Positions 1-64,000 of a DNA stretch of 64,000 bases are shown here, one piece after another. Position 1 is the first letter of the stretch; each line of letters begins with the position of its first letter. The notes under the pieces are model-generated. The model saw nothing but the letters and a program-made list of their open reading frames with translations. It had not been told where the DNA came from and made no database searches. The DNA comes from Thunnus maccoyii. Its lineage: Eukaryota > Chordata > Actinopteri > Scombriformes > Scombridae. Both the position numbers and the translations under genes were made by a program. Where the stretch lies: positions 20,756,501 through 20,820,500 of the forward strand of contig NC_056538.1 of assembly GCF_910596095.1 (NCBI RefSeq), read 5' to 3'.

Positions 1-71
1 ATACCTGCTAAACATGCAAACAAACATAAACAACCTGCTGACTGAATGTATGTTTTTGCGTATTCGTCCAG

Positions 72-16316
<16,245 letters not shown>

Positions 16317-18380
16317 ACCTCAGCCACAGTCCCCACTAAAACACACACAACAGAGCAAAAACAGAACAGATCCACCTTTTCAGTTCCATGTTTTTTTCAT
16401 GAATGCAATCTATTACACATATAGCACAAGCGTTGTTACACACGATACATTTTACACACAGTGTACAGGGCCAGAGGTGTTTTTCGCATGAGTTGCTATT
16501 TTGTAAATGTGTGGTGCTGCAAAATGTTTATCTGAGTGTTGAGTGTTGTCAGCGATATGTTTCCAAAAGTTAATTATTGAATGAAAAAGCTACTAAATGA
16601 TATGTAACACTATACTGATACATTCCGACTTCCAAATATGACACTTATTGAGTTGTAAAGTCCATTTTGTGTTGTATGGGCAAAGTGACAGGCCACTTAT
16701 CCGCAGTGTTGTCAAGGCCACGTTATCTATAGACCTCTGTTGGCTTTATCTTTTCTAGTCTTTACTTTCTCTCTAATCTCCTCTACCTCCCTCTAAAAAC
16801 CCTGCATGGTTTAGTTCACTGTAAACTAGTGTTTTTTTATTCTATTGCAAAAGGGAAAAGAAGACAGTTGTACTGATGTTGGATATTTTGCTCGCAGAAT
16901 CGTCATACTGCCAAACCTTCATAAAGTCATCTCTTCTAGTTTACAGAAGCAACGCTACTGTACTTTTTTTTATCTGGCCTTACCAATTGTGCAGCATTTC
17001 CAACCGTTGCTCCAGTGTTGAGTCTGAGTGAGTGCATGCATACGGGTGAAAAAGGATATGTTCATTTATCTTCATGTTTGAACATGTGAGTTGTGCGATA
17101 AGAACATGAGTGCTTGTTAGTAGCCACTTGTGTCTTTGTTTTGTATAAAGTGTAAACTGATATAAAGCTCTCTAACACTGCCAGTATGTTCAAATAAGCT
17201 GTTAATATGGAGTCTAGTCTGGTTGGATTGATAATTCTGATCTGTAAGTGACAAACCATTGTTGTTTTATGTCTTTTTATAAATCTCAAGCTTTAAACAG
17301 AGCATATCCTTCTGTAAAGCTACTTTTCTGTTTATTTCTAATAAGTGAACTTGAAGAGTCAATGAAAACATCAGCATGATCTCAAAGTAGCCCCGTAAAA
17401 GACTCTCATATCAGTTTTCTGGCGACACATCAGACATGCACAGACTGCAACCATGTTACCATGTTGCCTACTCAACTTGTTGCCTTTGTGTTGTGTATTG
17501 TGATAACATGATTCTGTTTGTTTCATTTGAGTATTTTTTTTTCAAGTAAAGTTTGTCTGAAAAAGCTAAATCTGAGTTTGTGCCTTGCTTCATGGAGACA
17601 GGGTGTTTTAATAAGTGGATTAAATGGTGTTTATTCCAGATAAATATACTGTTCCCTGTAGTTATTTAAAGAAATAATGCAGCCATATATATATATAAAT
17701 ATATATATATAATATAACAGAAATTCTAAAAGGCTTCTAAAAGGGCTCAGTATTAATAAAGATTATTTTTATTTACCTTTCAAAAAGTCCAAATACATGT
17801 ACATCTGCTGATATGAAACCCAATAATGCTCATATAGGAATAACACTACACTAGAAATTAATATTAAGCACTACACGGACCCCCATCTTCTGATACAAAG
17901 GAATACAAATACAAATCAAGATATTTATTGAACTACTAAAGGAATAGGGATCAATAGGGAAACATTAAGCATATGTACATATATAAAATTAAAATGAATG
18001 AGTGAATGGATGCATGAATGAATGGGTAAATTGACAAGTTATTGCCAACAGAATGAATGGATGTTATCAAAAACGCAATGAGGGGCAATTAACTCTAAGT
18101 AAAGCCGATAAAAATGTAATTTTTGAATATCTCTTGCGTCAACTCTGAGACAGAAGCATGGTAGATGGTTTTCCTACTGTTTCCTACTGGTGATGAAGGC
18201 TTGATGATGAGGCGAACTTCCCAGAAAGCGCCAGGCAATGCGAAGCAGACTCGGGGATCTTCGAGTACCGGCTTTATGAGAACCGCTGCAGCAGGTTCAG
18301 TGAAGCACTTTGGTTCACTGCTTCTTTTGTCTAGTTATCTAATGTTTAGTGTATGAAAAGGCCTTCTCGTAACTGTTGAG
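16317..18380 (+). other. stx1a 3' UTR and flank
   Basis: No gene recognised. AATAAA at 17755-17760 is a candidate polyadenylation signal. A short (AT)n run lies at 17683-17712. An open frame at 18165-18356 has no recognisable domain. Confidence 0.55.
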
Positions 18381-18384
18381 CATT

Positions 18385-18715
18385 GTTAAAACAGTATGTG
18401 CGTCTATATTTTCATCTCATGCAGACTATAATGACTATTTGCTACTCTTGCTGGGCCTGAATGTGATTTGCTGCTAAAGCTGCTTAAAATAAAATGTCCG
18501 GGTTTCCCAATTAAACAAGAACTCATCAAACATTATTGCTATGTAGCCCATTTCATTCACTTTCATTTCAAATAAACAAAAACTCAGCCATGTAAGTTCA
18601 TAGGAACAAATGAAGGCAACTAAAATGGGTTCTAAAGGTTCAATGTTTTATTTAATTTAGGTGGAGACAAAAAGGAAAATCATGGATTAAATGAGAAAAT
18701 ACATTGTTCCATAAA
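18385..18715 (+). repeat. Direct duplication, unit 1
   Basis: 'tatattttcatctcatgcag' and 'aggtggagacaaaaa' with 'aatcatggattaaatga' recur about 925-940 bp downstream (unit 2 at 19325-19655). The copies differ by scattered substitutions. They flank a remnant of caspase 5' sequence, so they look like part of the caspase duplication unit. Confidence 0.7.
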
Positions 18716-18729
18716 CTAATGTGTGTGGC

Positions 18730-19325
18730 ACCTTTCTCTGAACAAATACTCAAAATGACAATCGTGAGCCCTTAAACTTTAACTAGTCACATAAACTCGC
18801 AGTAATGAAATCATCATGCCTTAGTTAGATTCAAGATTCAAGAGCTTTTGTTGACACATGTACAGCAACATTAGAGTCAGTGAAATTTGGCTTTTTCAAG
18901 CTCAAATTCCAATTAGAGTGTATAATAAATGTTTGCAATTAATAACTTAATAACATCTAGGTGGCATATACAACAAAATGCAGACTCATCAAGACTTTTC
19001 TTTGACAGACATTTGTTGTAAAACTGAGAAAGTTTAAGAAATATTATCTCTAACCCCTATCCTCCTCCACAACACAGACACACACGATAAATACAGTTTA
19101 TGTAAGTTTTTGTCTGATCGCCTTCACATTGCCACCAACTTTTAAGTCATGTTACTTGCATTTAGTGCATTTAGACCGAGAACTCTTTTGCTCAAGTCTC
19201 AGGTCACTGGATTATTTAAATTGAAGCCTGCAAATTGCACATGAAACCCCCCAGCTCCCTGTAGTCTGGTAGGTGCGTAATAAGCACTGGGTGGTGGTCT
19301 CCGTTTCCTGCTTTACATCAATAAT
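18730..19325 (-). pseudogene. Remnant of a caspase gene 5' region, start exon deleted
   Basis: Closely matches the promoter, first-exon flank and start of intron 1 of the two intact caspases ('tctgatcgccttcacattgc', 'aagtcatgttactt', 'accgagaactctt', 'ggattatttaaattgaag'). Where they have 'gaactcttacctgccattg' (ATG exon and donor on the minus strand), this copy reads 'gaactcttttgctcaag', so the start codon and donor are gone. No caspase body follows at lower coordinates. Confidence 0.7.
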
Positions 19326-19655
19326 GTCTATATTTTCATCTCATGCAGACTATAATGACTAATTGCTACACTTGGTGGGGCTGAGTGTTATTTGCTATTA
19401 AGACTGTTAACTTTGCTGTGCTGTATGTTGTTGCACTTACACAGAAATTGATAAATATCTATATCAATATATGAAGACCAAACCTTAGTCTTAATTTTTT
19501 ACACCACTAATGGTTTAATGTGTACGTGCTTTTAGTTTGTTAAAAAGAGTAATAGTAGCCTTTTACTGTATCTAAAAGATCGATGTTTTATTGTGTTTAG
19601 GTGGAGACAAAAATGAAAATCATGGATTAAATGACAAAATACACTGAAACAAGAA
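19325..19655 (+). repeat. Direct duplication, unit 2
   Basis: Partner of 18385-18715, in the same orientation. Non-coding; lies just 3' of the first intact caspase. Confidence 0.7.
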
Positions 19656-20098
19656 TAAATGATAATTCAGAGACATATCGAACCATTCTCTGTCTTTACT
19701 TACAATCTATTAAGGTCTGAAATCACCATAACAAATGATAAAAAATATAATTTTCAGGTGGAGCCATTAAAACAGATTAAAAACAGCAGTGTGTAATTCA
19801 TAATAATTCATCAGTGGCAGTTATACAGTACAAGAAAGTTTTCACCTCTTACCACCAAGAGTACATATTGATCATTTCAGGTAGATAGAACAAATATTAT
19901 TCTCAATAGTATTTTTCTTCATATCATGTTCATCACACATTTATTACATCACCTCAGCTAACTGTGGAGCAGACAAGATTACTTTTTCATGCAGAATAAA
20001 GAAAGTTCAAGGCTACACTTTGCATTAGCAAAGCACTTCCTTATAAAGCATTCTGATCATAATGTTTAATGTTAAACAAACTTTGCATTGCACAATAC

Positions 20099-23000
20099 TC
20101 AAGCCTGACTCTGTGGCCTGAGGTAGAAGCGTCTTGTTAGAGTGCATCTTTCTTTGGTTGGCATCTGTGTATCGTGACCTCTCTCAGTGAGGACTAAAAG
20201 ATCTTCAAAGCGTTGCATCACCTGTGAGGTTGAAACAAACAGTGTATGACATTAAGCAAACAAATAAAACAAGAACATCATTACTGCTTGCTCTTTGGTC
20301 TTGTTGCCTGACAGCTGATATTACTTTCCACTAGATACATTGTATCCTATTATACATGAAAATTTTACACCCTGAAGAGAGTTTACACTTGCAAAACTTA
20401 CTTTTCTGAAAAGTTCATCAATGTCATCTTCACGCCAGCTGTCGTTGAACACCTCAACAATGTACTGGATAAGAAAAGACCCTTTATTTTCATCTCTATG
20501 TGAGACTGTATCTGCAGGAAAATAATACAGACAGTTTTTATTACATAAGGTAACTACTCTTAGCTGTTATTAATGCAGATTATTGATGTTTACATTCTCG
20601 AGCTTTAGAATAAGATCTGAGAATATTTCAGACAGACTCACCAGGAGTGGAAGAAAGAAGAGCAATGAAGTCTTTTTCCTTGTGTGCATGTCGCACAAAG
20701 TCCTCCTCGATGTCTTCGACACCAGCAGACAGGGATAGATCTGGCTGTTGCACATCATCACAAACCACAGCTGCTTGTGCACTATCACTAACAAGCACAG
20801 ATCCTTTCTTGCCTACAACACATGTGACATACTTTTAATACAGTGTATATGAGCCTCATCACTTAAAGACAACAAACAAGACATTAGAGGACTTTTTTTT
20901 CAGAGAGTCAGAGAGTTTTTTTCAGCATCTTTCAAATATCTGTAAGAACAGATGAGAATCACCTCCTCTGCAGGCCTGGATGATGATGATCTTGGGTTTG
21001 TTCAGCAGTGCTGGACATTTCTGTGTGTCCAAGTGTTTGTAAATGTTATCAATGGGGAATTTGTCTGGTTGCCCCTTTTTATGGTTGACACCGAGGACAG
21101 CTCCCGGTTTCCCGTGAGACATGATAACCACAAACACACTGTCTGTCTCTTTGACTTTTGGATGTTTGGAGAACTTAATTACAGCATCATCAATCTCCTG
21201 TGAGAACACAGAAAAGTCAGATGCCAGTTACTGTATCGCTCAATCAACCAGAGAAAATGTGTTTTTTTGTCATCAAAAGTACCTTTCCAGTGAGGTTTGT
21301 GTGTTTCACCACCTCGTATCCCAGCGCTTTAAGCAGTTTCTCCATGTTCTGCTCGTCTATGTCTGCTCCATCTCTGTTTAATTTCTCATCAGTAAACTTT
21401 ATGTTAGTGATTAGCAGGGCGATGCGACTCCTAATGGATTCTTCAGTCACAAGGTAGGGCTGAAAAATGGAAATTTAAACTAAGAAAGTTAATCAAAAAA
21501 TTATTATAATCATTTACAGGAAAAAATGTACTGGAACTTCTTAGTAGACTTTAATGAAAAAAAATTAAGCTCAAAGAAAACCATTTTATTTCTTGATGAA
21601 TGATGCACAAGAAACCAACTTAATGTTGGTTCATTTTGCATCAGAACTACATTTTTCTATAATGTTTCCACTGTTGGCAAATAGCTGAAGATAAATCTAT
21701 CAGTTAAGACCATGTGACATATTTGATAATGCTTTTATGAATGACTAACCTTATCATCGGTTCGTTTGAGTGTGGTTGACGACTTCTGCTGCAAAGACAG
21801 ACCCTGCACCGTCTGGGGCTCTGCAGCTGTGAACGGCAAAACACAACGTCACTGTTCAAAATGAAGTTCTTCTACATGTATACTACACCTATGAAATATG
21901 TCAGCTCACCTGGTTCAGCAGGTTGACCAGAAGACAGACCCAGGGTTTTGTGAAGTGAGGGATCTCTGCATTGAAGCTGAGCAATCATTGTCCTGCTGGC
22001 TTCATCTCCTTTCTTCCTCACTAAGTCAATGAGGCAGCGTGCCTGGTCTGCTCTGGATAAGTTCTCCTCAAGTACTGAGTCTTTCTCCCCGTCATTCATG
22101 AAACTATCCTCTAAAAGGTCATCCAGGAGCTGCTTAATAACTTCTTTGCTCACCTTCTCCACAAAGTTACGCCTCACCTTGAGAAGCTCCTTGTCTAGAG
22201 GAGGGAACATAAAGCAAAAAATAAATTTAAAAAATTAAAATATAATATTCTCAACCCATAAAAAAACACTTAATCCTTCAGTTTAACTGTAATATCCAAT
22301 ATTAACAAATGGGGTTGCCACTTATCCTGACAGTGATGAAAGGATGCTTGGATGTTTAAATTCTGAAAACCATCTGAAATCAATTTGTGATTTAATCATA
22401 TTTCAGTAACACTTTATGATAAGGTTAATAAACAAATGTTCAAGTGATAAATATAAATTAATGTTTGAAGTAACTGATGATCCACTATGCATTAACTAAT
22501 CACATAAACTCACAGTAATTAATAGTGAGCCACAAGAATCCATGATGCATTAAATCATCATGAATCATGCATTTTTTAACTCATTATAAACTGTTACCAA
22601 TATTTCTTCATGGTTTGTGTGTATATGTGTTTTCAAACACACTGTAATAGGAAACTATGAGTACTTCCCTTTTATATCGCGGGAGGAGGGTTGGCGGTGG
22701 TTTGTGCCCTTCCTCCTCACACAGAGCAGAAGCCTCCAAAGAATTTCACATCATAAATCATTAGACCATAAGTGATATATGTTTTAACTTAATGTACACT
22801 TTTCTGTCATAATCTGATACTTTAATACAAACCTTTACGGGCTGACCTGCGCTCTTTGGACATTTCAGCTCCATAAACTCGTGTTTAATGTTTTCCACCT
22901 TTCTATGAACAAACACTTGAAATGACAACCGTGAGGCGGTTATAACAGAAAACATATTGCAGTTGTCATTTCGACAGATCTTTCTCTTACACACTGAGCT

Positions 23001-23371
23001 GTTAATCGATATTTCGAAAAACAAAAAGGTTGCATCATATTATTTCATCTTCTTTTCTTTTTGCAAACAAAACAAAACAAAACAAAACGGAGCGGTCATA
23101 AACGATCAGCAAAGTGAAACTTAATAGTCTACGCGGTATATACAACAAAATTCAGACTCATCAAGACTTTTCTTTGACACACATTCGTTGTAAAACTGAG
23201 AAAACAGAAATATTGTGAAGAAATATTATCTCTAACCCCTATCCTCCTCACCGCCTCCACACGGTAAATACAGTTTATGTAAGTTTTTGTCTGATCGCCT
23301 TCACATTGCCGCCAACTTTTAAGTCATGTTACTTACAAAGTGCATTTAGACCGAGAACTCTTACCTGCCAT
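20099..23371 (-). CDS. casp1: Caspase-1-like inflammatory caspase with CARD, copy 1
   Basis: Cysteine protease of inflammasomes, expected to cleave IL-1-family precursors and trigger pyroptosis after CARD-mediated recruitment. Eight coding exons read leftward: 23365-23371 (ATGGCAG), 21910-22194, 21750-21826, 21283-21459, 20963-21197, 20642-20812, 20402-20511, 20099-20221. Every border is GT/AG and the sum (1185 bp) gives 394 aa with no internal stop. CARD is at residues 3-92 (starts DKELLKVRRNFVEKV), then a linker. The p20 part has SRIALLITN, catalytic His210 (SHGKPG) and Cys258 (QACRG); their 48-residue spacing equals that of human caspase-1. The p10 part contains VSHRDENKGSF and ends MPTKERCTLTRRFYLRP. 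A minus-strand AATAAA lies at 19940-19945. In the p10 specificity loop, Arg is kept but the preceding Trp of caspase-1 is His. Assignment to caspase-1 rather than caspase-4/5/13-type is by overall likeness. Confidence 0.9.
22390..22610. repeat. Interspersed AT-rich repeat in caspase intron 1
   Basis: 'aacactttatgataaggtta' with 'gatgcattaa' and 'catgatgcatt' phrases typical of a short fish repeat. A trace of it persists in the 18.7-kb remnant ('agtcacataaactcgcagtaa'), showing it predates that duplication. Confidence 0.5.
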
Positions 23372-23461
23372 TGCGCAAGTCTCACGTCACTGGATTATTT
23401 AAATTGAAGTCTGCAAATTGTACATTGAAACTCCCCAGATCCCTGTAGCCTGGTAGGTACG
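23372..23461 (-). promoter_or_regulatory. Likely proximal promoter of caspase copy 1
   Basis: Immediately upstream of the ATG. It is conserved with the copy-2 upstream (41130-41275) and the 19.2-kb remnant, including a TTTAAATAA (TATA-like) stretch about 30 bp before the ATG on the minus strand. Conservation among copies may only reflect recent duplication. The conserved block ends abruptly where a mobile element begins. Confidence 0.45.
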
Positions 23462-24044
23462 TAGGGGAGATCGGAGATGACTGTAACATGGCTTAGTTGT
23501 AACACTTTCGATTTCTCCAATCAGGAACATGTTACAATTCACCTGATTCACTCTGCACATGCTCAATTTAGTCCTTGTTCCACATCCGAGGAAGTTGCAC
23601 CCTGTGGCAAGTTATTTTTGTGATAGTATTGCCCACTTTGTAGATGAACTCATCAAACTTAAATCATGTTAATTGTGTGTCTGTGTAGATATCTTTCATG
23701 CAAGTGGTTAGTGCTAATGTTTTAGTTGTTAGCTGTAAGGTAGTTCATGCCTATAAGAGTCTGGGTTAGTTGTAACAACATGTGAAAAAATGTTACAACC
23801 TACCCCAAGCAAAAAATTAATTGTATTTATATGTTAACCTTGAATTTCAATATGCATAGGTCATGGAAGAGAAAGCCAGGGGGGTGCCTCTCAACATTTT
23901 GTAGTGCCATACACACTCCATACACACTTGGCACACATAGACACCGACACACTCACACAGAAACACACTAATGTTCAATTGATGAAGATGGTGCATATTT
24001 GCACATTTTGTTTAGTTTTATTATAATGTTAAAATGAAAGTGTA

Positions 24045-24076
<32 letters not shown>

Positions 24077-24419
24077 ATCCCAATTATGTTAAAAAAAACA
24101 TCAAAAATAATTTAAGTAATGAATAAAAAGTTTTCAATATGTTAAGTATTTGTCATAATCCTTATTTCATAATGTTACATTTCACCTCAGGGTATGTTAC
24201 AACTAACCTGGACTATGGAGTCAATTGTAACATTTCACTGCTTGTGTTTGAGACTAAACCATGCATTTTCTGTTTGTGTTGCAGAGATAATTCGTACACC
24301 ATTTAATAGCAGACACATGTCACTAGTTTGCATCACAAATTTGAATGCAGTGGTTTAAAAGAGCTCCAAGCTACAGACAGAAATGTCAAAAATGTTACAA
24401 CCATCCCCGGTCTCCCCTA
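23462..24419. mobile_element. Non-autonomous DNA transposon with 17-bp inverted ends
   Basis: The left end TAGGGGAGATCGGAGAT and the right end (reverse complement TAGGGGAGACCGGGGAT) agree at 15 of 17 bases. The interior has many TGTTACAA / TTGTAAC motifs in both orientations and no transposase frame. A TA may be the target duplication. It sits directly against the caspase copy 1 promoter. Contains a (CA)n run at about 24046-24070. Confidence 0.7.
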
Positions 24420-24664
24420 ATGTGCTTTTTTATTTAGGTTGAAATCTAGTGGCAACAATGGTTGTGACATTACACTTATTACATTATTTAGTGATATTTC
24501 ATTTGGGGATAGTAGCACTGTAATCCTTTACGGGACCACTCCCATTTGCTTTGAAATCATATCATAAAGATCAATTAAAATGTGTGTTGTGTGGCCTGGC
24601 CATAAGGGGTTAAGTGACATTGACCCATGTTCATCGTACCAGTTTATTATACAGTCTGGTTTCA

Positions 24665-25783
24665 ACATGCCATCCCTTGATCACCAATAATTTTCCTTAT
24701 TTTTTTCTTCAGGATAAAATTCTCAAAGACCAATAGCTTTCCTGCTTCTGGTGTATACATTATATATATAGGATCCCCCTGGGCGTCAGGTGGTTTACCC
24801 ACCATCATCTCAGCCAGAGTCCGGATCTCCCTGCCAAGCATGAGAAGGGTGGGTGAGCAGGAGGTGGAGTCCTGTGCAGCAGACCGGTACACCATTAGCA
24901 CAAGGGGCACATGGGTATCCCAGTCCCATTGGTGTTTAGCTGTCACAATGGCCAGCTGCTGTGCTAGTGTGCAGTTAAATTTCTCGACCAGGCCATTGCT
25001 CTGAGGGTGGAGGGGTGTGGTGCAGGTCTTGTGGGAGCCCAGTTTTTCACACATGGCTGCAAACACACAGGACTCAAAGTTCTTGCCCCCAGTATGAATG
25101 ACTTCGGGCACTCCAAATCTGCTGAACATTCCCTCCACCAGCGCATCCACTATGGTCTCTGCTTCCTGGTCCAGCAGGCAGTATGCCTCAGGCCACTCAG
25201 TGAAATAGTCCATGGCAGTGAGGATGTAGCAGTTACCTTGCTCTGTGTGTGGAAACAGACTGAGGGCATCAATCCCCACTCTCTCCATCGGGCACCCCAC
25301 TAGAAACTGTTGGAGCGGGGCATGAGATCTGTCTGTGGGCCCCTTACGGGCCTTGCAGCTATCACAGCGGCGGCAATTGTCCTCCACGTCTCGTTTGTGC
25401 TGGCCCCAGTAGAATCCCTGATGGAGGCAGCAGAGCATTTTGCCGACCCCGAAGTGACCAGATCCTGGGGCTCCATGTACCGCCTGGAGCACCACCTCCC
25501 TCAGGGCCCTTGGCACCACCACCTGCCAAAGTGTCTCTCATGTAGCTGGTTCTTTCCACCCCTTCTGCAGCACCCTGTCGCACAGGCGCAAGGCTTCAAA
25601 CATTGACCAGAGTCCTTTTGTGGCTCGAGAGCACATTCTGACCTCCTCCCATGAGGGTCGGAACTGTGTTGCCAGTCACCTGAGCACTGGTTTGATGTCG
25701 ACGTCCTCCTCCTGTTTGTGCCTCCACTCAGCTGCACCCACAGCTATTAGTTCATGCTCAGCCAGCTGCCCCTCTGACCCCAT
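24665..25783 (-). pseudogene. Ty3/gypsy retrotransposon integrase remnant
   Basis: Minus-strand integrase region. A zinc-binding HHCC segment is seen in HGAPGSGHFG and CRRCDSCKARK. The core follows: GIDALSLFP carries the first Asp, HPQSNGLVEKFN the Glu. The position of the second catalytic Asp reads HTGGKNFES instead of the usual SDQG-type motif. Upstream sequence reads on in frame but is broken by stops at 25538-25540 and near 25680. No LTRs, reverse transcriptase or gag were found, so this is a truncated, inactive copy. Confidence 0.85.
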
Positions 25784-25946
25784 CTAAAATACAGCTTAAT
25801 TACAATATTAAGTTGACCAAATGCAGAAGTGTTCAGCTATTTGTTCAGTTAGTTTATCTGCTTTTTTCTTTTTCTGCGTCAAAGTCACTGGAGCTTTGTG
25901 CCTGCTCTGGTGCCTACCGGTGTGTATCTCTCACTTGAGCTCAGCA

Positions 25947-26180
25947 TCACTTTCCTGGAGGTACGTTTGTAGCAGCTAATAATGTAATAACTACTGTTAA
26001 TGTAATAACTGGCATAACGTACTCAGGCTTGAGGTACCGAACTAGCTCTTTCAATCCCTTGCCCTCTACCACACTGATAGGCAGCATATTGGTCTCAATC
26101 ATTCGGCACACAAACTGAGTGATGGCCTCTGACTGGCGCGCCCCTTGGCTAGCAGCCTTGTTCTTAATGTGGTGCAGCAT
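25947..26180 (-). pseudogene. hAT/ZBED-type transposase fragment
   Basis: A 77-codon open frame with QSEAITQFVCRMIETNMLPI and KELVRYLKPEYVMP, the typical start of the hAT (ZBED-like) transposase core. The frame then loses similarity. No BED zinc finger or catalytic domain follows. Confidence 0.7.
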
Positions 26181-26199
26181 AATGCTAATACACTATTCA

Positions 26200-26620
26200 C
26201 CCAAATATAAGCTGGCCCTGACGCCTAGGACACACTGGATGCGTGAGCAGCGCGTGTGCCTCATGGAACGTCTTGCTTTTCATTTCGGCACCCATGTTAA
26301 CAGGTTAGAGCAGCCACAGCTCGCGTGAGACACGCATCTCATGCGAGGCTGCTGCTTCGCGTCATCTAGAGATTCGAGGTCTATTTTCTCCGCGTGACTG
26401 CGCGGTTCTCAGCAGAAATAGACAGGGAACACGATAGAAAGATAGGGCTGCCAGTGGCAGAAGCGCCGCAGCAGACACACTGTAAATATGTGCTGTCAGT
26501 CAGCCTGGTGAAGACAGGTTAGCCGGCCACTGGTCAGAATCTGCTGCTGACAGTTGGCTGTTACTGTGGAGAGAGATGCTGAATGCAGGTCGGAGTAGGT
26601 GTGGATTGAATGGTTAGAAC
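26200..26620. repeat. CpG-rich repeat, probably a hAT-type element end
   Basis: 'ggacacactggatgcgtgag', 'gcgtgagacacgcatctcat' and 'gattcgaggtctattttctc' resemble a dispersed fish element. Adjacent to the hAT fragment, but the link is unproven. Confidence 0.4.
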
Positions 26621-26784
26621 GCACTCACTGACATCTCCCAGTAACGTTTCATTGGTGAAGGCTCGTAGTATAGGGATAAAACTTGGTGGCCACAGGGGGC
26701 CACCTACATGGAGTATTTGGTGTCTACATAGTTACTTTTTATGGCCACAGGCCATCAGGCCATGGTTCATGTTGAACCCTGGAA

Positions 26785-27050
26785 AAGTGTTCCTAATATT
26801 CCCTCCTTGCGTATGTTAATGGAGTGGTAAAATATTAGGAACACCATTTAATATAATGCATCCCAGTACACCACCAGTATCCACTACGACCTCAATAATA
26901 AACATAAAGTAGATTTATCACATTTCTGACAATGTCAACAAACTGAAAATGTATAGGCTTCATAAATGTAGAATTTATGGCAGAGCTGTTGTATTGGATT
27001 GCATTAGATTGCACAGGTTTTCCTAATGAAGTGGCCAGTGAGCGTATGTC
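26785..27050. repeat. Dispersed repeat ('aatattaggaacacc' family)
   Basis: Bounded by 'gtgttcctaatattccctc' and 'cctaatgaagtggccagtga', phrases of a common fish repeat. A near-palindromic 'taatatt...aatatta' pair lies near the left end. No coding content. Confidence 0.45.
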
Positions 27051-28447
27051 AATGTGTGTTGTTTGAGGATGGCTTGGATTAGGGCAATGTGGCAAGAGAA
27101 TAAAAGGCAAGAAGAAGGGACGGTGCCAGCCAGCTGAGTAGACACAGAAAACATGTTGTTATTCTGGCCAAATGTGTAAATGCAACAAGACATTTGAATG
27201 AATGCCGCAAACCATCTGATGGTTGGAGAGAGTTTCCTCTTCTGAAAGTGAAGATGAGATCCGGTAGGTACAGTTGCATGATACATTTATTTTGTAGATT
27301 TTAGATCATTAACCTGCCATATCAATGTTATGCATTCATGGGTGCAAGAGCTCCATCTGCAGACGGATTTCCATCAAAACTGAACTTTTTGTTCCATCAT
27401 AGTCTGTTTATTTTTACTGCTAATGCAAAAAAAAGATTCTTTTATTGATACTTTTGTAATGTTTATGCATTTTAAAAATGGTGCAATTTGCTTAGCCGCA
27501 CAACCTGGACACCAGTAAAAAAAAGTTGAGTCAAAACATTTTTTCTCACCAGCACCCATGTGCACTGACAATCTTTTTGCTTTGCCACTGTTTGATGTTA
27601 TTTATGATTTATCGATGACTTCAAAGAATGTGATAACTTTAACTTCACGAGTAGTACAGAAGCTGAAGAAGGTGCACTGGAAGTAAAAAGAAGAAGAAAA
27701 ACTAAGACATCTGAAGAATGTTTGGCAGGTATTCTGTTTACTTTGCAGTTGTTAATCATTCACTGAGTTATACTCGTGCATTTATTTATTATCTAACCAA
27801 TTCTTATCTCTTTCAAAAGTAGTTATTCATGCCTATCTTGCTATGGAACACTACTGTTAATGGAATTTCATGAACTCCCTTTTTGCCCTGTTGACAGTGC
27901 AACACTTCACTTAAAAGCAACACATCTTAAAATCCATTTAGCATACTTTCATGAATTCTTATGAGTGCACTATGCTACCAAGAGCAAACTATGTCAATTT
28001 TGGTGTCACCATGACAACAAGGCCACAATAATTAATAATTATTGCCATCAAATTTTATAAGCATACACACTCCTGTCGTATTAAACTTGTAAACTCTGGT
28101 CATTGGATTGCCATGCAGTTTGCAGAGTGAAGTTATGCTTCCCATGAAATAAACCCTGTTGATGTCAGAGAGCCCATGTCATGGTCCATTACAGCTTGTA
28201 ATTAAAATACTAATGTGAATCTAAAACACTGCTCCCACAACAAGGAATCCTAATACATTTCTCTTTTTACTCACCAGTCAGTCAGTTTTGTTAACTTAAT
28301 AACAGTTAGCCTAGAACTGCAAACAACATCAATTATGACTCTTTCTATTATGAACTTTTGATCGATGGAGGTTTTATGTTTGTAAAACTTTCCTCGAGCC
28401 AAGAAAAGCGATTTAAAAATCCGTGACATCATCATAATGTACAGTCT

Positions 28448-29110
28448 ATGGGCCGAGCGGGAGCTCGCGGCCTGACTAATACTTTAAGAAATAATAATCA
28501 TAGCATACGATCATTGTTTCAAAAAGATATTACTAGTACCCCTTGTGTTGTATCTTACTGGTCTAGATTTGTCAATAACCTGAATTGGAAATATGTCTGG
28601 AATCTTACACATAAATATCTTCTTATTAATAAGATAAGGGAAGTTTCTTTTAAAATCATACATAGATATTATCCTGCAAGTCATTATCTTCTTAAGTTTA
28701 AAAAATACATCTGTGTTAACTGTTCATTTTGTGTAATGCATCCAGAAACAATGCAACACCTGTTCTGGCAATATCCCTACACTGTCAAATTCTGGAGAGA
28801 TGTAACCCAATATATTGTTGATAATATTGACTCTGACTTTTCACTCTACTGGGTGTTGTTTGGTTTCTTCAATAACAATAATAATAATTAAAAAAAAGAA
28901 TTACATATAATCAATTTGATCAATATCTTGGCAAAATTTCATATTCATAAATCTAAATTTAGCAATTCTAAACCTTTAATGATAATATTTGAAAATGAAA
29001 CCAAACAATACATTAAAACTATATTTGACTGTAAAAATAAGAAAGCTGCTAAAACCGTTGGTTTATGTACTTTATTTAGTATCTTAATATCTTTATTTAG
29101 ACCCCCCCCC
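28448..29110 (+). mobile_element. L1-like LINE 3' fragment
   Basis: Encodes the end of a LINE ORF2: INKIREVSFKIIHRYYPASH, then CVNCSFC and HPETMQHLFWQYP, a zf-RVT-type segment. A frame change then leads to the C-terminal tail (about 28916-29116). 5'-truncated, not functional. Confidence 0.8.
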
Positions 29111-29868
29111 CTTTAAAAAATGATCACATTGCAAATGCAAGCTTGCCATCGTCTTCCACTTCATCCAGGCGATCAAGCTCAAGATCACAGGGTTGGCATT
29201 CCTCTTCCTCATCACCACAGACTACCCTTGGTGGAACAACTTTCTTTCTGTGTCACTATGCAGTGCTGTGTATTTGTTTACACATCTGGTCGGTGAAGCT
29301 GTTGCTTAGTGATACTGGAACAAAGTAGTTCCACCAGTTAGCAAACTAGAGGACTGGAAAAGAGCTTGATAATGAATCCCAAACAAAGTGTGGTGTTGTG
29401 CATCCTTCAAAATATTTTTTCACTTTGGGTTGTTGCTCCAAGTCGTTATTGTTTGCAAATCTATATTTACTTCATTTTGGAAAAGAACACTGCCACTTGT
29501 TCTTGCCATAGGGAAGGTGATGATGGGTCAGACTTGGAGGATCTATGAAACTTGCACCTACCTGCAATGGTAATTTGCATTAGAGAAATTATTTGTCTAA
29601 AAATCAGTACTAAATTTAGCTTAAGTCTTTACTCCGATTTTTGTAGACCCCTTGCAAATTCAGGGGCCCAACTCAGAAAAGCAGACCAGACCACCTTCCC
29701 ATGGAGGTCTGTCTCACCAAACAAAACAAAGCAGAAGATCAAGATCACTTGTTGGTCATCAATCTATGCAAGGGGCCAGCTTCAGACAACAAACTCCATT
29801 AACACATGGAAAACGCTCCCCGTACCTAATGCCAGAAGTAAGTAAGTATATAATATATAAAAATTATA

Positions 29869-30480
29869 TACAGTACTGTGCAAAAGTTTTAGGCACTAAA
29901 AGTAAAGTGAGAATGTTTACAAAAATATTGCTATAAATTGTTTTAATTTATCAATTAACTTCTTACAAAGTTGAGTAAACAGCAGAAACCTAAATGAAAT
30001 CAATATTTGCTGTGAGCAGCTTTGCTTTTAAAACAGCAGCAGTTCTCCACGGTATACTTTAACACAGACTTTCATGGTAACTTGCAGGTAGGTTGTTGTA
30101 ACCATCCTGGAGAAAGAATGTTCTTCTGTGGATTTATTATTTAGGCCATCTCAGGTGCTTCTTCATGTAATCCCTCATCATTCTTCTTGTTGCTGAAAAT
30201 AGTTCTTTATGACTAGCAAAGGTTTATCCTTTGGACCTGGTCTTCAGCTGTTAGTATACCAACTTGACTGCACCTCTGCCATTACCAAGGTGTTATGAAT
30301 AGTCCTGTCATATCATTGAGCTGCTTGCAGAGGCTTTTAAGACAATGCAGCAGACGCCAACCTCCTAGTGTTCACCAGTGTGCACAGGATGTGCTTGACA
30401 CTAATGTAAGGACACCCTCTAGCTGTGATTGTTTGATTTGAAACAAATGATTATTGCCAATTAAATCAGGAGCAGACAAA
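29869..30480. mobile_element. Tc1-like element remnant 1
   Basis: Starts TACAGTACTGTGCAAAAGTT then ttaggcac. Similar to the copy at 48579-49065 ('aaaacagcagcagttctcc', 'ttcttgttgctgaa'). Decayed; the right end is not clear. Confidence 0.6.
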
Positions 30481-30815
30481 GAGAATGACTTTGTTAATAT
30501 TATATTGAATACCCTTTGATACAAATTGATTTTTTTTTTTTTGTTATCCAAAAATGACAGCTCTGTGGGATCAAACTAAATATCTGTCCCAGGATCATAC
30601 AAATTAATAAGTGCTTTTTATTCGGCCACATTTATGTTAGCAGCTACATGATCCCATAGGTATCCAAGAATTGAGTTAAGCTAAAGGGATTTGCATTTTT
30701 ATGAGCTTTGTGCAAGTTAAGTCCAGTAGTCTGAGACTAAACCCTCTGATATGGATTAAAGAACAATAACATCTATATTATAGTACATGATTCTAGTTGC
30801 CTGTAGGTTGGGCCA

Positions 30816-30838
30816 AAGGGTTAGGGTTAGGGTTAGGG
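30816..30838 (+). repeat. Interstitial telomere-type repeat
   Basis: Three and a half units of GGGTTA followed by three GGGGCTT-like units. Lies about 80 bp before the DUF4806 exon acceptor at 30917. Confidence 0.85.
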
Positions 30839-31204
30839 CTTGGGGCTTGGGGCTTGTTATGTTAGTGGTAAGATATGCCTTGATAATATTTCAAATTATG
30901 ATAATCATTTGTTTCAGTGCATTAGAATTTCAGAGAAAAGTCATGGAAATACTCGTGAAAATCTGTGAGGATGTCCGCGCCATGAAGAAACATCCTGGGA
31001 ATGCTGAAAGGTACGAAGACTCAAAGATTCCTGCACAGGGTTCAACAGTTGAGGCACTAAACCTCCTTGACAAATCCCTTGACTCCCTGGATGAAAAGCA
31101 GACACTGGTGAGATCATACCTGTAGTAGGAATGTGAATCTCCATCACTGGGGCTGATGCGATACGCATCTTAATGCATTGCCAACAATTCATACATTAAA
31201 GATA

Positions 31205-31365
31205 CATATGAAGCAACTACCAATGTGATACGATATGATTCACCCCTATTGTGATGCAGTGCAATTTGACATGATTTGATTCAACACAATGTGATTCAAC
31301 ATGATATGATTCGATTCAATGCAATAGAATGATGCTATGCAATTCAATATGGTACAGTTTGATTT
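31205..31365 (+). repeat. Degenerate GATTC/CAAT minisatellite
   Basis: About 160 bp made of drifting units such as 'gatatgattc', 'gatttgattcaac', 'atgtgattcaacatgatatg', 'tgcaattcaatatgg'. In an intron of the DUF4806 pseudogene. Confidence 0.7.
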
Positions 31366-33589
31366 TATTTCAAGCATACGGAAAATTATAAATCAACTAA
31401 AAATTTCCATTTTTACTTTACCTATTTGTTTCTCTAGTAGTGCAACTCAGTAAGCATCTTATTTATGCTGTTTCTTTTACAAGTCCTTTGTAGTGTAGTG
31501 TTTTCTGTCTTCAGTTTACATGCATATGCTGCATGAACCAATAGAGCATGAGTTTAACCCAGAACGTTTTGGCATCACACTACTTAGCTGTAGCATGCTA
31601 GCGCACTTGAGAAATCAATATTAATATCAAATGTCTAAATAATAAAAGCATAGGGTCCCTACTAATAATTATATCTAAATAAATCTGATTTTACCGATGC
31701 AGATGTTAGAAAGGATTCATCGCAAGTCATCCAAAATTGTATCCAGAACACACCTTTTTTAATTGTGGCACTTGCATTGTGAATGCTTATGCCAGTGCAC
31801 CGATGTGAATCTCTCCATCCCTAACCTGTAGTCATAGCAACATAATGCAATTTTTCTCTAATGTGCAGTATTTCAATCCCAGTGTGACTTGCAACAGTCA
31901 TGGGTATATACTGAACACTTTTTTTTTTTTTTTTGGTTAAACAGAAATATTGTTCGTCTAATTTCAGATTAATGGCTTGTCCAAGGTGGGAGGAGTCCAC
32001 TTGAAGGACAACGTGAAGAGAATGATCAAAAAGTAAGTTTTTTGTTTTTTTTTTATCTCAGTGTCAATCAATAGAATGGGAATTGAGTAGAATTGACATT
32101 GTATAGCGGACTCAGTGGTTGCCACTGGGCCCACTGGCAGCCTTCTTCTGGGAACTGATGGAGTACCTTCATTGACATTTCCACTGTGACAAAACAGGCA
32201 TCTTGCTTGGGATCTTCATCAGCTTATGTCATAAAACTATTATTGCCTTTTTTTTTATTAATTAGACTTTAAAGTATAGTTTGGGTTTTTTAGACATGGG
32301 GTTGTATGAGTAACTTCTGGATAGATGTTATCTGGTGTAGATCACAGACAGCGAGCGCTCTGTTTAGAGAGCAGCAGTCCCTGGCAGTGGAGCCAAGCAG
32401 CAGCACAAGCGACACGCTGTTCATAATACAAGTAAATGATTGTGACATATAAATCCTTTCCCTTTCGTATCCACAGGTTGAATACAAATTAGGTCATGGC
32501 GAATTTCAACATGAAGGGGGGAGGGGGCAAGCTTGCCTTCCCAAAGCTCTGTCTCTTCACTGTTGTCACAGGTAAAAAACATATATCCTCAGTGTTGATA
32601 GTGTCACCAGTAACCATGTAGCACAGTGAACAACCTGTGAGCAACCTGGCCGCTACCTGCAAGAAATGTCAGATTTTCAGTGCACTGTTTTTCATTGTTT
32701 TTTAGTGTAAAAATGCTGGATGGATGTCTTTTACATTCTTTTATGTCTTTAAAACAGAGAGCTGCTGGCATTCACATTTTGACAAGTTTACATTATTAAT
32801 TTCTAGTTGATATTGTGGGTGTAAGTGATGTGCTATTGTGTGTAGCTTTGTATTTTGTATAATGTGTTCTGTGTTTTTAATTATAAGGGACTGCAGATGA
32901 AAATTGGCTTGAAGCTAAATCTGGTACAGTGCATCATTTATATTAAAAACAGTACACTGTCCCGATGAATAGATACAATTGACATTTTTCTGCCAGAATG
33001 TAGCCAGCTGCTAACTGTTTGTGAACAGCATTCAAAGTTGAAATCTCTTAAACTTTTGAGGAGTCACAGCATGTACATGCAAGAATGTGTTAAATGTACA
33101 TGTCTGCAACTTAATGTTTTTACTGTTTAGCAGCCTATCTTATCCTATATTCCCTGTAGATTTACAGTTTCAAATATTTCTTGCAGAGAGTGTCCAGAGG
33201 ACGACAGAGGAAACGGAGGCAAACATTGCAGCAGTTGTTGTCTTCTGCTTGAGGTATGCCCCAGACAGAGTTGGCGGAGGTGGCAGAAAAAAATTTAACT
33301 GTAAAAATGTGTTATCTGGTTTCATAACTGAGGTTTGAGTTCCTGCCAGTTTTGTTAAATTTGTGAATTTAATTTGTTTTCTTTCATTTTAAAAAGTCTG
33401 TGAATTCATCATTCAGGGTTTGTGAACCCACTTCTTTAAAAAAAAAAAAAGGAAGCAGGGTCTTCAAAAATGCTCCAATAAAAGGTTATTTTGATAAAAA
33501 TAAAGCCACCAAAAATTTCACTTTCATTGAGATTTTAAAGTTTAATTTTTATTATTTAATTAAAATTAATACTTTTGGGTCTGTCTGAC

Positions 33590-33920
33590 ATTGGATCTTG
33601 ATATCTGTCCAACCCTGATATGACATCCATGTTTCTCAGTATGTTGATTTTTCATTTACAACAAAAATGTGGCTCTGTTAAAAGTTTGATGTCATGCCAC
33701 CAACAACATCCATACTAACCAAATTTCAACATCTTTCTTTTAACGGGTAATGTTGGGTTTTTATAGATATTCAACCAAAATTCAATGTCTGTCCAACAGT
33801 AGAGGTTGATGTCAAACCAAGGTTGGGTTTTGACGTCAACCTGATTTTCATTTTCATCTAAAATTCAACATCTGTCCAATGTCTCTGTGACGTTTAATTG
33901 ATGTCCTGTGCCAGCTGGGA
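33590..33920 (+). repeat. Dispersed repeat with 'caacatctgtccaa' units
   Basis: Repeated phrases 'ttcaacatctgtccaatgtc', 'ttcaatgtctgtccaac', 'aaccaaggttgggttttga'. Non-coding, class unknown. Confidence 0.5.
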
Positions 33921-34382
33921 GGAGACAGAACACACAAAGATTTGCATCAGTTCATCTCAGCGAACAACAAGTAAACCTAATCTTTTATAGTTGAAGAAGG
34001 AACAAAGAAATTATCTGTGATTGGTCAAATCATACAAACTTATGGATTACAGCCAATGGCAAACAGCCACAAGATACATTTACATTCACATGTATGTTAA
34101 CTAGGAGCCACATCACCTATAGACACAAATCAAGGAAGAGCCTCAATCCATGTATGGCCTTCAACCCCTCAACATTGCCTGTTTACTCTAAGACACAGAA
34201 TAGTACCTTATTTGGGCCTAAGCCAGGATGTGAGGAGAGGAGTGTGGGCCTCCTAAGGCACATTCCTTCTCTCAAGAACATGCACACATTAGCAAAGGAG
34301 AAAAGTAATGATCATCCTAACACATCTCTGCACATCAAAATGATAAGACAATCCTTTGGTCTTTCTTTACTTTTACACTTAC
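33921..34382. other. No gene recognised
   Basis: One 98-codon open frame (34094-34390, plus) without recognisable domain; it runs into caspase fragment sequence, so I consider it chance. Confidence 0.5.
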
Positions 34383-34759
34383 TTTTCTGAAAAGTTGATC
34401 TATATCATCCTCATGGGAGCGGTGATTGAACACCTCAAGAATGTACTGGATAAGAAAAGCCCCCTCTTATGTTTCTCTGTATGAGACAGTATCTGCAGGA
34501 GTACATAAACAGAAAATACATTTAGTTTTTGTTACTATTCTTGTCTGGTATCAGTGCAGATAATTAATGTTTATCTTCCTGAGCTTTAGGATCACAAGGG
34601 CCTCGTCACCAAGACATTAGCAGACTTATACAAGGCTGTATTATTATACAGAAAATAAAGCTAGAAATTATGTTGATGTTAGGTGTATTTGTGAGAATAG
34701 ATGGGAATCACCTCCTCTGCAGGCCTGGATGATGATGATCTTGGGTTTGTTCATCAGCG
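34383..34759 (-). pseudogene. Caspase fragment: p10 exon and end of p20 exon
   Basis: 34383-34492 is a 110-bp copy of the p10 exon of the caspases with both splice sites kept, but it meets a stop after DTVSYRET. 34712-34759 is the last part of the exon carrying the active-site Cys codon, cut off on its 5' side. The exon normally between them is missing. Intron sequence ('cagacttatacaaggct') follows that of copy 2. Not functional. Confidence 0.85.
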
Positions 34760-34789
34760 TGTAATTGTTTCACTTTTAAAACATGCTTT

Positions 34790-34955
34790 TCTCTACTGCT
34801 CTAATAGTAATGCACCTTAAAGGAGCTTATCTGCTATGTGTGTTTTGTGTGTGTCATAATTTACATACCCTCTTGTCACGTGCATGCTTTGTGATCTGTT
34901 GTAGAGCTTTGCGTGTTTTTCTAAGAACACAAAGCTGCAGATAAGTGGTGGTGAT
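34790..34955 (+). repeat. Duplicate of sequence found in the stx1a 3' region
   Basis: 'gtgcatgctttgtgatctg', 'gagctttgcgtgtttttcta' and 'aagctgcagataa' correspond in order to 'gtgcatgttctgcagtctg', 'gagctttgcatgtttttcta' and 'aagcggcagataa' at 14465-14529. It directly abuts the caspase fragment. Confidence 0.7.
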
Positions 34956-35129
34956 AACTGATGATGAAAGAATAAAAAGCAGCGCTAAGAAGAAAATAGA
35001 TTGTTAACAGAAATAAAGCTGTTACAAAGTTCATTTTCAAATGAATGTACGCTAAAAATGAAATATGATAACATTATAAGGAACAAAATTGAATATAAAT
35101 TAAAGAGAGCATAGTTAAATTATTGCAAA

Positions 35130-37080
35130 TGCGGGGAGAAGGCAGGAAAGGTGCTAGCTTCAAGACTTAAAAAGCAGATGACTAAAAATACCATATCTTG
35201 TATTAGATTACCAAATAACTCAACTACCACTGATCCAGATCAAATAAATAAAACCTTTACTAACGTTTATGAAAATCTCTACAAGTCACACAGTGATGAT
35301 GAACCCGATTCAACGCAGTAATTCTTAAATAATATTTATCTTCCCTGATTATTAGAGGAAGAAAAAATGCATTGGAACAGCCAATAACCATATTTGAAAT
35401 AAATAAAGCCATTAACTCACTCATTTTCTGAAAATAAATCTCCAGGGCCTGATGGTTATAATCCAGAGTTCTTCCAACACTTTAGTGAGGATCTATCCCC
35501 TCTATTTTTGCAGGCTTATCAAGCATCATTTGTGAATGGAAGTTTTCCACCCATGTTTAATTATTCCCACATAACTTTAAGTCATAAAAAAGATAAAGAC
35601 CCTTTAATCTGTAACAACTGTAATCCAGTATCATTAGCAAATTTAGATAAAATCCTGGCCAAAATTCTTGGAGCAAGATTAGTTCATGTAATCAGAATGA
35701 TGATACATACTGACCAAACTGGATTCATGAAAAATTAACATTCATCTGATAATTTAAGGAAACTATTCAGTCATTCAATGCGCAAAAAAGGCTCCCTCAT
35801 CCAGTAGCACTGTGTACTTTAGATGCTGAAAAGGCCTTTGATTGAATTGAATGGTCCTTTATGTTTAGTACCCTGCAGAAATATGGGTTTGGTAACAATT
35901 TTATGCAGTGGATTAGGATGATCTACTCAAAGCCCACAGCTTCAATAGGAACTAACAATGTAATTTCAGAAAATTTCATTTTACATCAAGGAACAAAACA
36001 AGGATGTCCAGCTTCAGGACTTTTATTTAATCTAATCATTGAACCGTTAGCTGAGAAAATAAGATCTGAAAAGAATATTAAAGGCATAAAAATTGGAAGT
36101 CAAATATATCAAACATCACTGTATTGTGATGACCTCATTCTCTACCTAACAGATGTGGACTCCTAACTTTGTATATCAATCAGATTAATTGAATATGGCT
36201 CACTCCCAGGATACAAAGTAAACTGTATATTAATAAAGAAATAACATATTTAGGATTAAGAATTACAACAAATAGCTATCAAACACAAGATATAAATCTC
36301 ACACAAACATTTAATAAAACAAAATCAAATATAGATCGATGGTCAAATCTTCCCATATCTCTGTGGGGTTGAGTGAACATAATAAAGGTGAACATTCTTC
36401 CTAATGTCAATTACACTCTGAGGATGTTAGCTGTCACAATACAAAAAACCTGGTTTGAACATTTGCATAAAACAATCTCAACCTTTATTTGGCAAGATGT
36501 TCATACTTAAGGATGTCTATAGATCATACAGAAAAGGTGGAATACAGCAACCCAACTTCTTTCACTTTTACATATCCTTTGATTGTCAGTAAGTTAGTGA
36601 CTTTGATCCTTCTGTAAGCAAAGATTGGAAATACATAGAAGAAAATATGTTTCGAAGCTTAAACATTGACACAAAATGTCCATAATTTATGAAAATATTT
36701 CCAAAGGAAGTAATGCAAAGCCCAATCAAAGCGCCATTTAACATCCTGAAATCACATACAAAGATCATTGAATAAAACACAGATACTTCAATAACTCAAC
36801 CGTGGCAAGATCAAATATAACAGTAAACAAAAAGGTTATAAGATGGAATAAATGGAAAGATATTGGAATAACTAAACTTTATCACATATTTTCTAACAAC
36901 TGTTTTAAAACTTTTAATGAATTATTCAAGGAACCTAGTATCCCAAAAACGGAATACTTAAATCACATCACTCTATGGCATACTATTAAAAAGAATATTC
37001 CCACAGACAAATTGAACACTGACACACTCAAATTTGAAAATATACTTTTTAACCACAGCTTGTCCAATATTAAATGAAAG
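35130..37080 (+). pseudogene. L1-clade LINE reverse transcriptase remnant
   Basis: Broken ORF2. 'SPGPDGYNPEFF' and then a readable frame 35508-35738 (CNPVSLANLDKILAKILGAR). A second frame 35861-36166 holds the palm (HQGTKQGCPASGLLFNLII and SLYCDDLILYL). The catalytic box reads YCDD instead of the usual (F/Y)ADD. A later frame at 36802-37077 belongs to the C-terminal part. Several stops and frame changes; inactive. Confidence 0.85.
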
Positions 37081-37304
37081 TGCCAATGATCAATTCTTCA
37101 AAAGAAAGTCAACTTGAATAAACAACCTGTTGAATCAAGGAATACAAACTGATAAAACTCTGCAATTCAGATATATAAAAATATAGAATGCATAGTTTAT
37201 CTATTCACAAAGTAGCACCTCAGAAAGCATTGCAAGAATAACTGAATGAATAAATGAATTTGAATGAATGAAACATGGTTACAAAGTCTGTGTTGGATCC
37301 TGTC

Positions 37305-40300
37305 TCAGAGGCCTGGAAAGAGGTAGAAGCGCTTTGGGAGAGTGCATCTGTCTTTGGTAGGCATCTGCTTTTTGGTCGCAGAGGGGAAGTCCTCTTCAAA
37401 GCGTTGCATGACCTGTGAGGTTGAAACAAACAGTGTATGACATTAAACAAGGCAAATAAAACAAGAACATCATTACTGCTTGCTCTTTGGTCTTGTTGCC
37501 TCACAGCTGATATTACTTTCCGCTAGATAGATCGTATCCTATTATATACAAAAATTTTACACCCAGAAGAGAGTTTACACTTGCAAAACTTACTTTTCTG
37601 AAAAGTTCCTCAATGTCCTCCTTATGCGCAAAGGTGTTCAGTACCTCAAAAATAAACTTGATGAGAAAAGATCCATGGTCTCTATTTCTATATGAGACAG
37701 TATCTGCAGGAAAAACATACAGACAGTTTTTATTACATAAGGTAACTACTCTTAGCTGTTATCAATGCTGATTATTGATGTTTATGTTCCTGAGCTTTAA
37801 AATAAGATCTGATAACATTTCAGACAGACTCACCAGGGGTGCAAGAAAGAAAACGTATGAAGTCTTTTTCTTTGTGTGCATGTCGCAAAGCATCCTCCTC
37901 GATGTCTTCTACACCAGCAGACAGGGATAGATCTGGCTGTTGCACATCATCACAAACCACAGCTGCTTCTGCACTATCACTTACAAGCACAGCTCCATCT
38001 TTTCCTGCAATACATGTGACATACTTTAAATACAGATCACAAGGGCCTTGTCACTTAAAGCAACAACCAAGACATTAGCAGACTTATACAAAGCTATATT
38101 ATTATACAAAAAATAAAGCTATTAAATGTAGGTCCTAAAAAAAAACATGTTGATGTTTGGTGTATCTGTGAGAACAGATGAGAATCACCTCCTCTGCAGG
38201 CCTGGATGATGATGATCTTGGGTTTGTTCAGCAGCGCTGGACATTTCTGTGTGTCCAAGTATTTGCAAATGTTATCAATGGGGAATTCGTCTGGTTCCTC
38301 GTCTTTATGGTTGACACCGAGGACAGCTCCCAGTTTCCCGTGAGACATGATAATCACAAACACGCTGTCTGTCTCTTTGAGTTTTGGATGTTTGGAGAAC
38401 TTAATTACAGCATCATCAATCTCCTGCGAGAACACATAAAAATCAGATGCCAGTTACTGTATCGCTCAATCAACCAGACAAAATAATACTTTTAATTTAC
38501 ACTAACATGAGAAAATGTGTGTTTTTTTTTTAATCAAAAGTACCTTTCCAGTGAGGTTTGTGTGTTTCACCACCTCGTATCTCAGCGCTTTAAGTTGTTT
38601 CTCCATGTTCTGCTCGTCTTTCTCTGCTCCATTTCTATTTAACTTCTCATCAGTAAACTTTATGTTAGTGATTAGCAGGGCGACGCGACTCATAATGGAA
38701 TTTTTGGTCACAGGGTAAATCTGAAAAATGGAAATTTAAAGTCACACAAAGTGACACAAAAATGTATTATGATAATTTACAGGAAAAATGTAATGTACAT
38801 AGTAGACTTTAATTTTGAAAATTAAGTTCAAAGAAAACCATTTTATTTCTTGATAAATGATGCACAAGAAACCGACTTGGTTAATTTTGCATCAGAACTG
38901 CATTTTTCCATAATGTTTCCACTACTGGCAAATCACTGAAGGTAAATCTGTCAGTTAAGACCATGTGACATATTTGATAATGCTTTAATGAATGACTAAC
39001 ACTTTTATCATTCTGTTTTTCCCTCCAGAATGCTTCGGTTGTTGGGATGAGTGTCGGTGACCAGTCCTGCACCGTCTGGGGCTCTGCAGCTGTGAAGGGC
39101 AAAACACAACATCAATGTTCAAAATGAAGTTCTTCTACTTGTGTACTACACCTAGGAAATATGTCAGCTCACCTAGTTGAGCAGGTTGACCAGAAGACAG
39201 ACCCAGGGTTTTGTGAAGTGCACGATCTCTGTGTTGAAGCTGAGCAATCATCTTCCTGCTGGCTTCATCTCCTTTCTTCCTCACTAAGTCAATGAGGCAG
39301 CGTGCCTGGTCTGCTCTGGATGAGTTCTCCTCAAGTACTGAGTCTTTCTCCCCGTCATTCATGAAACTATCCTCTAAAAGGTCATCCAGGAGCTGCTTAA
39401 TAACTTCTTTGCTCACCTTCTCCACAAATTTACCCCTCACCTTGAGAAGCTCCTTGTCTAAGAGAAGGAATATAAAGCAAAAAAAAAAAAAAATTACACA
39501 TTTCAAATTTTTGTCTGAGGTGGTTTCAAAGAAGGTGCTAATACTGAATCAGATATAACATTAGAAATATAATATCATGCTAATTTTTTTTTTTTATTTA
39601 GGGATTGTGGTCAGGTGAAGCCATTTATTTTTACATAATTCTGTGTGCCCTTTTTAAATCACAATGATAACTGAAATCACCCAAATGGCTCTGATCAAAA
39701 GTTTACATACCCTTGAATGTTTGACCTGATAATACACACACAAACTGACACACACAGGTTTAAATAGCTTCCACACGTGTGACTTGTTTGATTGTAATTA
39801 GTGTCCTTGTATAAATAGTCAATGAGTTTTCTTGAGAGTTGAACTTTATAAATTAGGAAGAGGATATAAAAAGATATCCAAAGATATGAAAATGCCAATC
39901 AGTAGTGTTCAAGCTCTGATAAAGAAGTGAAAAATTAGGTGTTCTGCTGATACCAAGCCACGGTCAGTTAGACCAACAAAGATTTCAGCCACAAATGGCA
40001 GGAAAATTGTTCGAGTTGCAAAGAAAAACGCACATGCAACTTCAGTTGAAATACAGACTTCTGTAAAAAAAACGTGGTGAGGCTGTTTCGAGATGCACAA
40101 TAAGGACGTATTTGAACAAAAATGGGCTGCACGAGTTGCCAGAGTGATGAGTCCAAAATTTAACTTTATGGTCACAACCATAAACACTATGAATGGTACA
40201 CATCTTACAAAGTCTGCCAGGGTATGTAAACCTATTACCACAACTGTGTACATACTGTATACACAAATATGCATTAGACCTATATTGCACATAAGTGATA

Positions 40301-41129
40301 AATCGGTGAATTAGTGTATTGCACATAAGTGGTATGTGAATATATGTGGATATATGAGTGCTGCATTACTGAGCCCCTATATACTTTATGTATATATGTG
40401 TTTTCAAACACACTGTAATAAACTATGAGTACTTCCTTTTCGTATTGCGAGAAGGGGTTTGGCGGTGGTTTGTGCCCTTCCTCCTCACACAGTGTGGAAA
40501 AGAAGCGTCCAAAGAATTTCACATCATAAATCATTAGACTATAAGTGATATCTATTCATGTCCGCCCTTCTTTCATAAGAAATTCTTTAATAAAAACTTT
40601 ACAGGCTGACCTGCGCTCTTTGGACATTTCAGCTCCATAAACTCGTGTTTAATGTTTGCCACCTTTCTCTGAACAAACACTTGAAATGACAACCGTGAGG
40701 CGGATATGAATATAACAGATAACATATCACAGTTGTCATTTCAACAGATCTTTCTCTTATACACTGAGCTGTTCATCGAAATTTCGAAAAACAAAAAGGT
40801 AGCATCATATTATTTTTTTTCTTTTTGCAACCAAACAAAACGGGGCGGGCATAAACGATCAGCAAAGTGAAACTAATAGTCTAGGTGGCACATACAACAA
40901 AATTCAGGCTCATCAAGACTTTTCTTTGACAGACATTCGTTGTAAAACTGAGAAAGTTTAAGAAATATTATCTCCAACCCCTATCCTCCTCACCGCCTCC
41001 ATAACACACAGTAAACACACGATAAATACAGTTTATGCAGGTTTTTGTCTAATCGATTTCGCATTGCCGCCAACTTTCAAGTCATGTTACTTGCAAAGTG
41101 CATTTAGGCCGAGAACTCTTACCTGCCAT
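37305..41129 (-). CDS. casp1: Caspase-1-like inflammatory caspase with CARD, copy 2
   Basis: Same exon plan as copy 1, reading leftward: 41123-41129 (ATGGCAG), 39173-39457, 39001-39089, 38544-38720, 38189-38423, 37834-38004, 37594-37703, 37305-37412. Total 1182 bp, 393 aa, no internal stop, all GT/AG. CARD at residues 3-92 (EENSSRADQARCLIDLVRKK). The CARD-p20 linker exon is 12 bp longer than in copy 1 and reads quite differently (DWSPTLIPTTEAFWREK). Catalytic His214 (SHGKLG) and Cys262 (QACRG) are kept. In the p10 loop VSYRNRDHGSF, Arg is kept and the Trp of caspase-1 is Tyr. It ends MPTKDRCTLPKRFYLFPGL, the usual caspase-1 tail, so copy 2 is the more typical at its end. A Tc1-like remnant sits in intron 1. 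Presumed role as for copy 1. Confidence 0.9.
39690..40245 (+). mobile_element. Internally deleted Tc1-like element in caspase copy 2 intron 1
   Basis: Left end 'gatcaaaagtttacatacc' and right end 'agggtatgtaaac' are inverted. Inside, transposase-like text ('accaagccacggtcagttag', 'aatttcagccacaaatgg') survives without an open frame. Absent from the equivalent intron of copy 1. Confidence 0.7.
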
Positions 41130-41275
41130 GGCTCAAGTCTTGGATCACTGGATTATTTAAATTGAGGTCTGCAAAGTGCACATGAAAACTCTCCAGCTCC
41201 CTGTAGACTGATAGGTGTGTGATAGGCACTGGGTGTATATGGTAGCCTGTGTTTCCTGTTTTACGTCAAGTAACG
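41130..41275 (-). promoter_or_regulatory. Likely proximal promoter of caspase copy 2
   Basis: Upstream block shared with copy 1 and the remnant, with TTTAAATAATCC on the minus strand near the start. Beyond the point where copy 1 is interrupted by a transposon, this copy keeps 'tttcctgttttacgtca', shared with the remnant at about 19305. Function is inferred only. Confidence 0.45.
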
Positions 41276-41692
41276 TGACCTACTTAAAGTAATCAGTACA
41301 ACAGGCTACTATTAAAGGTTTTATTAATGAAAATGACATATGTGTGGCTGAAGAAAAGAAGAGAACAATTTTTCCAAATGATGAAGCGTATACTGGACAT
41401 TTTGGTGTTAGCTGATCTTAAACACGTTTTAAAATATTGAGACCCTGACATAAATCCCATGCTTAATCATTATTAATCATTAAACCAGAGGCTTTAGATA
41501 AAATCTCATAGGTTGTGAAAGGCAACCTTTGCCTGGAAATGGAAAATTACTTCCTCTAACTTTTACACAGCAAAAAACATGACACTCCCAACAGGAATGT
41601 TGAGAGTTTCACAGTGAAACTGAAATAACTGAAAAATACTGTATTTGCCAATAAGTACACACGTTTGTTTTTTTCCCATTGAAGCTAGATGA

Positions 41693-43050
41693 ATGAAGCC
41701 TGATGAACCCAATCAGTTAAACAAACTCCAAGCATGCCTTAACGACATAAAGACCTGGATGACCTGCAATTTTCTACTACTAAATTCAGATAAAACTGAA
41801 GTTATTGTGCTTGGCCCTAAACACCTTAGAAACACATTATCTAATGATAAAGCTACTCTGGATGGCATTACCCTGGCCTCCAGCTCCACCGTAAGGAATC
41901 TGGGAGTTATCTTTGATCAAGGACTGCCTTTTTTTCACTTACGTAATATCACAAAAATCAGGCACATCCTGTTCCTAAAAGATGCAGAAAAACTAGTTCA
42001 CGCATTTGTTACTTCTAGGCTGGATTATTGCAATTCCTTATTATCAGGCTGCCCTAACAAGTCTCTAAAGACTCTCCAGCTGGTCCAGAATGCAGCTGCA
42101 CGTGTATTGACTAAAACTAGAAAAAGAGACCACATTTCTCCCATTTTAGCTTCACTACATTGGCCTCCTGTAAAATCTAGAATAGAATTTAAAATCCTTC
42201 TCCTAACTTACAAAGCCCTTAATGGTCAGGCACCATCATATCTTGAAGAGCTCATAATACCGTATTATCCCACTAGAACACTGCGCTCCCAGTATGCAGG
42301 CTTACTGGTGGTCCCTACAGTCTTTAAAAGTAGAATGGGAGGCAGAGCCTTCAGCTATCAGGCTCCTCTTCTATGGAACCATCTACCGGATTCAGTCCGG
42401 GGCGCAGACACCCTCTCTAGGTTTAAGAGTAGGCTTAAAACTTTACTTTTTGATAAAGCTTATAGTTAGGGCCGACCAGGCTCGCCTTGGATCAGCCCTT
42501 AGTTATGCTGCTATAGGCCTAGACTGCTGGGGGACTTCCCATGATGCACTGAGCTCCTCTCTCCTCCTCCTCCTCTCCATCTGTATGCATTCATGTAACA
42601 TCAATGCATGTCAATAACTTTGCTTCTTCCCCGGAGTTTTTTGTGCTTTCTCATCTCACAGGAAAACCTGAGTCCCGGGCCGAACCTTCGCGGTCCTTCA
42701 CAGTCCTGATGGCATCCTTCCCTGGCTATTGCTGCTTGTGCTTATTGTTGTTGTTGTGATTGTTTTTCTTCTGTCCCCCCTCCCCCTTTCCCTCTCTCTT
42801 TCTCTCTCTCAACCCAACCGGTCAAAGCAGATGGCCGCCCACCAAGAGCCGGGGTCTGCTTGAGGTTTCTACCCGTTAAAGGGGAGTTTTTCCTTACCGC
42901 TGTCGCCAAGTGCTTGCTCATGGGGGAATTGTTGGGTCTCTGTAAATTAAAGAGTACGGTCTTGACCTGCTCTATGTGAAAAGTGCCTTGAGATGACTTC
43001 TGTTGTGATATGGCGCTATATAAATAAAAATTGATTGATTGATTGATGAT
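41693..43050 (+). mobile_element. L2/Maui-type LINE, 5'-truncated, 3' end complete
   Basis: A 258-codon open frame (41693-42469) is the C-terminal part of a LINE reverse transcriptase (SRLDYCNSLLSGCP, LQLVQNAAARVLT, PLLWNHLPDSVR). A 3' UTR follows and ends in 'ggcgctatataaataaaaat' plus tandem TGAT units (TGATTGATTGATTGAT), the normal L2-group tail. The RT palm is missing, so it cannot move by itself. The intact frame suggests a fairly young insertion. Confidence 0.9.
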
Positions 43051-44601
43051 GATCTTATTGCAAACAGACTGTATAGTAAATGACAGGAATCATCCATATA
43101 TGACCATTATGCAAATATAAATACAAATGCATTTGGACTACATTCAGTATAATTAAGGACTCCCTACAAGTGGTTGTAATTAAATCACTTTACTTAATCT
43201 TTATAGATATTTCTCCATCTAGCAAAAATAAATCAATATTTTTTCTTTTTGAAACATTTCACGACTGTGAAATTTCATACCCACAAAACATTTTTATATT
43301 TCATAACTTGGACTTCTCCCTGGAAAATACAAGGTGAAAAGATCTGCTGCTGGTGAAGAACAAAATGTAGACTTCTGCCGGCCGACAAGGTTTTATTTTC
43401 TTTGCAAAGAAAAGGTCATGGTTTTTAAAAAATGAGTAGTGTACAGTACTCAGTGTAACTGAATCTACTAGACTTCTTTGTTACTCTCTGCTCTCTAAAA
43501 CTAAACAAGATGAAAAGTATCATGATATGTCTCTGAAACCAATCCAACACTTGCTGAAAACATTAGTGTAGTGTACTATATGCATAGAGTTTGTATCCAA
43601 GACATCAAGTATGAACATATATCCTATATCTTCATTTTCCCTGTCCACAACACATCAGCAGGATGAATGGCAAGTTCTGCTCCTCCTGAGACACTGTGGA
43701 TGGAAACAGCAAAACACAAAGTCACTGCAACAGATTACTGTGTATGTATTTAAGATATGTATTTCTCTGTTTCTCTCTGTTCTCGAAGCTACAGTACAAT
43801 ATAGGGTGTCACACTTAAAGGATAGGGCTGGTGATATTCAGTATTATTATTGTTTTCAATAAAATCCCATGAAAAGATGGAAAAACAACAATGAACCTCA
43901 ATTGTTGTACAAAAACAATAAAAAAACACATGAGTAAGCCCTGCTGCTGCACTGGCTCACATGTTTTTTTCATTACAGTTAACATGGACACTATAGTTTA
44001 TACCATCCTGCTGCTGTAAATACTCACTAACACACCAAATGTGTAGTAATCCGCAGCTGAAAATAGTCCCCCAACAAATACACTATGTACTCCTGTTTGA
44101 GTGACGTTTGCTAAAAATGACAGTGCCCAGCTATTAAAGGAAATTACTGAGCCTTTTGGGAAAATGAAACTATATGTTTGATACCCCTTTTTTTAAGGTT
44201 TTGGTCTTCAGTAAGAACTAATCTGCTTGGGGCCGAATGCTACAAACAAGTTAGTACATGTCAGGAAACAGAATGTATTGAGAGACAGACTACAGCGTTG
44301 TTGGTTTTGGTCTTTTCATGGGATTTGTTGACAATAAGAGAAATATCAAATAAAGCCAAATTTATTATTTGAACAAAAATAGGATAAATGTATTCAATAC
44401 AGTTATTGTCACTGTGATTACTGTTCAAAACAATATATTTCTCTATGTACTGTATGTAACATAGCTCTGAACATAACAGTGTCAAGGTACAATATTAATT
44501 TGTGACAACACTTGCATAAAAGTAGGGCAAAGGTCTCCCTAGCTCATTAATGTTTAGCAACTCCTGTGAAATATGTCAGCTCACCTGGTTAAACAGGTGG
44601 A
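43051..44601. other. No gene recognised; possible caspase linker-exon trace
   Basis: At about 43665-43735 the text 'cagcaaaacacaaagtcactg' resembles sequence beside the caspase linker exon ('cggcaaaacacaacgtcactg'), which would fit a decayed third copy. No p20 or p10 exon was found in this stretch. Confidence 0.4.
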
Positions 44602-46254
44602 TCAGGGCAGGCCCAGGGTTCTGTGAAGTGCAGGATCTCTGCATTTAAGGTGAACAATCAACTTGCAGCTGGCTTCATCTCCTTTCTTCTTCACCGTGTC
44701 AATGAGACAGCGTGCCTTGTCTGCCTTGCTCAAGTTCTCCTCAAGTATTGAGTCTTTCTCCCCATCATTCAAGATACCATCTTCTAAAAGGTCATCCAGG
44801 AGCTGCTTAATAAGTTCTTTGTTCGCCCCCTCCACAAATCTAACCCGTACCCTGGCGAGCTGGTCTAGAAAAATAATTATGGAGAAAAAAAACAAAATTT
44901 GGTTTCTGAAGGTGGTATAAGATCCTAAAGATGAATATGACAGTAAAATATTTACAAAAGGTGTCTGCAGATCTACATTTGAAACTCAAAATATGATTTG
45001 AAATGAATATATGATGTGAAAAATATAAACATATTTCTCAAATGTTTTCCACATGGTTAAGTTAAACTGTAATGGTAGATAATGGGTGAGCGGTGGAAGA
45101 AGTACTCAAATCCTTAACTAATGTGCTTAAGTTACAAATACCCTCTTATAAAAAAAATACTCCATTACAAGTAAAAAGTATTGCATTCACAATTTTAGTT
45201 CAGAAGTTTCAGAGAGCTATATCATAACCTATGATATATTATTGGATTACTATTAGTGATGCATCAGTATGTAAGCAGCATTTTAACATCATAACGGGTC
45301 AAGTTACTTTATGTACTATTGGGTTTTTTAAACTATAATAAAAACGGATCATTGTTTTGTATTAAAATCCTAATCTGCAGATTAACTAGTAATAATAGTT
45401 GTGGAATAAATGTATTTTAGTAAAAGATACAATATTTACATCTGAATTGTAGGTGGAGTAGAACTATAATGTTGCATAACAGGGAAATACTCAGTTAAAA
45501 GTACCTCAAATTGCACGTAAATCGGATGTACAGTACTTTACACTACTGCAATGAATGTAACCCGTAAAGGTAAAGTGTGTCTGTGTTTTGGGTCATTGTG
45601 TGTCTTCCTAGGGTGGTTATGAAACCTATATGACATGTAGTTTTCCTAGAGGCGAAAATTAATGTGTCTATAATAGTATGAATTTATATTTTTTTATATA
45701 CGGGTTTCTCAATCAGGGGAAATGAGTCAGTGAAACCATTCATTTCATCTAATCTCTTATGTATGGTCATAGTTTTTGCCACCTAATCTTAAAAAAGTTC
45801 TTGACCTAAAAGTTCTTGACCTAAAAACATCACAAGTGGCTTTCAAAGTTGTGGGATTCTTATGGCTAAAGCTTGTTTATGCATCTTTATGGAGGAATGC
45901 ATACCCTGGGCTTTCAGTGTCACTTTTTCTTTCTAAAAGAAAAAAAACACTCGGCTAGTTTAAAATAAGGCGGATGTGAGGAGCAACCGTCTGTCGTGCG
46001 TAATGTAATTTGGATACGCCCACGCTGCAGCTCAAAGCTGCACTTAACTTTGCGCAAACTTTACTTGTAACTCTCGACATAGCTCATATTAGCGTCACAC
46101 AAAGGAAATACTAAAAAACTAGCCTCCTTTGCAGACTCCCTACTTGTAGATCTGACCGCCTGTATCAAACTACCGCCGACTTTATCTTGAGTTATACGCA
46201 CATACACAATTGCATGAAAAATACATTTAGACCACAAATCATCTTACCCGCCAT
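44602..46254 (-). CDS. CARD-only protein derived from the caspase array
   Basis: Two exons: 46248-46254 (ATGGCGG, donor gtaag) and 44602-44864 (acceptor ttctag). Open frame of 89 aa. The whole product is a caspase-1-type CARD (MADQLARVRVRFVEGANKEL, later DGEKDSILEENLSKADKARC), ending HRTLGLP then TGA. Copies 1 and 2 read on (LGLSSGQPA...); here two bases fewer after the LGL codon bring in the stop 17 nt before a still-present splice donor (at 44584). No catalytic exons are found downstream. Length and content resemble the mammalian CARD-only proteins COP/CARD16 and ICEBERG/CARD18, which bind and inhibit caspase-1. Function here is inference. It may also be a pseudogene. Confidence 0.7.
45090..45560 (+). 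repeat. Dispersed repeat ('ggtggaagaagtactcaaat' family), forward copy
   Basis: Starts 'gcggtggaagaagtactcaa' and continues 'actccattacaagtaaaaag', phrases of a frequent fish repeat. Lies in the intron of the CARD-only gene. Confidence 0.65.
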
Positions 46255-46529
46255 TGCTCATGAAACTCGTATCACAGAGTCGTGCCGCTTAAAGCCAAAC
46301 GAGTTTTACTGTAACACCAAAAGTCCTTCCCGCTTGTACTGTAGTGACGTATGCGTAAAGTTTTGGAGATGTCGCGTCATGGATTATTAGTTTCGGGGTG
46401 GAGTCATCATGCTTTCCGTGAATCCTTTTACTTCTTCACCATGCCAATGAGACAGGGCTCTCTTTACTTCTGTGTTGTTTTTTCTTGAAGTCTCAGTAGT
46501 AAAGAGTCAAGCAGGGTCGAGCACTGTGC

Positions 46530-47332
46530 TTTTGTGTAATTTTGAGGCTACTTCACTTAAATACATTTCCATTCTCTGCTACATTATGCTTTTATTATTA
46601 TTTGCCTCCAAAAAGTAGTGGAGTAAAACTTCATTTATACAGCACATTTCATTCGGAAAGATGTAATACAATGTGCTTCACAAAACCATGAAAAACACAA
46701 CAACAAATGCAATGCTGTACTTTTTACTCCCTGTTTATCTGCATCAGTAGTAAGGATCCAACAATGTAATATGGAAAAAGAAGATAACTCCAGGAGTCAT
46801 TCTGCTGCATAACCTTTAATATATTAAGTACATTTTTCTCATGATGCTTCTGAACGTCTTTTTTCTTCAGTAGAAATATTGAATGCAGGACTTGTAACAC
46901 TTGAAATACTTCTTCTGCCACTGCATTTCTTTAACAGCTGCTCTGCAGATTAAGATTTTGGGTGACATACAAAACTCCTCATATATAATATCCATGTGCA
47001 ATGTGCATTATCAAAGACCACACAAAAAAGGTGGCGAATACATCAAATGTTCACCCATATGTGTCATTCTGGATGTGAAAAATGCATTGTTACAGATTAA
47101 ATGTTGCAATTAGAATATAAAGTAGTTAAAATAGCTACAGCCACAACATTAAAAATAATGATTACACATTAATGCAATGACTAGTAAAACAAAAATGTAA
47201 TATCCATAGTAAAATGACAGTATGAAAGGGGGCATTCTCCAAATCTTAGTTACTTTTGATACTTTGAGCACATTTATCTAAAAATACTTGGTTTTTACTT
47301 AAGCAAAGGTGCCGAGTACTTCTTCCACTGCT
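46530..47332 (-). repeat. Dispersed repeat ('ggtggaagaagtactcaaat' family), inverted copy
   Basis: Ends 'gagtacttcttccactgctg' immediately before the second CARD block, so it appears to have been inserted into that exon. The left border is approximate. Confidence 0.55.
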
Positions 47333-47379
47333 GAGTCTTTCTCCTCATTACTCAAGAACCAGACTGTAAGGTCCATAGA

Positions 47380-47382
<3 letters not shown>

Positions 47383-47440
<58 letters not shown>

Positions 47441-47457
47441 GATTGAGAGAGAGAGAG
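47383..47457 (+). repeat. (GT)n and (GA)n microsatellite
   Basis: About 24 GT units followed by a short GA run. Confidence 0.95.
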
Positions 47458-48012
47458 AAATACATAATGTAATATGTGTACAATTTATGACATTAATAAA
47501 TATATTAATATATTACAGTAGGTGTGTTTACTGAATCTATTTCGGATTGCTACATAAAAGATATTGCTTAATGTAGCCATTCAGAATACCAAAGACAGTT
47601 CTTGCATATTAAGTTCAGGCAAAATTGAAAAAATAAAATCATTGTCTGCAATATAAATGCACAATTATGAGATTATCTTCATGATTGAAAGCATGGTTTG
47701 TTCTCATGGAGCTATGATAATCAAAATTCTACCAGAATCTTTGTTTTTTTGGTTCATTCGAGACAAGCACAGTTGTCCTATGCTCATTACTTAAAATAAA
47801 AACCAGTATTGGTAGAAAAATACAAGGATTAAAAATACAATATAAGCCTCTTTCATCATAGATTCCAATTAGAGCAAGTTTAAAAATGGATCCAGGTAAG
47901 GTGGCTGCCATATGACTCCATCCCAAAATGGCAGTTCACTATGACTCATTGCATCTATGGCAACGGTCATCCAGGAGCTTCTCATAATACCATCCACAAA
48001 CTTCACAACCTG

Positions 48013-49490
48013 ACGACATCTGTACAAAGGGAGATATTAGGATTTAGATAAGGTCCTTTTAGCAGAACACAGTGTGACATGTCGCAGTAGAAGAAGAAAA
48101 TGGCTGAATTCCATTTAGCTGCTTCAGTTTCAGGGTCCTGATGTTGTGCATGATGGCTCAAGATTCAAGATTCAAAAAATGTCCCAGAGGGGAAATTTGC
48201 TTTACAGACAGTAGTCCAACACAAATACATACAATACAACATACACAACACAGCACAAGATCTGTTCCTCTTACACTGTCTACTACGCATTAAAATACAC
48301 AATTTTTTACTTTTATGGCCTTGATATTTTCAGAAAAACACTCAATTTGCATCTTACATTTTACATATCTCCAGCTGATTTCCCACATTTTCTCACTCAG
48401 TAGCACATATGCTATCATAAAATCTCATAAGTGGCTCATGGTAATATATTGGCCTTTTTGTTTGGTTTGCTCACATAAAAAAATATTTACAAAAATAAAA
48501 TTTAAAAACAAGTGCAATTCTGCCCATCGTATTTCTTTTGCAACACTAATCATCACAACATGATATACCCTTTTGACATACAGTACTGGGCAAAAGTTTT
48601 AGGCACTAAAAGTAAAGGGAGGATGCTTTCAAAAATAATGGAATTTATCAATAACTTCATAAAAAGTTCAGTAAAAAGAGGAAACCTAAATGAAATCAGT
48701 ATTTAGTGCAAGCATGCTTTGCCTTTAAAACAGCAGCAGTTCTCCTCGGTACACTTGCAAACAGTTTTTCAAGGTTCTTGGCAGGTCGGTTGTTCCAAGC
48801 ATCTTGGAAAAGTTGCCACAGTTCTTCTGTGGATTTAGGCTGTTTCAGTGTCTTCTGTCTCTGCATGTACTCCCAGACTGACTCCATGATGTTGAGATCA
48901 TGGGTCTATGTGGGAGCCAAACCATCTGTTGCAGGACTCCTCGTTCTTCTTGTTGCTGAAGATAGTTATTTATGACTCTGGCTGTATGTTAGAGTTTGTT
49001 GTCATGCTGCAGAATAAATTTGGGAAAGATCAGACGCCTCCCTGATGGTATCGCATCAGGGATAAGAATGTAAACATCTCAAGTGCCTAAACTAGGTCAC
49101 CAAAGACACCACCTCTTTGACACATTTTATTTCACTATGACTACTTATGTTCAAAAACAAACTTTGGACTTCAATTTATATCCAGCTTACTGTTTTGAGC
49201 AGTTGAACAGACTTGCAAAAAACATTAAACTAATGGATTAGTCCACCAAAATTGGGCATCTAAAACTGCTTTTAAAGGGGCGGTTTTATATCGTCTTATA
49301 TAATAGGAATGTGCGTGTTTCTATTGAAAAGGGTCTTAACTTAGAGTATTAACATCAATATTTGTAGCAAATAAGAATGATTAACATTATTATTTCCTCA
49401 CAATGCCATTTTTTTCTGATAAAGTATATTGGCTATTGCACTGTGTCAACGCTAGGTGGCGATAAACAATTTATATTCATGCGTAACACA
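48013..49490. other. Intergenic; interspersed repeats
   Basis: 'tcaagattcaagattcaaaa' with 'gtcccagaggggaaattt' at about 48158-48200 is a common fish repeat start. A Tc1-like element follows (48579-49065). No gene seen. Confidence 0.6.
48579..49065 (-). mobile_element. Tc1-like element remnant 2 with transposase C-terminus
   Basis: Begins TACAGTACTGGGCAAAAGTT. The minus frame 48696-48887 reads VWEYMQRQKTLKQPKSTEEL and FQDAWNNRPAKNLEKL, the C-terminal end of a Tc1 transposase. The rest is deleted or decayed. Confidence 0.75.
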
Positions 49491-50321
49491 CTTTAAAAAA
49501 GAAAGAAGAAGAATTGACAGACAAAATGGCCGTAGGGCGAAGCTAGCTGCCTGGCAAATGTAAACATCCACCCTCAGCAGACTGAAGCGACGACAGCATT
49601 ACCTGATAGCTTGTTGACTCTGCGAATGAGAGTGTATGTTGACACCAAATTCCTGTCGCCAAACATAGAGCATCTTCATCAACACGCTGTTAATCTAGCT
49701 AGTTAGTTAGCTTAGCTGGCTAGGCTAGCTCTGTAATTAGCTTGAGTAAACACTGGTAGGTAGCTGCAGATTAGCTCGCTGGTTTCGCGTTTGTTTTTGA
49801 GCGTGAATACCAACTTTTGCAGTCCGAATATACTTATCTACAACAACACAACCATCTTTCTGAATGACAGAAGGCTATCGTAACGAAGGGACAAAACTGT
49901 ATTTAAGGCTGTATCTGTATTGTCAGGTCATGTTTGTGAGAGGCAGCGATTGGACATGAGCTAATGCTAACAAAGCTGGAGACTCTCCTTTAGTATCTTA
50001 TTATTCGCTGCTTGTGTTTTGTACATAATTAATTAAAGACATCAAATTAGACTCGTCGGGCCTCTGGTTAAACGTTTTGAATTAGCTGGGTCTCATTAAT
50101 GACGTGTGGTGACATTGATCCCAGCTACAACTCAACGATGCACAAAGTTTTTGTTAATTCTTGAAAGGCAAATTGAAGGACCAGTAAGACCTGTCTTTAC
50201 ATACGACAATACAAAGTTCTGGTCACTACGGTGCTGGATGACCTCACTGTCTTGATTTTTTACTGTTTTCTGTCGTGTGCCCCCCCCCCCCCAACAGCAG
50301 TCTTCCTAACTCTGGTGAGAG
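49490..50321 (+). promoter_or_regulatory. rabgef1: Likely rabgef1 promoter and 5' UTR region
   Basis: Upstream of the first coding exon, GC content rises around 49500-49650 ('aaaatggccgtagggcgaag'), fitting a transcription start with a non-coding first exon; the exact start and the 5' exon cannot be fixed. A run of about 13 C lies at the acceptor of the coding exon (50280-50292). Confidence 0.4.
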
Positions 50322-53300
50322 ATGTTGAGCCAGCGGCGTGGTATCCATCTGGACCAGTCCGAGCTGCTTTGCAAGAAAGGATGCGGTTTTTATGGCAACA
50401 CAGCTTGGCAAGGCCTTTGCTCAAAGTGCTGGCGAGAGGAATATCAGCGAGACAGACAAAAACAGATTCAAGAAGACTGGGCACTTGCTGAGAGGTTTGT
50501 CTGTCTTTGTGTTGTCATTTGAACTCTTATTTCTACACAGTGTCTGTTGCTGTCTTACCTCCTCATCTTCTTTTGCTTGAGTTCCTGTCCATCTGTCCAC
50601 CTGACAGCGATTAACAGTGGTGCTGTATTTTCCCGTCCTAGGCTGCAAAGAGAGGAAGAGGAAGCGTATGCAAGTAGAAATCAGAAGGCCCAACCACAGC
50701 CCTCCATCACACCCTTCAGCAAGTTTGAGGAAAGGAAAACAAAGGAGAAGTCCAGCAAGGTCAACACAGTCACAAAGTTTTTTACTCCTTCCACAAAAAC
50801 ACCGCCAAAAAAAGGTACATCATTTTACACACTGTAAGAGATGCTAGTCATTTATCATCAAATATTTGTAATTTTACAGGTATTTTTGCTGCTCTTGCAT
50901 TAAGAGATAACTGTGTCGATATCAAGCACATTTTTGTGTGACTGGCTTTCATAACCTGTTACTGGAGACACATGAGGAAATAAAACCAGACTGTGGTCTC
51001 CCAAATTATCTCAATAATCCGTGTCTCTTTTCAGTTCAACCACTTCCTTAGATTTGTTGCTATAACCTACATACAGTCTGGTTAAAAGAGGCTATTAGAC
51101 TTCAGCACACAGCAACACTATGTGGCAAAGGAAGTGCTTATACAGTGCTTATACAAAATCATCATACCCCTTTGAAATAGTTACTTTATTTGTTGTACAG
51201 CCTGAAATCAAAATCCTTTTTAAAAAAAACAAAACAAAAAAAACTTTTCCAGCTTTATTTACAAATTAAACCTTACAACATCAAACTAATGAAAAAAAGG
51301 CAGCAACAGGGTTGGGAAATTCATCAGTCCCCTGATTTAATACTTTGTAGAGCCACCTTTTGGTACAATTACAGCCATTAATCTGTTTGGATATGTCTCT
51401 ACTAGCTTTGCACACCTAGATTGGGTAATATCTGCCCATTCTTCCTTGCTGAATTGTTCGAGTTCAGTCAAATTCGGTGGTGAGCAGCAATGAACTGCTC
51501 TCTTCAAGTCCATCAACAGATGTTCTATCGGACTTAAATCAGGGCTCTGAATTGGCCACTCAAGTGCATTTACCTTCCTGTCCTTAACCCACTGCGTTGT
51601 TCTTTTGGCAGTATGTTTAGGATCATTGTTGTGTTGGAAGGTGAATGACCTGCCCATCCACAGCTGTCTAGCAGAGGGACGCAGGTTTTCCTCAAGAATT
51701 TGAGTGTACTTGGCAGCATCCATTTTCCCTTCAGTCCTGACCTATTGCCCAGTCCCCACTGAAGAGAAACATCACCACAACGTAATGTTGCCACCACCAT
51801 ACTTCATAGTAGGTGTGGTGTGTTTCAGGTTGTGTGCTGTGTTTGGTTTTCGCCAAACATGTGCTTGGAGTTCAGTCCAAAAAGTTCAGTCTCAGTCTCA
51901 TCTGCCCACAGAAACGTTTTCCACATGGCAACAGAATCTTCCAGGTTTGTTTTTGTATAGCACAAACGAGACTGTGTATGGCACGTTTTCAGAAAAGGCT
52001 CCTTTGTTGCCACACTGCCATATAGGCCAGCTTTGTTTAAAGCTTATGAGATTGTTGTCACATGCACAGACAGACCAGTCCCAGCCATAAAAACTTGTAA
52101 GTCCTTCAAAGTTGCCTTTAGCCTCTTGGTAGCCTCTCTGATCAGTGTCCTCCTGGCTCAGTCATCCAGTCTGGACGGACGGCCTGATCTAGGCAAGGTG
52201 TTGGTGGTACCATACGTTTTCCACTTCTTAATGAACAGTACTCAGTACTCTGAAGCCTTAGAAATCTTTTTGTAGCCTTCACCTAACTTGTACCTTCCTC
52301 CAACTTTATCCCAGAGGCCATTTGAAAGCACTTTCCCAACCATGGTGAATGCTTTGCAGTACCATTCACTACTAGTAGTGGAATCACTGGTTTTATTCTG
52401 AATTTTTATTCTGTAATCAAAATCACTATACTTGATGTCAGGTGGGGGGCAATTAGCCTGGTGTTTGATCTAGAAGTTGATTGGTTGCACTTGAGCAAGT
52501 TTATAATGTTATACTGTAAGGGGCTGATCACTTAACCAAACCAGGTCTTTCACTAATTCATTTTTAATAATTGTCCAGAATTTTTTTAAAATGCTTTGAT
52601 GATGAGGGTTATATTGTGTACATGCAGCTCAAAAAAGTTATTTTTTTCATTTATTTTAATTTCCAGGGTGTAATGTGACAAAGGTTAAAGTAACATTCAA
52701 TATCTTCTCCCAGATGCTTCTCCTTTTGATGCTCAGTCCAGCCCAAGCCCCAGCTCGTCAGCAAGCCGGCATTCCTCTGTGGACACTGACCACGCAACGC
52801 GGGAGTTCATTGATTTTCTCAAGCCTCTGAAGTCTGGCAGGGAGATCTTCAAACAGTGCCGGGCCTTCACTGAGAGTATGGCCTATAAGCGGGTGAGCTA
52901 CAGTGGATTACTTGCAATGTTTTTGTGTGTTAGCGGGTGAATTGAGCTTTTAGGAGACAGGTTATTATTGTGTATGAATATCTGTGTAACTTGTTCATTT
53001 TTGCTTAAATTTATTTTTTGTGTGTTTTTGCTCAAAGCAGGTGACACTGATTGCAGTAGTTGTTTTTTTTAAAGTCATTGTGATTGCATTACTTATCATT
53101 TTCCACCAGTGTGTACCTGTTTTACTCTTTAATTACCACCTGTCCTGATTAATTACTAAACACATCACCTCATTAAGTGTCTATATGAATGAAATAAGCA
53201 CAAATTGCTTCATCTCAAATGTTGAAAACAGGCAGCATTTACTTTTTTCATGACATTGTCAAATATCTTGAACATTTAACATTTAAACATAGAGCTGGTG

Positions 53301-55885
53301 GAACGTTCAAAGCTTCCCTACAAGATGCTGACTGTCGTTTTGTTGCCTTAAGTGAAAACAAGTTTTTGTTGTTATCAATATCAAATGTGAAAATCTGCTG
53401 CCTTCAGTCTTTGTATTTCTAAAAACTTCTACACTGTGTTAAATAGGAACTATTTATCTATTTAACATTGTCTAGTAATTGTCACATTTGAACAGATAAG
53501 GTGATCACATTTTAATATATAAAACTATCAGAATATAAGACCTACCAGTATAATTGTTTATGTCCATTCCTTCATACAGGACATGGGTGCTGACGAGCTG
53601 TCAGAGTGTGTACAGGACTTTTACCAGAACCTCTCAGAACGCCTCCAGACCCAATTCAAAGGTACTGCTTTACTCTTGCACTCATGAAGAATCAGCTATA
53701 AACAGATGAGTCTGAACATCACAAACCTTATACAATATATTCTTTGTGCTTCTATGTCTAGGTTCATCAGAGCATGTAGAGAGCGTTATGGATGAAGTAG
53801 AGAAGTACATGATGACTCGTCTCTACAAGGAAGTCTTCTGTCCTGAGACCACAGATGACGAGAAGAAAGACCTGGCTATTCAGAAGAGAATCAGGTTAGT
53901 GCACAACAGTTGTAATAATGCCAGAAAATGCGACTTAAATCGTCATTAATCTCCCTGAATTTCCTCAGAGGACAATGACTCACCATTGCGGGTAAAATGA
54001 CAACATCAGAGTTACTTAGATTGAAATTCTGATTGTGTTTTTTACAGAGCCTTGCACTGGGTCACCATTGAGATGCTGTGTGTCCCTGTAGACGAGGAGA
54101 TCCCTGAAGTGTCTGACAGTGTGGTTAAAGCCATCACAGGTGAGAGTTAATTTTCAGAATGCCACAGCAGGACATCACCTCATCATCCTGGTGGTAGAGA
54201 TCCAGTAAGATTTTCAGATGAACAATTTACCATCTCCGCATCATTCCAGATGTGATCGAAATGGATTCCAAGCGTGTGCCCAAGGACAAGCTGGGGTGCA
54301 TCACTCGTTGCAGCAAGCACATCTTCAATGCCATCAAAGTCAGCAAGAAGGAGGCAGCGTCTGCAGATGACTTCCTCCCCACACTCATCTACATTGTGCT
54401 GAAGGCAAACCCTCCACGGCTTCAGTCCAACATCCAGTACATCACCCGCTTCTGCAACCCCAGCAGACTCATGACTGGAGAGGATGGTTACTACTTCACT
54501 AACCTGGTGAGGAAATTAGTACATGCTTGTGTAACCCCTCTATTCCACTCGACGACTTCTCTCAGGTTCACGGCACATTTATTTCTCAGCACAGCTGTTA
54601 GAAAAACACACATCAATGTGGCTGGTGATGGTCAGATATACAGTACAGCTCCTTGCCCCACATCTGAAATTGGCAGTGGCAAAAAGGATGAGCTGACGTT
54701 TTCCAGTCACTATATTTAACACCACCGACCACGGGAGGGCGCTCAAATCAACAAATAAAAGGAGCCTTGCATAGATAAACACAGGATATTAACCTGTTTT
54801 CAGAGAAAATAATGAAAATGAAAAACAGCAAGATAACTTGCCTGCAAAATAAAACAAATACTGAATGTCTTTTAGCCACAAGACGGTTAACATTATTCTG
54901 TGTAGCAGTTACAGTAAGCAGATCATATCCTGAAAACCTCGTACTTCACAGTGTTATTGTTCACTCCACTCATCATAAAACCAACAGCTGATTTGCTCTG
55001 GTAGTGAAGTCAGAAGAATTAAGAAAAAAGTCAGTGAAGAGGTCTTAAAATCTCTGAAACATTTAAGGCCTCAAGTAGCCTTGAATATAATTAAATACTG
55101 GTGTTTTACGTTTAAAGTCATTTATAACGGTTTTAAAAATATTTCAGGTTTTAGTCTTCTGTTCTTCTGTCTACTGATCGGTCGATAACTTTTATTTTCA
55201 AGTTCTTGTCTGTGTGGATGGGTATGTTCACCACTCCAATTGGCATAAAGGCGTCTTTAAAAGTTAGAAATTTGAGGAAATCTGGGGACTCCTGGTGATC
55301 AAGTGGTCTCTCCCCTCGTTTGCTATCTGTCTCATCTGTCCAATAAAGGATAAAATGCCAGAACATTAATAAAAGAAAATCTGATGTTACTGACAATATG
55401 ATGATGTTCTACAGTGACTTTTTCCCTTAATGACCCTCTACGTCCTCTCTCCCCAGTGCTGTGCAGTGGCCTTCATTGAGAAGCTGGATGGCCAATCTCT
55501 GAACCTGAGCTCTGAGGAGTTTGAGCTCTACATGTCGGGCCAGGCATCCCCCAACTGGCCTCAGGCTGCTGGAGCTTCCTCCTGCTCCCCAGGCAGCACA
55601 CCTCTCAGTCAGGTCCATAAACGACTGGACCTGCTAACAGGGCTCGGGGAAAGGCAAGACCGTGTCATGGAGAAGGCTCGCCAGCTGGAAAACGACCTCA
55701 TCGACTGGACGGACGAAGTGGAGCAGAAGGTGCAGAACGTTCTGCAGAGTTTCCCACCAGAGACGCAAAACCCTACCCCAACCACGGCTACTTCGACATC
55801 CGCATCTTCATCAGCAATCGACTCTGATAATGTTGAGAATGAGCTCCTGCCGCCACCACTGCAACCGCAAGTGTTTGCTGGTTGA
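50322..55885 (+). CDS. rabgef1: Rab5 GEF Rabex-5
   Basis: Guanine-nucleotide exchange factor for Rab5 on early endosomes, partner of Rabaptin-5, and ubiquitin binder. Exons: 50322-50494, 50642-50814, 52714-52892, 53580-53661, 53762-53894, 54048-54139, 54250-54506, 55457-55885. Sum 1518 bp, 505 aa; human Rabex-5 is 491. The A20-type zinc finger has C17, C21, C33, C36 ([20 protein letters not shown]). A helical ubiquitin-binding stretch follows ([20 protein letters not shown]). Then a helical bundle (residues about 140-245) and the VPS9 domain to about residue 380, with catalytic Asp317 (ADDFLP) and Tyr358/Thr361 (GYYFTNL). The C-terminal coiled coil (about 420-460, [18 protein letters not shown]) matches the Rabaptin-binding region. 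All borders are GT/AG. The start is the first ATG in the exon, matching the family N-terminus [17 protein letters not shown]. Confidence 0.96.
51135..52690 (-). mobile_element. Tc1-like transposon in rabgef1 intron
   Basis: Minus-strand transposase text spread over several frames. The frame 51337-51723 has [20 protein letters not shown] and [20 protein letters not shown], including the second Asp and final catalytic residue of a DDE-type enzyme. An upstream frame near 51825-52013 has [11 protein letters not shown] with the first-Asp region shifted. Frameshifts make it inactive. The tail near 52550-52690 has 'aatttccagggtgtaatgtg', the usual outer region of these elements. Confidence 0.85.
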
Positions 55886-56094
55886 TGTGAAGAGCTCTGC
55901 CCTAAATTTAAAAAAAAATCCCTCTAGATGCTTTACTCCACCCTCCCCCTTTTCCCGGCTGTTAAACTTTGCTGTCCGTATGCACATACAGCCATCTTTA
56001 TTCCATCCATCGTCCAGGTCCAGGCTGTGGACAGCGGCAGAAAACTAGAAGCCCTGAAACTACATTGAACAGTAATTGTACATTGGAATTAAAG

Positions 56095-56690
56095 CAATAG
56101 TTAAGAATTTGGGGAAATACTCTTATTCACTTTCTTGCCAAGAGTTAGATGAGAGGATCAGTACCTCTCTCATATCTAGCAATTAAATACCAAGCTGGAG
56201 CCAAGAGGCAATTAGCTTAGCATAAATCAGCTAGCCTGGCTCTTTCTGACAGTAACAAAATCCGCCCACTAGCACCCCTGAAGCTCACTAATAAACGCGT
56301 TATATCTTGTTCTTGTTTGTACAAAAATACAAGTGAAAAACAGCAAGTTTCAGTTTTTACAGAGGTCACTTGCCCAGCTATATCTTGAGTATCTGCTGGC
56401 TGCCTTGTAAACTCACAGTGATGACAAGTTTGCATGAAGTCATTGTGCAAGAAATGGTTTTGACGCCCCGTAAAACCACAACTTTTCTTTTTTTACACTC
56501 GAGTTTTTGTATGGATTAGTGAGCTTTGGAGGTGCTGGCAGGGAGACTTTGTTACCTTTGAACAGAGCCACACAAGCTGTTGCCCCTGTTTTCAGTCTCT
56601 ATGCTAAACTAAACTTACTGCCTCCTGGCTTTAGCTTCATGATAGATGGAGAAACATAAGTGGTATTGATCGTCTCACCCAAGTCTAAGT
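56095..56690 (+). repeat. Interspersed repeat, 'agagttagatgagaagat' family, longest copy
   Basis: Starts 'caatagttaagaatttgggg' and continues through 'tttcttgccaagagttagat', 'aattagcttagcataaat' and 'tagcctggctctttctgaca', then a more diverged second half ending in scrambled copies of the same phrases ('ttttcagtctctatgctaaa'). Confidence 0.7.
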
Positions 56691-56914
56691 AAAAAACTGA
56701 TTAAGTATAAAACTGTTCCTTGAATATCAGACTATATGAGACGAAAAGTCCCAGAGTCAGCGCTGTAAGGGCAAATACACTCCAAATATTTTGTCCTGGT
56801 TGCACAGAGAAAGATCCGGTGCATTCTGATGCTGTTTGAGTTTCAGTGCAGTTTCAGGATAAGCAGGCTACTGCAAACGTCCTTAGCCCAGCTATGTCCT
56901 CCAGAACTTTCTGG

Positions 56915-57140
56915 AAGTTCTAGAGGCGTTTTCCTAGACTATTTGGGAAATCTAATCCCCTCAGAGCATTTTCTGACTGTTGCTTCCTCCAATGGGATAT
57001 GCAGGGAAACCTTCCACAGCGTGGCGTCCAGGAGACATCCTGATAAGATGCCCAAACAACCTCACCTGGCTCCTTTTTAATACAAAGGAGCAGTGGCTCC
57101 ACTCCAAGCTCTTCCCGAACATCTCTGTTGGTCACCTACA
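56915..57140 (-). pseudogene. LINE reverse transcriptase C-terminal scrap
   Basis: The minus frame 56920-57135 reads MTNRDVREELGVEPLLLCI, then a Trp/Pro-containing segment and NSLGKRL, resembling the tail seen in fish LINE ORF2 proteins (VREELGVEPLLL...). Short and without its catalytic part. Confidence 0.55.
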
Positions 57141-59817
57141 ACAGCATCTTCAGTACCTCAGTACTTAATTATCTTAGTTGTTGTTTGTGCAAACAGGATA
57201 GATGGTTGGATGTGATTTTTAGACATGTTTCTGTCATTATTCACATCTTTTCAGACAAAGGTTTTTGTCATTATGTTGAGGTATCTCCAGGTGTGTGGGT
57301 AGTGTGTGTGTCTGAGTGTGTGTGTCTGATTGTCATGTTGACAGGTAGAACTTTACAGCCCAAGTAACATCTGAAAACAGCAGCAGTAACTTTCAGTAAT
57401 AATATGGTTTAAAGGAAATGGAGAAAGCTGAATGATCTGAAATTTAACTTCCTCCCACTAAAATAACCCTTCACTTCATGCTCGTGATTTGTATCATATT
57501 TACTGTGTATTTCCCTGTCCTGCGGAGAAGTGCGTGTGAGTGTGTTGCATGGAAATGTTCCATTAATGTTGATAAGTCATAAGTCCTCCAGTTGTGTGTG
57601 AGTAACATAGTCTTGTCTCATGCCAGACCTCTCACTACAGTCATAAGCTGGATGTACAGAAGTGATTTTATTTTTCTATAGAGTGGCAGGTATCAATTCC
57701 TCTGGATGCAATCGGAGACATTAATCCTGTAATATTTACAGTAGTACTCTTGTCATAGAACATTGCTTGAAGATGTATTACATGAATTGTAATGATTGAA
57801 TAGGAAGTGATAAAAGCTTTCATCTAGTCATTTATCCTCTTAAGAGGGACTCTTAATAAGTATGTCCCATCAAAGAAAAAAAAATCTGTTTTTAGGTGAA
57901 TTAATTCTTTGTTGCTGTTAGATTGGTAGATAAGAAGACAAAGATGAAGATATGAAATCACTCCTTAAGGCCTGTTGTTTTACCGGTGCAGAAGAATCAA
58001 CACAACAGGTTTAACTTATTTTGAAGCACTTTTCTTTTGTTTGATTTTAAAGATCTTAATTCTGATTTAATGAAGGAGAATTGGTGTACTTGAGATGAAA
58101 GGATACTTTGAAAATAGTGTTGTGGACTGTTACCACACAGGCATATTTCAGCTGTCTTTGTATTTGGCAGTCAAATGTTTGGGGAGAGTTGTATGTATGA
58201 AAAAAGGTGAAAGGCACATTTATTCCCCTTTGCCTCATGAGCTAATATTCCCATGTGTTGCTTGAATTGAATCTTATTTCTCATTCATATTTGCAACAAG
58301 TATAGTCAGTGTGTGTTTTGCTGTACAAGTTTAATTTGAGAAAAGGCTTTTAATGCAAACTTAATAGCTTGAATAACTACATATTGCACTGTATGCAGAA
58401 GCCATTTATCAGGTATTTTAAAAAGTTTCAAACATCTTTGTAACCTTATAGGTTTGTTATTGTATCACATGGGAGAAAGTAACTCAATGCTGTCTTTTAT
58501 TTAAACGTAACTTATTGGGGCAGTATTGGTTTATTTGCATCTGTGGGTGTGTGACGATTAATAAAAATTGAAAATGCACGTGCACTCGTGTGCAGTTCCT
58601 CTTCATAATGTAATTTCACATGACTGCACGAATAGATTGTGCAAGCTGGGATTAAATAAAGAGTTGACTGAGAATTTAACTACTTCTGCAGTTCTGTATC
58701 GTGTTGGGGAAATACAGAGGATATTAAGAAATATTGAGAAAAACACAAAATGCCAGAAATTCATTAACCTTTTTTCTTCATATACACACTGCAGTGATGG
58801 TGCTCATACTTTACTATTTTTTTAACATTGGGCTCTTGCAGGCTAACAGTTTGTCAAATTATTAAAGATCCCCTCCAGACATATAAGATATATAACAATA
58901 CTCTGCTTGGGATAATAATGTGTCTAATGTGTTTTTTCCTCAAAAAAAGTAATTACCTCATTAAAAACCTTACAATTCCATCTATTCCTTCTCCTTCATT
59001 GAAAAATTCAGTATTGATGAATATGCAAATATTGTTAAAAGCTGTCTCCTCTTTCGCTGACAAGTCTTCTCAATGTATGTACCCTGGAGGCTTCAAGTGT
59101 AAATAAATATAGTTCAATGTCATACAGCTTGTTTTGAAATTTGAGTTTATTTCACGCCCACCTCACTAAGGAGGAATTTAAAATAAGGATTTATTTAGAC
59201 CTTTTCTATACTATGTGATGTCATTTGTTGTTTTTTTCCTACATTTCTCTCTCAGGCAGTGTTTTTCCCCCATACAGTGCACTCTATAGGGCACATTTTT
59301 CCATTGAAAGAGCACCCAATTCTGCACTTCAATATGTCAGACCCTAAATTTAGAACCCTAAATTGCACTTTGTTCCTCCAGCTTACCGCATTACAACAGC
59401 ATCAAATGGGCACTACACCACATCCTCTTCATTTAAAGGTTCTTTACAGGGCACTATCACATTTTCTTCCACTGAAAGGGCACCATGAGAGCACTTCATT
59501 CCAGATTGTCACATATAGACGCATTTCATCCTGATTTACCCACAACTAGACAGTCATTACAGGACTTTTGTATGTTTTCGCCTTTGTGCAGGCACCTTAG
59601 AGGGCACTTTCGTGTTTTTTGTTGTTGTTGTTTTGTCCTTGAGTCCACCAGGGCTCTCAGGGGTGTACATGGGTACATTTCAACTGAAACTGAAATCTAA
59701 AAAAAGGGTGTGTTACTTTTATTTCCTTTGTATTTCACTGGTCATACACTTTCCAGGATTGAGACATACCTCCAATAGGGTTAAGCAGAAATTTAGAAGG
59801 AACTGAAAATGATTGTA

Positions 59818-59854
<37 letters not shown>

Positions 59855-59856
59855 AA
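59818..59856 (+). repeat. (AT)n microsatellite
   Basis: TA repeats with one GT interruption. Confidence 0.95.
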
Positions 59857-60090
59857 AAACTACAATAATACAACTCATTCTTTCTTCAAAGAAAAGCCCC
59901 TCTGTTTCCATAAAAATATGCAGTTACATGAAAAATAAACTTATGCCAGAAATGAAAGAAAGAGGGTGTTATTTGTGGAAAAGAGGATATCCTGTGTGAT
60001 TTGTTAAAGCTCAGAAATCACCATTTTCACTTCCCTCTTTAACAGAAATAAAAGTCTCCTTCATTCTGTTTCTCACAAACAGAAATCACA

Positions 60091-62644
60091 ATGGACGCAG
60101 TCATCACCCTCCTTGGTGAGTTTTCTTCAGTTTATTTACAACATCTCACAAATTTGTATTTTGGAAATATTGTCATTTACTGTAATTTGTCATTCATTCT
60201 CAAATATTTGTCCCATTTCAGTTCTTTCAACACTACCACAGCTTGTAGTATCTCAGGGTATGTACCAAATATTCTTATAATTAAATTCTAAATGTACTGT
60301 AAAACAACATATGTTAACATTTGCAATCATATATCAAGAAAATCAAGATGTTAGTTTCTGATGACGCTGTGAAACATGAATCTCTTAAAATGCCATTAAT
60401 TATTCCTTAATTTACCCCTGAAAACATTAAGTGGTTTTGTATGGTAGACAGAGATCCAGTAAGTTACCAATTAATTTATAAAACCAAGTTATTAAGGGGT
60501 TCTAAATTGAAAACCCCTTCATTATCAATTGATTAGTATTTTCTTTTTCTTCTTAAAATGGGCCCAAACTCTTTTTTAGGGATAATCTATGTTTGTCTCT
60601 GTAGCTTCCTCTGTGGCCTCATTTAGAGCTGTTGCGGAGATGGTGTCAGGAGATTCAAGGATCTTCTCTGGGGAGAGTGTCCGATTGAGATGCAGCATTC
60701 CTGCTGGCCACAGGTCCACCTGGACTTTCCGGTGGTTCAGGGGATCTGAGCAACTCTCACAGGATATGGACAGCCTCACTCTGTGGAAAGCCAGTGTTAA
60801 AGAAAGTGGAAAATTTTACTGCCAAGGAGTGAGGGACACAGCGGTGGGAAACATATACACCCTCCAAAGTCTGCCTGTGGAGATAAACGTGGATGGTAAG
60901 ACCTGATTTATCAGTATAGACAGAAAATCTCTTCTGGTCGTCATATCAGGCCACAAATTTCCTCTTTGTCCTACTTCTGCATCTCCTGTTAAAATTGAAA
61001 ATTTGAAAACACTGAAAGTCTTGCTTCCCTAAGCTTGTTTTTAGCACTGTACAGTGCTTTTTGTGTTTCATTTTAGAAAGCAAGACAAACTTGCCAGTGT
61101 TGATATCAAAACAGATCTCAAACATGCTACTACTGTTCTACTTTATTGCTGTGATCATCAATATTATAATCTAACTTCCTTCATTGTGCTCTTTGTTCAG
61201 GAGGGTGGGCTATCCTGCAGGTCCCGCCACATCCTGGCCTTGTTGGAGACACCTTGACAGTGACGTGTCGCGTCCGAGCCAACCCCCAGCTTAGAGAGGT
61301 GATCCTGTACAAAGATGGTGTTGAAGTTATGAGACAAAGTGGCCTGAACCCACATTTCAACTTGACCAACTTGACCCTCAAAGACCAAGGACTGTATTCC
61401 TGTAGGGCATCCTGGGATATAGACAGACGTACACGCTCTGTAATTTCAGCTGACATTGAAGTGCAGGTCTCAGGTGAGTTTTACATACTGGGTTGCATTT
61501 GCTGAGTTTGGTTGTGATTACACGATACATGTTAAGTAGGGTTAAGCACAGTTATTCCGAGCTGAATAAATTTCCAATATACAACAGCACTGGGGATGAA
61601 GTTGCAAAACATATGATCTTATTTCTAGATTTTTCTCTCTCAGTCTTATTTGGTTAATGCATGGACATTTGTGATTACATTTACTTTCTTTGTGGTCTAT
61701 CAAACTTGTAACCCCAGCCCTATTTAATTATGGTTAAATACCAATGAAAAATTGACCACATAAAAAAAAAAAAAATCAGAAATGTTTTTTTAAGATTCCA
61801 ATGTCTCAACAATGTTTTCTCTTCTTTGGCTCTTTCTCAGAGGTTCTGACGCAGCCAGCTTTGGAGATTGTTGCTGGTGATAACCTGATACCAGCAAATA
61901 TGATGAGGCTCATTTGCAATCTCCAGTACAACGCCCGTGCTCCTGCCCCTCCAATACACTACTATTTCTACAAGAATAACCAAAGACTGGGAATAGCAAC
62001 CTCTGAGAACCATGATCTGGTGAAACAGACCCCAGGCCAATACAGCTGCAAGGCCAAGGTGCCTGAGTTGGGCATCTCTAGGTTGAGTGAGCCCAAAAGC
62101 TTTGGACAAGAGACAGGTACTTTAGAGTAAATGTAACCTGCTGTTTACTAAACTGACTTTAAATCTTAATCCCCTGCCAGTCTTTTTAATTCCATCATCA
62201 CTCCTTCCTAAATTGCCAAAAATGTGAAACATAGCACAGCATTTGTGCAACTTCTGAGGTCAACTTGTCTCTGACCCAATAGGACCAGTGACGATGTCTC
62301 CAACTCTTCATCCCAGAGATCCATGGCCTTTAGCTCCCCCAATCCCAACCCCAGACCTTTCCCTGCTTCCTGCAGTTGAGCCCACAGCAGCCTGGCCCAC
62401 CCCTCAACAATCCAGTGCAACTCCTACTTTTATTCGGCCTACAGAGGAGCGCACCCAATCCTCAGATCCTCCTCTGAAGCCTTCACAGCCGGCACCAAGC
62501 ACTCTGCTACCTACAGTCCACCTCATCACACAAACCCCAGAGCTTGTTGATATATCTGAGGAATCTGGTGACATGTCTGGGGACTCTCCAGACATTTACT
62601 TTGATTATATGTCTGGGGACTTTCCAGACACTGTCCCAAAGTGA
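60091..62644 (+). CDS. Secreted Fc-receptor-like protein with three Ig domains
   Basis: Exons 60091-60115, 60222-60257 (36 bp), 60605-60895, 61201-61473, 61841-62116, 62283-62644; all phase-1 joins, sum 1263 bp, 420 aa. The first two short exons give a signal peptide (MDAVITLL plus VLSTLPQLVVSQ), the split-leader plan of Fc receptor genes. Three Ig domains, one per exon: Cys pairs at LRCSIP/FYCQG, VTCRVRA/YSCRAS and LICNLQ/YSCKAK, with WTFRWFRG in the first. The last exon encodes a Pro/Thr/Ser-rich stretch of about 95 residues, then EESGDMSGDSPDIYFDYMSG and a stop. I see no transmembrane helix or ITAM/ITIM, so this form should be secreted. AATAAA is at 62916-62921. Binding of immunoglobulin is inferred from the family only. 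Confidence 0.85.
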
Positions 62645-63635
62645 CAAGTAATCTTACTTTACAGACCATTGCAGAAACTAATCATCCAAAATCATCCAAT
62701 CTGGGCAATAATGTGTGAAAATAATGTGTCATCTTTCTCTATCTGATATCAATCATACGGGGTCATTGGGCTGCGATTGCACACTTGTATATGTGATTCT
62801 TTGTATAACATTAATTTAACAGATTATAAGGTATCGACTTCATGATCTCATCTGTAGAAAACTAACTGGATCAATACTGTTGAGGATAATAACTAATGTT
62901 ATTTTGCTTGAAGGAAATAAAGCATTCCATAAATGATATGTACTACTGGATTTTATTTTCAGTGAACACAATCTCTTTTTACAACCACATTGTAAAGCAA
63001 CGCTGTTTACAAAGAATATAAGTATTAATGATATGACAGTGGATATTATATTTTTCCACTGCAGAAGAGTAAGGTCTTCATTGCCAGATTTACAGTAAGA
63101 ATACAGTTATAGGTCACATGATAATCTCTCAACACACACATCATATATTTCTGTCTTATTTGTAGTTACATACAGATAGCCTAGGTCATCAGTGACAGTG
63201 TTGTGAAGGAAGAAGTCAGAGTGCAAGAAACAAAATCACAAAACAGACATCATCATAGAATGAGGATGTGAAATGAATGTTTTTGGGTCAGACAAACAGT
63301 GAGGTAAGCGTGACATGGGGTCATAGTGTTTAACTGATGGTGTAATTGAACTATATTGACCATTAATAAATACTTCAGAGCTATGAGTTTTAAGGGTTAA
63401 AGTCGAAGTTCATCAGGGTGCCAGGCAAAATAAGAAAATACTTGCAAGGTGATAATATAATAGACATGATATCGCCAGTCCTTAAGTTCTCAGACTAGTT
63501 GCACTGCAGCATAGAGTACAGTTCTGGAAGAGTTCGGGAGTAGCAGTATAGTGTAACACCACCAGTATTTGGCCTTTTCACAGATATGGATAACAGCCCA
63601 GTAAATGAGAATATTTCCAGTTACATTTATGAGTA
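62645..63635. other. Convergent 3' UTRs
   Basis: The plus-strand AATAAA (62916-62921) of the Ig gene and a minus-strand AATAAA (62952-62957) usable by the C1q gene lie about 30 bp apart. No other feature seen. Confidence 0.6.
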
Positions 63636-64000
63636 TCAGGCCTTGTCTGAGTAAAGCAGAAATCCAGAGAAGATGCTGTCATCCTCACTGCTGGCATACA
63701 CCCCATTCCAGTCTCTGAACGTCTCCATCCACACCTGATCACCCACCGCCAGCCGCAGCACCACCAGAGTAGATGCCTGGTCGATGTCTTGACCATACAG
63801 AGAGTCCCGTGTCCTTACCCGCCGTGACCCGTTCACCACCAGCGTGGCTCGTAGTGGCTGATTGCGCACAGTGATGTGGAAGGAGAAGACGTAAACCCCA
63901 GCGTGGACACATGTAAAGCTGTTGGATGTGACATTGAAGTGGTTCTCTTCATTGTAGAAGACTTTGTCAAAGCGGATTGGGAAACCAGAAGGAGGGAAAG
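63636..64000 (-). CDS. C1q-domain protein (C1q/TNF-related), C-terminal part
   Basis: Runs off the right edge, so only the last 121 codons are visible. Reads FPIRFDKVFYNEENHFNVTS, then FTCVHAGVYVFSFHI, RTRDSLYGQDIDQASTLVVL, GDQVWMETFRDWNGVY and SGFLLYSDKA followed by TGA. These are the conserved beta strands of a globular C1q head. Such proteins form secreted trimers, often with a collagen stalk, which would lie upstream outside the window. I cannot decide which C1QTNF or C1q-like gene it is. Confidence 0.9.
   Translation of the reverse strand, partial: FPPSGFPIRFDKVFYNEENHFNVTSNSFTCVHAGVYVFSFHITVRNQPLRATLVVNGSRRVRTRDSLYGQDIDQASTLVVLRLAVGDQVWMETFRDWNGVYASSEDDSIFSGFLLYSDKA

Follow-up and report, generated by a model that had tools for sequence, protein, structure and literature searches.

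The gene c3, which lies on the minus strand of the 64,000-nucleotide window analyzed here (C6:20756501-20820500) and upstream of the caspase-1-like gene c2 on the same strand, is best explained as an old tandem duplicate of caspase-1 that is now an 89-residue CARD-only gene under its own CpG-rich promoter; this reading is preferred tentatively, at a little under an even chance. With the primate CARD-only proteins (COPs) as precedent, c3 is plausibly an independent CARD18-like gene.

c3 consists of two exons on the minus strand. The start exon (46248..46254) reads ATGGCGG and is followed by the donor GTAAGA; it is identified both by pattern and by profile homology. The pattern ATGGCN...GTRAG has three matches on the minus strand of the window, which are the start exons of c3, c2 (41129), and c1 (23371), and a profile built from the start-exon regions of the other five copies matches the segment 46275-46151 (E = 2.2e-6), with homology extending just ~20 nt upstream of the start. 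The CARD exon (44585..44864) begins at 44864 behind the acceptor side TTTTTCTAG, is coding to 44605 with its frame open to a TGA at 44604-44602, and ends in a 17-nt tail before the donor GTGAGC, which runs from 44584. The 7-nt start exon is in phase with the CARD exon, the two together giving 89 codons, and the acceptor and both donors are intact. CARD is the sole protein domain (Pfam E = 7.9e-15; 55.1 bits against a cut-off of 23.9). In a three-copy alignment c3 has two bases fewer than c1 and c2 directly before the stop, and the acidic patch is present as DGEKDSILEENLS in c3, DGEKDSVLEENLS in c1, and DGEKDSVLEENSS in c2. The anatomy given in an earlier note on this DNA is thus borne out: an intact start exon, splice sites, and 89-aa CARD, a two-base loss that brings a stop 17 nt before the old donor, and a preserved acidic patch. 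Lesions in the parental frame, of the kind expected in a pseudogene, are present in c3 as the two-base deficit relative to c1 and c2 and the stop that follows, together with the undetected catalytic exons; the promoter signature and splice sites have not decayed as a pseudogene's would, and upstream sequence homology is largely gone.

Downstream of the stop, a relic of the linker exon with a candidate acceptor (AG at 43695-43694) lies at 43663..43727 on the minus strand (nhmmer E 1.2e-7). The p20 and p10 protease exons of a functional caspase-1 are not found: five exon profiles searched over the 3.3 kb from c3 to c2 (44600-41280) give no match below E 0.1, and the best match (E 0.12) is on the wrong strand. 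If the donor is unused, an AATAAA at 44361..44366 (minus strand), one of two AATAAA/ATTAAA motifs in the 1.6 kb after the stop, could act as a poly(A) signal; it may be a chance occurrence. By the usual rule, with the stop 17 nt before the donor, a transcript that ended in exon 2, or that had one further junction, to the linker relic, would be safe from nonsense-mediated decay, and one that continued into the c2 exons would be unsafe; that a junction to the relic would be the last is plausible, since the relic has a candidate acceptor and no catalytic exon was found beyond it. An out-of-frame ATG at 46259..46261 (minus strand) stands 7 nt before the c3 start codon; the upstream ATG of the other five copies, within 100 nt, is at -54 instead. 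The eight genome matches of c3 include no retrocopy of its transcript, which would have been evidence of transcription.

In our judgment, the genes present and the anatomy of the caspases fit a bony fish. The window holds two intact caspase-1-like genes of eight exons on the minus strand, c2 (37305..41129; 393 aa) and c1 (20099..23371; 394 aa), with GT-AG splice sites throughout and the string KPKIIIIQACRG in both. A CARD search of the genome (782 Mb in 54 contigs) gives 26 matches, seven of them of caspase-1 type: c1, c2, c3, three on contig C11 (C11a, C11b, and C11c), and a relic on C8 that has an internal TAG. The remaining 19 (39-48% identical) are presumed to be CARDs of other gene types. 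The CARD of c3 shares 62-72% identity with five caspase-1-type CARDs of the same genome; c3 aligns with c1, c2, C11a, and C11c over the CARD exon and its edges only, and these four align mutually over most of the gene. Derivation of c3 from a caspase-1 duplicate, within the caspase cluster, is supported at the sequence level, and c3 is an old paralogue of c1/c2 and the C11 cluster.

The C11 copies are in different states. In C11a the CARD is open and p20 contains a stop. C11c can be read as a complete caspase of 377 aa; its CARD exon (C11:30684526-30684774, plus the following intron) seems to run directly to the linker donor, with the loss of intron 2 and of the greater part of the linker exon, and the caspase is still open. 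In C11b a TAG stands immediately after the CARD (C11:30680062-30680322; L034:6062-6322) and p20 is cut short; since C11b and the intact C11c share 97% identity across 2 kb, C11b is regarded as a young and independent CARD-only truncation. The protease has been lost in three of the six caspase-type copies with an open CARD, which therefore points to a birth-and-death cluster with recurring CARD-first truncations. Between c2 and c1 in the window, another caspase copy has left a catalytic-exon relic at 34383..34757 (minus strand), in which the last part of p20 and a stop-bearing p10 exon survive. Upstream of the c3 start exon are three colinear weak CARD-exon matches on the minus strand (47985-47958, 47367-47324, and 46457-46428; E 0.0076-0.12), and these pieces in 46428-47985 are perhaps one more shattered copy. 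Fragments of mobile elements (integrase, H2C2 and rve; reverse transcriptase) also lie within the caspase cluster, at 24665-25537 (minus strand) and 35846-36163 (plus strand).

Promoters that are unmethylated in the germline keep their CpGs and methylated ones lose them. The c3 start exon lies in a CpG-rich segment, a candidate living promoter, at 45930..46430 (o/e 1.17; 26 CpG in 500 bp). Over 500-bp windows the CpG o/e of the window has a mean of 0.31 (SD 0.18), and its top peak, at 1.17, is centered at 46180, 74 bp inside c3 intron 1; the c3 peak ranks second with 300-bp windows and first with windows of 500, 800, and 1000 bp. Peaks mark the other start exons as well: c1 has 1.14 (second in the window), C11b 0.96 (at 7760 in L034, with the start exon at 8000), c2 and C11c 0.92 each, and C11a 0.70. 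All six copies with a start exon show a peak (0.70-1.17) and all four dead fragments do not (0.62 at most); CpG peaks also occur elsewhere, as an unassigned one at 3260 in the window (0.92, level with c2) and as four peaks of 0.70-0.83 in other C11 sequence. In three of the dead controls the o/e is 0.50 (C8 CARD relic, upstream 3 kb), 0.45 (a C11 CARD fragment, upstream 2 kb), and 0.62 (upstream of the 34-kb catalytic relic); the stretches used here are guesses, because the start exons of these fragments are not known. The best dead-promoter control, its place being known, is an orphan copy of a caspase promoter and start-exon region at 18944..19321 (minus strand), downstream of c1, from which the start exon has been deleted. 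This copy is 83-85% like c1 and c2 and has a CpG o/e of 0.27-0.35, which is background level; the matching stretches give 0.88 in c1 and 0.48 in c2, so that the orphan copy stands well apart from c1 but only modestly apart from c2.

Two other sources of the c3 peak were considered. A repeat origin is ruled out by the single genome match of the CpG segment, which is itself, in a search that skips very common words. The opposite strand carries, at 50370-54716 and head to head with c3, a RABGEF1-like gene with an A20-type zinc finger and a VPS9 domain. It is unlikely that the c3 peak is a property of this gene, whose first recognized exon, that of the A20-type finger, is at 50370 and which has peaks at 49460 and 50020; it may still have an unrecognized exon upstream of 50370. 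In the aligned part of the c3 segment, six of eight CpGs are not common to c1, c2, or C11a, and the CpGs are therefore not simply inherited. Upstream sequence of 87-110 nt that is common to the other copies has no match in c3 by blastn; one further upstream piece, of 92 nt, is common to c2 and C11c. As a candidate reading, the CpG signature suggests a promoter that has stayed live over most of the time that c3 has existed, with the proviso that a peak can outlast damage for a time, since the broken C11a still peaks at 0.70.

Constraint on the c3 CARD was assessed in several ways. Pairwise Ka/Ks is 0.75 with c1 and 0.93 with c2, the comparison that the earlier note had singled out, and 0.80 with C11a, 0.66 with C11b, 0.74 with C11c, and 0.41 with C8. 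These values do not refute that note's proposal and cannot decide on c3, because the CARDs of the three intact copies give 1.07, 1.25, and 1.26 among themselves; Ka/Ks was accordingly rejected as a decider. In codon models (85-86 codons, seven sequences; tree bootstraps 76-100) ω on the c3 branch is indistinguishable from 1. On the terminal branch, in trees that include the C8 relic, it is 0.39-0.43 (p = 0.12-0.13 for a test against 1); with the stem it is 0.72-0.74 (p = 0.46-0.49), and without C8 it is 0.89, where the lnL difference from ω = 1 is 0.04; for the c3 CARD, neutrality is thus not rejected, with ω about 0.4 to 0.9 by model and p from 0.12 to about 0.8. All branches other than c3, those of the broken C11a and C11b among them, have ω near 2 (test against 1: p = 0.011-0.028), which exceeds the c3 value (p = 0.018-0.027). 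With just the three intact copies, ω is 1.99 in the CARD (2ΔlnL 2.98 against ω = 1, not significant) and 0.82 in the catalytic part (2ΔlnL 1.17). As an observation in its own right, ω near 2 on the CARDs of c1, c2, C11a, C11b, and C11c is a hint that the CARD of fish caspase-1 evolves under positive selection, which has been reported for primate CASP1 (PMC11383037).

Changes specific to c3 were counted at sites where c1, c2, and C11a agree and c3 differs. The CARD exon has 25 in 216 sites, against 23 in 83 for the intron flanks (p = 0.0013), 36 in 113 for the flanks with the 5' leader (p = 2e-5), and 15 in 52 for the linker relic with its intron edge (p = 0.0039). The 3' edge of intron 1, with 46 of 95 positions mismatched to c1, is excluded from the flank counts because its alignment is poor even between c1 and c2. 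By codon position, the CARD changes are spread evenly (8 of 68, 8 of 74, and 9 of 74), a pattern that does not point to constraint on the protein and that agrees with gene conversion or neutrality. The c3 CARD exon thus changes more slowly than its surroundings, but not in the manner of selection on the protein. In a neutral simulation the CARD stays open with a probability of 0.19 (26 changes) to 0.09 (38 changes), where the numbers of changes are estimates from the tree and the frameshift rate, taken from the c1/c2 gene alignment with exons included, may be too low; given this chance, the open CARD was not accepted as proof of function.

The main rival of a CARD-only gene is a silenced, unprocessed pseudogene, which has lost its catalytic exons and its frame after the CARD, whose CARD is open by recency or luck, and whose promoter signature is left over; this is a real possibility, although it is given less credence than the CARD-only gene, itself held with reserve. 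The rapid turnover of the cluster, seen in the broken copy at 34 kb, in the orphan promoter at 19 kb, and in the C8 CARD relic, is what a pseudogene would lead one to expect, as are the catalytically broken state of two of the three C11 CARD copies, the even spread over codon positions, an ω compatible with 1, the simulated chance of an open frame, and the peak kept by the broken C11a. Left-over promoter sequence accounts less well for the strongest 500-bp CpG peak of the window sitting on a start region in which c3 has diverged at 17 of 60 agreed sites (28%) in the intron 1 edge and 13 of 30 (43%) in the leader, when the orphan promoter copy, although much younger, shows none; nor does it account for the CpGs private to c3 or for a CARD exon slower than its flanks. 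The CpG evidence tips the balance toward a CARD-only gene, and the codon-position evidence pulls the opposite way.

That same evenness, with changes at all three codon positions below the divergence of the flanks, would also follow if gene conversion with c1, c2, or the C11 copies kept the c3 CARD exon similar whether or not it is expressed, and repeated conversion of CARD16/17 by CASP1 has been reported in primates (PMC11383037). Conversion is nonetheless improbable as the explanation: c3 and the C8 relic group outside the c1, c2, and C11 copies (bootstrap 76), which gives no sign that a living copy has recently converted c3, and primate CARD18 is likewise described as being without recent conversion (PMC11383037). 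It is similarly doubtful, and far less credible than a pseudogene, that the CpG peak marks an alternative promoter for c2, with transcription from ~46.25 kb and splicing from 46248 to the c2 CARD exon (39457) past a skipped c3 CARD. Exon 1 of c3 is in phase with the c2 CARD exon, c2 lies downstream as the next copy on that strand, and its CpG peak is the weaker of the two (0.92 against 1.17); but an intact start exon and a promoter peak belong to c2 itself, and an intact acceptor, CARD, and donor of c3 would need to be skipped.

Among solved structures, c3 matches human ICEBERG/CARD18 best (E = 1.7e-12), followed by 6j52 (1.4e-10), which we take to be the CARD-only protein of frog virus 3, and caspase-1 (3.2e-8). 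This ranavirus protein resembles c3 in being short and related to caspase-1/ICEBERG CARDs, as is the 91-aa CARD-only protein of a grouper iridovirus (PMC4457926); these are viral genes, whereas c3 belongs to the host, contains an intron, and sits in a caspase cluster, and a family-alignment scan of viral contigs for relatives confirmed none of 86 pattern stretches. CARD18 is the closest likeness: the CARD is the only domain, the lengths are 90 and 89 aa (PMC7555848), and CARD18, like c3, is linked to and derived from caspase-1. c3 starts MADQL and the ICEBERG chain ADQLL, and both stop one residue past an aligned GL. c3 differs in its independent origin, for its identity to five caspase-1-type CARDs within the genome is 62-72%. 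It is probably not an ortholog of primate CARD16/17/18, since it is closer to these own-genome CARDs, its match to ICEBERG is weak, and the primate genes are described as confined to primates (PMC3775265). CARD16 (COP) and CARD17 (INCA) are also caspase-1 duplicates, with most of the coding sequence, CARD included, in exon 2 plus small exons (PMC3775265), but their proteins continue past the CARD, whereas c3 stops within the CARD exon; they are described as kept close to CASP1 by conversion (PMC11383037), and c3 is more diverged. For CARD16 filaments, D27 and R45 are reported as needed (PMC7555848). By our placement on the ICEBERG alignment, the counterpart of D27 would fall within the LLDD motif of c3; the R45 position is E in c3, likewise in c1 and c2.

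Among fish, the sea bass caspase-1 resembles c1 and c2 in its reported 8 exons, 394 aa, and KPKIIIIQACRG active site (PMC3511578). It is reported as single copy, with truncated isoforms that arise by splicing and retain p20, and a COP/ICEBERG-like competition of these isoforms through CARD contacts is suggested only (PMC3511578). Caspase-1 expansions in fish are already known, since the round goby genome is reported to have 18 caspase-1 copies with CARD or PYD (PMC6988351).

The proposed course begins with tandem duplication of a fish caspase-1 gene, which would have given rise to c3, and loss of the protease part; the two exons and the CpG-rich promoter would then yield an 89-residue CARD-only protein. 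Transcription and translation of c3 are predicted. The protein, if made, would dock by CARD-CARD contacts on the c1 or c2 caspase or on the CARDs of recruiting adaptors, so that less active caspase would be recruited and the threshold of inflammasome activation would rise, an effect reported for the primate COPs. All three such proteins of humans are reported to bind caspase-1, and reports on CARD16 and CARD18 disagree on damping as against seeding of caspase-1 assembly (PMC7555848; PMC11383037); because of this disagreement, the sign of a c3 effect in fish is put forward only by analogy. The independent inflammasome decoy proposed in the earlier note stands in its caspase-1 origin and CARD-only coding potential, to which the CpG signature adds independent support, while the function itself remains a prediction.

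Animal CARD-only regulators of caspase-1 have been described as restricted to primates, mice and rats being without them (PMC7555848; PMC3775265). The literature matches listed, which take in few subscription papers, include no report of a caspase-1-derived CARD-only gene in fish. It is possible, though the weight of judgment lies on the other side, that a CARD-only inflammasome regulator arose from caspase-1 independently in teleosts and converged on primate CARD18 even in the position of the stop, in a cluster that buds CARD-first truncations, C11b being the second and younger one. If a separate fish origin is true, cutting caspase-1 after the CARD would be a repeatable route to an inflammasome brake, and fish would provide a model in which such a brake could be deleted.
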